Part shown: piece after piece, positions 1 through 64,000 of the stretch
How the letters are laid out: each line of letters opens with the position of its first letter
Position numbering within the stretch: position 1 is the stretch's first letter
Assembly (NCBI GenBank): GCA_001799695.1
Contig: MGTY01000095.1
Coordinates: forward strand, 1 to 64,000
DNA from: Elusimicrobia bacterium GWA2_69_24
GTDB lineage: Bacteria > Elusimicrobiota > Elusimicrobia > UBA1565
Length of the DNA: 64,000 bases
Reading direction: 5' to 3'
The notes under the pieces: model-generated
Database searches by the model: none
What the model was told of the DNA's origin: nothing
The model's input: only the letters and a program-made list of their open reading frames with translations
Translations under genes and position numbers: made by a program

Positions 1-121
1 GAGCGTCTACCTGGGGGGGACTTGCACCTCCCTGTCCAGACACGCTTTCAGGCGCACGACCCCGGCTTTCGCCGGGGTGACGAATGTAAATGGACTTATG
101 ACTCACGACACTTCCGACTAA

Positions 122-322
122 GTGATGAGCCTGGCGCTGCCCAAAGGCTGGGAGAAGTTCGAGGTCAAGAATCTGCGCTTCCGCCTGCTGTGTCGGGCGG
201 CCAAGCTGGTCAGGCACGCGGGCCAGACGATCCTGAAGCTGTCGCACGGCTACGCCCACTTCTCGGTCTTCGAGCGGGCACGATGGACCGTCCTTTCGCC
301 GCTTGCCGCCGGCTGCGGATAG
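122..322 (+). pseudogene. Degenerate transposase C-terminal remnant (IS1380/IS4-like)
   Basis: 66-aa ORF with 'KNLRFRLLCRAAKLVRHAGQTILKLSHGYAHFSVF', resembling the basic C-terminal tail of IS1380-type DDE transposases; no catalytic part upstream. Confidence 0.4.
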
Positions 323-371
323 TCGCGCAAGCCAGCGTCAAAGGCTTCGCCCACTTGTGGATTGCGGGGAT

Positions 372-391
372 AACTGTGCCCGGGCACAGTT
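372..391. repeat. 20-bp perfect palindrome AACTGTGCCCGGGCACAGTT
   Basis: Self-complementary; identical copy at 45140-45159, 14-bp core also at 45355-45368. Confidence 0.85.
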
Positions 392-490
392 GCTGGGTCG
401 CCGCGAAGAAACAGTCCGCAATCTGCGTCGTCACCGCCCTGGGAGTCCCCGGTCGAACAACTTAAATAACTTAATCCCCGGGACCGGGGA

Positions 491-1651
491 TCACGCGCGG
501 GAGAGGAGTTTCAAGAGAAGGTCTTCCTGCTGGTGGACCATGTGGTCGATGTCGAATTCGATGCCGATGTCGGCGGTCCCGGCCGCGCCCAGGCGGCGGC
601 GCAGGGCCGGATCCTCCAGGAGGCGGGCGACGCGGTCGGCCAGGCCTTCCCAATCCCCGGGAGGGGCGGCGAAGCCGTTGCGTCCGTCCGAAATGAGGTC
701 GCGGACGCCGTCCACCGCGTAGCAGGCGCAAGGCAGTCCCGAACGCATCGCCTCCACGAGGGCGCGCGGCAGACCCTCCCACAGGGAGGTGAGGACGAAT
801 ACGTCGGCCACGGCCAGGAGCTCGGGCACGTCGTCGCGCCAGCCCAGGAGATGCGCCCGCTCCTGGAGTCCGGCCTCCGCGATGGCGGCTTCCAGCGCGG
901 GCCGCAGGGGTCCGTCTCCCACGAACAGGAAGGACGCCGCCGGGTGCTTCGGCGCCAGCCGCCCCGCCAGGCGCGCGAAGTCCATGGCGTTCTTCTGCGC
1001 CTTGAGGTTGCCCACGCTCAGGACCCAGGGCCCAGCCCCGGGCAGGGCGAGGGAGGCGCGCTTGGCGGCGCGGTCGGGGACCGGCGCGGGGAAGCGGGCC
1101 AGGGCCACCCCGCTGCGGATGAGGGACTGCCGGCGCGGGGAGCCGATGCCGCAGGCGGCCGCGGTGCGCATGTTGTCCTGGGAGACGAAGATCAGCCAAG
1201 AGCTGAGCGCGGCGGCGAGCCTCTCGACGAGGACGATGGCCCCGCGCACGGGGGCCGCCATGCGGTCGTGGAAGCCGAAGCCGTGGAAGGTGTGGACGAT
1301 GACCGGGACGCCGGCCAGCCAGGCCGCCAGGCGGCCGAGGATGCCGGCCTTGGAGGAGTGGGTATGCACGGCGTCCGGTCGCTCCGCGACCAGGAGGCGA
1401 TGGAGCTGGAGCAGGGCGATGAAGTCGCGCAGGGGATGGAGCTCGCGGACCAGGTCGGGCAGGAACACGACGCGGGTCCCCCGGGCCTCCAGGGCCCGGG
1501 CCTCGGGGTCGAGCCTCCCCCCCTCGCCGCAAACGAGCACCGGCTCGAAGCGGGCCCGGTCGACGTGCCCTACGGTGTAGAGCGTGTTCTGCTGGGCGCC
1601 GCCGAAGTCCAGCCGGGTGACGACGTGGACGACCTTGATCTTCGCGCTCAT
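491..1651 (-). CDS. Glycosyltransferase family 4 (GT-B) protein
   Basis: 386 aa; 'VVTRLDFGGAQQNTLYTVGHV', 'HTHSSKAGILGRLAA', 'LLGWRDDVPELLAVADVFVLTSLWEGLPRALVEAM'. Confidence 0.9.
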   Translation of the reverse strand: MSAKIKVVHVVTRLDFGGAQQNTLYTVGHVDRARFEPVLVCGEGGRLDPEARALEARGTRVVFLPDLVRELHPLRDFIALLQLHRLLVAERPDAVHTHSSKAGILGRLAAWLAGVPVIVHTFHGFGFHDRMAAPVRGAIVLVERLAAALSSWLIFVSQDNMRTAAACGIGSPRRQSLIRSGVALARFPAPVPDRAAKRASLALPGAGPWVLSVGNLKAQKNAMDFARLAGRLAPKHPAASFLFVGDGPLRPALEAAIAEAGLQERAHLLGWRDDVPELLAVADVFVLTSLWEGLPRALVEAMRSGLPCACYAVDGVRDLISDGRNGFAAPPGDWEGLADRVARLLEDPALRRRLGAAGTADIGIEFDIDHMVHQQEDLLLKLLSRA

Positions 1652-3849
1652 CCCGGAGGGTGGACTCGCCGGCGGGGCCGGCGCACGGGCGGCGCGGCGG
1701 GGGCGGCCGGGGGCGCGCCCCGCAGGACGGAGCGCCGGCGCGGCGCGGCCGGGGGGGGCGCGTAGCCGAGGATGTTCACCTGCGGCGTGAAGTAATGGCG
1801 CAGGATGGAGACGAAGTCCCGGCCCAGGTGGGCCTGGCCCAGGGTGCCGGCGATGCAGAGGCCCCGCCCATGCCCCGTCCCCGCGCCCCAGACCACGAGC
1901 TTACGGAGCTTGCGCCCGGCATAGATGGGCTGGAGCGTGAAGAGGCCGGAGCGCAGGGAGCCGGGGGAAAGGAGCTCGGAGATGGCGCCGTCCCCGGAGA
2001 CCTGGAGCGAATCCCGGGCCCCGACGACGAGCAGGGTCTGGACCCGCCCGGTGCGGTCGCGGCGCAGGGGCTGTATGCTGCGGAGGGCTCCGACATCCTT
2101 GATCCTTTCCGCGCGGGCGCGGATGGCGTCGGCATCCAGGATCCGGACCCAGCGGTTCCAGCTCTCGGGGACCAGGGCCGAGGCTTGGTGGAAAAGCTTC
2201 TCGTCGGGGTAGCGGTGGGTGAGCCGCTCGAGGTCGGCGGCGGAGCGCAGGACGTTGCCCCAGGGGTCGCGGTCCTGGATCTCGGCTGCGGTCGCCCAGC
2301 CGCAGGACAGGTGGTATTCCAGAGCGAAGCCCGCGGGCACGCGCACCGTCACCCCCCGCGTTTCGCGGACGGCTTGCGTGGCCACGGCCCGCTCGCGCGT
2401 GAGCCCCTTGTAGGTCAGGCAGCGGCTCGAGTCGCAAAAGTCGGTCTGCTCCGGGTCCTTGCGCCCCCCGGCGGCCAGCTCGGCGACCTTGGAGCGCGTG
2501 AACACCGCCATGGTCTTGTACGCCTCCGGGGGGCTGTCGGGAGGCAGGGCCTCCCCGATGACGGAGAACAGGTAGGGCTCGAGCGGGATCTCATTGACGA
2601 TGTGAAAGCCCTCGGGCGTGGGGATGACCTCGACCTCCCCGCGCAGTTCCCGGTCCGAGAGGTCGATGCCGCGGACGTCGGCGAGCTCCGGATTCTTGAT
2701 CAGCACCGTGTGGCCGGGGACCTTGGGGATGAAGCGGAAGGGCTGCTTGGTCACGTAGATGACCGTCCCGCGAGGGTCGCGGATCTCGATGACCCGGCTG
2801 TCGACGCGGTACACCACCTCCCATTGCCGGAATGCGGAGGCGGGAGGCACGGCGTCGTCTTGGAGCTTCACGTCCCATAGTCGGGTCGCCGTGCTCCCCA
2901 TGACGTAGAAGCGGGTCAGGTGATGGGGCCGCCCGTCGAGGCCCGTGAACATGCCGATGCGCAGGGGCCGCGACTGCATGTCCTTCTCGATGGGGCCTTC
3001 GATCTTTTGGGGATATATGGGCCGAGCGAGGCGGACCAGGCGCATGGAATCCTCGGGCCGGCCCGGGATGTTCCGTTCGATGGCCGCCTTGCTCTTGAGC
3101 GCGGCCGAGTCCTCCGGGTCGAGGTCCAGGGCGAACTTGAAGGCCTGCCAAGCGGACTTGCCCTGGCCCGTCTCCGCGTAGACCTCGCCCAGGTCGCGGG
3201 CCGTCTCCGACTGCAGGGAATCCTGCTCCAAGGATTGGGTGAAGAAAGGGATGGCCTGCGCCCAATGCCGCATGCGGGTCTGGATGCGCCCCAGCTCGGC
3301 GGCGGCGGCGGGGCGCAGGTAGGGACTGCGGTTCATCGCCTCCTGGAGCGGGGGCAGGGCCGCCTTGGGGTTCCCGTCGAGGGACTCCCCCAATCCGAGC
3401 CCGAACAGGGCCTCCGCGGCGTCGTCGGGATGGCCGGGGCCGGCGGTCTCGGAGGCCTTCCGGAAGGCGTCGCGCGCCTCGCGGAAGCGGCCCAGGGAGA
3501 CGTAATTCCAGCCGCGCTGGTTCCAGAGGAAGGAACTCCGCGAGTCCAGCAAGGTCGCCTTGAGCCAATGGGCCGCCGCCTCCTCCGGCTTGCCGGAGTC
3601 GCGGGCCAGGACGGCCAGGCTGGCGCTGGCGTCCGGGTCCGTCGAGCCGAGCGAGACGATGTAGCGGTAGCCGCTGGCCGCGGCCTCGTAGCGGCCGTCG
3701 AGGAACTCGCGCAGGGCGTCGTCGAGGGTCTTGCGCAGCTCCGCGGCCCCGGAGGCCGGGGGCGGGGTTTCGACCGCGCTCACCCCGGCCGTAAAAAAGG
3801 CCGCCGCCAGCAGGGCGGCGCCCAGCAGTCCCAGGGCGGGCCGCTTCAT
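1648..3849 (-). CDS. SpoIID/LytB-domain protein with N-terminal TPRs and signal peptide
   Basis: 733 aa; TPR-like repeats followed by 'NEIPLEPYLFSVIGEALPPDSPPEAYKTMAVFTRS...YKGLTRERAVATQAVRETRGV'. Confidence 0.8.
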   Translation of the reverse strand: MKRPALGLLGAALLAAAFFTAGVSAVETPPPASGAAELRKTLDDALREFLDGRYEAAASGYRYIVSLGSTDPDASASLAVLARDSGKPEEAAAHWLKATLLDSRSSFLWNQRGWNYVSLGRFREARDAFRKASETAGPGHPDDAAEALFGLGLGESLDGNPKAALPPLQEAMNRSPYLRPAAAAELGRIQTRMRHWAQAIPFFTQSLEQDSLQSETARDLGEVYAETGQGKSAWQAFKFALDLDPEDSAALKSKAAIERNIPGRPEDSMRLVRLARPIYPQKIEGPIEKDMQSRPLRIGMFTGLDGRPHHLTRFYVMGSTATRLWDVKLQDDAVPPASAFRQWEVVYRVDSRVIEIRDPRGTVIYVTKQPFRFIPKVPGHTVLIKNPELADVRGIDLSDRELRGEVEVIPTPEGFHIVNEIPLEPYLFSVIGEALPPDSPPEAYKTMAVFTRSKVAELAAGGRKDPEQTDFCDSSRCLTYKGLTRERAVATQAVRETRGVTVRVPAGFALEYHLSCGWATAAEIQDRDPWGNVLRSAADLERLTHRYPDEKLFHQASALVPESWNRWVRILDADAIRARAERIKDVGALRSIQPLRRDRTGRVQTLLVVGARDSLQVSGDGAISELLSPGSLRSGLFTLQPIYAGRKLRKLVVWGAGTGHGRGLCIAGTLGQAHLGRDFVSILRHYFTPQVNILGYAPPPAAPRRRSVLRGAPPAAPAAPPVRRPRRRVHPPG

Positions 3850-4301
3850 CTCCGGGCCTTCCGGCGCCGGACCGGGGCCGCGTCGGCGTCGGGGACGGCG
3901 TCCGGATCCTCGTCCTGGACGGTCGCCGGGCGCAACCTCTCCCGCCGGCGGGGCACGCGCAGCTCGATGGAGTTGAGATGGACGTCGGCCAGGAAATAGT
4001 TCCCCTCGCGCGCCAGCCGGGCGGCGTTCTCCATCTTGGGGCGCAGCATGGCGGCTGCGAGGCCCTGCTCCTCCGCCGCGTCGATGAGGGCGGTGATGCG
4101 CTGATAGCGCCGGGCGAACTCATTGCGCCGCCGCAGGTCGATGTCCTTCTGCAGGGCGCCGGCGAACTGGGGGCGGGTCCGGATGGCGGGGTATTGGCTC
4201 CGGTCCCAGCGGTAGCGCAGGCGCGGATAATAACCGGCGGCGGCCCAACCGAGGGCCGCCAGGACCACCAGGACTGCCGCGATGCGCAGGATGGTCTTCA
4301 T
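3846..4301 (-). CDS. Hypothetical single-TM protein
   Basis: 151 aa, N-terminal hydrophobic helix; overlaps downstream SpoIID gene start by 4 bp. Confidence 0.65.
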   Translation of the reverse strand: MKTILRIAAVLVVLAALGWAAAGYYPRLRYRWDRSQYPAIRTRPQFAGALQKDIDLRRRNEFARRYQRITALIDAAEEQGLAAAMLRPKMENAARLAREGNYFLADVHLNSIELRVPRRRERLRPATVQDEDPDAVPDADAAPVRRRKARR

Positions 4302-4361
4302 GGACGGAAGGCTAAACTAGCATATTCTCCTCGGCGGCGAGGAGGCCGGAGGGCGGTCGTC

Positions 4362-6494
4362 CTATTCCGGGGTCTCGGGGAGCAGGAGCTCGTCGAGCGT
4401 CTTCTCCTCCTTGGGTTTGTCGGCGGGAGCCTGGGCGCGGCCCTTCTTCCCGCGCTTGCCGGCCTTGGGAGCGTCCCCCTCTTCGGGCGGGAGGACGGTC
4501 TCGCCCTCCGGCGCCGCGGGGGCGGCCGTTTCCTCCGGCCGGGCCGCCCTGTCCTCGGAGCCCAGCAGATCATTGAGGAGCCCGTCCCCCTTCGGGGCGC
4601 CGGCGCGCGGGCGGGGCTTGCGCTTGCGGGGCTCGCCGGCCGCGGGCTCCTTGCCCGAGGCGGCGGGCGGGGCGCCGTTGAGCACAGCCTCGCTCTTGGA
4701 GGTGAGTCCCCGGACCTGTTTGGCGTCGAGCAGGACCTCGAACTGGTAGTCGGGCACGTTGCTGGACTTGGAATAGAAGCTGACCTCGTATTTGTCGCCG
4801 CCCAGGGGGTTCAGGTTCCAGGGCGAGACGAGGGACTTGGAGGAGCGCCCGAATTCCAGGATCTCCCCGAGGCTCTTCCCGCCGCCGGGGACCGGCCAGG
4901 ACCTCACGAAGTCGATGGCTTCCTGGGTGCGGTCCGGGAGTCCCTTCTGAGGATCCATGGGCGCGGCTTCTCCGCCCGCTTCGGCCGGGGCTTCCTCGGG
5001 CGCCTTCTGGGCGGCCGGTTTCTTGCCGAACAATCCCAGCTTGCCGAGCGCGGCTTTCGCCTTCGGGATGTAAGGCTTGAGGAGACCCTTCTGATACGCC
5101 GCTCCGGCGCCCCCGGCCGCGAGCAGGAGCAGCAGCATGAAGATGATGCCCTTCTTCCCCCGCTTCTTCTCGGGCACGGCCATGAGGTCGACGATGTCGC
5201 CGGAATCCTGGGCGGCGGCCTCGTTCCTCATCATGGGCGCGGGCATGGGCATAGCGCCCATGTCCCCCATACGGTCGGAGGGGACGGGGGTGCTCAGGCT
5301 CTCAAAGACGGGCGGCATGTCCGAGGGGAGCGGCGTGGGGCTGGGCAGGGGCGTCGAATCCAGTTGCGGCGGCTCCAGCGTGACCGGGGGCGGTACCCCG
5401 AAGGCATCCGCCGGTTCCAGCGACGCTTCGCCCTCCGCAGGCGCCGGCTCTCCGGGAAGCTCGAGGGAGGGCAGCTCCATGGCCGGCGCGTCGGGAGCCG
5501 CGGCCGCGAAGCTGGGCGGCGCCTCCAGGGCCGGAGGCGGCTCGTCGGCCGGCATGATCTGCCCGATCTCGGGCAAAGACAGCGGCGGCGGCTCGGAAGC
5601 GCTCACGTCGGCCGGCGCGGCTTCGCCGGACGCGGGAGCGGAGAAGATGGGCTGGGGCGTGGGGGGCGGGGCCGCGATGGACGGCAGGGAGATGGCCTCG
5701 GGCTCTCCCGCGGAGATATCCGGCGGCGGTTCGACTCCGCTTGCCGCAGGCTCGGGGGCCGCCGCAGGCGCCGCGAAGGCGCCGGGCTTGAGCGGTTCTT
5801 CCTTAAAAGCCGCGCCCTTCGCGGATTCGAGACCTTCCTTCAGCTCCCGGCGCAGCAGGCCGCCTTCCTCCTCGATCTCCTTGCGCAGGTCCTGCCGCAG
5901 AGCGACCTGCCCTTCCGTGACCTTGCTGATGTTCTCTTGGATGAAGGCGCGGGCCGAATCGAGCTGGGCGCGGAGCTCCTCGATGGTCTTGGCTTCCTGG
6001 CTCTGCTCCGCCTGGGTATGAGCGAGGTCTTCCTTCAGGGCTTCGGTGGCCCCCAGACGCTCTTCCAGGGCGCCGACCTTCCCTTGCAGGGCGACGGTGT
6101 CCTGGCCGCGCTGGTCCAGCTCGACCTTGAGGGAAGAGATCTCCTCTTCCCGGGACTGCAGTTCGTCCTGGAGCTGGGACAGGGCGTTCTCGAGCAGGCC
6201 GACCTTCTCCTGCAGGGTCCCGAGCACGGCGAGGTCCCGGAGCGTGGGCTCGGGCGGGAGCGTGCTGAACCCCGGGTCCGAGGACACGCCGACGCCGGCG
6301 GGCACGCGCGCCATGCGCAGGAGGGTCTCCGCGAGTTCCGCCACGACGCCGGCGCGCTGCCAGTCGCCCATGTGCGTGCCCTTGCGTCCCTCGGGGCACA
6401 CCAGGGATTCCGCGGTGAACCCCGGGACGGTGGACAGCTCCTCCCTGTCGAAGGGGCCGACGACCTGATTGCTCTGGAAGAGCCAGTATTTCAT
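4362..6494 (-). CDS. GYF_2-like domain / coiled-coil / TM protein
   Basis: 710 aa; N-term 'MKYWLFQSNQVVGPFDREELSTVPGFTAESLVCPEG' resembles GYF_2-type domains; Glu/Lys coiled coil, Pro/Ala-rich linker, TM 'GIIFMLLLLLAAGGAGAAY'. Confidence 0.7.
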   Translation of the reverse strand: MKYWLFQSNQVVGPFDREELSTVPGFTAESLVCPEGRKGTHMGDWQRAGVVAELAETLLRMARVPAGVGVSSDPGFSTLPPEPTLRDLAVLGTLQEKVGLLENALSQLQDELQSREEEISSLKVELDQRGQDTVALQGKVGALEERLGATEALKEDLAHTQAEQSQEAKTIEELRAQLDSARAFIQENISKVTEGQVALRQDLRKEIEEEGGLLRRELKEGLESAKGAAFKEEPLKPGAFAAPAAAPEPAASGVEPPPDISAGEPEAISLPSIAAPPPTPQPIFSAPASGEAAPADVSASEPPPLSLPEIGQIMPADEPPPALEAPPSFAAAAPDAPAMELPSLELPGEPAPAEGEASLEPADAFGVPPPVTLEPPQLDSTPLPSPTPLPSDMPPVFESLSTPVPSDRMGDMGAMPMPAPMMRNEAAAQDSGDIVDLMAVPEKKRGKKGIIFMLLLLLAAGGAGAAYQKGLLKPYIPKAKAALGKLGLFGKKPAAQKAPEEAPAEAGGEAAPMDPQKGLPDRTQEAIDFVRSWPVPGGGKSLGEILEFGRSSKSLVSPWNLNPLGGDKYEVSFYSKSSNVPDYQFEVLLDAKQVRGLTSKSEAVLNGAPPAASGKEPAAGEPRKRKPRPRAGAPKGDGLLNDLLGSEDRAARPEETAAPAAPEGETVLPPEEGDAPKAGKRGKKGRAQAPADKPKEEKTLDELLLPETPE

Positions 6495-6615
6495 GGCGGT
6501 GGGTTCTGGGTAAGTATATCAGCTTCCCCCCCATATTCAATAACAGGAATGTTACGGGAACCTGAAGGGATCCTGAAGTAATATGCTATCATCCTCCTCG
6601 CGTTCGCAGCATGAC

Positions 6616-6687
6616 GGGCCATTAGCTCAACGGTAGAGCAGGCGCCTCTTAAGCGCAAGGTTACAGGTTCGAATCCCGTATGGCCCA
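6616..6687 (+). tRNA. tRNA-Lys (anticodon CTT)
   Basis: GGGCCAT...ATGGCCC acceptor stem, anticodon loop CTCTTAA, GGTTCGAATCC T-loop. Confidence 0.9.
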
Positions 6688-6702
6688 TCCGATTTCAGAG
6701 GG

Positions 6703-6742
6703 CAGAGCCGGCGGCTGATCCAAAAAGATCCCGCCGGCTCTC
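6703..6742 (+). terminator. Stem-loop after tRNA-Lys
   Basis: AGAGCCGGCGG...CCGCCGGCTCT inverted repeat; only a short T tract. Confidence 0.5.
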
Positions 6743-6770
6743 CCTTTAGTAAGGTAATATCTCGTTCGCT

Positions 6771-6900
6771 CCCGTGGTGTCGTTCTTCTTCGGTTCGTTT
6801 ATTGGTTGGGGGGTTCCAAGGGGGCGTAAGCCCCCGTGGTGTCGTTCTTCTTCGGTTCGTTTATTGGTCGGGGGGTTCCAAGGGGGGCGTAGCCCCCCGG
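6771..6900. repeat. Two tandem ~62-bp repeats
   Basis: cccgtggtgtcgttcttcttcggttcgtttattggt[t/c]ggggggttccaaggggg at 6771 and again at 6833. Confidence 0.9.
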
Positions 6901-7104
6901 TAGTCCGTGACGAGGGGTGCGACCTATTAGTCGTCTGTCGCGGCATGGTCCGCGACACCTTATGGGGGTTCAGTCGTCCTGGCGAGCGATAGCGAGCCGA
7001 CGACGCCGAAGGGGGCGGCAGCCCCCTTGGGGAGCACCGGCGCGAGCAGGGTACCTCTCGAGCGCCGGTCATCAGACCCCGAGCGTAGCGAGGGGTGCGA
7101 CAGA

Positions 7105-7185
7105 GGGCGGGTGGCGGAACGGCAAACGCGCACGGCTTAGGACCGTGTGCCGCAAGGCTTGTGGGTTCGAGTCCCACCCCGCCCA
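7105..7185 (+). tRNA. tRNA-Leu (anticodon TAG)
   Basis: GGGCGGG...CCCGCCC acceptor, CACGG-CTTAGGA-CCGTG anticodon arm, long variable arm, GTGGGTTCGAGTCCCAC T-arm. Confidence 0.9.
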
Positions 7186-7209
7186 AGGATTTCGAGGTCA
7201 CCCGATAGC

Positions 7210-8154
7210 ATGAAACAGCGATTCTCGTCCGCGATGCTTCTGCTCCTGGCGGGGATGTCCGCCGCCGCCGCGCAGCCGGCGGCGGAAGGCAATCCGTTCC
7301 AGATCGGGCGCTGCGACCGCTTTGAGGCCAAGGACGTCGCGCGCCTGCGCTCCATCAAGGCGGGCGTGGAGGCCTATTTCGCGGCCCATCCGTCTACGGA
7401 GACCCTCCCCGCGGTCCCCTACGGACGCGAGCAGGTCCTCCTGTTGACCTCCTACGCGACCTGGAGCGTGGTCCTCGACGGGCAGGGACTCTGCAGCGAC
7501 GAGGGCAAGATCTGCGCCGTCCTCCCCCCCGCCTGGACCCCCGCGGAGCGCCGCGCCGCGGACGCGGACGTCCGCGATCCCGTGGACACGGCCCTGGCCG
7601 AAGCCGGAGTCCCCGGTGATTGGCGGCGTCACGAGGATGCCTGGCTCCGGTTCAGCTACCCAGCGTCGTGGGAGGTCCCGCGCTCCACGCTCGCCATCAC
7701 GATCGGGCAGGCCGGGAAGTCCCGCACGCCGATAATGACGCGGGTGCAGATCAAATGGCCGGAAACGGCCGGGTCCCCCCGCTTCACCATCGAACGGCAG
7801 ACCGTCAAGGAAAAGGATTCCGGCACCGAGGACCGCGCCGTGTTCCGCATCGGCGAACTGCACATCCAGGGCTGGAGGCTGCTCAGCCCAGTGGAGCACC
7901 CCGCCGTCCCCGGCGCCGCGTCCTGCGTGCTCTTCGCGATGGAGGAGCCGCGGCGCGTCTGCGAGGACGCCTCGGGCGGCATGCAGGAATGCCACCGGGC
8001 GATGCTCGACCTAGAGTGCCGCCGGGCCAACGCGGACCGGCTCCTGGTCGCCGGCATTCCTTCCCCTTATGCCCACGGCGGGGCGGTGGACGGCCCCGCG
8101 CTCGAGCAGATCGCGGACTTCAAGCGGCTGCTGTGCGGCATCGCTCTTCCCTAG
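7210..8154 (+). CDS. Hypothetical secreted protein with PsbP/DUF1795-like 'FxYPxxW' segment
   Basis: 314 aa from ATG 7210 (MKQRFSSAMLLLLAGMSAAAAQ signal peptide); 'AWLRFSYPASWEVPR'. Confidence 0.65.
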   Translation: MKQRFSSAMLLLLAGMSAAAAQPAAEGNPFQIGRCDRFEAKDVARLRSIKAGVEAYFAAHPSTETLPAVPYGREQVLLLTSYATWSVVLDGQGLCSDEGKICAVLPPAWTPAERRAADADVRDPVDTALAEAGVPGDWRRHEDAWLRFSYPASWEVPRSTLAITIGQAGKSRTPIMTRVQIKWPETAGSPRFTIERQTVKEKDSGTEDRAVFRIGELHIQGWRLLSPVEHPAVPGAASCVLFAMEEPRRVCEDASGGMQECHRAMLDLECRRANADRLLVAGIPSPYAHGGAVDGPALEQIADFKRLLCGIALP

Positions 8155-8193
8155 TGTAGTGTACCCAACGCTTCTTTACATTTGAAAAGCCGT

Positions 8194-8320
8194 CATACCG
8201 GCGAAAACCGGCAGCCAGCGTGTGGGACGGATTCAAAAGACCTGTTCTGGTCCATAGACCCCGGCTTTCGCCGGGGTGACGTCTGGCGCCTGGACCCCGG
8301 CTTTCTCCGGGACGACGAGA
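8194..8320. repeat. Dispersed palindromic repeats (GACCCCGGCTTTCGCCGGGGTGACG family)
   Basis: Hairpin-forming copies here; related copies at ~58-82 and ~20307-20405. Confidence 0.8.
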
Positions 8321-8360
8321 CAGGCACCCTGGGGGTCGCCCCAATCCCCGGGAAAATAGC

Positions 8361-8366
8361 TATAAT
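8361..8366 (+). promoter_or_regulatory. Putative -10 box TATAAT upstream of tig
   Basis: TATAATCCCG; the same CTATAATCCCG string lies upstream of glgB (33886-33896). Confidence 0.4.
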
Positions 8367-8401
8367 CCCGCTTTCCAACACACATTTCGGAGGTTGCATC
8401 C

Positions 8402-9688
8402 ATGGCGATCTGGACCCCGTCAAACAGCACCAGCACCAAGACCAAGAAACTGAAGGCGGAAGGCTGCACCAATAGCTACGAGCTCGAGGTGCCCCGCGCC
8501 CGCCTGCAGGAAGCCGCCCACAACGCCCTGCTGCGCCTCCAGCTCCAGGCTCGCCTGCCCGGCTTCCGCCCGGGGAAGGCCCCCATGGAGATGGTGCGCA
8601 AGCATTTCGGCGAGCGCGCCGAGCTCGAGGCGGTGGACGACGTGATCAAGAAGGTCATCCCCGAGGTCCTCACCGAGCTGAAGCTGCGGCCCGTGGGCGT
8701 GCCGACCGTCGACGACGTCAAGGTCCAGCCCGAGTCCCCCCTCCGCTTCACGATGCGCGTGGAGGTGGCGCCGGAGTTCGAGCCCAAGAACTACAAGGGG
8801 ATCGCCCTCACCAAGAAAGAGGTCGTGGTCCAGGAAACGGACATCGAGGCGCGCCTCCAGCAGCTGCAGGACGGCAACGCCCGGCTCGACCAGGCCGCGG
8901 CGGAGGCGCTCGAAAAGACCCACTACGCCGTGGTGGACTTCGAGCTGACGCGCGACGGGAAGGTCATCGAGGGCGGCCGCGGCAAGGGCGAGCTCGTCGA
9001 TATGAGCTCCGAGCAATCCATCGAGGGGATCGTCGAGGGCCTGTTGGGCTCCAAGCGCGCCGAGACCCGCGAATTCGACGTGAAGGTGGAGGGCAAGCCC
9101 ACCCGCTGCAAGATGACGGTGCACGAGATCAAGAGCAAGATCGTCCCGGCCATCGACGACGAGTTCGCCAAGGACCTGGGCTGCACCGCGCTCGAGGAGC
9201 TCAAGACCAAGCTGCGCGAACTGGTGGTCAAGGAGAACTCCCAGCGCACGGAGCGGGAGCTGCAGCAGCAGTTGGAGAAGGCCCTGCTCGACGCCAACAA
9301 GTTCGATGTGCCGCCCTCCCTGGCGGAGCAGCAGCTGGAGTACCTCATGGAGCGGCTCCTGGGCCGGCTGGGGCGCGGCGGCAAGGAGAAGCTGCCGGCG
9401 GGTGACCTCAAGAAGCTGCGCGAGCAGATGCGCCCGCAGGCCGAGGACTCGGTCCGCTTCCAGTTCCTCATCGCCGAGATCGCCAAGCGCGAGAAGATCG
9501 AGGTCACCGATGACGACCTCAAGAAGGACCTGGAGGGCCAGTTGGCGCGGGCCGAGACCGACGAGGAGAAGCGGGAGACCCGCGAGCTCTTCGAGAAGCG
9601 CGCCGACGACATCCGCGCCCTCATCCGGGAGCGCAAGGCCCTGGCCCTGATCCGCGACGCGGCCAAGGTCACGACCGTGAAATCCTGA
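8402..9688 (+). CDS. tig: Trigger factor
   Basis: 428 aa; 'LQLQARLPGFRPGKAPMEMVRKHFGE', PPIase and C-terminal chaperone regions; RBS ggagg upstream. Confidence 0.93.
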   Translation: MAIWTPSNSTSTKTKKLKAEGCTNSYELEVPRARLQEAAHNALLRLQLQARLPGFRPGKAPMEMVRKHFGERAELEAVDDVIKKVIPEVLTELKLRPVGVPTVDDVKVQPESPLRFTMRVEVAPEFEPKNYKGIALTKKEVVVQETDIEARLQQLQDGNARLDQAAAEALEKTHYAVVDFELTRDGKVIEGGRGKGELVDMSSEQSIEGIVEGLLGSKRAETREFDVKVEGKPTRCKMTVHEIKSKIVPAIDDEFAKDLGCTALEELKTKLRELVVKENSQRTERELQQQLEKALLDANKFDVPPSLAEQQLEYLMERLLGRLGRGGKEKLPAGDLKKLREQMRPQAEDSVRFQFLIAEIAKREKIEVTDDDLKKDLEGQLARAETDEEKRETRELFEKRADDIRALIRERKALALIRDAAKVTTVKS

Positions 9689-9705
9689 AATAGTATACTG
9701 ATACC

Positions 9706-10305
9706 ATGTTCATCCCCACGATCCTCGAACGCTGGAACCAGGGCTCGGCCATCGGGTACGACATCTACTCGCGGCTGCTGAAGGACCGGATCATGTTCGT
9801 GGGCGGCATGGAGGGCGTGGTCACCACCGACTCCGCCAACCTCCTCATCGCCCAGATGCTCTATCTGGACGCGGAGGACTCCGCCAAGGACATCTTCCTG
9901 TACATCAACTCCCCGGGCGGCATGGTGACGGCGGGCCTGGCGGTGTACGACACGATGCAGTACATCAAGGCGCCCATCACCACGATCTGCATGGGGATGG
10001 CCATGTCCTTCGGGGCGATACTCCTGGCGGCCGGCACGCCGGGCCGGCGGATGGCCCTGCCCTTCTCGCGGGTCATGATCCACCAGCCGGAGATCGGCGG
10101 GATCTCGGGCCAGGCCACGGACATCCAGATCGAGGCCGCCGAGATCATGCGCACCAAGAAGAAGCTGGTCGAGCTCTTCGCCAAGCACACGGGCAAGGCG
10201 CCGGCGGACATCGAGAAGAACATGGAACGCAACCACTACATGTCCGCCGCGGAAGCCAAGACCTACGGGATCATCGACACGATCATCGAGGGCAAGCACG
10301 CATGA
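9706..10305 (+). CDS. clpP: ATP-dependent Clp protease proteolytic subunit
   Basis: 199 aa; '[21 protein letters not shown]', catalytic Ser in '[12 protein letters not shown]', His in 'MIHQPEIGG'. Confidence 0.95.
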
Positions 10306-12734
10306 GCGAGGCGGCGCCCTCCCGGCGCAACATCCGCCCCGCCAGCCTGCCTGTCCTGGCGGTGCGCGACGTCGTCATCTTCCCCCACATGGTGCTCCCC
10401 CTATCGGTGGGGCGCCAACCGTCCATCAAGGCCCTGGAGCTGGCCATGGCGTCGGGCAAGCTCGTCGCCGTGACCGCGCAGAAGAAGGCCTCGATCACGG
10501 AGCCCGGGGCGTCGGACCTCTACCACTTCGGCGTGCTGGCCGAGGTGGTGCAGTACCTGCGCATGCCGGAGGGCACCCTCAAGGTGTTCCTGCAGGGCAT
10601 CGTGCGCGTCAAGTTCGGCAACCTGCGCATGAACGCGGGCGGCCACTGGGAGGCCGACCTGGAGTATCCCGAGGAGCAGGCGGCCGCCTCCCCCAAGACC
10701 GAGGCGCTCATGCGCCAGTGCGTGGGGCTCTACGAGCAGCTCCTCAAGATCACCCGCCGGGCCCCGCCGGAATCCAGCGAGGCCCTGGCCCAGATCCAGG
10801 ACCCGTCCCGCCTGGCCGACACGGTCGCGGCGAACTCCATCGTGAAGATCCCGGACCGGCAGGCGCTTCTGGAACTCCTGACCGTAGAGGAGCGGCTCGA
10901 GCGCCTGGTCAAGCTCCTCAACGCCGAGCTCGAGATCCTGGGCATCGAGCGCAAGATCCACACCCGGGTCCGCTCGCAGATCCAGAAGACGCAGAAGGAG
11001 TACTACCTGACGGAGCAGATGAAGGCCATCCAGAAGGAGCTCCGCCAGAAGGACGACTTCGCCAAGGAGATCGACGAGGTCGTCGAGAAGATCACGGCCG
11101 CGCGCATGCCCAAGGCCGCGCTGGAGGCCTCGCTGAAGGAGGTCCGGCGCCTCGAGAAGATGATGCCGTTCTCCCCCGAGGCCACGGTATGCCGCTCCTA
11201 TCTGGATTGGATGGTGGGGCTGCCCTGGTCCAAGCGCTCGCGGGACTCCCTGGACCTGAAGAAGGCCAAAGCCATCCTCGACCGCGACCACTTCGGGCTG
11301 GAGAAGGCCAAGGACCGCATCCTGGAGTACCTGGCCGTCTGCCAGATGACCAAGAAGCTGCGCGGCCCCATCCTCTGCTTCGTGGGCCCGCCCGGCGTGG
11401 GCAAGACCTCGCTGGGGCGCTCCATCGCGAACTCCATGAACCGCAACTTCGTCCGGGTCTCCCTGGGCGGGGTCCGGGACGAGGCGGAGATCCGCGGGCA
11501 CCGGCGCACCTACATCGGCTCCCTGCCCGGCCGCATCATCCAGTCCATGCGCAAGGCCAAGACCCGCAACCCGGTATTCCTCCTCGACGAGATCGACAAG
11601 ATGGGGATGGACTGGCGGGGCGACCCGGCGGCGGCCCTGCTCGAGGTCCTGGACCCGGAGCAGAACTCGACCTTCACCGACCATTACCTGGACACGGAGT
11701 TCGACCTGTCCTCGACGCTCTTCATCTGCACGGCCAACACGCTGGAAGGCATCCCGGTGAGCCTGCAGGACCGGCTCGAGGTCATCCGGTTCTCCGGGTA
11801 CACCTACCAGGAGAAGCTGGCCATCGCCGCGGGCTACCTGGTCCCCAAGCAGGCCGCCATGCACGGGCTCAAGCCGGCCCAGCTCGAGATCGTCGACGGG
11901 ACGATCCTGCGCGCGGTGCAGGAATACACCCGGGAGGCCGGCGTCCGGAGCCTGGAACGGGAGATCGCGACCCTCTGCCGGCGCGCCGCGCGCCAGATCG
12001 TGGAGAAGGGCCTGAAAGGGGTCCGGATCTGCGCGGACAACCTGCATGAGTTCCTGGGGATCCCCAAGTTCGCCCCCGAGGACCAGTCCGAGAACGCGGT
12101 GGGCGTGGCCACCGGCCTGGCCTGGACCGAGATCGGAGGCACGATCCTCGTGATCGAGGCGCTCTCCTTCCCGGGCAAGGGCCTGGTCGAGCTCACCGGC
12201 AAGCTGGGCTCGGTCATGCAGGAGTCGGCGCGCGCCGCCCTCTCCTATCTCAAGTCCGTCGCCGAGAGCCTGGACCTGCGCCCCGAGGATTTCACGAAGC
12301 AGAACTTCCACATCCACGTGCCCGAGGGCGCGATCCCGAAGGAAGGCCCCTCGGCGGGCATCGCCATCGCGACCGCCATCGCCAGCCAGCTCACCGGGCG
12401 TCCGGTCCTGCCGGGCATCGCCATGACCGGCGAGATCACTTTGCGCGGCCGGGTGCTGCCCATCGGCGGGCTCAAGGAGAAGGTGATGGCGGCCCACCGC
12501 CTGGGCCTGAAGACCGTCCTCTTCCCGGAGCTCAACAAGAAGGACCTGGAGGACATCCCCAAGGACGTGCAGGCCGGCATCGAGCTGATCCCGGTGGGGC
12601 ACGTCCGCGAGGTGTTCGCCCGCGCCCTGGCTCCCGCCTCCGCCGCGACCAAGCCCAAGCCCCGGGCGGCGTGGAAGGGCATCGACCCGAAGCCCCCGAA
12701 AGGCGAGGGGAATTTCGCGACGCCGCAAGCCTGA
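10302..12734 (+). CDS. lon: ATP-dependent protease La (Lon)
   Basis: 810 aa; Walker A '[11 protein letters not shown]', 'LLDEIDKMG', S16 motif '[17 protein letters not shown]'. Confidence 0.96.
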
Positions 12735-12750
12735 CCGAGGAAGCCTCCCC

Positions 12751-13497
12751 ATGGGCAACTCACCCGCCCTCTCCTTCGCGAGCGTCGTCAAAGATTACCG
12801 CCGGTCCCATCTGGGACGGGTGACGGTCACTCGCGGCCTGGCGGGCCTGGACCTGGAGGTGCGCGCCGGCGAGATCTTCGGCCTGCTCGGCCTCAACGGC
12901 AACGGCAAGACGACCACCATGAAGCTGGCCCTGGGCCTGCTCCGGGGGGACGGCGGGAGCATCCGGGTCTTCGGCGAGGCTCCGGGCAGCCTGGAGGCCC
13001 TCTCCCGCTGCGGCTACCTGCCCGAGCTCCCCTACTTCTATCCCTATCTCACCCCGCGCGAGACCCTGGAGTTCTACGGCCGGCTCTCCCGCCTGGCGCC
13101 CGCGGCCCTGGCCCGGCGCATCCCCGAGGTCCTGCGCCTGACCGGCCTCGACGGTGCGGCGGACCGCAAGGCGGGCGAGTTCTCCAAGGGCATGCTGCAG
13201 CGCCTGGGGATCGCGCAGGCGGTGCTGCACGAGCCCAAGCTCCTCCTGCTCGACGAGCCGGTGAGCGGGCTGGACCCGCTGGCCATCCACGACGTGCGCG
13301 CCCTGCTCAAGGACCTGCGCGCGCACGGGCACACCTTGCTGCTATCCTCGCACAGCATCTCGGACGTGGAGCGGGTCTGCGACCGCGTCGGGATCCTCGT
13401 GGGCGGGCGCATGGTCAAGACCGTGGAGCACCCGGAATGGGAAGGCGCGCCGGGCACGCTCGAGCAGATCTTCGTGGAAACGGTGCGGCCCCGATGA
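12751..13497 (+). CDS. ABC transporter ATP-binding protein
   Basis: 248 aa; 'LLGLNGNGKTTTMKLALGLL', 'EFSKGMLQRLGIAQAVLHEPKLLLLDEPVSGLDP'. Confidence 0.93.
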   Translation: MGNSPALSFASVVKDYRRSHLGRVTVTRGLAGLDLEVRAGEIFGLLGLNGNGKTTTMKLALGLLRGDGGSIRVFGEAPGSLEALSRCGYLPELPYFYPYLTPRETLEFYGRLSRLAPAALARRIPEVLRLTGLDGAADRKAGEFSKGMLQRLGIAQAVLHEPKLLLLDEPVSGLDPLAIHDVRALLKDLRAHGHTLLLSSHSISDVERVCDRVGILVGGRMVKTVEHPEWEGAPGTLEQIFVETVRPR

Positions 13498-14258
13498 GCG
13501 CCCTCTGGACGCTGGCGGTCAACGGGTGCCGGGAGCAGTTCCGCTCGCGCTTCTTCTTCGTCTCGCTCCTCTTCGGCGGGGTGAGCCTGTACATGAGCGT
13601 GCTTCTGGGGGTCCTGGCCGCGGACCAGGAGGTCCGGGTGCTGCTGGACTTCGGGCTCTCCGCCATCGAGCTGCTGCTCTGCGCGGCGGTGGCGTTCACG
13701 GCGGCGACGGGACTGCTCCAGGAGATCGAGCAGAGAACAGTCACCCTGATCCTGACCCGGCCCGTCTCCCGGAGCTCCTACCTGCTGGGCCGCTTCCTGG
13801 GCACGGTGCTCGCGGCCGCGGCCGCCCTGGCGGCGATGTCGGCTTTGCACCTCATCCTGCTCTGGGCCAAGGGCTGGACCTGGTCCGCGGCCTACCCGCT
13901 CGCGGTATGGGGCACCCTGCTCAAGGTGGTCATGACCGCGGCGATCGCCACCCTGCTCGCGTTGATCTCGACCTCGGTGCTGTCCGCCGTGCTCATGACC
14001 TCCATCCTCTGGACCCTGGGCCATTTCATGGCCGAGATCCGCTTCCTGGCGGCGCGCGCCGAAGGCGCGGCGAGCGGCCTCCTCTATCCGGTGATCGCCC
14101 TCCTGCCCGACCTGGGGCTCTTGAACTACCGCGACCGCTTCCACGCGGCCGCAAACCTCACACCGGATCCGCTGTACCTGGGCGTTTGCTACGCCCTGGC
14201 GTATTCGGCCGCCTGCCTGGCCCTGGCGGTAGTGCTGTTCCGCCGCCGGGAGTTCTGA
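13494..14258 (+). CDS. ABC transporter permease (ABC-2 type)
   Basis: Start taken at ATG 13494 overlapping the ATPase stop; 6 hydrophobic helices; 'QRTVTLILTRPVSRSSYLLGRFLG'. Confidence 0.85.
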   Translation: MSALWTLAVNGCREQFRSRFFFVSLLFGGVSLYMSVLLGVLAADQEVRVLLDFGLSAIELLLCAAVAFTAATGLLQEIEQRTVTLILTRPVSRSSYLLGRFLGTVLAAAAALAAMSALHLILLWAKGWTWSAAYPLAVWGTLLKVVMTAAIATLLALISTSVLSAVLMTSILWTLGHFMAEIRFLAARAEGAASGLLYPVIALLPDLGLLNYRDRFHAAANLTPDPLYLGVCYALAYSAACLALAVVLFRRREF

Positions 14259-14962
14259 TGAAGGAGGTCGCGCTCGCCCTGGCACTGCTCGCCGCGGCCC
14301 AGGGCCTGGCCGCGCGGTCGGTGCGGCCGCCCTACCCGGCCCTGGACCAGATGCGCCTGGGGGCCGAGGACGCGGTCACCGGCGCGGCCCTGCTGAGCCT
14401 GGGTATGCGGCGGCTGGCCGCGGACCTGGCCTTCATCCGCCTGCTGATCTACTACGGGACGCCGGAGGATGAGGGCGGGGCCCACGACGACGGTCACGGG
14501 CACGGGTCCGGGACCCACGGCGAGGAGGACTACGGCGCGGGCTGTTACGCCGAGCTGGGACCTCGGATCCAGCGCATCCTGGACATGGACCCGTTCTGGA
14601 AGTATCCGGTCCTGTACGGGGCCGGAGCCTTGGCGTTCAATCTCAAGCGGCCCGAGGAAGCTCTGGCCCTGCTGCGCCAGGGGCTCGCGGCGGCGCCTCG
14701 GGACCCGCAGTACCTCAGCACGCTGGCCGCCGTCGGGCTGCAGCAGCGGGGCGACACCGCGCAGGTCATCGGCGAACTCACCCCCCTCCTCGCCGACCCC
14801 GAGACCCCGACCATGATCAAGCATCTGGTCGCCTTCATGAACCAGCGCTTGGGACGGCGGGAAGAGGCCATCCGGCTCTACCGGGAGATCCTGGACTCCC
14901 GCGACGACTCCTATCGCGCGCTCGCGCGCGAGGCCCTGGGACGCATGAAGGCTCCCGTCTGA
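14258..14962 (+). CDS. TPR-containing hypothetical protein
   Basis: ~234 aa; start overlaps permease stop (TGATG); C-terminal TPR-like helices. Confidence 0.7.
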   Translation: MKEVALALALLAAAQGLAARSVRPPYPALDQMRLGAEDAVTGAALLSLGMRRLAADLAFIRLLIYYGTPEDEGGAHDDGHGHGSGTHGEEDYGAGCYAELGPRIQRILDMDPFWKYPVLYGAGALAFNLKRPEEALALLRQGLAAAPRDPQYLSTLAAVGLQQRGDTAQVIGELTPLLADPETPTMIKHLVAFMNQRLGRREEAIRLYREILDSRDDSYRALAREALGRMKAPV

Positions 14963-15008
14963 AGGCCTAGCCCGCCCTAGTCCTTTCAGCCCTTCCGCGA
15001 GGCGTGCG

Positions 15009-16292
15009 ATGGCGCCATACTACTCGTCAGTGGCAAGAAATCGGCACTTCACCTTGAGCATCGCGTGCGCCGTCCTCTGGGCGGCTTCCGCCGCGTCCGC
15101 GGCGGTCGTGCGCTCCGTCCCCGTCTCGCTGACTCCGGCGGTCCCCGGGCTGTCCTTGCCCCAGGGCATCGGGAGCGTCCTGACCCGCAACGGGCTGAGC
15201 GGCCCCTCCGCGTCCCTCTCCCTGCCGCAGGCCGGCGGGGCGGCGCTCTCCCTGCCGACTCCGATGGCCGCGGCCGTTGCGGCGGTCACCCCCGCGGTCT
15301 CCGCCGCCCCCATCTCCGCGCAAGCGGCGCCCATCGCCGCGAGGTCCGCCAAGGCGCGCCCCGATTCCGCGGTCCGCCAGGCGACCCGGGCGGCCCACAA
15401 GCTCTCCAAGGACAACGGCCGCTCGGGGAAGGCGTCGACCCTGCGGCAGACCTTCGACGGGGCCGGACGCTGGGCCGTCCCCGGCGCCGAGACCCCGGTG
15501 GACCTCTCGGAGATCGACCCCGGGCAGACTCCGGGCTTCAAGGACAAGGGCGACCGGGGCAATCACGGCAGCAAGAAGGCGCTCAAGGCCCTGGAGAAGG
15601 ACCTGGAGAAGCTCGACCGCCTCCAGCGCGCCCTCTACGCCGAGGGCAAGCGTTCCGTCCTGGTCGTGGTCCAGGGCATGGACACCAGCGGCAAGGACGG
15701 CACCATCCGCTACGTACTGGCCCCGCTCAACCCCCAGGGCGTACGCGTCACCAGCTTCAAGAAGCCGACCGAGGAGGAAGCCCGCCACGGCTTCCTGTGG
15801 CGCATCCGGAAGGCCCTCCCGGGCCAGGGGATGATGGGGGTCTTCAACCGTTCCCAGTACGAGGACATCCTGGTCCCCTCGGTGTTCGGCGGCCTCTCCC
15901 AGGAGGTGATCCAGAAACGCTTCGACATCATCAACCGGTTCGAGAAGGGCCTGGCGGACCGCGGCGTGGAGGTGGTCAAGTTCTTCCTGCACATGTCCAA
16001 GGCCGAGCAGAAGCGCCGGCTGCAGGACCGGCTGGACGATCCCGAGAAGCGCTGGAAGTTCTCCACTTCCGACCTCGAGTCGCGCAAGAAGTGGGACGAG
16101 TTCATGGCGACCTACGGCAAGATCCTGGCCTGGACCAGCACCCCTTGGGCCCCTTGGTACGTGATCCCCGCAGACAACAAGTGGTTCCGCAACCAACTCA
16201 TCGGGCGCATCCTGCGCGAGCGGATGGAAGCGATGGGACTCTCCTTCCCCGAGCCCTCCGAAGACCTCAAAGACGTCGTCATCCCTGACTGA
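15009..16292 (+). CDS. Polyphosphate kinase 2 family protein with N-terminal signal/low-complexity leader
   Basis: 427 aa; 'VLVVVQGMDTSGKDGTIRYVLAPLNPQG', 'GVFNRSQYEDILV', 'RWKFSTSDLESRKKWDEFM', 'PWYVIPADNKWFRN'; N-term 'FTLSIACAVLWAASAASA' hydrophobic leader. Confidence 0.88.
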   Translation: MAPYYSSVARNRHFTLSIACAVLWAASAASAAVVRSVPVSLTPAVPGLSLPQGIGSVLTRNGLSGPSASLSLPQAGGAALSLPTPMAAAVAAVTPAVSAAPISAQAAPIAARSAKARPDSAVRQATRAAHKLSKDNGRSGKASTLRQTFDGAGRWAVPGAETPVDLSEIDPGQTPGFKDKGDRGNHGSKKALKALEKDLEKLDRLQRALYAEGKRSVLVVVQGMDTSGKDGTIRYVLAPLNPQGVRVTSFKKPTEEEARHGFLWRIRKALPGQGMMGVFNRSQYEDILVPSVFGGLSQEVIQKRFDIINRFEKGLADRGVEVVKFFLHMSKAEQKRRLQDRLDDPEKRWKFSTSDLESRKKWDEFMATYGKILAWTSTPWAPWYVIPADNKWFRNQLIGRILRERMEAMGLSFPEPSEDLKDVVIPD

Positions 16293-16296
16293 GCGC

Positions 16297-16587
16297 AGCG
16301 TCTGGCCCTGGCCCCATGCGTTCGGACCGCTCGGCCCTGCGGCCTCGCTTAGGGCTCGCAATGAAATAAGTGGCGCATTTCGCCGGAGGCGATTTTGGAG
16401 CGAGCCGAAGCGATGCGAGACGCGCAGGCCTTAAGGCCTGTGCGTCTCGCATCGCTTCGGCTCGCTCCAAAATCGCCTCCGGCGAAATGCGCCACTTATT
16501 TCATTGCGAGCCCTTAGCGCTTCGCGGCGCTGAATGCGGTCTGCGCCGCTCGCGAAATCCGACCGCATGGGGCCAGGGCCAGACGCT
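16297..16587. mobile_element. Repeat element with 24-bp inverted arms, interrupted by a 162-bp palindrome
   Basis: Arms AGCGTCTGGCCCTGGCCCCATGCG (16297-16320) and its reverse complement (16564-16587); core matches 40779-40857. Confidence 0.75.
16352..16513. mobile_element. 162-bp near-perfect palindrome flanked by TTA direct repeats (MITE-like)
   Basis: Arms 16352-16432 / 16433-16513 are reverse complements at 80 of 81 positions, no loop; TTA at 16349-16351 and 16514-16516. Confidence 0.85.
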
Positions 16588-16816
16588 TCCAGTGCAGTGT
16601 GCGATTCGAGTAGGTTATGACCTCTCCATGACGCCCCCCGGGGTGGGTGGAGGGGCATTATAAAGGGTGTAATAGATGACATATATAGGTACTAGGGCCT
16701 AGGTCCTATTACTATAGAGCAGGACCCTAGCGACCCATGCAGAAAACGGCGTTCCAGCGTAGAATGTTACTGTGGGGAAGGATAAAGACGTGCTGTACAT
16801 GAGAGGAGAATCAGAC

Positions 16817-19800
16817 ATGAAAGCCAACACGATGACCCGGGCAAAACAAGGACTGGCGGCCCTGGTCTCTTTTGCCCTCATCTTCTCGGCGCCGGCTCCC
16901 GCGATCTGGGCGAACGCGGCCGCGCAAAGCGGAGTGGTCACCACGGTCCCGGCCGGTATCGGGTCCATCGGGGTCGCGGGCGTGGCCGGAGTCAACACGG
17001 TCCAGGTCCCCCTCACCACCCTCACCCTCCCCCACCAGGACCTCCTCTCCACCCAGTTCCCGACCGTCAACCTGAAGACCACCCTGCCGGACATCCAGGC
17101 GCAGGCGGACCTGAAGGCCGTGACGGCGGTCCCGCAGACGCTGGCCGCCGCCCCCCAGGGCGTCGCGGTCGAGCGGCACCCGGTCATCGGCATCCTCAAC
17201 GCCCTGCAGAAGTCGGGCGGCGGCGACCTGATCCAGAAGTTCGGCACGGCCTCCTCGCCCGACGACATCGAAGCCATCGCCAAGGCCCTGCCCGAAGGGG
17301 CGGCCAAGGACAACCTGATCGCCTTCGCGAGGATCGCGGCGACCCAGGGCGGCGCCGGCGCGGGCGCGCAGGCTTTCGACGGCGTCGCCGAGGCCAAAAA
17401 CGTGATGCCCGTGGCCGAGGCCGCCCAGGTCCAGGGCGTATGGGGTTCGCTCTCCAAGTCCCGGCTGGTCCCCTCCTCCCTGCGCCGCTATGCCGCGCAG
17501 AAAGCGGAATCCCAACGGCAGAAGGCCGGGCTCATCGACACGGACGCGCTGAAGGTCCCGATCGAGAAGCTGCGCTGGGTACCGAACCCGACCGACCTCC
17601 CGGCCTCTACCAGGGAGATCCAGGGACGGGAGAAGGTCATCGTCGGCCAGCAGACGGCGCTGGAAGCCCTGGACTTCGGCCTCAAGATGCCGGGCCCGGG
17701 CTACAACGTCATCGTCACGGGGCCCGCGGGCTCCGGCCGGGAGACCTCGGTCACCCGCATCCTCGAGAAGATCGCCCCCACCATGGAGACGCCGGCGGAC
17801 ATGGTCTCCGGGACCAACTTCTCCGAGCCGTCCAGCCCCATCATCCTCGAGTTCGAGGCGGGCGAAGGCGCCAAGTTCCGGGCCGCGGCCGGCAAACTGA
17901 TCCAGGGTATGGCGGCGATGCTGCCCCAGGTCCTTAATTCCGGCGAGATAGCCCAGGCCCGCAAGCAGATCGAGGCCCAGGCCAAGGCCGGGATGCAGGC
18001 CAAGCAGGCCGAACTGGACGCCGAAGTGGCCAAGATCACGGTCCGCGGCGAGTTCGGCGTGAAGATCTCCATCCAGCAGACCGGCGAGGACACCATCGGC
18101 ATCGGCGCGGTCATCACGCACGACGGCAATCCGATCCAGCGGGAAGAGCTGGCCAAGATCCTCGAGGGCAAGGGCGTGACCGAGGAAGAGCTTTTCGCCG
18201 AGGTGCAGGCCGCGGCCCAGCCCTTCATGGAGCAGTACGCGCAGATGCTCCAGGAGAACCAGGGCGCCATGGGCGAGGCCCAGGAGAAGATGATGCAGCT
18301 CCAGGGCCAGGTCGTGACCAACCTGGTCAACCAGCTGGCCGCCCCCCTCATCAAGACGGCTTCGGGCAGCAAGGCCGATCCCAAGGTGATGGCCAAGTTC
18401 AAGCAGATGATGGAAGAGCGCCAGGCCGCGTGGGAGGCCGAGGTCGCGGCCACCAAGGTCGGTCCGTTCACCCTCATGATGCAGATCGGGGACAAGGGCG
18501 TGAGCCTGGGCCTCCTCCATGAGGGAGAGCCGGCCGACGCCAAGACCCTGGCCGCGCTGCAGGAGGGTGGCGTGGTGGGCAAGGACGTCTCCTGGAAAGA
18601 CATCATCGCGCAGGCCAAGACGGCGGCCGGCCCGCTGGTCCAGAAGTACCAGGAGATGATGAGCGAGATCCAGGCCGCGTACCAGGAGATCCAGAAGAAG
18701 ACCCCGGCCCTCACCCCCCGCCAGCGGGCGGCCGTGAGCTACGCCAAGGCCCTCATGACGGACCTGGTGCGCAACCACATGATCTTCGTTTCTCCCGAGG
18801 CCCGCGAGGCCGGCATCACCCCGGAGAAGCGCTACAAGATCGGCGTGGTCGTCGACAACTCGCGGACCCAGGGCGCGCCGGTGATCTTCGAGAACAACCC
18901 GACCTTCCAGAACCTCTTCGGCTCCGTGGAGGACGCCGGCGAGATCATGATGTCCCCCAACGGCATGATGGCCAAGAAGCAGAACCCGGGCGGCCCGACG
19001 CTGGTGGGCGGCTCGTACCTGAAGGCCAACGGCGGCTACCTGGTCATCAATCTCAACGACCTCGTCCGCGAGCCCAACGCCTACCCGGCGCTGATGCGGA
19101 TGGTCCGCAGCGGCCGGGCCGAGATCATCGAGGGCGGCGCGATCGGGATGGCGAACGGCGGCACCAGCTACAGCATGCCGGCGAAGGTGAAGGTAGTGCT
19201 GATCGGCTCGCCGATGATGAAGATGATGCTCAGGCACTACGACGAGGAGTTCTCGGGGGTGTTCCGCGCCAGCGCGGAGTTCGCCAGCTCCATGAAGATA
19301 GCGGCGGACAGCGTCGCCGGCTACCTGAGCTTCATGCGCAACATCATCACCCGCTCCACGGGCCTCATCATGGAGATGACCCGGGACGGGATCGCGGAGA
19401 TCCTCGAGTTCGGCTCCACCCTCTCGGGCTCCAACGAGCGCCTGAGCACCCAGTTCGGCTCCGTCGCCTCGCTGATGCGGGAAGCCTCCTTCTACGCGAA
19501 GGAAGCCGGCCGCGACGAGGTGGGCGGGGCCGACGTGCAGAAGGCGATCGCGCAGCGCCTCAACCGCGAGGGCGGCTCGGCGCGGCGCATGCAGGAGCTC
19601 TACACCTCGGGCACCTTCAAGATCGACACCCAGGGCTACAAGGTCGGCCAGATCAACGGCCTGGCGGTCATCGGCGACGAGTTCGGCATCCCGGCGCGCA
19701 TCACGGCGCAGGCGTCGGCCGGGTCCGCGGGCGGCCTGGTCATCTCGGCCGACAAGGTCGCGGGGACGACGGGCGCGTCCTTCAACAAGGCCCTGGCGGT

Positions 19801-20278
19801 CCTGGAAGGGTTCTTCGAGGGGCTCTTCGGGCAGCAGCGGCCCATCAACGCCCGGGTGCGGATATCCTTCGAGCAGAACTACGGCGGCATCGACGGGGAC
19901 TCGGCCACCCAGACGCAGATCTACGCGTCGCTGTCGGCTCTGTCCAACGTGCCGCTGAACCAGGGCATCGCGATCACCGGCTCGGCCGACCAGTTCGGCA
20001 ACGTGCAGGCGATCGGCGGGGTCAACCACAAGATCGGCGGCTACTTCGACGTGGCCAAGGTGAAGGGCCTGGACGGCACCCAGGGCGTCATCATCCCCAA
20101 GGCCAACATCACCGAACTCATGCTCCGGCCCGATATCGTCGAGGCGATCAAGGCGGGGAAGTTCCACATCTGGGCCGTGGAGCACGTCAGCCAGGGCGTC
20201 GAGATCCTGACCCAGCAGCCCTACTCCGAGGTCGTCCGCCAGGCGGCGGCCCGGATGGGGAAGATGGGCGCCAAATAG
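16817..20278 (+). CDS. LonB-like (COG1067/AAA_32-type) Lon-family protease with signal-peptide leader
   Basis: 1153 aa from ATG 16817; 'IVGQQTALEALDFGLKMPGPGYNVIVTGPAGSGRETSV', S16 'FEQNYGGIDGDSATQTQIYASLSALS...GGVNHKIGGYFDVAK'. Confidence 0.85.
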   Translation: MKANTMTRAKQGLAALVSFALIFSAPAPAIWANAAAQSGVVTTVPAGIGSIGVAGVAGVNTVQVPLTTLTLPHQDLLSTQFPTVNLKTTLPDIQAQADLKAVTAVPQTLAAAPQGVAVERHPVIGILNALQKSGGGDLIQKFGTASSPDDIEAIAKALPEGAAKDNLIAFARIAATQGGAGAGAQAFDGVAEAKNVMPVAEAAQVQGVWGSLSKSRLVPSSLRRYAAQKAESQRQKAGLIDTDALKVPIEKLRWVPNPTDLPASTREIQGREKVIVGQQTALEALDFGLKMPGPGYNVIVTGPAGSGRETSVTRILEKIAPTMETPADMVSGTNFSEPSSPIILEFEAGEGAKFRAAAGKLIQGMAAMLPQVLNSGEIAQARKQIEAQAKAGMQAKQAELDAEVAKITVRGEFGVKISIQQTGEDTIGIGAVITHDGNPIQREELAKILEGKGVTEEELFAEVQAAAQPFMEQYAQMLQENQGAMGEAQEKMMQLQGQVVTNLVNQLAAPLIKTASGSKADPKVMAKFKQMMEERQAAWEAEVAATKVGPFTLMMQIGDKGVSLGLLHEGEPADAKTLAALQEGGVVGKDVSWKDIIAQAKTAAGPLVQKYQEMMSEIQAAYQEIQKKTPALTPRQRAAVSYAKALMTDLVRNHMIFVSPEAREAGITPEKRYKIGVVVDNSRTQGAPVIFENNPTFQNLFGSVEDAGEIMMSPNGMMAKKQNPGGPTLVGGSYLKANGGYLVINLNDLVREPNAYPALMRMVRSGRAEIIEGGAIGMANGGTSYSMPAKVKVVLIGSPMMKMMLRHYDEEFSGVFRASAEFASSMKIAADSVAGYLSFMRNIITRSTGLIMEMTRDGIAEILEFGSTLSGSNERLSTQFGSVASLMREASFYAKEAGRDEVGGADVQKAIAQRLNREGGSARRMQELYTSGTFKIDTQGYKVGQINGLAVIGDEFGIPARITAQASAGSAGGLVISADKVAGTTGASFNKALAVLEGFFEGLFGQQRPINARVRISFEQNYGGIDGDSATQTQIYASLSALSNVPLNQGIAITGSADQFGNVQAIGGVNHKIGGYFDVAKVKGLDGTQGVIIPKANITELMLRPDIVEAIKAGKFHIWAVEHVSQGVEILTQQPYSEVVRQAAARMGKMGAK

Positions 20279-20306
20279 GACTTCAGGCCGCGAGGCATCG
20301 ACTCCG

Positions 20307-20405
20307 TCATCCCGGCGAAAGCCGGAGATGTTCCGTCATCCCGGCGAAAGCCGGGATCCAGCAGTTGCTGTTAGACCGTAAACCTGGACCCCGGGTGACT
20401 CCCGA
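20307..20405. repeat. Dispersed palindromic repeats (CCGTCATCCCGGCGAAAGCCGG)
   Basis: Two tandem-like copies plus an inverted partial copy 'cctggaccccgggtgac'. Confidence 0.8.
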
Positions 20406-20492
20406 GGTGACGACTCACGGATCCTTCCTCAGACGTTCAGGGGCACGGGCCTGCCCATCGGCCGCGGAGAACTCCACCGGAGGAACATGCCG

Positions 20493-21470
20493 TTATCCCG
20501 CGGCGGGCTGGAGGGAGTCGCAGACTATCCCGCCGGTGGCCACGCGGATGTCGGCCTTCCAGCGGGACCCCGGGGTGAACGGCGTCCACTTGGCGGCTTC
20601 TTTGAATTCGCAGCGCAGCGCCTGGTCGGACCCGGTGAAGGCCGCCCCGTAGGCTTCTTCCCGGGAGCCCTCCCGCTCGCAGCCCAGGCAGTCCCCGGTG
20701 CGCAGGGAGGGCTCGGGCCAGAACGGCTCCGGACTGCGACCGAGACCCCGGGAAGTCTCCGTACGGGTCTGGACCCAGCCCCTGACCCTGTAGCGGCACC
20801 ACTGGTCGTAGACCGGTTCTTCCCGGTACTTCGTGGTGCAGACCTCTTCCTCGGAATAGGAGCCGTCCCCCAGGTCCTTCTTGCGGGTGGAGCAGGATTC
20901 GCCGTCAGGGACACGGTTGCGGGAACGCTCCTTGCGGCTGCGGGAGACCTCGAAGGCTCCGCCCGGCATCGCGTCGCACCAGGAATCCTTGTCCAGGATG
21001 GCCGACTTCTCAACGCGGATCTCGCGCTTCCAATCCTGCCCGCTCACGGTCAGGACGGCGCTCTTGGTCCAGAACGTCGCGACCAGCCCCCCCACCAAGG
21101 CGACGGCAGCAACGGCAGCCGCCGCCCACAGCCCGGGATGCCGCTTCCTGCCGACAGACGCCACGGGAGCGGCGGCCGGGGCCGGGACCGCGGAGACGGT
21201 CTTCACCGGCGCGGCTCCGTCCAGGGGCGCGCCGCATTGCCCGCAGCATTTAGCCGCCGCGGCGGACGGCGACGCGCAGTGCGGGCACTTCCGGTCCGCC
21301 CCGACGAAAGGGTGGTCCTCCACCGCGATCTTCTCGTCCTCGGGCGGAAAGTAGCGCTTCTCCGCGTTCTGCGGGGCGCCGCAGGAGGGGCAGTGCCGGT
21401 GCGTGAGTCCGAGGAGTTTCTTCACGCCGCAGTATTCGCAGTCCCAAAGCATCTCGTAGCGTTTGGCCAT
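20493..21470 (-). CDS. Zinc-ribbon hypothetical protein with one TM
   Basis: 'WDCEYCGVKKLLGLTHRHCPSCGAPQ', 'RKCPHCAS...KCCGQCGAPL', then TM helix. Confidence 0.75.
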   Translation of the reverse strand: MAKRYEMLWDCEYCGVKKLLGLTHRHCPSCGAPQNAEKRYFPPEDEKIAVEDHPFVGADRKCPHCASPSAAAAKCCGQCGAPLDGAAPVKTVSAVPAPAAAPVASVGRKRHPGLWAAAAVAAVALVGGLVATFWTKSAVLTVSGQDWKREIRVEKSAILDKDSWCDAMPGGAFEVSRSRKERSRNRVPDGESCSTRKKDLGDGSYSEEEVCTTKYREEPVYDQWCRYRVRGWVQTRTETSRGLGRSPEPFWPEPSLRTGDCLGCEREGSREEAYGAAFTGSDQALRCEFKEAAKWTPFTPGSRWKADIRVATGGIVCDSLQPAAG

Positions 21471-21559
21471 GGGAGGCATTCTAACAACTTAGCGGGGAGC
21501 CTTTGGAAACATGAGGTCTTTTCTGCTAAAATCACCTGCCGTCCTCTGGACGGCACCAT

Positions 21560-21631
21560 TCCGGCGTAGCTCAATGGTGGAGCATCCCGCTGTTAACGGG
21601 AGGGTTACTGGTTCGAGTCCAGTCGCCGGAG
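21560..21631 (+). tRNA. tRNA-Asn (anticodon GTT)
   Basis: TCCGGCG...CGCCGGA acceptor, TCCCG-CTGTTAA-CGGGA anticodon arm, ACTGGTTCGAGTCCAGT T-arm. Confidence 0.93.
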
Positions 21632-21634
21632 CTT
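21617..21634 (+). repeat. att-like direct repeat, copy 1 (tRNA-Asn 3' end)
   Basis: GTCCAGTCGCCGGAGCTT, exact copy at 26816-26833. Confidence 0.85.
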
Positions 21635-21655
21635 ATTAGACGCTCGACGAACCAC

Positions 21656-21696
21656 GCCGCTGCCCAGGGACAAACGCCCTTGGGCAGCGGCTTTTT
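21656..21696 (+). terminator. Rho-independent terminator after tRNA-Asn
   Basis: GCCGCTGCCCAGGG...CCCTTGGGCAGCGGC followed by TTTTT. Confidence 0.8.
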
Positions 21697-21702
21697 GCGG
21701 CC

Positions 21703-21731
21703 TTGACATCTCCGAGTTCTCCTGTTAGCCT
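21703..21731 (+). promoter_or_regulatory. Putative sigma-70-type promoter
   Basis: TTGACA - 17 nt - TAGCCT. Confidence 0.5.
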
Positions 21732-21785
21732 TCAATGAGCATCGGTTTCTGCTCTTGCTGTTCGTTGAAGTCACACGCCGAGGGG

Positions 21786-23009
21786 GTGAGTTTGAGCACG
21801 CAGCCGTTTCGTCCTGCTTTTCTTCCCATCCCTCAGCGTCTGGGTCGACGAATCGCAATCGTCTTCCTGCCCCTCCTCTCCGCATTTCCTCTCAGCGCGC
21901 AGGAATCAACTTCGAAACTTGAGAAGTCGCCAACAGCCGGACTCCTCGCGACGTATCCGAAGCGTGTTCCGAAGTACATAGGCGACCGCGTCATGACCGT
22001 CTTCGAGCACCCCAGGCAAGATGGACCAGTGCACCGAGCGGTCGCCGCTGCCATGCGTCACGACGCTCTTGCCTTGGAATTGATGACCACGGATGCGGCG
22101 ATTCTCCACGGCCCCACATTCAGCGCGGTGCTTCAGAGAAGGGAGAGAATTCTGGCTACGGTCGACCAGTTGCTCGCCATCCCGGAGAAAGACATCGATA
22201 TCTGGAGCGTGGCCATGACTCTCGCTCAAGACGCCTACCCCGACTTGGACAAAACCAAGCTGAACCGCGAATTCGAGAGCTTCGTTTCAAGAGCCGGAGC
22301 CTTGGCGAAGGCCCGTGACGATCCCGACTTCCATGTCCGAGCGCTGAACACGTTCATCTACAAAAAGTGGGGGATAGCGTACGACACCTCGGACTACATG
22401 GGCAGGAAGCTCATCAATCGATATCCGCATGGCGTCCTTACGACAAGGAAGGGCTCGTGCGCCAACCTCGCGACGTTCTATATCTCCGTCGCCCAGCGCC
22501 TCGGTTTCCCGGTCTACGCCGTCGCCGCTCCCCAGCACTATTTCGCGCGCTACGTCGACCCCCGTCTTTTTTTCCAGAACATAGAGCCTACCGGCCGCGG
22601 GGGATACAGCCCCGACGCCCAGTACGTCCGGGACATGGAGATATCGCCCCTGGCGATCGAGAAGGGAACCTTCTTGCGCACCATGACGCATCAGGAACTG
22701 GTCGCCGACATGATCGCCGATCACGCAGGACATTACGCAGTGGAGTTGAAGGACTACCCGACCGCCATCGCCATCCTCGACCGGGCCCTCGCACGAGATC
22801 CGAGGGCGGCTGATTACTGGTATTTCATGGGCCAGATTTACAAGTTCTGGGGCTTTCAGGAAGTGATGCGCGAGGTCCGGGAAATCAAGTTCACGCGTGC
22901 TTTCGTCTTCATGCAGAAGGCCTTGCGGATGGGCAAGGGCAAGCCGCTGGAAGAGGGCTACTGGAAAGAGTTGCAGAAGAAGCCGGCCAAGCGAGGTCCT
23001 GGGGTATGA
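21786..23009 (+). CDS. Secreted SirB1/transglutaminase-like protein with TPR-like C-terminus
   Basis: 'GVLTTRKGSCANLATFYISVAQRLGFPVYAVAAPQHYFARY' (Cys/His context); start placed at GTG 21786 because ATG 21735 abuts the putative -10. Confidence 0.65.
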   Translation: MSLSTQPFRPAFLPIPQRLGRRIAIVFLPLLSAFPLSAQESTSKLEKSPTAGLLATYPKRVPKYIGDRVMTVFEHPRQDGPVHRAVAAAMRHDALALELMTTDAAILHGPTFSAVLQRRERILATVDQLLAIPEKDIDIWSVAMTLAQDAYPDLDKTKLNREFESFVSRAGALAKARDDPDFHVRALNTFIYKKWGIAYDTSDYMGRKLINRYPHGVLTTRKGSCANLATFYISVAQRLGFPVYAVAAPQHYFARYVDPRLFFQNIEPTGRGGYSPDAQYVRDMEISPLAIEKGTFLRTMTHQELVADMIADHAGHYAVELKDYPTAIAILDRALARDPRAADYWYFMGQIYKFWGFQEVMREVREIKFTRAFVFMQKALRMGKGKPLEEGYWKELQKKPAKRGPGV

Positions 23010-23596
23010 AAAGCAAATTCTGCGCCTTGATGATGTTGTCGGTCTTGGTTTCGGCACCCGCGGCCTTCGCAAGGTACTACGAACCGCAAACTGCACGGTT
23101 TTTGCAAGAGGATCCTATTGGTTTCTCTGGTGGAGACACGAATTTGTACGCATATGTGCGAAATAATCCCATCAATCGAACGGACTCTTTTGGCTTGTTG
23201 CCGATGGACTCTCCTGGCTGGGACAGGTATTCCGAGGCAATGCGGCAAGCATACCCCAACAGCTGCTTGTCTAGATGCGTCGATGAACACATCCTTGGGA
23301 TCAGCGTGGCAGGTGCAACGGGGATAGGTGCCATTCCCATCAAGAAACCATTTGCTTGGCGAGGGGCTCAGGAATCGACCAACCTCATGCGCGTTTTGCT
23401 GACTATGCCCGCAGGAGACGTTCCGCTCGGCTGCAAGGTCCCTGTACTGAGATCCAGCTATCTGTTTGGTGCCGTCGGGCGGATGAATTCACTTCTTTTC
23501 TACGCGAGCACAGGCTACGAAGTGGGCACCGTCGGGATGTGCACTCAAGCGTGTGCGCGCGGGGACATCCTGTCCCCCTACCATCCCCGACAATGA
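23006..23596 (+). CDS. Minimal RHS-core protein: signal peptide + RHS core motif + short C-terminal domain
   Basis: 196 aa; 'MKSKFCALMMLSVLVSAPAAFA' then 'RYYEPQTARFLQEDPIGFSGGDTNLYAYVRNNPINRTDSFGL'. Confidence 0.8.
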   Translation: MKSKFCALMMLSVLVSAPAAFARYYEPQTARFLQEDPIGFSGGDTNLYAYVRNNPINRTDSFGLLPMDSPGWDRYSEAMRQAYPNSCLSRCVDEHILGISVAGATGIGAIPIKKPFAWRGAQESTNLMRVLLTMPAGDVPLGCKVPVLRSSYLFGAVGRMNSLLFYASTGYEVGTVGMCTQACARGDILSPYHPRQ

Positions 23597-23904
23597 CAAA
23601 CGAATTGAGAACCGAGATTGAAAACGCCATCTACGATGGCCTCGCTGAAATCTGGTGTATTACTAGAGAACACGCGAGACAGCGATTTTCACTGGATTAC
23701 CACCCCACACTGGATAAGGATGTGGACCCTGACGACATAGACATGGTCCTCATACCCGATTTGCATAAAAAATTCCGCATTGAGATTCCAGCCGTTGAGT
23801 GGAGCCGTACGGGGACAATTGGCGAAGCAGTCGAATTGATTGGCCGCTACGTAACGGAGGCTCAAAATCAAGGGGGAAAGACTCGAAACGAAAAGGAGCC
23901 GTAG
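23593..23904 (+). CDS. Small ACP-like-fold protein, candidate partner/immunity protein
   Basis: ~103 aa; ATGA overlap with the RHS stop; 'DIDMVLIPDLHKKFRIEIPAVEWSRTGTIGEAVELIGRYV' resembles the acyl-carrier helix pattern without the DSL Ser. Confidence 0.5.
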   Translation: MTNELRTEIENAIYDGLAEIWCITREHARQRFSLDYHPTLDKDVDPDDIDMVLIPDLHKKFRIEIPAVEWSRTGTIGEAVELIGRYVTEAQNQGGKTRNEKEP

Positions 23905-23970
23905 CCCTGCCATGCGGATGCTGGTGCATGTTGCCGGGACGTTCGAGCACCTCCCCCAATATCACCGATT

Positions 23971-24536
23971 TCATCCATCCGTCACGGCCAGGATTGCGGG
24001 GGCCGATTCGCTGGCCTGGAAGGCCGGAACCTTGGCGTTATAGACCCCGCCGCTACCGGCCATGGCGACCAGTCGCTCAAACTCCTGGATTTGGGACTCC
24101 CAGTCGGGCTTCCCGACCAGACGCCTCAGCCGGTTCTCAGCGATGGGCATGCGGCCCTTGGTGGGCGGCATGGCCATGATGTACTTCTGGATCTCCGGGG
24201 CCAACCGCAGGAGGTTCATGATCTGGGTGACCCGGACCCGGCTCCGGCCGAACTCCCGGGCCAGGGCCGCCTGGGTGAGTTTTTGGGCTCGGCCTCCAGC
24301 CGGGCCTTCCACTTATAGGCCAGCTTCAGGTGGGCCTGGATCAGGGGCGGCTTTGCGCCGTTGCGCCGCCGGAGCGCTTCGGCCTCGGATGTAAACAGAA
24401 GGCGTTTCATGCCTTTTCGGGCCGTGACCACCGTGAATTCGGACTCATCGGTAAGCCACCAGGGTTCACCCTCCTGGATATCGCCCGGAGAATCCGCCCT
24501 TATTTTCTCCGGGCTGGTTTGTAGAGCATCAAGCAA
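23971..24536 (-). pseudogene. ParB-like/HTH protein split by a frameshift
   Basis: ORF 24216-24536 ('...LIQAHLKLAYKWKARLEAEP') continues in the other frame as 23971-24312 ('QKLTQAALAREFGRSRVRVTQIMNLLRLAPEIQKYI'); break near an A5/T5 run at 24280-24284. Confidence 0.6.
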
Positions 24537-24583
24537 CCGGAGCTTCTTGACGCAGAAAGCCCCAGCCTTCGCGCTGGGGCTTT
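24537..24583. repeat. att-like direct repeat, copy 2 with terminator hairpin
   Basis: 47-bp identity with 26825-26871: CCGGAGCTTCTTGACGCAGAAAGCCCCAGCCTTCGCGCTGGGGCTTT. Confidence 0.85.
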
Positions 24584-24622
24584 TGCATGACGTGCCCAGA
24601 ATGGCAAAGTTCCTGGACTCTT

Positions 24623-25825
24623 TTAACGAGATCTCGATTTAGATTTCTTCGCGGGCGTCGGCGCGGGGAAATTGCGGCGAAGAAAGTCGTCGAACTGGGG
24701 CACGGTGAAATCCGTCATGCCGTATGTTGGGCCGAACACCAACCCCTTGTTGATCAGTTGGCCCCGCAGTGGCGCCACAGTCGTCGACTGCCTCCCGATC
24801 CTGGCTGCGATGTCGCCGGTCCGATATGGCCCCCGGCCGAGATGCGCCATCGCGACAACGTAGTTCCTCTCGGCGGCAGTGGTCCTGTCGATCCGGACCC
24901 GAAAGAAGTTCTCATCAAGCTGGGCTATCACCGCGTGGCGGGCCATTTCGATATCCTGCCTCGAGATAATGGCATCCTTGGCGATGTTCCAAACGTGCTT
25001 CCCATACTCCTGGAGAAAGTAAGGGTAGCCTCCCGTGAACTTGAGAATGGCATCGATCGCCCCGCCCTCAAACGTCACACCCTGTTGGCCCGCAGGCAAT
25101 TCGAGAGCGCTTTTTGCCGCAGCCTCATCAAGTCTATCGATCTTTGGGAAGTCGAACAGCCGCTCGGCGTAAGATTTTGCTTCTCCCGCAATACGCGGCA
25201 ATTGCGGCAATCCCGCACCGACAATCCCAACCGGAAGCGATCGCTGACTCACCTGGTGAGTCGCAGCTATCAACGCTTCGAGGCCTTCCCTCTTCAAGAA
25301 CTGGATCTCATCGAAGAAGAATAGTACGCCGGTCTTCTTCTCCTTGGCTGCTTCTCCAATCGCCACGAAGAGGTCGCTCAAGTCGTCATGGAACTGGCCG
25401 GAATCGCCTTTCCCACGCAGCGCCTCGATGTTGAAACCGATTTCGCCGCCCCCCGGAATCTTGATCGAAAACGCTTTGAGCACCCCCGCGGCTTTCCAGG
25501 CCTTGTCTTTGATGCTTTCGACCGGATTCAGTGCAAGGATGGCTCTTCGAGCCAATCGTGCCACCGTAGCCTTGAAATCCATCTCATGAGTGATTTCGGT
25601 GGAGCCGGTGATAAACCTCTGGTTCTCGGCCGTGTCGCGGAATGCCGTCAATAGCACAGTCTTACCCACGCCGCGCAAGCCAGTGAGCATCATGCTCTTG
25701 GTCGGGCGTCCTATTTTCAACCTGCCCACCATGACGCGGAAAGCCTCGATTTCCCCATCTCTTCCGGTCAGTGCCGGAGGTGGAGCTCCAGCGCCTGGTG
25801 CAAAGGGATTCTTTATCGGATCCAT
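24623..25825 (-). CDS. AAA/STAND-type P-loop ATPase
   Basis: 400 aa; 'MMLTGLRGVGKTVLLTAFRD', 'GVLFFFDEIQFLKREGLEALIAATHQ', C-terminal winged-helix-like region. Confidence 0.8.
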   Translation of the reverse strand: MDPIKNPFAPGAGAPPPALTGRDGEIEAFRVMVGRLKIGRPTKSMMLTGLRGVGKTVLLTAFRDTAENQRFITGSTEITHEMDFKATVARLARRAILALNPVESIKDKAWKAAGVLKAFSIKIPGGGEIGFNIEALRGKGDSGQFHDDLSDLFVAIGEAAKEKKTGVLFFFDEIQFLKREGLEALIAATHQVSQRSLPVGIVGAGLPQLPRIAGEAKSYAERLFDFPKIDRLDEAAAKSALELPAGQQGVTFEGGAIDAILKFTGGYPYFLQEYGKHVWNIAKDAIISRQDIEMARHAVIAQLDENFFRVRIDRTTAAERNYVVAMAHLGRGPYRTGDIAARIGRQSTTVAPLRGQLINKGLVFGPTYGMTDFTVPQFDDFLRRNFPAPTPAKKSKSRSR

Positions 25826-25963
25826 GAGGAAGTTATATGAAGTTATATGCGGTTTATCAATATTCGGTATAAGTCAATAAACTTAATACTGGTGTGGTTG
25901 CAGTTGGCCACAACGCGTTCCCGTCATGATGACAGACACTCGAGATTCAGCAAATGTCGGCTT

Positions 25964-26758
25964 TCATCCCTTGCGCGGTTTGTCGAATGTGCAGACCCGC
26001 CCGGAATTAGGATCGACGACAAAGATTTTCCCAAGGTCTGGTGGCCCAGAATGATTTTTCGTGAAGCCGCGACTATCAGGCCTCTCAGATTTGCGCGCGC
26101 GGACATGCCAATCCGCTCTGGGGACGCCGAAACATGATTCGCGATAAATTTCGGCTGAATTACTATCGCAACGATAGTCCCACCCGATGGCAATTCCTTG
26201 CTTCTTAGCGTATTCTTGCGCCGCCCTGATGGCTTGCTCGCAGTTGAGCTTGATTGTCGTATCGAATCCCCACGCTGAGGTGTCGACGATGTTAAAACTT
26301 AGTCGGACAAACTGGTCTCCCAATATCTGATCATTGGTCCGATCTTGCAGCAAGATTTGATCCTCCCAATCAGCGTATGTTCCCGAGATGGGAACGCCCC
26401 CAAACAGTTGCTGAAATACCCCTCGCCCGCTAGTGAACTTCAATGGCGGCTTTGGCGGAGATGGCAGGAAGAGGTCCCAATAGGTCAACGGTATCGAATC
26501 GCGCGTTACACTATAAAGAACGGAGCCTGGGGCTGCATATATCTTCCATAGGAATCCATGCCGACACGTGAAATGAAAATCTCCATAAATCGTGAGCAGC
26601 TCGGCAATTCTCTTTTGAACTGCTGGACGGCAGTCGGACATTATGTCACTAGTCCGATCCGGCTCGCGATCGGCAAGCGCCCATAGAGGGCTTCCGGTTG
26701 CGAGCCAAAACGCCAGTGCGGCAATCATTAGTGATTTGCCCATTGTAAATCTAACCAA
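25964..26758 (-). CDS. Hypothetical secreted protein
   Basis: 264 aa; N-terminal hydrophobic signal 'MIAALAFWLATGSPLWALA'; no recognised domain. Confidence 0.55.
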   Translation of the reverse strand: MVRFTMGKSLMIAALAFWLATGSPLWALADREPDRTSDIMSDCRPAVQKRIAELLTIYGDFHFTCRHGFLWKIYAAPGSVLYSVTRDSIPLTYWDLFLPSPPKPPLKFTSGRGVFQQLFGGVPISGTYADWEDQILLQDRTNDQILGDQFVRLSFNIVDTSAWGFDTTIKLNCEQAIRAAQEYAKKQGIAIGWDYRCDSNSAEIYRESCFGVPRADWHVRARKSERPDSRGFTKNHSGPPDLGKIFVVDPNSGRVCTFDKPRKG

Positions 26759-26815
26759 TAATCCTGCTGTTCAGCCTAGATAATGACTTGCAACCCCCAT
26801 ATACGTTCGAAACTC

Positions 26816-26833
26816 GTCCAGTCGCCGGAGCTT
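26816..26833. repeat. att-like direct repeat, copy 3
   Basis: GTCCAGTCGCCGGAGCTT identical to 21617-21634. Confidence 0.85.
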
Positions 26834-26842
26834 CTTGACGCA

Positions 26843-26873
26843 GAAAGCCCCAGCCTTCGCGCTGGGGCTTTCT
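26843..26873. terminator. Rho-independent terminator-like hairpin
   Basis: AGAAAGCCCCAGC-CTTCGC-GCTGGGGCTTTCT, near-symmetric and possibly bidirectional. Confidence 0.75.
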
Positions 26874-26914
26874 GTTGTCTGGAGTCACGCCCTCCCGGAT
26901 CGGGAGACCGCGCG

Positions 26915-27193
26915 TCAGGCGCCGCGAAGGCGGGTCAGCACGCGGGTCACTTTCAGGAGCGCGCAGGAACCGCCCAATATCGCCTCATCCAGCCGACCCT
27001 TGTGGATATCCAAGAGCATCTTCGCATCCTGGAGGTCCCTGCCGATATCCGCAAGCAGGTCGACGTCCCGTGTGGCGCGGACCACTCCCCATGCGACAGC
27101 GGCCCATCCTCCGATGAGGGCATGCGGTACCGAGTGAGCCTTGAATATCGCGTGAAGACGTCGGAACGACTGGATCGGGGTCTCAGCGCCCAT
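26915..27193 (-). CDS. Short MNT-type nucleotidyltransferase-like protein, apparently internally deleted
   Basis: 'HALIGGWAAVAWGVVRATRDVDLLADIGRDLQDAKMLLDIHKGRLDEAIL'. Confidence 0.5.
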   Translation of the reverse strand: MGAETPIQSFRRLHAIFKAHSVPHALIGGWAAVAWGVVRATRDVDLLADIGRDLQDAKMLLDIHKGRLDEAILGGSCALLKVTRVLTRLRGA

Positions 27194-27395
27194 GCGCCGA
27201 GTTCCCCGCGCGCCACAACGCCGAGATCTCCGAGCGGGAAAAACCACGCGAGCGCAGTCCGGATGTGAAAAGCTTCCTTGCTGCGGAAAGGATGGCCAAG
27301 CCTTCTTTCAAGCGGATGGATGGGGTGCGCATTCGCTCGGATCGGGCGAGAGAATCCTTGCGATATCTCCGAAGCTCTGAATGCGCCACGCCCAT
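27183..27395 (-). CDS. Small hypothetical protein overlapping the MNT-like gene
   Basis: 70 aa; overlaps the downstream start, TA-like layout. Confidence 0.35.
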   Translation of the reverse strand: MGVAHSELRRYRKDSLARSERMRTPSIRLKEGLAILSAARKLFTSGLRSRGFSRSEISALWRAGNSAHGR

Positions 27396-27978
27396 ACTAT
27401 AACAGGTGCCCGGAATCGATTCAAGGCTCTCTCGACGACCTTAAATGAGTTCGGAGCATTCCCAACATCAGCATGCACATCAGGAACCTTTTTCGAGAAC
27501 AGGAGCTTGCCTCCGGTTCAGTTGTTAAGAATTGCTTAACAACTGCCGCTGATGTCAAGAACTACAGCTCCAGCTTCTACAATTGGCGCTTCCGGATTCT
27601 CCGAGGGTAACGGCGGAAGTAGACAGCCACAGGGTCCACAAAGATTTAAAAGTGTTCCAGAGCGGGACATATGGCGACCCCCGATACGAGAAAGTACGAT
27701 ATTTCCAGCACAATTCATGCGGCCGCCTCCAACGCTGGAGGATTTTCAAAAAAAGCACTTCTAATCTCGATATTTATTGCAAGAAGGGTCGCTGCGGGTC
27801 GGCTGGAATACGACTCAACGATCCACGACAACCCCGGAAGCGTCAAGTTGTTTAAGTTATGCCATTTCCCCGCGCCGAAGCAGAGTCAAACAACTTAAAA
27901 ACTTAATCCCCGGGACGGGAGCGGGGCGCGCGGTGTTGACAAGCGGCGACAGCTATTTGCTATCATTGACTCAACAGC

Positions 27979-27990
27979 TCAATTGAGATG
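27979..27990 (+). promoter_or_regulatory. TCAATTGAGATG repeat, copy 1 (contains palindrome CTCAATTGAG)
   Basis: Exact copy at 28128-28139; both contain the ATG of a small ORF. Confidence 0.6.
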
Positions 27991-28140
27991 CACTCTCACA
28001 AACCTCCCCTCCAGCCGTCCCCGGAGATCGCCATCTTCAGGCGCGACGGCGAGTCGCCCGATGAAGCGGACCGGTGGCGCAACCGGATATCCGAGAGATT
28101 TTTTTGGCCCGCGGCTGAGATGAACGGTCAATTGAGATGA
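27988..28140 (+). CDS. 50-aa small ORF
   Basis: MHSHKPPLQPSPEIAIFRRDGESPDEADRWRNRISERFFWPAAEMNGQLR; overlaps the next ORF start. Confidence 0.4.
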   Translation: MHSHKPPLQPSPEIAIFRRDGESPDEADRWRNRISERFFWPAAEMNGQLR

Positions 28141-28367
28141 CGAATCGCGCTCAGTCGGTCCCTCGCGCAGAGAACCCGGGCATCCGGACCCAGCGCTGCT
28201 GCTGCGGGCAGCTCCTGGCCGTCCGGACCCCGCGGGGGATCGAGATCAAATGCAAGCGCTGCAGGAGGGTTCACCTTATTCCGATAAGGTGGTCCCAAGA
28301 GGCCAGAGACCAGGGATCCTCCGGGGTCGCGAGTCCAGAGCCATCCGTCGGTGAGAAATCCGGATGA
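28137..28367 (+). CDS. Com-like zinc-ribbon small protein
   Basis: 'RTQRCCCGQLLAVRTPRGIEIKCKRCRRVHLI' resembles Mu Com-family zinc fingers. Confidence 0.6.
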   Translation: MTNRAQSVPRAENPGIRTQRCCCGQLLAVRTPRGIEIKCKRCRRVHLIPIRWSQEARDQGSSGVASPEPSVGEKSG

Positions 28368-29218
28368 CAATGGAGAAGACGACCATGGAGAAATCAAGAC
28401 AGGTCCGTGCGATGGCGCGCGGTCGGTTTGCGCTGGCGGCGGTGCTGGCGCTCGGGATCGGCCAGGCCGCCTCGGCGCAGGAAGCGAAAAGGATACAGGA
28501 CAATTCGTTCCTGTTGGAAGAGGCGTACAATCAGGAACCCGGCGTCATCCAGCATATCCAGGTCTATCAGTACTTGAGCCGGAGCAAGACCTGGGCCTAT
28601 TCCTTCACCGAGGAATGGCCGGCGCCGGGACAGGCGCATCAGCTGTCGGTGACGGCTCCGGTGAGCCGGCTGCGCGAGCCGGTCAACGGGACCCGGGTCG
28701 GCGACATAGCCCTGAACTACCGCTATCAGCTGGTGATGACGGGGCCGATCGCGCTGGCGCCCCGCTTCTCCTTCCTGCTCCCCACCGGGGATCATAGGGA
28801 AGGCTTCGGCAGCGGCGCCCTGGGGGGGCAGGTCAATATCCCGCTCAGCGTCGAGCTCTCCGACCGCTGGGTGACCCATTGGAACGCGGGCGGCACCTTC
28901 GTTCCCGGCAGCCGGGAGCCGGGCGGCGCCCGGGCGGACACCCTCGGGTTCAACCAAGGGGCCGGCGCGATCTTTTCCGTCAACAACAATGTCAATCTCA
29001 TGTTCGAGGCGGCCTGGACTTCCTTCGAGTCGGTCCAACCCGACGGGACGAAGGTCCGGGACGAGACGGCGTTCCTCAATCCGGGCCTGCGGTTCGCCGT
29101 CAATCTCAAGTCCGGACTCCAGATCGTCCCGGGCGTGGCCTTTCCGATCGGCATGGGACCCTCCAAAGGCGAGAGCGGGGTCTTGGCCTATCTATCGTTC
29201 GAGCATCCGTTGTTCTGA
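28364..29218 (+). CDS. Outer-membrane beta-barrel-like protein
   Basis: 284 aa; signal peptide then alternating amphipathic strands ending '...SFEHPLF' (C-terminal Phe). Confidence 0.65.
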   Translation: MTMEKTTMEKSRQVRAMARGRFALAAVLALGIGQAASAQEAKRIQDNSFLLEEAYNQEPGVIQHIQVYQYLSRSKTWAYSFTEEWPAPGQAHQLSVTAPVSRLREPVNGTRVGDIALNYRYQLVMTGPIALAPRFSFLLPTGDHREGFGSGALGGQVNIPLSVELSDRWVTHWNAGGTFVPGSREPGGARADTLGFNQGAGAIFSVNNNVNLMFEAAWTSFESVQPDGTKVRDETAFLNPGLRFAVNLKSGLQIVPGVAFPIGMGPSKGESGVLAYLSFEHPLF

Positions 29219-29230
29219 GGGGAGGGACGC

Positions 29231-31207
29231 ATGACGTCATCCGGACATTGCGGGCATGCGGAGCCGGAATCGGCGGAGATCGCGGCAGGCCGTATCGCGC
29301 TGGTAGGACACCCCAACGTCGGGAAGTCGGTGGTGTTCAACCGCCTCACCGGCAGCTACGTCACGGTCTCGAATTACCCCGGCACGACCGTGGACGTCAC
29401 GCGCGGCATCGGCCGGCTGCAGGGCCGCTCCTGGCAGGTGATCGACACCCCGGGAGTGCGCTCCCTCACCCCGCAATCCGAGGATGAGCTGGCGTCCCGG
29501 GATCTGCTCCTGCGGGAAAGACCGGACGTGGTGATCCAGGTCGCCGACGCCAAGAACCTCAAGCAGACGCTGATGCTGACCGCGGCGCTGGCCGACCTGG
29601 GGCTGCCCATGGTGCTCGCCCTGAACATGTCCGACGAGGCCGAGTCCCGGGGCTACCACTGCGACGTGCGCCGCCTGTCCGGCATCCTGGGGATCCCGGT
29701 CGTGCAGACCGTCGCCACCGCGGGCGCGGGCCTGGAGGAGCTCAAAGCGTGCCTGTCCCATGCCGCGCGCGCGAACCGGGTGGAATATTGCGCTGAGATA
29801 GAGTCCGCGCTGCGCCGGCTGAAGCCGGCGCCGGCCTCCGGAGAGTCGGACCGGTTCGTGGGCCTGGCGCTGCTTTCGGGAGACGAGGGCGTCTGCGGCT
29901 GCCTCCCGCATGCGGATCCGGAAAAGACCGGCGGCGCCCTGGTCCGGGCGCAGGAACTGCGCCGGGACTTCGTCCGCCCTCCCGAGTTCCTGGTGCACGC
30001 CGGCCGGGAAGCCTGGGCCATGGAGGTCGTGGGCGAGGTGCAGACGCGCTCGCGGGCCGGCCGGCCGGGCTGGCTGCAAACCCTCGACAAGTGGTCCATG
30101 CGCGGTCTGCCCGGCTACGCCCTGGCGGCCGGCACCCTCCTGGTCATGTATTATTTCGTCGGGGTCCTGGCCGCGGGCCACGGGGTGGACTTCATGGAGA
30201 ACACCCTGTTCGGGGAGTACCTCAACCCGACCGCGGTGCGCTGGGTGCGGGCGGCCGTCCCATCCCCATTCCTCCAGGACATGCTGGTCGGAGAGTACGG
30301 CATCGTCACGATGGCGCTGACCTACGCCCTGGCCATCGTATTCCCCATCGTGACGGCTTTCTTCCTGTTCTTCGGCTGCCTGGAGGATTCCGGCTACCTG
30401 CCCCGCCTGAGCGCGATGCTGGACAAGGCGTTCCGGCTGGTGGGCTTGAACGGCAAGGCGGTCATCCCCATGGTCCTGGGCCTCGGCTGCGACACGATGG
30501 CGACGCTGAGCACCCGGATACTGGACTCGCGCAAGGAGCGCCTGCTGGCCACCATGCTGCTCACCCTGGGGATCCCCTGTTCGGCGCAACTGGGGGTCAT
30601 CATGGGAATACTGGCCAAGCATGGGCTGCGGGAATGGGCGGTCTGGCTGGCCGCCGTCGGAGGGACGACGCTCGCGGCGGGTTGGGCGGCGTCGAAACTC
30701 CTGCCCGGGGCCCGCTCACCCTTCATCATGGAGATACCGCCGCTGCGCATCCCCGAGCCAGGGAACATCCTCCTCAAGATCAAGATCCGGCTGGTGTGGT
30801 ACCTCAAGGAAGCCGTGCCTCTGTTCATGCTCGGGACCCTGGCCTTGTTCCTGTTCGACCGCATCGGCGTCCTCAAGCGGGTCGAGGTCCTGCTCGCGCC
30901 GGTTACGACGACCCTGCTGGGTCTTCCCAGCGAGACCGCTTGGTGCTTCATATTGGGTTTCCTCAGGCGGGACTACGGGGCCGCCGGCCTCTTCACCCTG
31001 GCGGAAAAGGGAGCGCTCGACTCCAGGCAGATCGTGGTCAGCCTGGTCGCCATAACCCTCTTCATGCCGTGCCTGGCGCAATTCCTGGTCATGGTCAAGG
31101 AGCGCGGGGCGCGGGCGGCGTGCTTCATCAGCGCCTTCGTCTTCGCGACCGCTTTCGCGGTGGGAGCCGCGCTGAATCAGTTCCTCGCATTCACGAATCT
31201 GCTCTGA
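29231..31207 (+). CDS. feoB: Ferrous iron transport protein B
   Basis: 658 aa; 'ALVGHPNVGKSVVFNRLTGSYVTVSNYPGTTVD', 'DTPGVRSL', gate/core 'GCLEDSGYLPRLS', 'GLGCDTMATLSTR'. Confidence 0.95.
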   Translation: MTSSGHCGHAEPESAEIAAGRIALVGHPNVGKSVVFNRLTGSYVTVSNYPGTTVDVTRGIGRLQGRSWQVIDTPGVRSLTPQSEDELASRDLLLRERPDVVIQVADAKNLKQTLMLTAALADLGLPMVLALNMSDEAESRGYHCDVRRLSGILGIPVVQTVATAGAGLEELKACLSHAARANRVEYCAEIESALRRLKPAPASGESDRFVGLALLSGDEGVCGCLPHADPEKTGGALVRAQELRRDFVRPPEFLVHAGREAWAMEVVGEVQTRSRAGRPGWLQTLDKWSMRGLPGYALAAGTLLVMYYFVGVLAAGHGVDFMENTLFGEYLNPTAVRWVRAAVPSPFLQDMLVGEYGIVTMALTYALAIVFPIVTAFFLFFGCLEDSGYLPRLSAMLDKAFRLVGLNGKAVIPMVLGLGCDTMATLSTRILDSRKERLLATMLLTLGIPCSAQLGVIMGILAKHGLREWAVWLAAVGGTTLAAGWAASKLLPGARSPFIMEIPPLRIPEPGNILLKIKIRLVWYLKEAVPLFMLGTLALFLFDRIGVLKRVEVLLAPVTTTLLGLPSETAWCFILGFLRRDYGAAGLFTLAEKGALDSRQIVVSLVAITLFMPCLAQFLVMVKERGARAACFISAFVFATAFAVGAALNQFLAFTNLL

Positions 31208-31220
31208 GGGAGGCTGCCGC

Positions 31221-31907
31221 ATGTACATGGGAGCGATGTGCCGCATCAAGCCGGCCGAGGTGGAGGAAGAAGAGGAAGCCCTGGGGGTCGTGTGGCATTA
31301 CCGCGAGGTCGGCGACCACGGAGAGGCCGGCATCCGGCAGACCTTGTCGAAGGGAGTGTCTCCCGAGGTGTTCGACCGGCTCCAGGTGAAAGGGTACCTC
31401 CGGATCGAAGCCGGGAAGGTGGGATTCAGCGACGAAGGGGAACGGCTCGCGCGGGACGTGACGCGCCGGCACCGTCTTGCGGAGCGGCTGCTGGTGGATA
31501 TGCTGGACTTGGGCGCGGACAGCATCGATGAGAACGCCTGCCGGTGGGAACACATCCTGTCCCCGGAGGCCACGACGGCCATATGCACCCTGTTGGGGCA
31601 TCCCCGCCATTGCCCGCACGGGACCGCCATCCCCCCGGGGGAATGCTGCACGAAATGGACCCAACAGGCCGAATCGGTCATCACCTCCCTAGACAAGCTC
31701 GCGCCCGGGAGTTCCGGGAAGGTGGCCTATCTGGCCTTGGCGGAGAAATCCGTGATGCAGAAGCTCCTCTCCCTCGGCCTGACTCCGGGCAGCACCGTCT
31801 CCCTGCAGCAGAAAGCGCCGTCCATCGTGGTCCAAGCGGGGGAGACCGTGATCGCCCTGGAGGCGGAGCTGGCCCGCCACATCTCGGTGCGGAAGAACCC
31901 GGACTAA
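31221..31907 (+). CDS. DtxR/MntR-type regulator fused to a FeoA-like domain
   Basis: 'RRHRLAERLLVDMLDLGADSIDENACRWEHILSPEATTAICTLLGHPRHCPHG' plus C-terminal FeoA/SH3-like 'LLSLGLTPGSTVSLQQKAPSIVVQAGETVIALEAELARHI'. Confidence 0.85.
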   Translation: MYMGAMCRIKPAEVEEEEEALGVVWHYREVGDHGEAGIRQTLSKGVSPEVFDRLQVKGYLRIEAGKVGFSDEGERLARDVTRRHRLAERLLVDMLDLGADSIDENACRWEHILSPEATTAICTLLGHPRHCPHGTAIPPGECCTKWTQQAESVITSLDKLAPGSSGKVAYLALAEKSVMQKLLSLGLTPGSTVSLQQKAPSIVVQAGETVIALEAELARHISVRKNPD

Positions 31908-31947
31908 TTTTATAGACTCTCCGCACATCCTTGGTGAGGACCCAAAC

Positions 31948-32091
31948 ATGAAAGAAGACGCAGCCCTCGTCAGCGCCGCCATCATCGTATCCGCCCTGGT
32001 CGGGAGGAGCGAGATGCACATCAGCATCGACGCCCCCATCCTGAAGGAGACCCTTCAGAAGGCCTATACGATGGCGATGTCCGTCAAATAG
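31948..32091 (+). CDS. 47-aa small protein
   Basis: MKEDAALVSAAIIVSALVGRSEMHISIDAPILKETLQKAYTMAMSVK. Confidence 0.4.
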   Translation: MKEDAALVSAAIIVSALVGRSEMHISIDAPILKETLQKAYTMAMSVK

Positions 32092-32094
32092 AGT

Positions 32095-33179
<1,085 letters not shown>

Positions 33180-33183
<4 letters not shown>

Positions 33184-33839
33184 GGGAGCTCCTGCAGGCA
33201 GGATTCGATCTTGGCCCTATAGCCGGTCGCGGCCGGGTCGTCGGCGCCCTTCATCTTCAGATAGGCCAGGGCCTCGCCGTAGAGCCGGCGCGCGGCGACC
33301 ATGTCGGCGCTGGCCTCGCAGCGGCGGGCCTTCGCCACCAGCGCGTTGAGCCGGATGCGCACGACCCCCCCCTCCACCTTCTTCTTCAGGGATGCGATGG
33401 GCTTGGGGTCGGCCAGGCTGGCCTCGTATTCCTGGAGCTTGCGCAGGAAGCCGGTGTAGAGGGCGACCTTCGCCTCGGCCTCCTCCTCCGCGCGGACCCG
33501 GCGCATGAGCCCGACAAGCTCCTGACGGGCGGTCCGCAGGACCAGCCGGTCCCGCTCGGAGCGGGCCTTGCGCAGGGACTCCTCGGCCGAGCCGCCCGGG
33601 GACGGGATGCCGCGCTTCTCGTAGTCGGCCAGAGTCTCCAGGTTGCTCAGCGCCAGGTCCAGATGGACGATCTTGCTCTGGGGGTTCAGGGTCTGCTCCG
33701 CCGCCTTGGCGGAGTCGCGCGCCGCGCGCGAGCGGGCCTCGATGTCGATGGAGGTCAGGTGGGCGCAGTGGCGGCACAGGCCGTCGCTGGTGATGAAGAA
33801 GAACCAGCCGGAACAGCCGCATATCTTGCAGTCGGACAT
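33180..33839 (-). CDS. Zinc-finger/helical-repeat hypothetical protein
   Basis: Start at 'MSDCKICGCSGWFFFITSDGLCRHC'; helical remainder. Confidence 0.65.
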
Positions 33840-33913
33840 ATATACAGTATAGTGATAGACGCGTCCCAGGTACAAGGGCGTTTTACTATAATCCCGGGAG
33901 TGCCCGGATAAGG

Positions 33914-35851
33914 ATGGCAAAAATGAAACCGACCGCCCCCAAGGCCAAGTCCCTGATCAGCCACGAGGACCTCTATCTCTTCAACGAAGGCTCCCACGTC
34001 CGCCTCTACGACCACCTGGGGTCGCACGTCACGACCGGCACGGACGGGGGGCCCGGGGTCGCCTTCGCGGTATGGGCTCCGGACGCGGAGCGGGTCTCGG
34101 TCATGGGGGATTTCAACGGCTGGAGCAAGGACACGCACGTCCTGAAGCCCCACGGGTCGTCCGGCATCTGGGAGACCTTCGTCCCGGGCTTGAAGCAGGG
34201 CGCCATCTACAAATACCAGATCGACTCCCGCTACCGGATGTACAAGGTGGAAAAGGCCGACCCCTTCGCGTTCCATACGGAGACGCCGCCCAAGACCGGC
34301 TCCATCGTGTGGGACCTGGACTACAAGTGGGACGATGCGGCCTGGATGACGGAGCGGGGCAAGAAGAACGCCCTCAACGCGCCCATCTCCATCTACGAGA
34401 TGCACATCGGCTCCTGGCGCTGCGTCCCGGAGGACGGGAACCGGCCCCTGAGCTACCGCGAGATGGCGGAGCAGCTCCCGGCGTATCTGGCGGAGAAGGG
34501 CTTCACCCACGTGGAGTTCCTGCCCGTGATGGAACACCCTTTCGGCGGCTCCTGGGGCTACCAGGTCACCGGGTTCTTCGCCCCCACCAGCCGCTTCGGC
34601 ACCCCGCAGGACTTCATGCACCTCATCGACCAGCTGCACCAGCGCGGCATCGGCGTGATCCTGGATTGGGTCCCCTCCCACTTCCCCAAGGACATCCACG
34701 GCCTGGGCTACTTCGACGGCACCCACCTCTACGAGCACTCCGACCGGAGGGAGGGCTGGCATCCGGACTGGGACAGCATCATCTTCAACTACGGGCGCAA
34801 CGAGGTCCGCAGCTTCCTCTTCTCCAGCGGCCTGTTCTGGCTGGATAAGTACCACGCGGACGGGATCCGGGTCGACGCCGTGGCCTCCATGCTGTACCGG
34901 GACTATTCCCGCAAGGCCGGGGAATGGATCCCCAACAAGTTCGGCGGGCGCGAGAACCTGGAGGCGGTGGATTTCCTGCGCCGCTTCAACGCCGAGGTCT
35001 ACAAACACCACCCCGACACCCAGACCATCGCGGAGGAGTCCACGGACTGGCCGGCCGTCTCCCGGCCGACCTACGTGGGCGGGCTCGGCTTCGGCCTCAA
35101 GTGGGACATGGGCTGGATGCACGACACGCTCAAGTACTGGCGGCACGACCCGGTGCACCGCCGTTTCCACCACAACGAGATCACCTTCCGGATGCTCTAC
35201 GCTTTCCATGAGAACTTCACCCTGCCCCTCTCCCACGACGAGGTGGTGCACGGAAAATGCTCCCTCATCCGGCAGATGCCCGGGGACGACTGGCAGAAGT
35301 TCGCCAACCTGCGCGCCCTGTACTCCTACATGTGGGCCCAGTCCGGCAAGAAACTGCTGTTCATGGGCGGGGAATTCGGCCAATCGGACGAATGGAACCA
35401 CAACAAGAGCCTGGACTGGCACCTGACGCAGTACGACTCCCACCGGGGACTCTCGCTCCTGATCTCGGACCTCAACCGGGTCTACCGCTCCGAGGCCGCG
35501 CTGCACGAGCTGGACGTCGAGCCCGCCGGGTTCTCGTGGGTGGACGCCAACGACAGCAGCCAGAGCGTGCTCAGCTTCCTGCGCTTCTCCCGCTCCGGAG
35601 AAGAGGCCGTCCTGGTCCTGCTCAACCTGACCCCGATCCCGCGCATGGGCTACCGGATCGGCGTGCCCTGGGGCGGGGAATGGACTGAGATACTCAACAC
35701 CGACGCCCGGGAATACTGGGGCAGCGGCGTCGGGAACCAGGGGAAGGTCTGGGCCTCGGACGAGGGGTTCCACTGGCGACCCAGCTCTCTGAGCGTCAAC
35801 CTGCCCCCGCTCTCGGGACTGTACCTCAAGGGCGACTGCCGGCGGAAATGA
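33914..35851 (+). CDS. glgB: 1,4-alpha-glucan branching enzyme
   Basis: 645 aa; GH13 'WHADGIRVDAVASMLYRDYSR'-type region, 'IAEESTDWPAVSRPT', 'LPLSHDEVVHGKCSL'. Confidence 0.95.
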   Translation: MAKMKPTAPKAKSLISHEDLYLFNEGSHVRLYDHLGSHVTTGTDGGPGVAFAVWAPDAERVSVMGDFNGWSKDTHVLKPHGSSGIWETFVPGLKQGAIYKYQIDSRYRMYKVEKADPFAFHTETPPKTGSIVWDLDYKWDDAAWMTERGKKNALNAPISIYEMHIGSWRCVPEDGNRPLSYREMAEQLPAYLAEKGFTHVEFLPVMEHPFGGSWGYQVTGFFAPTSRFGTPQDFMHLIDQLHQRGIGVILDWVPSHFPKDIHGLGYFDGTHLYEHSDRREGWHPDWDSIIFNYGRNEVRSFLFSSGLFWLDKYHADGIRVDAVASMLYRDYSRKAGEWIPNKFGGRENLEAVDFLRRFNAEVYKHHPDTQTIAEESTDWPAVSRPTYVGGLGFGLKWDMGWMHDTLKYWRHDPVHRRFHHNEITFRMLYAFHENFTLPLSHDEVVHGKCSLIRQMPGDDWQKFANLRALYSYMWAQSGKKLLFMGGEFGQSDEWNHNKSLDWHLTQYDSHRGLSLLISDLNRVYRSEAALHELDVEPAGFSWVDANDSSQSVLSFLRFSRSGEEAVLVLLNLTPIPRMGYRIGVPWGGEWTEILNTDAREYWGSGVGNQGKVWASDEGFHWRPSSLSVNLPPLSGLYLKGDCRRK

Positions 35852-37686
35852 CGGAGACCGTCGGAGCCCGCCTCCTGGGAGCGGGGCGCGGCCTGTTCGC
35901 GGTCTGGGCGCCCTTCGCCAGGAGCGTGGAGCTCCGCCTGGTCCGGCCCTTCGAGAAGCTCATCCCCATGGCGCTCTCCCAGGGCGGGCTCTTCCGCGCG
36001 ACGGCCGACAACGTGGCCCCGGGGACGCGCTACTTCTACCGCCTCGACGGCAAGATCGACCGGCCCGACCCGGCCTCGCGGCATCAGCCGGAAGGGGTGC
36101 GGGGGCCCTCCGAGGTCGTGGACGAGGCCTTCGCCTGGACGGACCCCTATTGGTGCGGGCTCCCCCTGCAGGACCTGGTCTTCTACGAGCTGCACGTGGG
36201 GACCTTCACCCCGGAGGGCACGCTCGACGCGGCCGCGGGACGGCTGGAGCGCCTGCGGGAGCTGGGCGTCACCGCCGTCGAGCTGATGCCCGTGGCGCAG
36301 TTCCCCGGGAAGCGCAACTGGGGCTACGACGGGGTCTTCGCCTGGGCGGTGCAGGACAGCTACGGCGGCCCGGCCGCGCTCAAGCGCTTCGTCGACCGCT
36401 GCCATCACCTGGGCCTGGCCGTGGTCCTGGACGTGGTGCACAACCACCTGGGCCCGGAGGGCTGCGTCCTGGGGGACTTCGGCCCCTACTTCCATGCGCG
36501 CGCGCGCACGCCCTGGGGGCCCGGTCTCAATTTCGACGGGCCGGATTCGGATCGCGTGCGCGCCTTCTTCATGGACAGCGCCCTGCGCTGGGTCTCGGAG
36601 TTCCGGGTGGACGCCCTGCGCCTGGACGCGGTCAACGAGATCGCGGACCTCTCCCCCGTGCACTTCCTGGACGAACTGGGCGCGGCCGTGCACGGCTTCG
36701 GCCGCTCCGTGAACCGCCTGGTCTACCTGGTCGCGGAGGACAACCGCAACGACCCGCGCCTGGTCCGGCCGCGCGAGCTGGGCGGGCGGGACCTCGACAG
36801 CCAGTGGTCCGACGACTTTCACCACGCCCTGCACGCCCTCCTGACGGGCGAGCGCAACGGCCGTTTCCAAGACTTCGGCGCGGTCGAGCCCCTGGCCAAG
36901 GCTTGGCGCGAGGGCTTCTGCTTCACGGGCCAGTATTCCCGCTACCGCCGCCGCCGCCAGGGCGCTCCCGCCGACCTCCTGCCCGCCCGGCGCTTCGTGG
37001 TCTGCGCGCAGAACCACGACCAGGTCGGCAACCGCGCGGACGGGGCGCGCTTCGGCGAGCTCCTCTCTTTCGAGGCGCAGAAGCTGGCCGCCGGGGCGGT
37101 CCTGCTCTCCCCCTTCCTCCCCCTCCTGTTCATGGGCGAGGAGCACGGTGAGACCGCGCCCTTCCACTTCTTCGCGGAGCACTCGGACCCGGCGCTGATG
37201 GCGGCCGTGCGCGACGGGCGCCGCTCCTTCCTGGCCGCCCAGGGCTGGGAAGCGGCGCTCCCGGACCCCTTCGCCGCCGAGACCTTCGAGCGCTCCCGGC
37301 CGGACTGGGGGCTCGCGGGCTCCGGCCGGCACCGCGAACTCCTGGCGCTCTACCAGGAGCTCCTCCGCCTGCGCCGGCAGCACCCCGCTCTGCGCAAGCC
37401 GGGCGCCGAGCCGGTCCGCGCCGTCGCTCTGGAGGAGCAGCGGACCCTTTTCGCCCTGCGGCGCTCGGACGAGGGCGCGGCGTTCGCCGTCTTCCACTTC
37501 GGCGACATGCGGGCCACCGTGCCGGTCCCGGCCCCGCCGGGGAACTGGCGCCGGGTGCTGGATTCCGCCGACGCCCGCTGGGGCGGCGGCGGGGCGCGGA
37601 CGCCGGAGGACCTGGGCAGCGCCGGGCAGGCGCCCCTGGAGCTGGCGCCGAAATCCTTCGTGCTCTACGAGGCTTCCCCCGCATGA
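35848..37686 (+). CDS. treZ: Malto-oligosyltrehalose trehalohydrolase
   Basis: 612 aa; 'FYELHVGTFTPEGTLDAAAGRLERLRELGVTAVELMPVAQFPGKRNWGYDGV', 'FRVDALRLDAVNEI', 'FLPLLFMGEEHGE'. Confidence 0.92.
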   Translation: MTETVGARLLGAGRGLFAVWAPFARSVELRLVRPFEKLIPMALSQGGLFRATADNVAPGTRYFYRLDGKIDRPDPASRHQPEGVRGPSEVVDEAFAWTDPYWCGLPLQDLVFYELHVGTFTPEGTLDAAAGRLERLRELGVTAVELMPVAQFPGKRNWGYDGVFAWAVQDSYGGPAALKRFVDRCHHLGLAVVLDVVHNHLGPEGCVLGDFGPYFHARARTPWGPGLNFDGPDSDRVRAFFMDSALRWVSEFRVDALRLDAVNEIADLSPVHFLDELGAAVHGFGRSVNRLVYLVAEDNRNDPRLVRPRELGGRDLDSQWSDDFHHALHALLTGERNGRFQDFGAVEPLAKAWREGFCFTGQYSRYRRRRQGAPADLLPARRFVVCAQNHDQVGNRADGARFGELLSFEAQKLAAGAVLLSPFLPLLFMGEEHGETAPFHFFAEHSDPALMAAVRDGRRSFLAAQGWEAALPDPFAAETFERSRPDWGLAGSGRHRELLALYQELLRLRRQHPALRKPGAEPVRAVALEEQRTLFALRRSDEGAAFAVFHFGDMRATVPVPAPPGNWRRVLDSADARWGGGGARTPEDLGSAGQAPLELAPKSFVLYEASPA

Positions 37687-40172
37687 AGCGCTGGGTCTGC
37701 CTGCACGGCCACTTCTACCAGCCGCCCCGGGAGAACCCCTGGCTCGAGACGGTGGAATGCCAGGACTCCGCCTACCCCTACCACGACTGGAACGAGCGGA
37801 TCTGCGCGGAATGCTACGCCCCCAACGCGGCGGCGCGGGTCCTCGACGGGGCAGGGAACGTCGTGCGCATCGCCAAGAACTATTCCCGCCTCAGCTTCAA
37901 TTTCGGCCAGTCGCTCCTGTCCTGGCTCGAGCGCTGCGCGCCCGCGGTGTACGCCGCGGTGCTGGAGGCGGACCGGGAGAGCGTGCAGCGCTTCTCGGGG
38001 CACGGCTCGGCCATGGCCCAGACCTACAGCCATTCCATACTCCCGCTGGCCAACCAGCGCGACAAGCGCACCGAGGTGCGCTGGGGGCTGATCGATTTCG
38101 AGCAGCGCTTCCGGCGCCGGCCCGAAGGGATGTGGCTGCCCGAGGCCGCGGTCGACACCGGGACCCTGGAAGTCCTGGCCGAGGAAGGCATCCTCTTCGT
38201 CGTGCTGGCCCCCGGGCAGGCGCGCTCCGTCCGGCCCATCGGCGGGGCCCCAGGGGGCGCCGCCCCCGCAGGCGCCGGCAGTCCTCCGCTCGCCGGGGCG
38301 GGGCCGTCGCTCTGGGAGGATGTCTCCGGGGGGAAGATCGACCCCAAGCGGCCCTACCGGGTGAGCCTGCCTTCGGGCGGGTCCATCACGGTCTTCTTCT
38401 ACGACGGCCCGGTCTCGCGGGCGGTCGCCTTCGAGGGCCTGCTCCAGCGCGGCGACCGCCTGGCGGACCGCCTCAAGAGCGCCTTCGACCCCAAGCTGGA
38501 CTACGAGCAGCTGGTGCACGTGGCCACCGACGGAGAATCCTACGGGCATCACCACCGCTTCGGAGAGATGGCGCTGGCCCACGCCCTGGACCTCATCGAA
38601 GCCTCCGAGGGGATCCGCCTCACCAACTACGGCGAGTTCCTCGCCGGGCACCCGCCCACGCACGAGGCCCGGATCGTGGAGCGCAGTTCCTGGAGCTGCG
38701 TGCACGGCATCGAGCGCTGGCGCTCGGACTGCGGCTGCCGCGCCGGAGGCCCCGCGGAGTGGAAGCAGGGCTGGCGGGCGCCGTTGCGGGAAGCCCTGGA
38801 ATGGCTGCGCGACCGGTTCACGGACACCTTCCGCGTCCAGGGCGCGGTCTTCTTCAAGGACCCCTGGGCCGCGCGCGACGACTACGTCCGTCTCATCCTG
38901 GACCGTTCCCAGGCCAAGATCACGGAGTTCCTGGCCCGGCACGCCGCGGTGCCCGTGAGCGGCAAGGAGCGCACCGCAGGCCTCAAGCTCCTGGAGCTGG
39001 AGCGGCACTCCCTGCTGATGTTCACCAGCTGCGGCTGGTTCTTCAACGAGGTATCCGGGATCGAGACCGCCCAGATCATGCGCTACGCGGCGCGCGCCCT
39101 CCAACTGCACCGGGAGCTGACCGGCCGGGACGTGGAGGACGACTTCCTGGAGCGCCTGTCTCTGGCGCGCTCCAATATCGCGGAGAAGCGCGACGGGCGC
39201 TGCGTGTACGAGCGGGACGTGAAGCCCTCGGCCCTCGACCCGTTCGGGGCCGCGGCCTACTTCGGGGCGGAGTCGCTGTTCGAGGCGGGAGTCCCGGACC
39301 CGGGCGTGCCGGCCTTCGAGTTCGAGCCGGGCGACCGGGCCCGCGCCGTCTCCGAGAAGGGGAAGCTGTCCGTGGGCCGCGTGCGCGTCAAGTCACGGGC
39401 GACCCTGGAGACCGTGGAGGCCGTGTACGCCTTCGCCCATCTGGGGGACGTGCGCATCGCCGGCGGCGCGGCCCCCTTCACCGACGATGCGGACTATGCC
39501 CGGCTCAAGGACGAGCTGCTCCGCGCTTTCGCGGAGCCCGACCCGTCCCGGCTGACGCTCGACCTCGATTCCCGGTTCGGCTCCGGGCGGGGCTCCTTCA
39601 CGGGTCTGCCCCTCGACGCCCAGCGGCGCCTGGCGCGGCGGATACTGGGGGAGACTTCGGCCGAGGCCGAGGCCGCGGCCCTGTCCTGGGCGGAGAAGCA
39701 CGCCGCCCTCGCGCGCTTCCTCACCGCCCTGGGCATCCCGTTCTCGCGGCCGGTGCGCAACACGCTGGAGTTCTCCCTGAACACCCGCCTCCGGCGCTGC
39801 CTGGAAGCGCCGCTGCCGGACTTCACGGGGGCCCTGGCGCTCATCGGGGAGATGAAGCGGGCTTCGCTCGCCCTGCATTCCGAAGAGCTCGCCGCCGCCA
39901 TACGGCCGTCGCTCGCGAGGCTCGCCGCGGTCCTTCAGGAAGGCCCCCCGGCGCTGGAGACCCTCGAAGGCCTGGGCGCCGCGGTGGAGCTGGCGCGGGA
40001 GATCGGCCCGGTGGGCATACTCTGGGACAGCGAGAACGCCTTCTACGACGCCCAGCTGCGCCTGCGCCCGTCCTGGGAACGCAGCGCCCTGGCCGGGGAC
40101 GAGGCCGCGCGACTCTGGCTCGAGCGCTTCGGAGAACTCGGGCGCAGGCTCAAGATCCAGGGGGCATCATGA
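37683..40172 (+). CDS. GH57-like / DUF3536 glycoside hydrolase
   Basis: 829 aa; 'CLHGHFYQPPRENPWLE', 'EGMWLPEAAVDTGTLEVLAEEGI', 'ATDGESYGHHHRFGEMALA'. Confidence 0.9.
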   Translation: MKRWVCLHGHFYQPPRENPWLETVECQDSAYPYHDWNERICAECYAPNAAARVLDGAGNVVRIAKNYSRLSFNFGQSLLSWLERCAPAVYAAVLEADRESVQRFSGHGSAMAQTYSHSILPLANQRDKRTEVRWGLIDFEQRFRRRPEGMWLPEAAVDTGTLEVLAEEGILFVVLAPGQARSVRPIGGAPGGAAPAGAGSPPLAGAGPSLWEDVSGGKIDPKRPYRVSLPSGGSITVFFYDGPVSRAVAFEGLLQRGDRLADRLKSAFDPKLDYEQLVHVATDGESYGHHHRFGEMALAHALDLIEASEGIRLTNYGEFLAGHPPTHEARIVERSSWSCVHGIERWRSDCGCRAGGPAEWKQGWRAPLREALEWLRDRFTDTFRVQGAVFFKDPWAARDDYVRLILDRSQAKITEFLARHAAVPVSGKERTAGLKLLELERHSLLMFTSCGWFFNEVSGIETAQIMRYAARALQLHRELTGRDVEDDFLERLSLARSNIAEKRDGRCVYERDVKPSALDPFGAAAYFGAESLFEAGVPDPGVPAFEFEPGDRARAVSEKGKLSVGRVRVKSRATLETVEAVYAFAHLGDVRIAGGAAPFTDDADYARLKDELLRAFAEPDPSRLTLDLDSRFGSGRGSFTGLPLDAQRRLARRILGETSAEAEAAALSWAEKHAALARFLTALGIPFSRPVRNTLEFSLNTRLRRCLEAPLPDFTGALALIGEMKRASLALHSEELAAAIRPSLARLAAVLQEGPPALETLEGLGAAVELAREIGPVGILWDSENAFYDAQLRLRPSWERSALAGDEAARLWLERFGELGRRLKIQGAS

Positions 40173-40759
40173 GAGCGTTCGCCGCGTCCGCCTTCCTGCC
40201 GCCCGTCATCCTCTTCCCGCTCTGGGCGCTGGCCGCCTGGCACGGCACCCGCGGGCCGGCCGGCGCGGCGGCGGGTCTGGTGCTGTGCATCGTCCCGATC
40301 CTGTGCGCGGTCGCCGCGGTCCCGGTGCTCCGCGGCAGTGTTCCGCCTTGGGGCTGGCGCACGAAGGCCGTCCTCGCGCTCGACCTCCTGCTCCTGGCGG
40401 GAGTGCTGGCGGTGCGCCCGCTGATGAACTCGCGGTACAAGCTGCGGTCGGAAGCCGAGACCCGGGAAGCCTTGGGCTCGCTGCGCGCCGCGATCGCATC
40501 CTGGGAGCGGGCCCACCACGGCGTCCCGCCAGAGAGGCCCTCCCTGATGACCCCCGGGCTCCTGCCCGAGCTCCCGAGACTCAACCTCCCGGGCACGGGT
40601 CACCCCATCACCCGGGAAGTGCGCTTCCCCGCCTCCAACGAGCCCCCGGATTCGGGCAAATGGTATTACGTGAACGAGCCCGGACATCCCTCCTTCGGAG
40701 CCGTGGCCATCGACTGCACCCACGCCGACTCTCTCGGGAAGCGCTGGTCCGACTACTGA
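40169..40759 (+). CDS. Membrane protein with pseudopilin-like C-terminus
   Basis: 196 aa; TM helices then 'EALGSLRAAIASWERAHHGVPP...SGKWYYVNEPGHPSFGAVAIDCTHADSLGKRWSDY'. Confidence 0.6.
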   Translation: MRAFAASAFLPPVILFPLWALAAWHGTRGPAGAAAGLVLCIVPILCAVAAVPVLRGSVPPWGWRTKAVLALDLLLLAGVLAVRPLMNSRYKLRSEAETREALGSLRAAIASWERAHHGVPPERPSLMTPGLLPELPRLNLPGTGHPITREVRFPASNEPPDSGKWYYVNEPGHPSFGAVAIDCTHADSLGKRWSDY

Positions 40760-40761
40760 CG

Positions 40762-40876
40762 CGTCCCAGGTGCACCTCCGTCCGGACCGCTCGGCCCTGC
40801 GGCCTCGCTTAGCGCTTCGCGGCGCTGTATGCGTATGCGCCGCTCGCGAAATCCGGCCGGAGATGCACCTGGGACG
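40762..40876. mobile_element. Uninterrupted copy of the 16.3-kb repeat core, flanked by a different inverted repeat
   Basis: Arms CGTCCCAGGTGCACCTCCG (40762-40780) / CGGAGATGCACCTGGGACG (40858-40876); core CGGACCGCTCGGCCCTGCGGCCTCGCTTAGCGCTTCGCGGCGCTG...CGCCGCTCGCGAAATCCG. Confidence 0.75.
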
Positions 40877-40907
40877 ATCCGTAGGGCGGATTTGGTAGAC
40901 TCCGGGC

Positions 40908-41786
40908 ATGTCCACCGCTTCCAAACTCGTATTCATCGCCATCGCTCTCGGACTCCTGTTCGGGGGCCTGCGCTGGTTCGAGCGCATCAACATCTACTTC
41001 CCCAGCCGGGAGCTGAGCCTGCACCCCGGCAGCCTGGGCATCCCGTACGAGGACGTGCTCTTCCAGTCTGAGGACGGGCTCCTGCTCCACGGCTGGTTCC
41101 TCGACGCGGCCCAGCCCATGCCGGACAAGCCCCTCCCGTTCAGGCCCCCCCTCCCGGCCGCGGAGCCGCTGCAGTCCAAGTCCGGCAGGCCCCCGGTCCT
41201 GGTGCTGTTCCACGGCAACGCCGGGAACGTGAGCAACCGCATCGAGAAGCTGGCCATCTTCCGCAAGCTCGGCCTGTCGGCGTTCGTCTTCGACTACCGC
41301 GGCTACGGCCGCAGCCAGGGCAGTCCCAGCGAGCAGGGAACCTACCGCGACGGGCTGGCGGCCGTGGACCTGCTGACGCGAGACATGGGCTACGCCCCCC
41401 AGGAGCTGGTCTACTACGGGGAATCGCTGGGCTGCGCCGTCGCCCTGGAGACCGCGCTGCGCCGCCCGCCCCAGGCCCTGGTGCTCGACAGCGGGTTCAC
41501 CTCGACCGTGGAGATGGGCCGGCGGACCTTCCCCTTCCTGCCGGTGCGCTGGATGGTGCGCTTCCGCTACGACAACCTCTCCAAGATCGGCGGCCTCAAG
41601 GTCCCGCTCCTGGTCCTGCACAGCCCCCAGGACGACATCGTCCCCTTCGATATGGGGCAGGCGAATTTCGCGGCGGCCCCCCGGCCCAAAATCTTTGTGG
41701 AGACCCGGGGGGACCACAACGAGGGCTTCGCGGACACCCCGTACTGGGCCCAAGCGATACGGGACTTCCTGGCTGAGCTTTTTTGA
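40908..41786 (+). CDS. Alpha/beta hydrolase (ABHD-type)
   Basis: 292 aa; 'VLVLFHGNAGNVSNRIEK', 'VDLLTRDMGYAPQELVYYGESLGCAVALE', 'GDHNEGF'. Confidence 0.9.
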   Translation: MSTASKLVFIAIALGLLFGGLRWFERINIYFPSRELSLHPGSLGIPYEDVLFQSEDGLLLHGWFLDAAQPMPDKPLPFRPPLPAAEPLQSKSGRPPVLVLFHGNAGNVSNRIEKLAIFRKLGLSAFVFDYRGYGRSQGSPSEQGTYRDGLAAVDLLTRDMGYAPQELVYYGESLGCAVALETALRRPPQALVLDSGFTSTVEMGRRTFPFLPVRWMVRFRYDNLSKIGGLKVPLLVLHSPQDDIVPFDMGQANFAAAPRPKIFVETRGDHNEGFADTPYWAQAIRDFLAELF

Positions 41787-41798
41787 TAGGATATCGAC

Positions 41799-42824
41799 AT
41801 GGCACCTGAACCCTGGGAAGACCCGAGCGAAGAGATCAAAGACCTCCTGGAGAGCATCCAGAAGCGCTTCCAAGGCGGCGTCGGCGTGCAGCTGAAGACC
41901 GCCGCCTCGGCCGTGGGCGTGCTGCTGGTCCTCGTCGCCGCCCTCACCTCCTTCTACACCGTGCAGCCCGAGGAGAAGGCCGTCATCCTCCGCTTCGGCC
42001 GCTTCGTGGCCACCCATCCGCCCGGCCTGCACTTCAAGCTGCCCTTCGGCATGGACCGCGCCGTCAAGGTGCCCACCGAGCGCATCCTCCAGGAGGAGTT
42101 CGGGTTCCGCTCCAAAGGCGAGAAGGCCGAACGCACGGACTACGCCGAGCACGCCTTCGCCGAGGAATCCCTCATGCTCACCGGGGACCTCAACGTGGCG
42201 GAGGTCGAGTGGATCGTGCAGTACAAGGTCTCCGATCCGCGCAAATTCCTCTTCAACGTCCGCGACGTGCGCAAGAACCTCCGGGACATCTCCCAGTCGG
42301 TCCTGCGCCGGGTCGTGGGCGACCACGAGGTCACCGAGGTGCTCACCACGGGCCGCGTGGCCATCGCCGAGGAGGCCCAGCGCCTCATGCAGGAGATCCT
42401 GGACCGCTACGACATCGGAGTGCGCATCGTCACCCTCAAGCTCCAGGACGTGAACCCGCCCGAGCCGGTGCGCCCGGCCTTCAACGAGGTCAACGCGGCC
42501 AAGCAGGAGCAGGAGAAGGTCATCAACGAGGCGGAACGGGAGTACAACAAGGTCATCCCCGAGGCCCGGGGCCGCGCGGAGGAGACGATCCGCAAGGCCG
42601 AAGGCGAGGCCACCGCCGCCGTCAACCGCGCCAAGGGCGAGGCGGACCGCTTCCGCTCCGTGCTGGCTGCCTACCGGACGGCGCCGCAGGTGACGCGCTC
42701 CCGGCTCTACATCGAGACCCTGGAGCAGGTCTACAGCCGCTTCCAGCAGGTCACCATCGTCGACAAGGGGGTGCAGGGTCTCCTGCCCCTCTTCGACACC
42801 CAGAAGAAGGGGGCCGCCCAATGA
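41799..42824 (+). CDS. hflK: HflK-like SPFH protein
   Basis: 341 aa; 'FYTVQPEEKAVILRFGRFVATHPPGLHFKLPFGMDRAVKV', SPFH and C-terminal coiled coil. Confidence 0.92.
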   Translation: MAPEPWEDPSEEIKDLLESIQKRFQGGVGVQLKTAASAVGVLLVLVAALTSFYTVQPEEKAVILRFGRFVATHPPGLHFKLPFGMDRAVKVPTERILQEEFGFRSKGEKAERTDYAEHAFAEESLMLTGDLNVAEVEWIVQYKVSDPRKFLFNVRDVRKNLRDISQSVLRRVVGDHEVTEVLTTGRVAIAEEAQRLMQEILDRYDIGVRIVTLKLQDVNPPEPVRPAFNEVNAAKQEQEKVINEAEREYNKVIPEARGRAEETIRKAEGEATAAVNRAKGEADRFRSVLAAYRTAPQVTRSRLYIETLEQVYSRFQQVTIVDKGVQGLLPLFDTQKKGAAQ

Positions 42825-43792
42825 AAGACGAGCGCCTCTACGTCGGACTGCTCGGACTGGTCCTGCTGGCCGTCCTCCTGAAGGGCTCGCTCTTCACGGT
42901 GGCCGAGTGGGAGCAGGCGATCATCACGCGCTTCGGCCGGCCGGTCGGGTCCCCGGTCACCAAGGCGGGCCTGCATTTTCGGACCATGCCCTTCATCGAC
43001 ACGGTCCACCGGCTCGACAAGCGGATCCTGAACTGGGACGGGTTCCCGAACCAGATCCCCACCAAGGACAAGAAGTACATCTGGGTGGACGCCACCGCGC
43101 GGTGGCATATCACCGATCCCCTGCTCTTCATCCAGACCGTGCGCGACGAGGACGGAGCGCGCTCGCGCCTCGACGGCATCCTGGACTCGGTCACGCGGGA
43201 CGTCATCTCCAACAACAACCTGGTGGAAGCGGTGCGCAACTCCAACGCCATCATCGACGCGGTCGCGGAGAAGAAGAAGCTCGCCGAATCGGGCAAGCTG
43301 CCCGTCACCGAGGAAGAAGTCGTGAGCGAGGTCGAACCCATCACGGCCGGGCGCGAACGCCTGAGCGCGCAGATCATCGAGAAGGCCCGGGCCGGGCTCA
43401 AGGAGTTCGGCATCGAGATCATCGATGTGCAGCTGCGCCGCATCGCCTACGAGGCCTCGGTCGAGCGCAAGGCCTTCGAGCGCATGATCTCCGAGCGCCA
43501 GCGCATCGCGGAGCGCATCCGTTCGGTGGGCAAGGGCGAACACGCCAAGATCTACGGCAAGATCCAGAAGGACCTGCAGGGGATCGAGTCCGAGGCCTAC
43601 CGCACGGCCACCACCATCCGCGGCAAGGCGGAGTCCGAGGCCATCCGCATCTACGCGGGCTCCATGAACGCAGACCCCGAGTTCTACGAGTTCGTCCGGA
43701 CTTTGGACGCCTACAAGGTGGCGCTCCCCAACGACACCCGGATGATCCTCTCCACCGAGAGCAAGTTCCTCGAGGGCCTGAGAAAGCGCTGA
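42821..43792 (+). CDS. hflC: HflC-like SPFH protein
   Basis: Start at ATG 42821 overlapping the hflK stop; 'FTVAEWEQAIITRFGRPVGSPVTKAGLHFRTMPFIDTVHRLDKRIL'. Confidence 0.92.
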   Translation: MKDERLYVGLLGLVLLAVLLKGSLFTVAEWEQAIITRFGRPVGSPVTKAGLHFRTMPFIDTVHRLDKRILNWDGFPNQIPTKDKKYIWVDATARWHITDPLLFIQTVRDEDGARSRLDGILDSVTRDVISNNNLVEAVRNSNAIIDAVAEKKKLAESGKLPVTEEEVVSEVEPITAGRERLSAQIIEKARAGLKEFGIEIIDVQLRRIAYEASVERKAFERMISERQRIAERIRSVGKGEHAKIYGKIQKDLQGIESEAYRTATTIRGKAESEAIRIYAGSMNADPEFYEFVRTLDAYKVALPNDTRMILSTESKFLEGLRKR

Positions 43793-44010
43793 CGGATCGA
43801 GGAAATCCATTTCCGCGGTCAGCGGCCCCGGCTCCGGTCGTCCGGACCGGGGCATCGTTTTCTGCCCCGCCGAATGCCCCATAATGGGACACGACTTGTT
43901 CGGCAACGGTACTGTCCTCTTAAAGAGTCAGCCTCCCCCGTCAAAAGGCAAGATAGTTGAATAAGTTGATGGCAGGCACCGCTACTGCACAGAGGCGGCG
44001 CTCTGGGAGA

Positions 44011-44997
44011 TTATTGGGAGGGGCTGGGGCGAAGGGACTCTATTAGCAGGCGCATTTCATCTATGGTGGCGGCGGCGCAGATGCGGCGGCGGAACTCGGC
44101 GGCGCCGGGCTTTCCCGCGACGTACCAGCAGGCGACCCGGCGCATGGGCCTGAGGGCGCGCTCGGAGCCTTGGATGCGCACCTCATGCTCCAGATGCTCG
44201 CCGAGGGCGGTGAGCCGGTCCTCCCAGGAGGGCGGCGCGGGGCGCGGGGCGCCGGAGAGTGCGGCCTCGGCTTCGCGGTAGAGCCAGGGGTTGCCCAACC
44301 CCCCCCGGCCGATCATGACGGCGTCGCAGCCGCTGACCTCCGTCAGGCGCCGGGCGTCCTCCCCGGTGTACACGTCCCCGTTGCCGAACACGGGGATGGA
44401 GACCGCGCGCTTGACCCGCCCGATGGCCTCGTAGTCCGCCTTGCCGGTGTAGCCCTGCTGGCGGGTGCGGCCGTGCACGCAGAGCGCGAGGATGCCCGAA
44501 TCCTGGGCGCGGCGGGCGATCTCCAGCGCTTCCCGGCCGCTCGCGTCCGTGAAGCCGATGCGCATCTTGACCGTGACCGGGATGCGCCGGACGGCGCGCA
44601 ATACGGCGCGGAAGATCTCCGAAGCCCGCTCGGGCTTGGTGAGCAGGGCCGCCCCGGCCCCGTCTTCGCCCTTGACCATCTTGGGGGCGGGGCAGCCCAG
44701 ATTGAGGTCGAGGAGCTCGAAGCCCATCGCCTCCACGCGGACGGAGGCCTCGGCCATCATGGCGGGGTCGCTGCCGATGAGCTGGGCGCCCAAGGGCCGG
44801 TCCTCGGGCAGGGAGCGCATGAGCTCCAGGGTCTTGCGGTTGGTGCGCACGAGCGCCGTGGCGGAGACCATCTCCAGGAAGGCGAAGCCCATGCCGCGCG
44901 GGCGCGCGACTAGGCGGAAGGCGAGGTCCGTACAGCCCGCCATGGGGGATTGCAGCACCCGGGTGTCGAGGGTGAGCGTTCCGATTCGCATCGCCAT
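44011..44997 (-). CDS. tRNA-dihydrouridine synthase (DusB-like)
   Basis: 328 aa; 'QSPMAGCTDLAFR', 'LDLNLGCPAPKMVKGEDGAGA', 'CVHGRTRQQGYTGKADY'. Confidence 0.93.
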   Translation of the reverse strand: MAMRIGTLTLDTRVLQSPMAGCTDLAFRLVARPRGMGFAFLEMVSATALVRTNRKTLELMRSLPEDRPLGAQLIGSDPAMMAEASVRVEAMGFELLDLNLGCPAPKMVKGEDGAGAALLTKPERASEIFRAVLRAVRRIPVTVKMRIGFTDASGREALEIARRAQDSGILALCVHGRTRQQGYTGKADYEAIGRVKRAVSIPVFGNGDVYTGEDARRLTEVSGCDAVMIGRGGLGNPWLYREAEAALSGAPRPAPPSWEDRLTALGEHLEHEVRIQGSERALRPMRRVACWYVAGKPGAAEFRRRICAAATIDEMRLLIESLRPSPSQ

Positions 44998-45003
44998 AGT
45001 TTA

Positions 45004-45397
45004 CACATATCCCCGATCCTCGGCTAAACGATAAATAGGCTCACCATACGACACCGCGACCCCCTTCGGGGCCGTCGGAATCTCCCGGGGCGATGACGAC
45101 GCAGCTGGCGGGCTGTTTTTAGCGGCGGCACAACGGGGCAACTGTGCCCGGGCACAGTTATCCCGGCTGGAGCCGACATCCAACCTCAGGTGTCCGGGAC
45201 TAATCCAGGCAAGGCGTCGAGATCTTTGATCAACTTGCTTCGGTGGGCCAGCTCCGTCAGCAGCGGCAAGCCGGCGAACGAGGTACTCTATTTCTCGCCC
45301 GGCGGGGATAGCCTTGCCTGCGGATTCGGGCGGCGCCGCAGGCGGCGTCACGAGTGTGCCCGGGCACAGCTGCTTAGCCGAGGATCGGGGACATATG
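45004..45397. mobile_element. Inverted-repeat-bounded ~390-bp non-coding element
   Basis: CCCCGATCCTCGGCTAA (45011-45027) and TTAGCCGAGGATCGGGG (45374-45390); two internal TGTGCCCGGGCACA palindromes. Confidence 0.6.
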
Positions 45398-45438
45398 AAG
45401 GGCCTTGAAAGGGGGCTTCTTTTGGGTTAATCTTCCCT

Positions 45439-46503
45439 ATGGCCCAAGCGACCGAAGTCGACCTCAAAGTGCTGCTGACCGACACCTGCAACCGGGGCGG
45501 GTCGGACCTCCACCTGCTCCACGGCTACCCCCCCATCCAGCGCGTCGCCTGCGACGTCGTCCCGATGCCGGGCCAACCCACTCTCACGACGGATACCATT
45601 TGGAAGCTCGTGTCGGAGCACTTCGAGGATTACCACAAGGAGACCTTCAAGAAGGAGTGCCGCGTGAACATCTCCTTCACCGTGGACGGCGTGGGACGCT
45701 TCCGGATGAACGTGGCCAAGGCCCAGGGCACGGTCAGCGCCGCCATCCGGGCCATCCCCAACAAGATCTATCCCCTCTCGGCGCTCGGCCTGCCGCCCAT
45801 CGTCGGGACCCTCACCCAGAAGCGCAAGGGCATCATCTTCATCACCGGAGCGACCGGCTCGGGCAAGAGCACGACCATGGCCGCCATGATGGACCACATC
45901 AACAAGGTCGGCGATCCGGGGAAGATCGTGACCATCGAAGACCCCATCGAGTCCCTTTTCGCCCCCCACAACTGCTTCTTCCTGCAGCGCGAGATCGGGG
46001 TGGACACCCCCACCTTCGAGATGGGCATCCAGGACGCCCTGCGCCAGGACCCGGACATCCTCTGCATCGGGGAGCTCCGCTCGGCGGAGTCCATCACCGC
46101 CGCCCTGACCGCGGCGGAGACCGGGCACCTGGTGCTCACGACCCTGCACACCCCCGACGCGGCCAAGACCGCCCAGCGCATCATCAGCATGTTCCCGGGG
46201 GACGAGCAGGAGACCGTGCGGGACCTGCTCTGCACGACGCTGGAGGCGGTCATCAGCCAGGACCTGCTCCCGCGCGCGGACAAGAAGGGGATGGTCCTCG
46301 CCATCGAGGTGCTGCTGGCCACGCCCGCGGTGCGCCAGCTCCTCAAGAAAGGGGACCTCTCCCAGGTCTACGACATCCTGCAGACCGGCACGAGCCTGGG
46401 GATGATCTCGAAGGACGCCTCCATCAAGTCCCTGTTCCAGCGCCAGGTCATCACGCGCGAGACCGCGCTGTCCGCGATGCGCAACCCGCAGCTCATCTCC
46501 TGA
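45439..46503 (+). CDS. PilT/PilU-like twitching-motility ATPase
   Basis: 354 aa; 'GIIFITGATGSGKSTTMAAMMDHIN', 'QDALRQDPDILCIGELRSAESITAALTAAETGHLVLTTLHT'. Confidence 0.92.
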   Translation: MAQATEVDLKVLLTDTCNRGGSDLHLLHGYPPIQRVACDVVPMPGQPTLTTDTIWKLVSEHFEDYHKETFKKECRVNISFTVDGVGRFRMNVAKAQGTVSAAIRAIPNKIYPLSALGLPPIVGTLTQKRKGIIFITGATGSGKSTTMAAMMDHINKVGDPGKIVTIEDPIESLFAPHNCFFLQREIGVDTPTFEMGIQDALRQDPDILCIGELRSAESITAALTAAETGHLVLTTLHTPDAAKTAQRIISMFPGDEQETVRDLLCTTLEAVISQDLLPRADKKGMVLAIEVLLATPAVRQLLKKGDLSQVYDILQTGTSLGMISKDASIKSLFQRQVITRETALSAMRNPQLIS

Positions 46504-46506
46504 CGC

Positions 46507-47595
46507 GTGGGCATGCGGCCTAAGACCTCCCTGCTCGCCGCGCTCGGCCTGGCCGCTTGCGCCTGGGGCGAGCTCCGCGCCGGCAACGTCACCCACTGCC
46601 CGCAGGGCGCCCGCCCCGCCCGGACGGTCAACCCGATCCAGCCGTGGGCCTGCATCCTGTCCGACGAGCGTTACCAGGACGGGATCGACTGTCCGGCCGG
46701 CAGCCGCTCGATCACCACCTCCAACGCCCAGGACCCCTTCAAGTGCGCGGTGGACGGCCTCACCTTGACCCCGCCCCGGGGCATCTGCCCCCCCGGAGAG
46801 CAGCCCATCCCCTCGACCGACCCGGGAAGGGCCTTCGATTGCGAACGCGTGGGGAAGGGCTTCTCCAGCGGGCCGCGCTGCCCGCGCGGGACCCGCCCCC
46901 TGCCGACGCCGGGGGCCCTGCAGGCCTTCAAGTGCGTGGCCGGGGAGGGGACCCGAGACGCCAGCCCCATGCTCCAGCCCCGCTTCGACCAGCCCAAGAT
47001 CAAGACCGGAGGCGACGCTGCGAAGCCCCCCCCACGCAAGAAGACGGCCCCCCGGGGCGAATGCCCGGAGGGCACCACCAAGATCCTGACGGAGAACCCG
47101 TTCGAACCCGTGCAGTGCCTCTCCTCCGACTCCACCAAGCGCCTGAAGCGCTTGCGCTATCGCAGCTTCAAGGTCCAAGGCCAGCTGAGCTTCCAGTATC
47201 CGGACGGCTGGCACCTGACCGACGCCTGGAAGGACGAGCAGCCCTCGATCTACATCATGCTCGACACGGAACGGGACGGCAAGCCCGTCAGCCTATCCAT
47301 AAACCGGCACATGCGCAAGGACGCCGACTTCGCCGACCTCGAGACCCGCATCTGGCGGGAGCAGGACTGGCACGGCTTCAAGCGGGTGGGGAAGACCGAG
47401 GTGTCCGGGCGCTCCGCCACGCTCCTGTCGGTCAAGGGCGAGTCCGACCTGGTCTTCGTCCCCATCGTGAACGGCTACCTCGCCATCGCCTTCAGTTCCC
47501 CCACGGACCTCTATGAGGTCTACTCCCCGGCCTTCCGCCGCCTGCTGGACACGCTCAACCTCGTCGAGAACGACGAGCCGGTGACCACTCCATAA
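46507..47595 (+). CDS. Secreted protein with five CPxG...(P/A)FxC modules and a PsbP/DUF1795-like C-terminal domain
   Basis: CPQGARPARTVNPIQPWAC, CPAGSRSITTSNAQDPFKC, CPPGEQPIPSTDPGRAFDC, CPRGTRPLPTPGALQAFKC, CPEGTTKILTENPFEPVQC; then 'GQLSFQYPDGWHLTDAW'. Confidence 0.75.
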   Translation: MGMRPKTSLLAALGLAACAWGELRAGNVTHCPQGARPARTVNPIQPWACILSDERYQDGIDCPAGSRSITTSNAQDPFKCAVDGLTLTPPRGICPPGEQPIPSTDPGRAFDCERVGKGFSSGPRCPRGTRPLPTPGALQAFKCVAGEGTRDASPMLQPRFDQPKIKTGGDAAKPPPRKKTAPRGECPEGTTKILTENPFEPVQCLSSDSTKRLKRLRYRSFKVQGQLSFQYPDGWHLTDAWKDEQPSIYIMLDTERDGKPVSLSINRHMRKDADFADLETRIWREQDWHGFKRVGKTEVSGRSATLLSVKGESDLVFVPIVNGYLAIAFSSPTDLYEVYSPAFRRLLDTLNLVENDEPVTTP

Positions 47596-47681
47596 GGCCC
47601 ACGCCCGCGAGGGCCGTTTGCCCGCCGCGGCGGGGACTTCCGGCCCAGGGGCCGACCCCGGATCCCGGGCATCCTTCGGAT

Positions 47682-49637
47682 ATGCGCTCCACGGTCTCCG
47701 CCCTGATAGCGGCCTCCCTGCTGTGGGTGAACGGTCCCCTGCCGGCCTGGGGCAGCGTCGTCGTCCGGAACGCGGCTCCGGCGGCCGTCGGCAGCATCTC
47801 GGGAGCCCAGGCCGGTGCGCTGGCCGTCCTGCAGGGGCCGCTCGCCCCGGACCTCACCCCCGGCGCCGGCTCCGGGATCCTCTCCGCGGGATCCGGGTCC
47901 GTGCTGCTCAGCCCCGCGGCGCCCGCATGGACCCCGGGCTCGCCCCGCTCCGCCGCCGCCCCTCGCGCGGCCCTGGCTGCGCCGTCCGCCGCCGCGACGC
48001 CCGCCCTCCCCGTCTCCCGCCGCTCCCGGACCGCCGTGGCCCCGGAGACCGCGCCCGAGGCGGGCCGCGAGGAGCCGGGGGGGGCGGTGACCTCGGGCGC
48101 CGCGGGGGCGTCACTGCACCGCTTCGAGAAGTCCCGGGAGACCAAGGAGACGCGCGGCCCCTGCCGCTATGGACCGGCAGCGACCGTGCAAGAGGATGTT
48201 CTCCGTACGCACGGCCGCAGCGAGGACCCGGCCGTCGAGTCCTCCCGGCTGGGGACCCTGTTCGACGGGAACACGGTGCGCAAGTTGGAGGAAGGGACTC
48301 CCGTCGAGACCGCGCCCGAGACCGGCGCCCTCCGCAAGACCGCGCTTAGGCTGGTCGCGGGCAAGGACGTCGCCGGCCGCGCCGCCGCGACAGCCCCGAC
48401 CCAGCCGGGCACGAAGGAAGACCAAGGGAAGCTTCCCGGCTCGTACTACCTCTACCTGGTGGGACAGATCCTCTACGCCCTGGGACAGGAAGCATCGACC
48501 CTCATCGCCCCCCTCTACGCCTACGCCCAGCAGGGGCTCGCCTTCGCCGTGGCGGGCCAGGTGGTGGACCTGGTCTCCATCATCCCCGGGAGCATGCTGG
48601 GGGGCTGGCTGGTGAAGAAGTTCGGGTCCAAGAAGGTGTACCTGGCCGCCAACCTCGTGCATGCCGTCTCCTTCCTCTCCGTGCCCCTGGCCTTCCTGGC
48701 GACGGGGTCTTTCTCGACCGTGCACTTCATGGTCTTCAAGGTCCTCTCGGGCCTCATCTACGGGACCCTGCGGGGAGTCGCCGAGAAGGAGATCGCGCCG
48801 CGGATCGTCGGGCAGGAGAATATGGACCGCCTCAAGAAGGCGGGCTCCATGTTCTACGCCGCCTTCGAGGTCGCCGAGCTCACGGCGGCCATCGTGACCA
48901 CGGCCCTCATCGCCTCCATGGGCCTCAACGGCTCCTCCCTGATCATGGGGCTGGTCATGCTGACCAGCGTCATCCCCATCTCCTTCATCAAGTTCCGCAG
49001 CCAGGGCCCGGTGGACGACTCCGACGGCGAGGCCGGCACCGAGAAGAAGCTGCCCCTGGCGCTGTACCTGCCTTTCATCTTCTCGGTCTGCGTCCACATC
49101 CTGCTCTACCAGTTCCTGGCCCCCTTCTTCGCCCTGGAGCTCTTCCACGCCGAAGCGCTCACCGCGCAGCTGATCGGCTTCTACACTTTCGGGAGCCTGG
49201 CCGTGGCCCTGCTCATGACCTACCTGCCCAAGCTCTCCGCGAAGCTCTCCGAGCGGGGCTGGTCCGCCGTGGGGATCCTCTCGGCCCTGGCGTTCCTCTG
49301 GGGCACCCTGGCCCTGCAGATCCCCGCGCTGACCCTGGGCCTGGCGGCCGTCCTGGGAGTCGGCCTCACCGGCATGCAGATCCAGTGGCGGGCGGTCTAT
49401 CAGAAGCGCCTGGCGATGGAGGTCCAGCCCAACGTCTTCAAATGGCTGAGCATCGGAGGCATCCTCGCCGCGCTCATCCCCTCCGCCGTGATCCAGGCCG
49501 GGATGCTCCTCTCGGTACCCATGCCCTTCCTGCTGACCTTGGTCGCCGCGGGCCTGACCGCCGCGGCGCTGGGCGTGCCCCTGGCGCTCAAGCTGTGGCA
49601 GCGCCTGCGCGGGACCAAGGACCGGAAACCTGCGTAA
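47682..49637 (+). CDS. MFS-type transporter with ~250-aa N-terminal signal/low-complexity leader
   Basis: 651 aa; leader 'MRSTVSALIAASLLWVNGPLPAWGSVVVRNAAPAAVG...'; MFS helices from 'YYLYLVGQILYALGQEASTLIAPLYAYA' onward. Confidence 0.8.
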   Translation: MRSTVSALIAASLLWVNGPLPAWGSVVVRNAAPAAVGSISGAQAGALAVLQGPLAPDLTPGAGSGILSAGSGSVLLSPAAPAWTPGSPRSAAAPRAALAAPSAAATPALPVSRRSRTAVAPETAPEAGREEPGGAVTSGAAGASLHRFEKSRETKETRGPCRYGPAATVQEDVLRTHGRSEDPAVESSRLGTLFDGNTVRKLEEGTPVETAPETGALRKTALRLVAGKDVAGRAAATAPTQPGTKEDQGKLPGSYYLYLVGQILYALGQEASTLIAPLYAYAQQGLAFAVAGQVVDLVSIIPGSMLGGWLVKKFGSKKVYLAANLVHAVSFLSVPLAFLATGSFSTVHFMVFKVLSGLIYGTLRGVAEKEIAPRIVGQENMDRLKKAGSMFYAAFEVAELTAAIVTTALIASMGLNGSSLIMGLVMLTSVIPISFIKFRSQGPVDDSDGEAGTEKKLPLALYLPFIFSVCVHILLYQFLAPFFALELFHAEALTAQLIGFYTFGSLAVALLMTYLPKLSAKLSERGWSAVGILSALAFLWGTLALQIPALTLGLAAVLGVGLTGMQIQWRAVYQKRLAMEVQPNVFKWLSIGGILAALIPSAVIQAGMLLSVPMPFLLTLVAAGLTAAALGVPLALKLWQRLRGTKDRKPA

Positions 49638-49654
49638 TTTAGTACCTTGGCGTC

Positions 49655-50188
49655 GTGAGCGGAATCCTCCGCCGGGCGCTGCTGCCGCTGGCGGCCGCGG
49701 CCCTGGCCGCCTGCCAGGCCAGCCTCCCCTACCAGGGACACCCCAAGTTCTCCTTCGAATATCCGGAGGGCTGGGCGGGGCCCAGCGCCATCGACGACGG
49801 AGTCCGCTTCCAGACCCCCGACGGCGCCGTCTGCCTCGAGGCCGCCTATCATCCGGCGGGCACCAAGGCCTACCGGACCCCGGGCGACTTCAGGCGGACC
49901 ATGCGGGAGCAGGGGACGACCGCCGACAGCCACATCATCGAAGAAGTGAAGCTCGCCACCGGGACGGCCTATCAGGTCCTCTTCACGACGCATGAATACG
50001 ATCCGCGCTATCTGCTCGGGGCCAAGAAGGAGGTCCTCACCACCGCCCTGCTCATGGCTCCGGACCGCGACGGGATCTTCGTCATGCGCCTCCAGGCGCC
50101 GCGGCGGACCTTCGGACGCGTCCTGCGGCACTGGCGTCACGCGCTGAAGACCCTCGCACTCGAGCCGCCCGCCCTGGCGACCCCCTGA
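49655..50188 (+). CDS. Putative lipoprotein, PsbP/DUF1795-like
   Basis: 177 aa, GTG start; lipobox 'LAAC'; 'FSFEYPEGWAGPS'. Confidence 0.65.
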   Translation: MSGILRRALLPLAAAALAACQASLPYQGHPKFSFEYPEGWAGPSAIDDGVRFQTPDGAVCLEAAYHPAGTKAYRTPGDFRRTMREQGTTADSHIIEEVKLATGTAYQVLFTTHEYDPRYLLGAKKEVLTTALLMAPDRDGIFVMRLQAPRRTFGRVLRHWRHALKTLALEPPALATP

Positions 50189-50212
50189 CGGGAAAATGTT
50201 ATATTCATCGGA

Positions 50213-50830
50213 ATGGAAGAGTCGGCCGGGCTCGGACGCCGGATCAAGCGCTATCTCCTGACGGGCATCATCATCCTCGCGCCCATCAGCGTGACGCTGA
50301 TCCTCCTTCTGTGGTTCGTCTCCCTGGTGGACTACGTGGTGGGGCCCATCATCGTGGCCCTCATCGGCTACCGCATCCCCGGCCTCGGCCTCATCACCGC
50401 CTTCTTCGTGGTCTTCCTGACCGGGTTCCTGAGCACCAACATCCTGGGACGGCAGCTCCTGTTCGTGGTCGAGGAGCTCTTCCTGCACATCCCGGTCCTC
50501 AACTTCCTGTACCGGACCGCCAAGCAGATGACCGAGGCCTTCTCCTCCCGGGACAAGATGCCGTTCAAGAGCCTGGTGATGATCGAGCACCCGGGCCCCG
50601 GGGTGCGCAAGTTCGGGTTCCTGACCAACCACGTGCGTCTGGAGGCTGCGGGCGGCCCGGGAGAGGAAGTCGCGGTCGTCTATGTGCCCACCAACCACCT
50701 GTATCTCGGGGAGATCGTCCTGGTGCAGGCCGACAAGGTGACGGAGATGGGGCTGACGGGACCGGAAGGCATCCAGTTCTTCCTTTCCGCCGGGGCTTCC
50801 CTGCCCCGGGTCCTTACAAAGCGATGTTGA
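50213..50830 (+). CDS. DUF502 family membrane protein
   Basis: 205 aa; 'RIKRYLLTGIIILAPISVTLILLLWF', 'FLTGFLSTNILGRQLLFVVEELFLHIPVLNFLYRTAKQ'. Confidence 0.88.
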   Translation: MEESAGLGRRIKRYLLTGIIILAPISVTLILLLWFVSLVDYVVGPIIVALIGYRIPGLGLITAFFVVFLTGFLSTNILGRQLLFVVEELFLHIPVLNFLYRTAKQMTEAFSSRDKMPFKSLVMIEHPGPGVRKFGFLTNHVRLEAAGGPGEEVAVVYVPTNHLYLGEIVLVQADKVTEMGLTGPEGIQFFLSAGASLPRVLTKRC

Positions 50831-52463
50831 GGGTCAGCGAAGTCCGGTTGTCCCGGTAATCGAAATCGTCGGCGAAGCGCGAGTGGCGCTGGAGCCGCTG
50901 GTAGGACAACCCGACGTTCAGCCAGGGCCGTATCTTGTAGGCGAGGCCCGCGCTCCCGGAATAGACGTCGTCGCGCCGATTGGCCGTCTTCCCGCCCCGG
51001 GTCGAGGCCTCCGGATAGCGGTCGGTCTCGAAGCTCCCGTCCGCGGTCAGGCGCAGCTTCCGGTAGTCGTGGGTCGCCCCCAGGCCGAGGCTCGACGCGA
51101 CGTAGTAGCGGTTGCGCGCCGCGTCGAAGGTGGTCTCCTGCACGCTGCGGGCGGCCGAGAAGCGCAGGTCCGTCCGGCGCGCCAGCTTGTAGCCCAGCCG
51201 GATGGAGGTCAGCAGGTTGACGATCTCCTTGTCCCCCCCCGCGGGTGCGGCGTCGTAGCGCCGGAACTGCAGGTCCGCCTGGGCCCGCCCGGTGAGCTTG
51301 GAGGTGAGCCGGCCGTCGATGCCCGCTCCGGCCGAGTGGGACTTGGAATGGTTCTGCGCCCCGGCGGAATAGTGGATGGCCTCCCGGCGGTAGGCCAGGA
51401 AGAGCCGGGTCTTGGGCTGCAGCCGGATCCCGGCCTCGAACCCCGCGGAGAGCTCGTAGCGGTTCAAGGACGAGGCCAGGGCGTCGTTGAGGTAGCGGTG
51501 CATCCGGTGGCGCCCGTCCAGGCCGAACACGAAGAGCCGGCTGCGCGCCACGGAGACCCGGCCGCCGACCTCGTTCTCGAAGCGCCGCTGGCGGGCGACC
51601 AGCTCGCTGAACGCCGGGTCCTCCGTGTTCTTGTAGGAGTCCCACACGCGCCAGTCCGTCCCCCGCCGGCCGGTCTGGGCGTAGGCCAGGTCCACGTACT
51701 GGTCCACCGCGTTGTTGGCGCGGGGCTGGGATGTGTAATTCACCAGTTTGGCCTTGTAGTCGAGCTCCAGCCGCTGGCGGCGGCTGAAGGGCATGGCGAG
51801 CTTGGACCCGAGGACGTTGGTGGTGATCCAGGAGCCGCGCACGCCGCCGCCCACCCGGCTTCCGTCGGCCTTGTCCGGGGGCACGAGGTAGATGTTGTCG
51901 TCGTAGGTCTGGGTGAGGCCGTAGTAGGGGTGCAGGTCGATCACGTAGCGCATGTCCGGGGTCTTGAACTCGGCAAGCTTGGACACGCCGGCGGCGATGG
52001 CCTGGAGGGGGTCCCATTCCTTCGCGACCGCGGCCGGGGGCGCCGGGACCGCGGGGGCTCCGGTGACCTTGCCCGCGTCCGGGCCGGTGAGGGCCATGAT
52101 GCGGCCGGCCGTCGCGGCCGCCGCGGCTCCGGAGGGCGGAGTCACCGGCATTTCTCCGGAGTGGACCAGGACCTCGGCCCGGCCGTCGGAAAGCAGGTAG
52201 GTGAAGCTGTCGCCCTGGTCCGCGCGCAATGTGGTCCCGCCCGAGAGGAGGGTCGCGTCGCCCTGGAGCACGGTCACCTGGACGCCGCGGGGGATGGCGT
52301 AGCCGGGGAGGTCGGGCTTGAGATGGATGAGCTGTCCGCCCACCTGCAGGTCGAGGGTATCCTGGAAGCCGATCACCAGGAGCGCCGGCCCGTCGACGGG
52401 CGGCTGGGCGGACGCCGCGCCCGGGGCGGTCAGGAGAGCGAGAGCGAGGCCGAGTCTGTTCAT
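50814..52463 (-). CDS. FecR-like domain + outer-membrane beta-barrel protein
   Basis: 549 aa; signal peptide, N-term beta-rich 'LLVIGFQDTLDLQVGGQLIHLKPDL...VTVLQGDATLLSGG', C-term amphipathic strands '...YRDNRTSLTLNIAL'. Confidence 0.7.
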   Translation of the reverse strand: MNRLGLALALLTAPGAASAQPPVDGPALLVIGFQDTLDLQVGGQLIHLKPDLPGYAIPRGVQVTVLQGDATLLSGGTTLRADQGDSFTYLLSDGRAEVLVHSGEMPVTPPSGAAAAATAGRIMALTGPDAGKVTGAPAVPAPPAAVAKEWDPLQAIAAGVSKLAEFKTPDMRYVIDLHPYYGLTQTYDDNIYLVPPDKADGSRVGGGVRGSWITTNVLGSKLAMPFSRRQRLELDYKAKLVNYTSQPRANNAVDQYVDLAYAQTGRRGTDWRVWDSYKNTEDPAFSELVARQRRFENEVGGRVSVARSRLFVFGLDGRHRMHRYLNDALASSLNRYELSAGFEAGIRLQPKTRLFLAYRREAIHYSAGAQNHSKSHSAGAGIDGRLTSKLTGRAQADLQFRRYDAAPAGGDKEIVNLLTSIRLGYKLARRTDLRFSAARSVQETTFDAARNRYYVASSLGLGATHDYRKLRLTADGSFETDRYPEASTRGGKTANRRDDVYSGSAGLAYKIRPWLNVGLSYQRLQRHSRFADDFDYRDNRTSLTLNIAL

Positions 52464-53335
52464 CGCACGAAGGCCGGCACCACCAGTTTCTGTCCCGGGG
52501 TCAATTCCCCGCCTCTCTGGAGCCGTTCGCGGTTGGCTTCATAGAGTTCGCTCCAACGGTCCGCTTCGCCGTACACCTTGATGGCGATGCTGCGCAGCGT
52601 CTCTCCGGGCTGGACCACATGGATCCCCACCTCGGAGGCCTCCGACTGCGGTCCCTTCTCTAAGGATACCCGATCCTGCATGGCCTTTTCCAATTGGTCG
52701 AGCCGGCGCTTGGCCTGCTCCGCCTCCTGTTTGGCCTTGAGCGCCTCTTCCTTCACCATGGCCAGGTCGCGCTGCACGAATTCGGCCGGAACCTGAGCGG
52801 CGGCCGAAGACGGAACGGCGCCCACCGGGGCCGGGGCCGGGGCCGGGGCGGCTGGAGCGGGGACCGGAGCCGGCGCCGCGACGGGGACCGTGATGGGGGC
52901 GGCGGCAGGGGTCGGAGCCGGAGCGACGACCGGAGCCGTCGCCGGCGCGACGCCGACCGGCGGAGCCGCGGGCGCGCCGGAAACCGAGGATTCCCGCACC
53001 GTGGCGGACCAGCCCGTCCCGGGCGGGGGCTCGATGCCGAACCGGTGCGAGCGGCCCGCCAGCCCCTCCGGGAGCGGCAGGCGGTCGCCCATGACGGCGG
53101 AGAACTCCCCGTTCTGGACGGCGACGTAGCGCCCCTCCTCCCAGAGCAGGCTGCCCGCGCCGCCGGCGTCCCAGACCCGGAAGAAGAGCAGGAAGGTCCC
53201 GTTCTGGGGACGCCCGGCGCCGTCCTTCAGCTCGCCGCGGCACTGCAGGAGTTCCGCCCGCAGGGGAGCCGCCAGCAGGACCAAGGCGAGGACCCAGAAG
53301 CCGCAACGCGGAGCGCCGGGAAGCCGGGTTCTCAT
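52460..53335 (-). CDS. LysM-domain exported protein with Pro/Ala/Val-rich linker
   Basis: 291 aa; 'EVGIHVVQPGETLRSIAIKVYGEADRWSELYEANRERLQRGGELTPGQKLVVP'. Confidence 0.85.
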   Translation of the reverse strand: MRTRLPGAPRCGFWVLALVLLAAPLRAELLQCRGELKDGAGRPQNGTFLLFFRVWDAGGAGSLLWEEGRYVAVQNGEFSAVMGDRLPLPEGLAGRSHRFGIEPPPGTGWSATVRESSVSGAPAAPPVGVAPATAPVVAPAPTPAAAPITVPVAAPAPVPAPAAPAPAPAPVGAVPSSAAAQVPAEFVQRDLAMVKEEALKAKQEAEQAKRRLDQLEKAMQDRVSLEKGPQSEASEVGIHVVQPGETLRSIAIKVYGEADRWSELYEANRERLQRGGELTPGQKLVVPAFVR

Positions 53336-54582
53336 TGCAGGTCCCTCCTGATGTTCTCGACGAAGGCGGCGATGGGCCGGGAGTAGATGCTTCCTTCGCC
53401 GTCGCGCCCCAGCCAGGCGACGTCGCGGGTCAGGGTGAAGGCGGAGAGCGACGCCGGCCCGCGGTCCAGGAGCGGGAGGCTGTAGACCGCCAGGACCCGG
53501 AGCTTGGAATCGAGACGGTGACGGTACAGGAGACGGGTCTCCGAGTCGGTGGACCAGAAGAAGGAATCGTCCTTGAACATCGAGGCCGGCGAGCGGCCCG
53601 GCGCCAGATAGTTCTCCAGCACGGTCATCCCGGCCTTGGCCTCATGCCGGTAGAAGCGTCCGGTGCTGGAATCGCTGGACCAGAGATGCTGTCCGTCCCA
53701 ATACAGGCCGGAGGGGTTCGGCCCGGGGCTGGATAGGCTGCGCACGAGGCTGAAGCGTTCGTCCAGGCGCCGCACCTCGATGGTCCGCCTCCAGGAGTCG
53801 CACACGAAGAGGTTCTCATCGGAGACCGCGAGGCCGGTGATGTGGCTCCCCGGCAGGCGGACCGAGCGCACCGGTTCGAGGCGTCCGCCCCGCACGGCGT
53901 ATTCCTGGACGGATTGCGCGAGCCAGTCCGCGACGAAGAGGCGCTCGCCCCGCCAGACCAGCCCCGTGGGGTGCTCGTTAAGGATGGGATAGTCCCGCCC
54001 CTGCAGGCGGTACTGCTTGGACCAGAAGAATCCGAGGGCCGCCAGGCACACGGTCAGCAGGACGACGGCGGGCAGCCAGCGCAGGAGCGGCCCTTCCGGA
54101 GCCGGAGCCGGGGGCGACGCGACCAGGGCGCCGGGACGGGGAGGCTCCGCGGCCGACAACTCCCCGCCGCGGAGCTTCAGCGCCAGCCGGCGGCCGAGGA
54201 CTCCCACCGGCTCGGGGAGTTTGCCGCCATGCACGATCCGCTCCACCGTGTCCAGGAGCTCCTGGTTGCTGAAGGGCTTGGCCAGATAGTGCGCGGCCCC
54301 CAGCTGCATGACCTCCACGGCCGACTCCACGCTCCCGTACCCCGTCACCATGATGACCGGGGTCCGGCGGTCGGTCTCGCGCAGGGTCCGGAGTATCTGG
54401 AGGCCGTCCATCCCCGGCAGACGCATGTCCAGCAGGACGACGTCCGCGCCCTCCCGGGCCAGGAACTCCAGTCCCGTCGGGCCGTCCGCGGCCTCGAAGA
54501 CCTGATGCCCGTTGCGGCTGAGGACGTTGGACAGCGCCATGCGCATGTCCGCTTCGTCGTCGACCACCAGGATGCGCGCCAT
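53332..54582 (-). CDS. Response-regulator receiver + TM + beta-propeller-like periplasmic domain
   Basis: 416 aa from MARILVVDDEADMRMALSNVL; phospho-Asp 'VVLLDMRLPGMDG'; TM 'WLPAVVLLTVCLAALGFFW'; repeats 'GLVWRGERLFVADWLAQSV', 'GLAVSDENLFVCDSW', 'GLYWDGQHLWSSDS'. Confidence 0.8.
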   Translation of the reverse strand: MARILVVDDEADMRMALSNVLSRNGHQVFEAADGPTGLEFLAREGADVVLLDMRLPGMDGLQILRTLRETDRRTPVIMVTGYGSVESAVEVMQLGAAHYLAKPFSNQELLDTVERIVHGGKLPEPVGVLGRRLALKLRGGELSAAEPPRPGALVASPPAPAPEGPLLRWLPAVVLLTVCLAALGFFWSKQYRLQGRDYPILNEHPTGLVWRGERLFVADWLAQSVQEYAVRGGRLEPVRSVRLPGSHITGLAVSDENLFVCDSWRRTIEVRRLDERFSLVRSLSSPGPNPSGLYWDGQHLWSSDSSTGRFYRHEAKAGMTVLENYLAPGRSPASMFKDDSFFWSTDSETRLLYRHRLDSKLRVLAVYSLPLLDRGPASLSAFTLTRDVAWLGRDGEGSIYSRPIAAFVENIRRDLQ

Positions 54583-54584
54583 TT

Positions 54585-57500
54585 TCAGTTCCTCTTCCTC
54601 TCCGTGGGCAGGTTCATGACCGCCGTGCTCCCTTCGCCGCGCCGGCTCCGGAACTCCAGCGAGCCTCCCAAGGCCGTCGCGATGCGCCGGGCGATCGCGA
54701 TGCCCAGGCCGACGCCGCCGGTCTTCGTCGAGAAGAACGGGCGCCCGACGTCCTTCAGATGCTCCGGGGCCACGCCGGCGCCCGTGTCGGAGACGATGAT
54801 CCGGACCGAGCCGCGCTCCTGGTCGGGCCGCGCGGACACGGTCAGGGTGCCCCCCGCCTCCATGGCTTCGATCGCGTTCATCAGCAGCTGCTGCACGGCC
54901 TCCTTCAGGCGCCCCGAGTCCCCGCGCACGCGCGGCAGGCCCTCGGCGACCTCGGCGACGACCCGGATCCCCTTCTGCGCGCAGCGCCGCTCGACGTCGG
55001 CGAGCGCGGGGGTCAGCCATTGCGCGGCGCCCAGGCTCTCGGGCTTCAGGTTGAGCGGCCGCGTGAAGTCCACGAGCTGCTCCAGCCGCTCCTGCAGGGT
55101 CCCGATGGCGCGCAGTATCGCCTCCATCGCGGACCGTTCCTTGGTCCCCACCCAGAGGCCGGAGAGGCGGTCCTCGGCCAGGCTCCGGATGATGCCCAGC
55201 GGGTTGCGCACCTGATGGGCCACGCCGAAGACCAGGTCGTTGAGCTCGGTCTCGAACGCCTCCTGCGGCAGGCGTCCGGCCGGGCCTTCCGGCTTCATCG
55301 ACGCGAGCAGACGGTCCCGGAGCTCCTTCAGCTCCGAGCGCCGCTTGGCCAGTTCTTCCTCGGCCCCGGCGGCCTTCTTCTCGCTCGCCGCGAGCGCCCG
55401 TTCCCGGACCTTCAGTGATTCCTCCATCGCCCGGCGGCGGCTCTCGATCTCCGCCTCCGCCTTCTCCAACCGCTCCCGCAGGCGTTTATCCGAACCCCGC
55501 AGCAGTTCCTCGACTTCCTCGCGCTTCTGGCTGAGCTCCGCTTCCTTCACGGTGAAGGAAGCCTGGACGCGCTTCTCGACGGAAGCCTCCCGTGAGCGGA
55601 GTTCCTCTTCCCGCGCCTGGAGCTTCCGCCGCTCCGCCTCCAGCGACTCGGTGCGCAGGCGGACCGTCTCCTCCACCTGCTCCCGCGACCGCTCTTCCAG
55701 CTCCTCGCGGCGCCGTTGGAACTCGACTTCCAGCGCCGCACGTTCGGAGCCAATCTTTTTAGCATTTTCCGCTTTCAATTCCGAGCCTTTTTCCAGCATT
55801 TTCGCGGAATTCTCCCTTTCCAGCTCCTGGCGCCGACGAGCCGCCTCCTTCTCCAGCGCGCTCCGGGCCTCCTGCAGGAGGTCCCGCTCCCCCGCCAGAC
55901 GCTCCTGGAAGTCCGCTTCCAGCGCCGCCTGGCGCTCCTTGAACTGCGCTTCCAGCGCCGCCTCGCGCTCGCGCACCCCGGCATCGAGCCGCTCCGCGTG
56001 CTCGCGGAACTCCTCGGCTTTCTGCTCGGTCTGCCGGCGGATCTCGGCATCCTTGGCCTTGAGGACCCGGTCGGACCGGAGCCGCTCCTCGCGCTGGATG
56101 GCCGCCCGGAGGTCGGCCTCCTTGCGCAGGAAATCCTCCTCCAGCGCCTTCCGCTCGTCCTCCAGCCGCTCCTCGCGCCTGGCCAGTTCCTGGCGCAGGA
56201 CCGCATGCATGTCCTCAGAGGATTTCTGCAGCTCCGCCCGCTGGCTCTCCTGGGTCTCGGCCACCTGCTTGAGGAGTTCCTCTTCCCGGCGCATCCAGAG
56301 CCGCTCCAGCTCCGACTCCTTGGCCAGGTACTCCTTCTGGAGGACCTTCTCCCGGTCGCGGAACTTGCCTTCCAGCTCCGCGCGTTTGGATTCCAGCGCG
56401 GTCTGGCTCCGGACCAGTTCCTCCCTCTCGGCCGCCACGGACAGCCGGAGCTCGTCGATCTCGACCTGCCGCTCCGCCTCGTGCTTGGCGGCCTCGGCGC
56501 GCAGGACGACCTCTTTCTTGGCGAAGTCCTCGCGGAGCTCGCCTGCGAGCTCCTTCAGGCGCTTGCGGGACTCCTCCTGCTGCGCCTCCAGGTCGCCCTT
56601 GGCCTTGGCCCAATCCTGGCGCAGAGCCTCGCGCTCCGCCTCCAGACGCGAGTCGGCCTCGGCCTCGCGCTGCTCCATCGCCTTGCGCAAGCCCGTCTCC
56701 CGCTCGGCCGCCGCGGCCTGGAGATGCTTCTCCCGGTCCCGGTACTCCGACACGAGCTGGCCTTTGAGGTGCTCGAGCTCCCGGAGCTTGCGCGACACTC
56801 CGGCTTCCCGCTCCGCGTGCTCCCGGGCCAGGGCTTCGGCGCGCGCCTGGAAGGACTCCTCCAGCTCCTCCAGCCGCGTCCCCCGCTCCGCCTCGAACGC
56901 CGCGCGCAAGGACTCCAGGTCGCGGGCCCCCTGCTCGACCTCGGCCTCCTTCCCGGCCACGGCGTCCTTGGCCGCCTCGGCCGCGGACTTGATCTCTCCC
57001 TCCCGCCGGGCGACCTCCCCGCGCAGGACCTCCTCCTTGGTCTGGAAAGCCCGCTCCAGCTGGATCTCCCGGTCGCGGAGGCTGCGCTCGACCTGCAGCT
57101 TGGCCGTCTCCAGCTCCGCCGCCCGCTGGGCGGTCTGGGTCTCCAGCCGCTCGCGGACCCCGACCAGTTCCGTCTCCTTCTGGCGGATCGCGGTCTCCAG
57201 CTTGCCGCGCCGTTCCGCGAACTCCGCCTCGAGCATCGCGCGGCGGTGCTCCAGCTCCTCGCGCAGGGCTTGCCGCTCGACCTGGGTCTTGGCGGCGGCG
57301 TCCGCCTCGCGCTTGGAGAGCGCGGAGTTGAGACGCGCTTCGCGCGCCTCCTGCGTCCGCTCGAGTTCCGTCTCCTTCTCGCGGATCTGCTGCTCCAGCG
57401 TGAGCCGGGAATCCTCCAAGGCCTTCTCCCGCTTGGCCAGTTCGCCCTCGCGCGTCGCGACGGCGGCGCGCAGCACGGCCGCCCTTTCCTCGAAGTCGGC

Positions 57501-60500
57501 GGCGAGCTGGGCCTCCCGCTCCTGCAGGGAGAGCCGCGACTGCACCTTCGCGGCCTCCGCCTCCTTCTCGCGCTGGGCGGCGCGCGCCTCGACGCGCTCC
57601 TTCTCCTGCGCCAGTTCCGACTCGCGCCGCCGCAGCCCCGCTTCCGACTCCGCGGACCGGGAGGCCGCCTCGGCGTCGAGCATCGCGGCGCGCCGTTCGA
57701 GGTCCTCCTGCATGGCCTTGCGCTCCGCCTGCACACGGGCCGCGGACTCCGCCTCCCGCTTGCGCGCCGCGCCCTCCGCCTGCTCCAGGCGCTCCTTGAA
57801 GGTCTCCTGCAGTTCGGTCTCCGCGGCGAGGAACTTCTCCTCGAGGGAGACGCGCAGCGCCTCCGCGGCCCTCTGCTTGACCGCGAGATCGGCCTGCAAG
57901 GAGGCGGCTTCGCGTCCCTGGACTTCCTTTTCCTGGGCGAGGCGGCGGCGTTCCTCGGCGAGCGCGGTCTTCAACGCCGCTTCTCTGGCGGCGTACTCGG
58001 CTTCCATGGACGCCCGGCCCTTGCCGAACTCGCGCTCCAGCCGCTCCTGGCGGGCCTCGAAGGCCTTCAGCCGTTCGGCTTCCGACGTCTGGGACTTCTC
58101 CTCAAGGGAAGCGCGCAGGGCCTCCAGGGACTTCTGCTTGGCCGAAAAGTCCGCCTGCAGGGACGCGGCCTCGCGCCCCTGCGCCTCTTTCTCCAGCGCG
58201 AGGCGGCGGCGCTCCTCGGCGAGAACGGCCCGGAGCTCCGCCTCCTTCGAGGCGAAGGCCGCTTCCACGTCCTCGCGGCGCTGGGTGAACTCGCGCTCCA
58301 GCGCGATCTCGCGCTCCTTGCGCGTCTTCTCGGATTCGGCGGCCGCCTTCTCCAGTTCACGCCGCTGCGATTCGGCTTCCTGGATGAAGCCGGCCCGTTC
58401 CCGCTCCAGCGCCTCCTCGCGGCTGCGCAGGACGAGCTCGGCTTCGTGCTGACGGACCTCCAGCGCCCGCTCGCCCTCCCGAAAATCCTCCTCGAGCTGT
58501 ATCTTGCGCCGCTCCAGGCGGTCCATCGCCTGGTCGCGCTCCTTCTTGGCCGCGGTCTCCCGCTTGCGGTGGTCGGACTCCAGCTCCGCGAGACGGTGGG
58601 CGTACGCGTTCTCGAGCTCCGTCTCGTGGTCCTGGCTCTGGCTCTGCACGGCCAGGCGGAGCGTCTCCAGTTCCCGCTGCTTGGCCTCGAACTCGGTCTG
58701 CAGGGCGGCGCGCTGACTCTCTGTGAGGCCGGAGAGCTTGCGCTTGGAGTCCTCCTCCCAGCGGGCCTCCCGCTCGGCCAGCCGCTCGGTGAAGTCCTTC
58801 AGCTCCTTGGCCAGCCGCTCGTCGGCCTCGCGCTTGAGCTGGTCCTGCTTCTGCTCCCACTCGGTCTTGAGCTCGGTCTCCAGATGGAGGTAGTTCTGGT
58901 GGACGGACTCCTCCCGCTGGCGGTAGAGGGCGTCCAGCGCGGCCCGCTCCTGCGAGCTGCGCGTCTGGAGCTCCGTCGAGAGCTGGGCTTCCCGCGCGCG
59001 CAGCTCCTCCTTGAGGACGTCCTCCTTCTTCTTGAACTCGGCCTCCAGCGCGGCGCGCCGCTGGGCCAGCTCCGCCATCCGGGCCGCGAGGTCCGCGGAA
59101 TGGGTCTCCATGGCGGCCTGATGCTCCGCCTGCTGGCGGTCCCGCTCCTTGGCCATCATGCGGCGCTGCTGGTCCACCCAGGCGTCGTTCTGCCGCTGGA
59201 GCTCGTCGCGGGCGTGGGTGAGCCGCGCCTCGTAATCCGCCTCCAGCTTCTTGCGCTCGTCCTGACTGCGCGACTCCTGCTGGGAGACGGTCTGCCGCAG
59301 TTCTCCCTGCAGGCGGTCGGTCTCGTACTGCAGCCGGGCCCGGTAGTTCTCCCGTTCCGTGGCGACCTGGGCCAGCAGTTCGGCCTCCCGCTCCTTCCAC
59401 TGCTTGTCGAGAGCCCCTTCCCGGTCCAGGTGCGCTCGCTCCAGGCGCGCCTCCTTGGCCAAGAGCTCCTTCTGCAGCTGGGACCGGAGCTTCTCCGCCT
59501 CCAGCGCCCGGCGCTCGTCCTCCTCGCGCAGGGCCGTCCGCTCGGACTCCAGCCGCGCGGCGAGCTTGAGCTCGGCTTCCTCCTCCCACTGCCGCACGCG
59601 GCGCTGGAGGGCGTCCTCCTTCTCGGCCAGCGAGCGCTTCGCCCGCTCCTCCGCCTCCTCACGCTGGAGTTGGGCCTTGTGCGCCCAGTCCTCCTTCAGC
59701 TGCTGCTCCAGGCTCAGATAGTTTCCGTGCAGGGTCTCCTCGCGCCCGCGGTAGAGCTCGTCGAGCGCCTGCCGTTCCCGGGCCAGGGTCTGCTGCTGGT
59801 CCTCCACGAAGCGCTTCTCCTTGATGCGCCACTCCGAACCGAGTTCCTCCTCCCGCTTGCGGTGCCAGGCTTCCAGCGCCTCCCGGCGCTTGGCCAACTC
59901 GGCTTCCCGGCCGGCCGATTCGGAGTTCAGCGCCTCGAGATGCGCGGCGGCCTCGGACTTGAGCTGGTCGCGCTCCCGCGCGATCATGCGGCGGTGCCGC
60001 TCCAGCCACTCCTCCTGCTCCTTCTCCACGGTGGCGAGATGCGCGCGCTTCCAAGCCTCGAAGCGGACCTCGAGCTCGCCCTGCAGGCGGGTCGTCTCCT
60101 GGCTGAGGCGCGCCTGATAGTTGTCGCGCTCGGCGGAGACCTGGGCGTGCAGCTCGGCCTCCCGCTCCTGCCACTGCTGGTCGAGAGCCCCTTCCCGGTC
60201 CAGATGCGCCCGCTCCAGGCGCGCCTCCTTGGCCAGGAACTCCTTCTGCAGTTGGGAGCGGAGCTTCTCCGCCTCCAGGGCGCGGCGCTCACCCTCCTCG
60301 CGCAGGGCCGTCCGCTCGGACTCCAGCCGCGCGGCGAGCTTGAATTCGGACTCCTCCTCCCACTGCCGCACGCGGCGCTGGAGGTCGTCTTCGGCCGCCT
60401 TCATGGCGGTCTTGAGCTTCTCGGCGGCCTCCTCCTGCTGGAGCTGGGCCCGGTGCGCCCAATCGGCCTTGAGCTGCTTCTCCAGGCTCAGGTAGTTCCC

Positions 60501-63164
60501 GTGCAGGGTCTCCTCGCGGCCGCGGTAGAGCTGGTCGAGGGCGGTCCGTTCCCGGGTCAGGGTCTCCTGCTGTTCCGCGACGAAGCGTTTCTCCTTGACG
60601 CGCCACTCCTCGGCGAGTTCGGCTTCGCGCCGTCGGTGCTGATCCTCCACCGCCTCGCGGCGCTTGGCCAGCTCGGCCTCCCGGCCGGCGGACTCGCCGT
60701 TGAGCGTCTGCAGGTGCGCCGCGGCCTCGGCCTTCTGCTGCTCGCTTTCCCGCGCCAGCATCCGGCGATGGCGCTCCAGCCACTCCTCCTTCTCCTTCTC
60801 CACGGCGGCGACGTGCGAAACCTTCCAGGCCTCGAAGCGGGCGTCCAGCCGGGCTTCGGCATGGGCGAGGTCTTCCTTGTGCGTCCGGCGTTCGGACTCC
60901 ACCTGGGCGTCGCGCTCCTGGATGGCCTCGGCGAAGCGCTGGGCCTGCGCCTCCAGGGCCTTCTGATGCTGGTCCAGATAGCCTTCTTCTTTCCGGGTCC
61001 AGAGCGACTGGAGAGAGCTCTCCATCTCCAGATACTTCGCCTCGCGCTGGGCCTCGCGCTCCTGCTGTCCCTCGATGAGGGCCAGACGCTCGCCCTCGAC
61101 CTTGCGCTCGCGCGCCTGGAACTCCTCCCAGACCGCCTGCTTCTCGGCCAGGAGGCGCGCGCACTCCTCCTTCAGCCGGACGACCTCGAGGTCCAGCTCG
61201 GAGAGCCGCTTCTCGCGTTCGAGGAGCTCCCCCTGCTGGACCTCCTTGAGCTTGCGCGTCTCGGCCTTCCACTCGGCGGCGCGGCGTTCGTGCTCCGCCT
61301 CCAAGTGGCGGGCCTGCTGCAGCAGATGGGTGCGGGAGGCTTCCTTGAACTCCCGCAGCTCCGCGTCGCGGCGCTCGCGCAGCTCCAACTCGCGGCGCTC
61401 GTACGCCGTCTTGAGCTCGGATTCGACGCGCGCATAGTCCTGCTTGAGCTTCTCGGACCGCGCGAACAGCTCCGCTTCCTCGCGCTGGCGCCGCAGGTCG
61501 AACTCCTCCTTCATCCGGGACAGCTCGACCTTGGCCGCGGAGCGTTCCTGCTCCAAGGCCAGTTCGTAGCGCCGCACGAGTTCCGCCTCGCGCTGGAACC
61601 ACTGCTTGTCGAGGTTCTTCTCCTTAAGGATGCAGTCGGCGATCACCGTCTGCTTCCAGGCCTTGAACTGCTCCTCGGCCACCTGCTGATTGCGCTCGGT
61701 CTCCGCGACCTTGGCCGCGAAGGCCTGGTCCACGGCCCGGGAGCGGGCCGCGAATTCCGCCTGGAGCGAGGCGCGTTCGGCGGCGACCGCACCCTCGTGC
61801 TCCTCCAGGAGCTCCACCTTGCGCCGGGTCCACTCATCGCGCAGGGAGTTCTCCTTCGCGAGCACCCCTTCCTGCAGCTCGATGTGGCGGGCCTGGAAGG
61901 ATTCCTCCAGGGCCTTCTCCCTCGCCTGCAGCTTGTTGACGCCTTCGGCGGACCGCGCGTTGAACTCGGCTTCCAGCGACATGCGCAGGCGCTCGGCCTC
62001 CCTCTCCACGGCGCTCTCGCGCTGGTCCAGCTCGCGGCAGCGGGACCGGTATTCCTCCTCCAGGGCCTTGGCGCGGCCGCGCGCCTGCTCGGCGGCGGCG
62101 GACTTCTCCTTTTCCAGCTCGGCCTCGAAGCGCTGCAGGGACTGCGCTTCCTGCCGGACCTGCCGGTCGCGGAGCTCGCCCTCCAGGGCGGCGTAGCGGG
62201 TCTCGACTTCGGCCACGCGGGTCTGGAAGGCCTCCTCCAGCTCCCGGCGGCGCGTCTCCAACAGGGTCTCGATCTCAGCGGAGCGGTCGGCGAGGGCGCG
62301 GGCGCGCTCCGAGAACTGCTTCTCGACGGCGCGGTCCAGCTTCTCGCGGGCCTCCTTGGTGCGGGACCAGAGCCCGTTCTCCAGCTCGGCCCAGGCGGCC
62401 TGCAGCTCGGCCTCGCGCTTGTTGTACTTCTCCTGGAGCGACAGCTCCTTGGCGCGGTACTCCTTGACCAGCGACTCCTCGCGGCGCTGAGCCTTGAGCT
62501 CGCCTTCCTGGGCGGTCGCGGCCAGGACGCGCTGGAACTCCTCGTTCTTGCGCTTGAGTTCGAGGAGCTCGCGCTCCTTCATCTCCAGTTCGGCCTCACG
62601 GTTCTTGAGGGTGTTGAGGATCTCCTCGTCGCGCTTCTGGCGCAGGCGCAGGACCAGCTCCTGGTCCTTCTGGTAGCGGGCGGCGAGCTCGGCCTTCTCG
62701 CGCTGCGCGCTCATGAGCTGGGCGTCGCGCTCCTCCAAGGCCCGGCGCAGCTGCCGCCGCTCCCCCTCCTTCGACTGCAGGCTCTCGCGCCACTGCTGGA
62801 CCTGGGCGGTCAGGGCGGCCAGCTCCTCCTCGGTGCGGCGGCGTTCGCCCTCCACGCGATGCCGCTCCTCTTCCCGGACCTCCAGGCGGATGCGGTCCCG
62901 CCAGCGCTCCGTGCTCCCCTCCTGCTTGCGCCGTTCCTCCTCCCAGTTCTTCGCCTCCGTCTGCCAAGTCTCGACCTGCTTGCGGAGCTCGACGTTCTCC
63001 TGCGCGACGAGCTGTTCCTTGTTCTTGGATTCCTGGAGAGTGCCCTTGAGGCGGACGTTGAGATCCTGGAGGTCGCGGATCGTGGCCACGGCCCCCCGGA
63101 TCGCAAGTCTAGCCGCCTCTAAGTCGGTGATCTCTTTGAATTGTTCTTCATCCCACGGATTCAT
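54585..63164 (-). CDS. Giant coiled-coil histidine kinase (2,859 aa)
   Basis: Continuous ORF; ~2,500+ residues of Glu/Arg/Lys/Ala/Leu coiled coil, C-terminal HisKA 'LVFGVAHQVRNPLGIIRSLAED' and HATPase 'VQQLLMNAIEAM', 'DTGAGVAPEHLKD', 'GLGIAIARRIATALGG'. Confidence 0.9.
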   Translation of the reverse strand: MNPWDEEQFKEITDLEAARLAIRGAVATIRDLQDLNVRLKGTLQESKNKEQLVAQENVELRKQVETWQTEAKNWEEERRKQEGSTERWRDRIRLEVREEERHRVEGERRRTEEELAALTAQVQQWRESLQSKEGERRQLRRALEERDAQLMSAQREKAELAARYQKDQELVLRLRQKRDEEILNTLKNREAELEMKERELLELKRKNEEFQRVLAATAQEGELKAQRREESLVKEYRAKELSLQEKYNKREAELQAAWAELENGLWSRTKEAREKLDRAVEKQFSERARALADRSAEIETLLETRRRELEEAFQTRVAEVETRYAALEGELRDRQVRQEAQSLQRFEAELEKEKSAAAEQARGRAKALEEEYRSRCRELDQRESAVEREAERLRMSLEAEFNARSAEGVNKLQAREKALEESFQARHIELQEGVLAKENSLRDEWTRRKVELLEEHEGAVAAERASLQAEFAARSRAVDQAFAAKVAETERNQQVAEEQFKAWKQTVIADCILKEKNLDKQWFQREAELVRRYELALEQERSAAKVELSRMKEEFDLRRQREEAELFARSEKLKQDYARVESELKTAYERRELELRERRDAELREFKEASRTHLLQQARHLEAEHERRAAEWKAETRKLKEVQQGELLEREKRLSELDLEVVRLKEECARLLAEKQAVWEEFQARERKVEGERLALIEGQQEREAQREAKYLEMESSLQSLWTRKEEGYLDQHQKALEAQAQRFAEAIQERDAQVESERRTHKEDLAHAEARLDARFEAWKVSHVAAVEKEKEEWLERHRRMLARESEQQKAEAAAHLQTLNGESAGREAELAKRREAVEDQHRRREAELAEEWRVKEKRFVAEQQETLTRERTALDQLYRGREETLHGNYLSLEKQLKADWAHRAQLQQEEAAEKLKTAMKAAEDDLQRRVRQWEEESEFKLAARLESERTALREEGERRALEAEKLRSQLQKEFLAKEARLERAHLDREGALDQQWQEREAELHAQVSAERDNYQARLSQETTRLQGELEVRFEAWKRAHLATVEKEQEEWLERHRRMIARERDQLKSEAAAHLEALNSESAGREAELAKRREALEAWHRKREEELGSEWRIKEKRFVEDQQQTLARERQALDELYRGREETLHGNYLSLEQQLKEDWAHKAQLQREEAEERAKRSLAEKEDALQRRVRQWEEEAELKLAARLESERTALREEDERRALEAEKLRSQLQKELLAKEARLERAHLDREGALDKQWKEREAELLAQVATERENYRARLQYETDRLQGELRQTVSQQESRSQDERKKLEADYEARLTHARDELQRQNDAWVDQQRRMMAKERDRQQAEHQAAMETHSADLAARMAELAQRRAALEAEFKKKEDVLKEELRAREAQLSTELQTRSSQERAALDALYRQREESVHQNYLHLETELKTEWEQKQDQLKREADERLAKELKDFTERLAEREARWEEDSKRKLSGLTESQRAALQTEFEAKQRELETLRLAVQSQSQDHETELENAYAHRLAELESDHRKRETAAKKERDQAMDRLERRKIQLEEDFREGERALEVRQHEAELVLRSREEALERERAGFIQEAESQRRELEKAAAESEKTRKEREIALEREFTQRREDVEAAFASKEAELRAVLAEERRRLALEKEAQGREAASLQADFSAKQKSLEALRASLEEKSQTSEAERLKAFEARQERLEREFGKGRASMEAEYAAREAALKTALAEERRRLAQEKEVQGREAASLQADLAVKQRAAEALRVSLEEKFLAAETELQETFKERLEQAEGAARKREAESAARVQAERKAMQEDLERRAAMLDAEAASRSAESEAGLRRRESELAQEKERVEARAAQREKEAEAAKVQSRLSLQEREAQLAADFEERAAVLRAAVATREGELAKREKALEDSRLTLEQQIREKETELERTQEAREARLNSALSKREADAAAKTQVERQALREELEHRRAMLEAEFAERRGKLETAIRQKETELVGVRERLETQTAQRAAELETAKLQVERSLRDREIQLERAFQTKEEVLRGEVARREGEIKSAAEAAKDAVAGKEAEVEQGARDLESLRAAFEAERGTRLEELEESFQARAEALAREHAEREAGVSRKLRELEHLKGQLVSEYRDREKHLQAAAAERETGLRKAMEQREAEADSRLEAEREALRQDWAKAKGDLEAQQEESRKRLKELAGELREDFAKKEVVLRAEAAKHEAERQVEIDELRLSVAAEREELVRSQTALESKRAELEGKFRDREKVLQKEYLAKESELERLWMRREEELLKQVAETQESQRAELQKSSEDMHAVLRQELARREERLEDERKALEEDFLRKEADLRAAIQREERLRSDRVLKAKDAEIRRQTEQKAEEFREHAERLDAGVREREAALEAQFKERQAALEADFQERLAGERDLLQEARSALEKEAARRRQELERENSAKMLEKGSELKAENAKKIGSERAALEVEFQRRREELEERSREQVEETVRLRTESLEAERRKLQAREEELRSREASVEKRVQASFTVKEAELSQKREEVEELLRGSDKRLRERLEKAEAEIESRRRAMEESLKVRERALAASEKKAAGAEEELAKRRSELKELRDRLLASMKPEGPAGRLPQEAFETELNDLVFGVAHQVRNPLGIIRSLAEDRLSGLWVGTKERSAMEAILRAIGTLQERLEQLVDFTRPLNLKPESLGAAQWLTPALADVERRCAQKGIRVVAEVAEGLPRVRGDSGRLKEAVQQLLMNAIEAMEAGGTLTVSARPDQERGSVRIIVSDTGAGVAPEHLKDVGRPFFSTKTGGVGLGIAIARRIATALGGSLEFRSRRGEGSTAVMNLPTERKRN

Positions 63165-63357
63165 ATGTCACGCCTCCAGGCACTCTCTCAAGCCCCCCAC
63201 GATGGGGCGCACGGCTCTCCAAGAACGGCTCCGCTCCGACGACGACGCTGGGAATCGACATGCCGCGGCCGCAAGGGCCGCTCTCGGCGAGGACCGCACC
63301 CTGGGATGATATAGGGAAAAGATTGCGGATTCTTTAACGGAATCGGGGCCCGGGAGG

Positions 63358-63999
63358 CTAGGTGCCGGAGCGTTCCGCGGGAAAGTGGACGTTCACGGTG
63401 GTGCCCCGGCCGGGCTGGGTCTCGAAGGCCATCGTGGCGCCGTGTTCGGCCAGCACGCGCTTGGCGAGGTAGATGCCGAGGCCGGTGCCGTCCTCCTTCG
63501 TGGTGAAGAAGGGAGCGTCGATCTTGGCCCGCACCTCCGCGGACATGCCGACCCCGGTGTCCGATATCTCGAGCCGCACGCCGCCGTTGTCCGGAGCGCT
63601 GCGGACCCGCAGGCTTCCCCCCCGGGGCATGGCCTCGATGGCGTTCACCACCAGGTTGTGCAGGACGGCGCGGATCTGCTGGTCGTCGATGAGGAGGCTG
63701 CGCACCTCGCTCAATTCCACCACCAGTTCGATGCGCCGCTTCTGGCAGGTCTTTTCCACGAGGCGGAGCACGGTCTGGACCACGGCATTGATGGAGCCCT
63801 CGCGCATCTGGGACTTCCCCAGCTTCGCGAAGTCCAGGAGGGCCCGGATGGACAGGGCCGCGTAGCGGGCGTTGCGCAGGATCATCTCCAGGCTGTCCTT
63901 GAGCTTGTCGCCCGGGGACAGGAACTGCAGCGCGAATTCCGAGGAGCTGGAGATCACGTGGAGCGGGGTGCGCATCTCGTGGGCGAAGGCGGTCGCCAT
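63358..63999 (-). CDS. Histidine kinase C-terminal part (may extend beyond window)
   Basis: 'FAHEMRTPLHVISSSSEFALQFL', 'LHNLVVNAIEAMPRGG', 'DTGVGMS', 'GTGLGIYLAKRVLAEHGA'. Confidence 0.88.
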   Translation of the reverse strand: MATAFAHEMRTPLHVISSSSEFALQFLSPGDKLKDSLEMILRNARYAALSIRALLDFAKLGKSQMREGSINAVVQTVLRLVEKTCQKRRIELVVELSEVRSLLIDDQQIRAVLHNLVVNAIEAMPRGGSLRVRSAPDNGGVRLEISDTGVGMSAEVRAKIDAPFFTTKEDGTGLGIYLAKRVLAEHGATMAFETQPGRGTTVNVHFPAERSGT

Positions 64000-64000
64000 G

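Follow-up and report, generated by a model that had tools for sequence, protein, structure and literature searches.

A one-off palindromic derivative of a MITE in an Elusimicrobia genome, with ISAzo13 as the candidate mobilizing family

The window analysed here is a stretch of 64,000 nucleotides of Elusimicrobia bacterium GWA2_69_24 (assembly GCA_001799695.1, contig MGTY01000095.1, positions 1 to 64,000). Downstream of a polyphosphate kinase gene it carries a palindrome nested within another repeat, here called the host repeat. The features are as follows, with coordinates in the window.

15009-16292, plus strand: PPK2-family polyphosphate kinase gene; the host repeat begins directly after its stop codon
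16298-16586, no strand assigned: host repeat broken by the insertion, with a conserved core and matched locus-specific outer arms (16298-16320 and 16564-16586)
16349-16351, no strand assigned: TTA target-site duplication, left copy
16352-16513, no strand assigned: zero-spacer palindrome made of MITE bases 1-90 and then bases 72-1 in reverse complement
16352-16382, plus strand: left terminal inverted repeat of the palindrome, GGGCTCGCAATGAAATAAGTGGCGCATTTCG
16425-16440, no strand assigned: 16-bp palindrome CAGGCCTTAAGGCCTG, the proposed turning point, also found inside ordinary MITE copies
16441, plus strand: T90, the only arm mismatch, opposite G at 16424; most ordinary copies have T there
16483-16513, minus strand: right terminal inverted repeat of the palindrome, an exact copy of the left-end version
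16514-16516, no strand assigned: TTA target-site duplication, right copy
16772-20278, plus strand: Lon-related protease-like gene, downstream
40762-40879, plus strand: uninterrupted host-repeat copy (ends approximate), with the empty site at 40804-40827

The palindrome is 162 bp long (16352-16513) and has no spacer, and its arms are complementary at 80 of 81 pairs, with the sole mismatch at arm position 73. The preliminary description had placed it correctly to the base. Its folding energy of -175.2 kcal/mol, against a mean of -60.6 for shuffled sequence (z = -25), shows that the structure is far beyond chance. The sequence across the palindrome junction is single-copy in the 4.2-Mb genome, and no other perfect palindromic derivative was present in the approximately 789 kb of loci scanned.

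Removal of the palindrome together with one TTA restores exactly the uninterrupted sequence at 40804, and this empty site, CTCGCTTAGCGCTTCGCGGCGCTG, is intact only once in the window. Ten further uninterrupted copies of the host repeat lie elsewhere in the genome and amply document the empty state. The earlier claims of a real insertion with a 3-bp duplication, nested within another repeat, are thus borne out. These observations also bear on whether the palindrome is an assembly or amplification artefact, a concern raised by the fragmented and incomplete assembly (85% complete, in 132 contigs) and by the chimera-prone nature of such palindromes. A snap-back amplification chimera, however, would mirror the flanks too, whereas the flanks here are unrelated, carry TTA as a direct repeat and, once rejoined, give exactly the sequence of the empty site, and the genome holds the junction sequence nowhere else from which it could have been borrowed. 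We therefore consider an artefact very improbable.

A core is common to the 12 copies of the host repeat, but the outer arms, approximately 25 bp long and self-complementary, are specific to each locus (16298-16586, 40762-40879 and loci L117-L126). These arms pair better within a copy (mean alignment score 18.7) than between copies (7.7). The repeat is nearly confined to this genome among the 57 genomes searched, and both copies in the window begin just past gene stop codons. As the palindrome lies 60 bp past the stop codon of the PPK2 gene and is predicted to form an extremely stable hairpin, it might have been kept for host use, as a bidirectional terminator or an mRNA-stabilizing hairpin. 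This seems improbable, given that a hairpin-forming repeat was already at the site before the insertion and that the palindrome exists in one copy only, with no sign of conservation.

Searching the genome with the palindromic element yielded approximately 30 related places, which were extracted and oriented. Among them are 21 complete ordinary relatives of 219-383 bp, all starting with GGGCT and ending in near-perfect terminal inverted repeats of approximately 26-31 bp that are the same as those of the palindrome. Identical TTA or TAA flanks border 17 of these 21, as they do the palindrome; across the 22 full elements, 12 have TTA on both sides, 6 have TAA on both sides and 4 are without an identical pair. 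The preliminary description had held that copies without TTA flanks and consistent ends would speak against a mobile element, and the 18 TTA or TAA pairs among 22 elements instead sustain it. The relatives are an ordinary MITE family. The family falls into length classes of 268, 325 and 382 bp according to the presence or absence of two 57-bp hairpin modules (L010, L014 and L021 compared with L007), and an Rfam scan of two MITE copies and one host-repeat copy gave no match. Single ends are also found fused to gene starts or stops (L075, L076, L090 and L092 in genome G008; L073, L091 and L093), where GGGCTTGGAAAGAAATAA can encode a C-terminal GLGKK plus a stop, and remnants of 27-48 bp that retain both ends occur among the same loci. 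Where single ends in relatives were inspected for a transposase in the vicinity, most turned out to be remnants next to ordinary genes or small elements derived by deletion.

The palindrome itself is short and non-coding, with terminal inverted repeats, a target-site duplication whose empty site is intact, and many related copies (the 21 ordinary ones). In being short and non-coding, in its terminal inverted repeats, target duplication and many copies, and in having related IS ends elsewhere, it is like the bacterial MITEs Nezha, Chunjie and MITEAba12 (PMC10969869), but unlike them the window copy consists of one end only, arranged as a perfect palindrome with no loop. Of the foldback or MITE-like character first proposed for it, the MITE-like part stands, whereas a free-standing foldback element does not; we rejected a separate foldback family, because there is one palindrome only and its relatives have ends of approximately 31 bp.

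Comparison with ordinary copies resolves the palindrome into MITE bases 1-90 and, after them, bases 72-1 in reverse complement. Over bases 1-90, the T at base 90 included, it is identical to four ordinary copies (L007, L008, L010 and L011). The right end of the closest ordinary copies, ...GCGCACTTCG, differs from that of the palindrome. Bases 74-89, CAGGCCTTAAGGCCTG, are already palindromic within the ordinary MITE. Base 90, immediately beyond, is T in the palindrome and in most ordinary copies and G in a few; a perfect palindrome would need C. As T90 is the parental base just past the internal palindrome, the imperfection of the arms is best read as a trace of the parent. Judged by these alignments, the palindrome is the left third of an ordinary 219-383-bp MITE, turned into a one-off inverted-duplication derivative.

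This structure fits snap-back template switching. During replication or repair of a MITE copy, a new strand would have been copied through CAGGCCTTAAGGCCTG as far as base 90, turned back on itself with a G-T pair at its terminus, at the base of the snap-back primer, and then copied its own left arm outward to the end. The outcome would be replacement of the right two-thirds of the MITE by a mirror image of its left end. The palindrome may have formed elsewhere and then inserted at 16352. Alternatively, a full MITE at this site may have been converted in place, a second switch then falling within the identical 26-bp ends; the data do not tell the two origins apart. As both ends would still be valid transposase sites, the palindrome could still move as a unit, although its single-copy state weighs against claiming mobility for the palindromic form itself. 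Fold-back inverted duplications in yeast and humans offer a parallel, with hairpin-primed copying at short inverted repeats (PMC7467729, PMC3907307). Those events are chromosome-scale, whereas the present case is a small transposable element; the proposed origin is alike.

The same MITE origin could also be reached by recombination or end joining of two left ends on sister chromosomes, with the mismatch arising as a later C-to-T change. Such changes are common at CpG, the mismatched base lies in a CGCG context and the arms are otherwise identical. Yet the mismatch is exactly the letter found in the closest ordinary copies at the first base past the internal palindrome, and a random substitution would hit that base with that letter in approximately 1 of 486 cases, or in a larger share if CpG transitions alone are counted. 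We thus regard this route as unlikely, though a more serious contender than an artefact or a host function, and favour fold-back copying.

Which transposase moved the family can be approached through its ends and target sites. The preliminary description had looked to the IS5 group, and IS1031-like elements duplicate TNA, which counts for that group as the source of a non-autonomous family to which the palindrome would belong. Against this, the ends and the TTA or TAA duplications agree instead with ISAzo13, and the host genome has only two PF01609 matches, both on one contig, of which the one tested is an IS4-family transposase. No IS5-group transposase with these ends was found in the genome, which is incomplete. 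Membership of the IS5 group is thus very improbable, and a PF01609 transposase was rejected as mobilizer on the grounds that the tested match is IS4-like, in a genome that is incomplete.

A few genomes from the same order and class carry ISAzo13 (PF07592) transposase genes. The transposase of genome G002 recurs at 100% identity in Elusimicrobia bacterium CG_4_9_14_3_um_filter_62_55, which belongs to the same taxonomic family as the host. Right ends of these elements, read inwards, are GGCCTCGTTAAAAAACAACTGATTC (G004), GGCCTCGTTAAAGAATAACTGATTC (G037) and GGACCTGTTAATAAATAACTGATTC (G250), each with TTA or TAA outside; the end sequence of the palindrome's MITE type is GGGCTCGCAATGAAATAAGTGGC. 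To characterize the family more broadly, we sampled 80 loci from approximately 85,000 species genomes and measured both ends in 50 full-length elements from many phyla. Identical TAA or TTA lies just outside the ends in 37 of the 50, where chance would give approximately 0.8% for each element. On a profile built from 68 ends of those elements the palindrome end scores 9.0 bits, at the low edge of the range for IS ends (minimum 8.1, median 27.9). Scores of at least 9.0 bits occur at only 2 of 127,940 window positions, and both palindrome ends rank above all other positions in the window. The 28-base end sequence is present exactly twice in the window, at 16352 and 16513. End types other than this one, borne on interiors of the same kind, reach 11.0-23.4 on the profile.

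Thus, the profile ranking and the TTA or TAA duplications in 37 of 50 elements together make an ISAzo13-family transposase the best mobilizer candidate from sequence comparison; such an enzyme, inserting into TTA or TAA, would mobilize the MITE. The palindrome shares its end type and TTA or TAA target duplication with ISAzo13 insertion sequences, but lacks a transposase gene. No ISAzo13 gene was found in the host genome (85% complete, 132 contigs), nor was an autonomous partner with the same ends, although ISAzo13 elements with similar ends occur in relatives. The full-length insertion sequence with exactly these terminal inverted repeats that the preliminary description had suggested looking for was not found, and a scan for the end sequence in approximately 85,000 species genomes, which possibly do not include that of the host, gave no match. 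A plasmid search with the ISAzo13 transposase gave 186 records. We consider it likely that the palindrome derives from an ISAzo13-type MITE as a non-autonomous element, that it arose by fold-back copying and that an ISAzo13-family transposase mobilized it.

Additionally, the family shows matched pairs of different ends on conserved interiors. Copies in the host genome with 96-98% identical interiors differ at 10-12 of their 24 terminal bases, with matching differences at the two ends, and the boundary between differing ends and shared interior is sharp, at approximately base 24. For example, L029 and L021 have 98.1% identity over 320 interior columns and agree at only 14 and 13 of 24 terminal bases; between L031 and L017, each end has 12 differences in 24 bases, and the next 26 bases all agree. 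The two ends within one element, by comparison, agree at 22-24 of 24 bases in nearly all copies. Drift at the interior rate would produce ten or more changes in 24 bases at one end with a probability of approximately 1e-11. Still other end pairs, joined to a similar interior, are found in relatives from the order. The same interior type is also found with the unrelated ends GTGCTGCGACC... and CTAGTGTAGTG... (L055, L211-L213 and L216 in G006; L230 in G041), and the score of the GTGCTGCGACC-type end against ISAzo13 ends is that of random sequence.

Conserved interiors with differing ends have, by analogy, a eukaryotic precedent in the piggyBac-related CMITEs of corals, in which the interior is conserved between families while the terminal repeats differ (PMC2872659). 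Those elements are animal, approximately 100 bp long, with TTAA sites and 13-14-bp ends, whereas the elements here are bacterial, mostly 219-383 bp, with another transposase family as candidate mobilizer. The present family adds a bacterial case. Moreover, it connects ISAzo13, as candidate mobilizer, with a large MITE family found across one bacterial order. ISAzo13 does not appear in the text of the MITE review (PMC10969869), and the literature searched described no ISAzo13 MITEs and gave nothing specific on MITEs in Elusimicrobia.

As a structural derivative the palindrome is real, and the element behind it is of a common kind; its wider interest lies in the question of end exchange. The locus bears on how MITEs arise and come by matched ends: the parent can still be seen, as can the turning point inside it, the diagnostic base and the empty site, which makes the fold-back copying route testable. 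The palindrome indicates that copying of one end to the opposite side is possible, which supplies the step that end exchanges need, and we hypothesize that such exchanges arise by fold-back copying. Tentatively, the palindrome might even be a snapshot of a MITE changing its ends, caught as fold-back copying wrote one terminal repeat onto the other side. If this is true, a conserved interior could take on new matched ends, and thereby a new transposase.

Follow-up and report, generated by a model that had tools for sequence, protein, structure and literature searches.

Two-component signalling is usually drawn as running from the outside of the cell to DNA. LapD is a precedent for inside-out adhesin control: it binds c-di-GMP and sequesters a protease, and through it a cytosolic signal crosses the inner membrane outward and governs an adhesin at the surface (PMC3032545). 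The T9SS, which reviews describe as specific to the Bacteroidetes (PMC7463736, PMC5445135), is under two-component control by PorXY, in which PorX works via the sigma factor SigP (PMC4800418). PorE of the T9SS PorE-PorP-type B CTD complex consists of a TPR domain, a modelled five-bladed propeller, a CRD and an OmpA_C domain (PMC5053529). PorE binds the barrel PorP, which in turn binds a type B CTD protein; according to the authors, the TPR or the propeller domain of PorE may be where PorP binds (PMC9143113). An external propeller is also found in PknD of Mycobacterium tuberculosis, which has a cytosolic Ser/Thr kinase domain and one TM helix and for which outside-in sensing has been proposed. 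The PknD propeller is six-bladed.

The window analyzed here is a 64,000-nucleotide stretch from Elusimicrobia bacterium GWA2_69_24. It encodes a response regulator that shares with PknD a cytosolic signalling domain, one TM helix and an external propeller, but its signalling domain is a receiver. It would share with LapD the outward transfer of a cytosolic signal, with a receiver as the input and a propeller as the output, and PorXY has no such membrane-spanning propeller regulator. Among the titles and abstracts listed for open-access full text on receiver domains, transmembrane output and propellers, none describes the receiver-TM-propeller architecture. If the mechanism proposed below is correct, a receiver with its output on the far side of the membrane, encoded next to genes for outer-membrane export or adhesins, would let the cell control its surface by phosphorylation without transcription. 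The system would then also be an equivalent, under regulation, of PorE-PorP anchoring in a phylum other than the Bacteroidetes.

Architecture of the regulator

The regulator gene (416 aa) lies on the minus strand at 53332..54582, exactly the coordinates given in a preliminary description made from the sequence alone. The protein was defined from the open reading frame and its translation, an AlphaFold model and an orthologue alignment. The preliminary description proposed a CheY-like receiver with a phospho-Asp motif, and the domain analysis bears this out. The receiver spans residues 1-118 (54229..54582, minus strand), with the Pfam Response_reg match covering residues 4-113 (E = 1.2e-31). 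The active site is complete (D8, D9, D52, T80 and K102; DDDTK), and this residue set identifies D52 (54427-54429, minus strand) as the phospho-Asp. Pfam and NCBIfam detect no DNA-binding, enzymatic or RNA-binding output domain in the protein, in agreement with the earlier statement that DNA-binding and enzymatic outputs are missing.

All structures reported here are predictions. The full-length AlphaFold2 model computed on ten orthologues (pLDDT = 84.3) places the receiver (1-118) first, followed by a low-confidence linker of ~45 residues (123-165), a helix (170-192) and a propeller of five four-stranded blades, with strands between residues 205 and 403 and closing strands at 196-199 and 408-411. 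The Pro/Ala-rich linker (residues 119-165; 54088..54228, minus strand) is predicted to be disordered (pLDDT < 50 over most of its length), and its length differs among the aligned orthologues. The proposed TM helix was found at residues 170-192 (54007..54075, minus strand) in both AlphaFold models. Over the 74 family members its mean Kyte-Doolittle hydropathy is 2.05, and it is hydrophobic in every one of them. K/R residues near the helix number 3.2 on the receiver side versus 1.9 on the other side, and the charge bias is in>out in 54 of the 74 proteins and out>in in 13. If the receiver is cytosolic, the TM helix requires that the propeller be periplasmic.

The preliminary description called for a structure prediction of the C-terminal part, for which it had suggested a beta-propeller-like domain. 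The helix and propeller modelled alone with 36 homologues (pLDDT = 95.8, pTM = 0.89) refine this domain to five four-stranded blades. The propeller (residues 196-411; 53350..53997, minus strand) is assigned from AlphaFold, Foldseek and profile matches, and its blades lie at residues of about 205-242, 248-284, 290-326, 332-368 and 379-411, the last completed by 196-199. The models confirm an intact receiver of the CheY type that a disordered linker joins to a single TM helix and a predicted five-bladed propeller. This architecture is well supported. It is kept complete in nine orthologues with 36-59% identity and across the phylum, which places it far beyond chance.

Distribution and cytosolic types

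The preliminary description also called for a search for the receiver-TM-propeller architecture. The TM-propeller module is present in 124 of 295 genomes sampled across the Elusimicrobiota and in 48 of 57 genomes searched among close relatives, a count that includes the window's own genome, and the receiver-bearing form recurs in about 40 loci; the protein is therefore no chance fusion. The genome containing the window has five family members. Four matches outside the Elusimicrobiota are weak and correspond to generic propellers, and a plasmid search for the module returned no match. Several of the gene contexts described below are MAG contigs with truncated genes, and gene starts were assigned mechanically.

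The cytosolic part of the 74 first-set members is an intact receiver in 31, a degenerate receiver in 12 and TPR in 6 (assigned by Pfam), and the rest have long coiled coils or other sequences. These types cluster strongly in the tree built from 73 propellers, although not each is one clade, and the tree has a total of 7 changes between types. Sixteen coiled-coil members form the sister clade of the receiver clade containing the window protein (9 members), with support of 95/97 for the joint clade. A separate clade of ten degenerate-receiver members (support 100/100; loci L033, L047, L048, L049, L095, L113, L118, L119, L122 and L124) adjoins LysM-barrel genes and has no upstream kinase. The TPR and coiled-coil members share the propeller without phosphorylation, indicating that a phospho-switch is not essential to the basic role of the propeller. 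Because one propeller naturally carries phosphorylatable, dead and receiver-less versions, the mechanism can be tested by comparison.

A giant soluble kinase precedes the regulator gene

The gene directly upstream of the regulator, across a gap of 2 nt, encodes a soluble histidine kinase of 2859 aa (54585..63164, minus strand) with no TM helix (highest hydropathy 1.27). Its C-terminus matches HATPase_c in Pfam (E = 2.9e-21) and an AtoS/ZraS-like core in NCBIfam (E = 1.7e-40). NCBIfam and a kinase alignment place the core at residues 2641-2858 (54591..55244, minus strand), and the alignment identifies His2650 (55215-55217, minus strand) as the phospho-acceptor. AtoC/NtrC-type regulators are the closest named family of the window receiver (NCBIfam). 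Unlike those systems, the pair consists of a soluble kinase and a membrane-spanning regulator, and its output involves neither sigma-54 nor DNA binding.

Proline is absent from residues 61-2600 of the kinase, which are enriched in E, A, R and L, a coiled-coil-like composition. This proline-free region of about 2500 residues could possibly extend some 370 nm if it formed one continuous helix. Giant relatives of 2078-2599 aa occupy the equivalent position in L052, L053, L055 and L056. The N-terminal segment of about 60 aa resembles the N-terminus of coiled-coil-TM-propeller proteins from related genomes and of the own-genome paralogue at L031 (E = 1e-8, from a search against very few sequences). 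Adjacent kinases across the family have no credible TM helix; three marginal hydrophobic peaks fall in the ATPase domain. The kinases have no sensor domains of their own, and several are bare cores of 217-231 aa.

Kinase and receiver are coupled across loci

An upstream kinase was scored where a same-strand kinase gene lay ≤500 nt 5' of the regulator gene. Such a gene directly precedes 37 of 41 intact-receiver genes versus 1 of 13 degenerate ones when both sets are pooled. In the first set the counts are 27/31 versus 1/12, leaving 4 intact-receiver genes without an upstream kinase. In the second set of 20 further loci they are 10/10 versus 0/1 for the clearly degenerate receiver, omitting two partly altered receivers at L134 (EDDSK, no kinase) and L136 (DPDVK, with a kinase).

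The acceptor residues follow the same pattern. Alignment of the first set shows the phospho-His in all 27 kinases beside intact receivers and in none of the 8 beside others; in these 8, which accompany TPR, coiled-coil or degenerate-receiver proteins, His is replaced by Arg or Gly. In the second set the phospho-His is present in 6 of 8 readable kinases beside intact receivers and in 0 of 4 otherwise. At L148:2998-4971 and L149:2803-4719, the H-box His of the kinase is Arg or Asn although the adjoining receiver is intact. Given these exceptions, joint retention of His and Asp is not universal; the association is strong, not absolute. Once kinship is corrected for, no more than 1-2 independent changes remain, which a sign test cannot use, and the p-values, which ignore kinship, are therefore descriptive.

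The simplest reading is that the adjacent kinase-receiver pair is a phosphorylation route that disappeared from kinase and receiver alike in some lineages. Gene order and acceptors that are mostly kept or lost together make kinase coupling of the receiver-TM-propeller proteins well supported. Kinase-like genes without the His lie beside genes for TPR-TM-propeller or other receiver-less proteins (L107, L109, L115, L116, L117, L123 and L138-L141). Their products are possibly ATP-driven pseudo-kinases that work without phosphotransfer.

Envelope genes adjoin the propeller genes

The start of the gene downstream of the regulator overlaps the regulator stop codon by 4 nt (ATGA). It encodes a secreted LysM protein of 291 aa (52460..53335, minus strand) with a signal-peptide-like N-terminus and a C-terminal LysM domain (Pfam E = 1.5e-6). 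A second 4-nt overlap (ATGA) joins the LysM gene stop to the start of a gene for an outer-membrane beta-barrel of the BBP2_2/EpsL kind (549 aa; 50814..52463, minus strand). The barrel matches BBP2_2 in Pfam (E = 9.2e-14) and EpsL TIGR03014 below the cut-off (E = 2.8e-19). The giant coiled-coil kinase, the receiver-TM-propeller, the secreted LysM protein and the EpsL/BBP2-like barrel form a tight four-gene unit. LysM-containing and barrel genes are likewise downstream of the regulator in L051, L052, L053, L055 and L057.

In many other clades, the propeller genes adjoin a gene for a barrel with a C-terminal LysM domain and one for an Fn3/Ig protein with a CHU_C/T9SS-sorting-like C-terminus. The context family HMMs were built from the loci described, and the naming of these neighbours therefore rests on per-locus Pfam and NCBIfam results. 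The LysM barrels in L090, L109 and L116, but none in the window, match PorP_SprF (PF11751) above the cut-off, and LysM barrels match the PorV family below the cut-off (E = 1.5e-20 and 4e-18). A neighbour in L116 scores above the CHU_C and TIGR04183 cut-offs, and neighbours in other loci score near or below them. The window's own genome has a locus of this LysM-barrel/adhesin type (L032, contig C65) with its own kinase and receiver-TM-propeller. The coiled-coil-TM-propeller members adjoin Wzz-type polysaccharide genes or a BBP2 barrel. In L031, L034, L036, L038, L043 and L045 their genes are directly 3' of Wzz-type polysaccharide co-polymerase genes, and this adjacency hints that they take part in exporting exopolysaccharide. 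The preliminary description did not extend to the solubility of the kinases themselves, the phylum-wide occurrence of the unit, or its LysM and barrel or T9SS-like neighbours.

These loci resemble the PorE-PorP-type B CTD complex (PMC9143113, PMC5053529) in combining a five-bladed propeller, with TPR in some members, with an adjoining PorP/PorV-like barrel, a domain that binds peptidoglycan and a protein whose C-terminus is T9SS-sorting-like. The likeness of the propeller to PorE is one of predicted fold and context, and its link to a PorP-like barrel is that, in related loci, its gene adjoins genes for PorP/PorV-LysM barrels. In PorE the propeller is part of a periplasmic lipoprotein that also has OmpA_C, whereas here it belongs to an inner-membrane protein whose receiver is cytosolic. 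PorE has its TPR, CRD and OmpA_C on one outer-membrane lipoprotein, whereas the window protein is receiver-TM-propeller only. Peptidoglycan binding here falls to LysM, which is on the barrel or on a separate protein.

Proposed mechanism and alternatives

The preliminary description implied inside-out signalling. The supporting parts of that claim hold: the helix is of the membrane-inserting kind, a cytosolic receiver would place the propeller in the periplasm, and the regulator is paired with the kinase encoded next to it; phosphotransfer, the direction of the signal and a propeller-barrel contact are what we infer. We consider the chances evenly divided that this is a two-component system whose membrane-spanning coupler regulator acts inside-out on surface secretion or anchoring. 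The soluble kinase, which has no membrane sensor, would phosphorylate Asp52 of the cytosolic receiver. A resulting change in receiver conformation or dimerization may pass through the linker and the single TM helix, so that the periplasmic propellers are rearranged or differently displayed. The propeller would then engage, release or position an outer-membrane barrel complex anchored by LysM. For the window clade, this target would be the separate LysM protein and the EpsL/BBP2-like barrel, possibly an exopolysaccharide outlet; for most other clades, it would be the LysM-fused PorV/PorP-like barrel together with an adhesin whose C-terminus is T9SS-sorting-like. The outcome would be secretion or anchoring of surface material controlled from inside, without transcription. 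Domain logic points outward, since the kinases are soluble, the receiver is the acceptor and the protein has no other output. The constant LysM and outer-membrane barrel or T9SS-like neighbours give the propeller a plausible target, and a contact altered by receiver phosphorylation is proposed by analogy with PorE-PorP. Extending this to a phylum-wide inside-out system, in which soluble kinases drive regulators that act directly on T9SS-like or exopolysaccharide export complexes of the outer membrane, gating or anchoring them, and in which sister lineages that lost the His and the Asp use the propeller as a phosphorylation-free coupler, is more tentative and falls a little short of an even chance.

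Propellers are common sensors and scaffolds, which speaks against the coupler reading. The regulator may be a constitutive scaffold that ties a cytosolic complex to the envelope for localization or trans-envelope tethering, with phosphorylation tuning only a cytosolic partner and leaving the propeller unchanged. The same TM-propeller bears receivers, dead receivers, TPR and long coiled coils, as expected of such a scaffold, and the N-terminal segment that the window kinase has in common with coiled-coil-TM-propeller proteins agrees with it. We consider it unlikely, though the strongest of the alternatives, because conservation of the receiver-clade active-site residues together with the kinase gene would be needless for a passive scaffold. 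The reverse direction, with the propeller reading a periplasmic ligand or envelope state and the receiver setting the kinase/phosphatase balance or serving as a phosphate sink, is less probable still. The adjacent kinases have no sensor domains of their own, and PknD is an analogous kinase-TM-NHL-propeller protein whose propeller gives a weak profile match (1rwi, E = 0.001). However, receivers usually accept signals rather than originate them, no other regulator appears in the gene-order tables as a constant neighbour to relay a signal, and the constant neighbours are envelope parts.

The nearest PDB folds to the propeller in Foldseek, with target TM-scores of 0.67-0.74, are 3nok, 3mbr, 3nol and 2iwa, all of them five-bladed glutaminyl cyclases of the plant/bacterial type. 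These best fold matches, reaching about 0.74, raise the reading that the periplasmic domain is a glutaminyl cyclase-type enzyme working on exported proteins. Identity is only 13-15%, the cyclase family is absent from the Pfam results on the propeller, and a match of this kind is what any five-bladed propeller would give. The C-terminal part as a single sequence returned only noise from the PDB; the required 36-sequence profile resembles the LRP YWTD, designed Pizza, virginiamycin B lyase (Vgb) and NHL/PknD propellers and includes no cyclase. An enzymatic role is accordingly very improbable, and the coupler regulator remains the preferred reading.

T9SS-like parts in the Elusimicrobiota

One paper whose full text mentions both the T9SS and Elusimicrobia does not report a T9SS in the phylum. 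GldM/PorM motor proteins were matched in 0 of 60 genomes in a search run without a positive control. The neighbours described above and the following matches suggest that T9SS-like parts (SprA, PorV/PorP and CTD adhesins) are widespread in this little-studied phylum. SprA/Sov TIGR04189 matches occur in 129 of 150 Elusimicrobiota genomes, mostly in proteins of ~1800 aa, with none above the cut-off, and one full-length SprA-like protein scores 166 bits against a cut-off of 200. Candidate SprA/Sov-like translocons are located at L127:1173-6479 and on contig C109 of genome G000 (L126).
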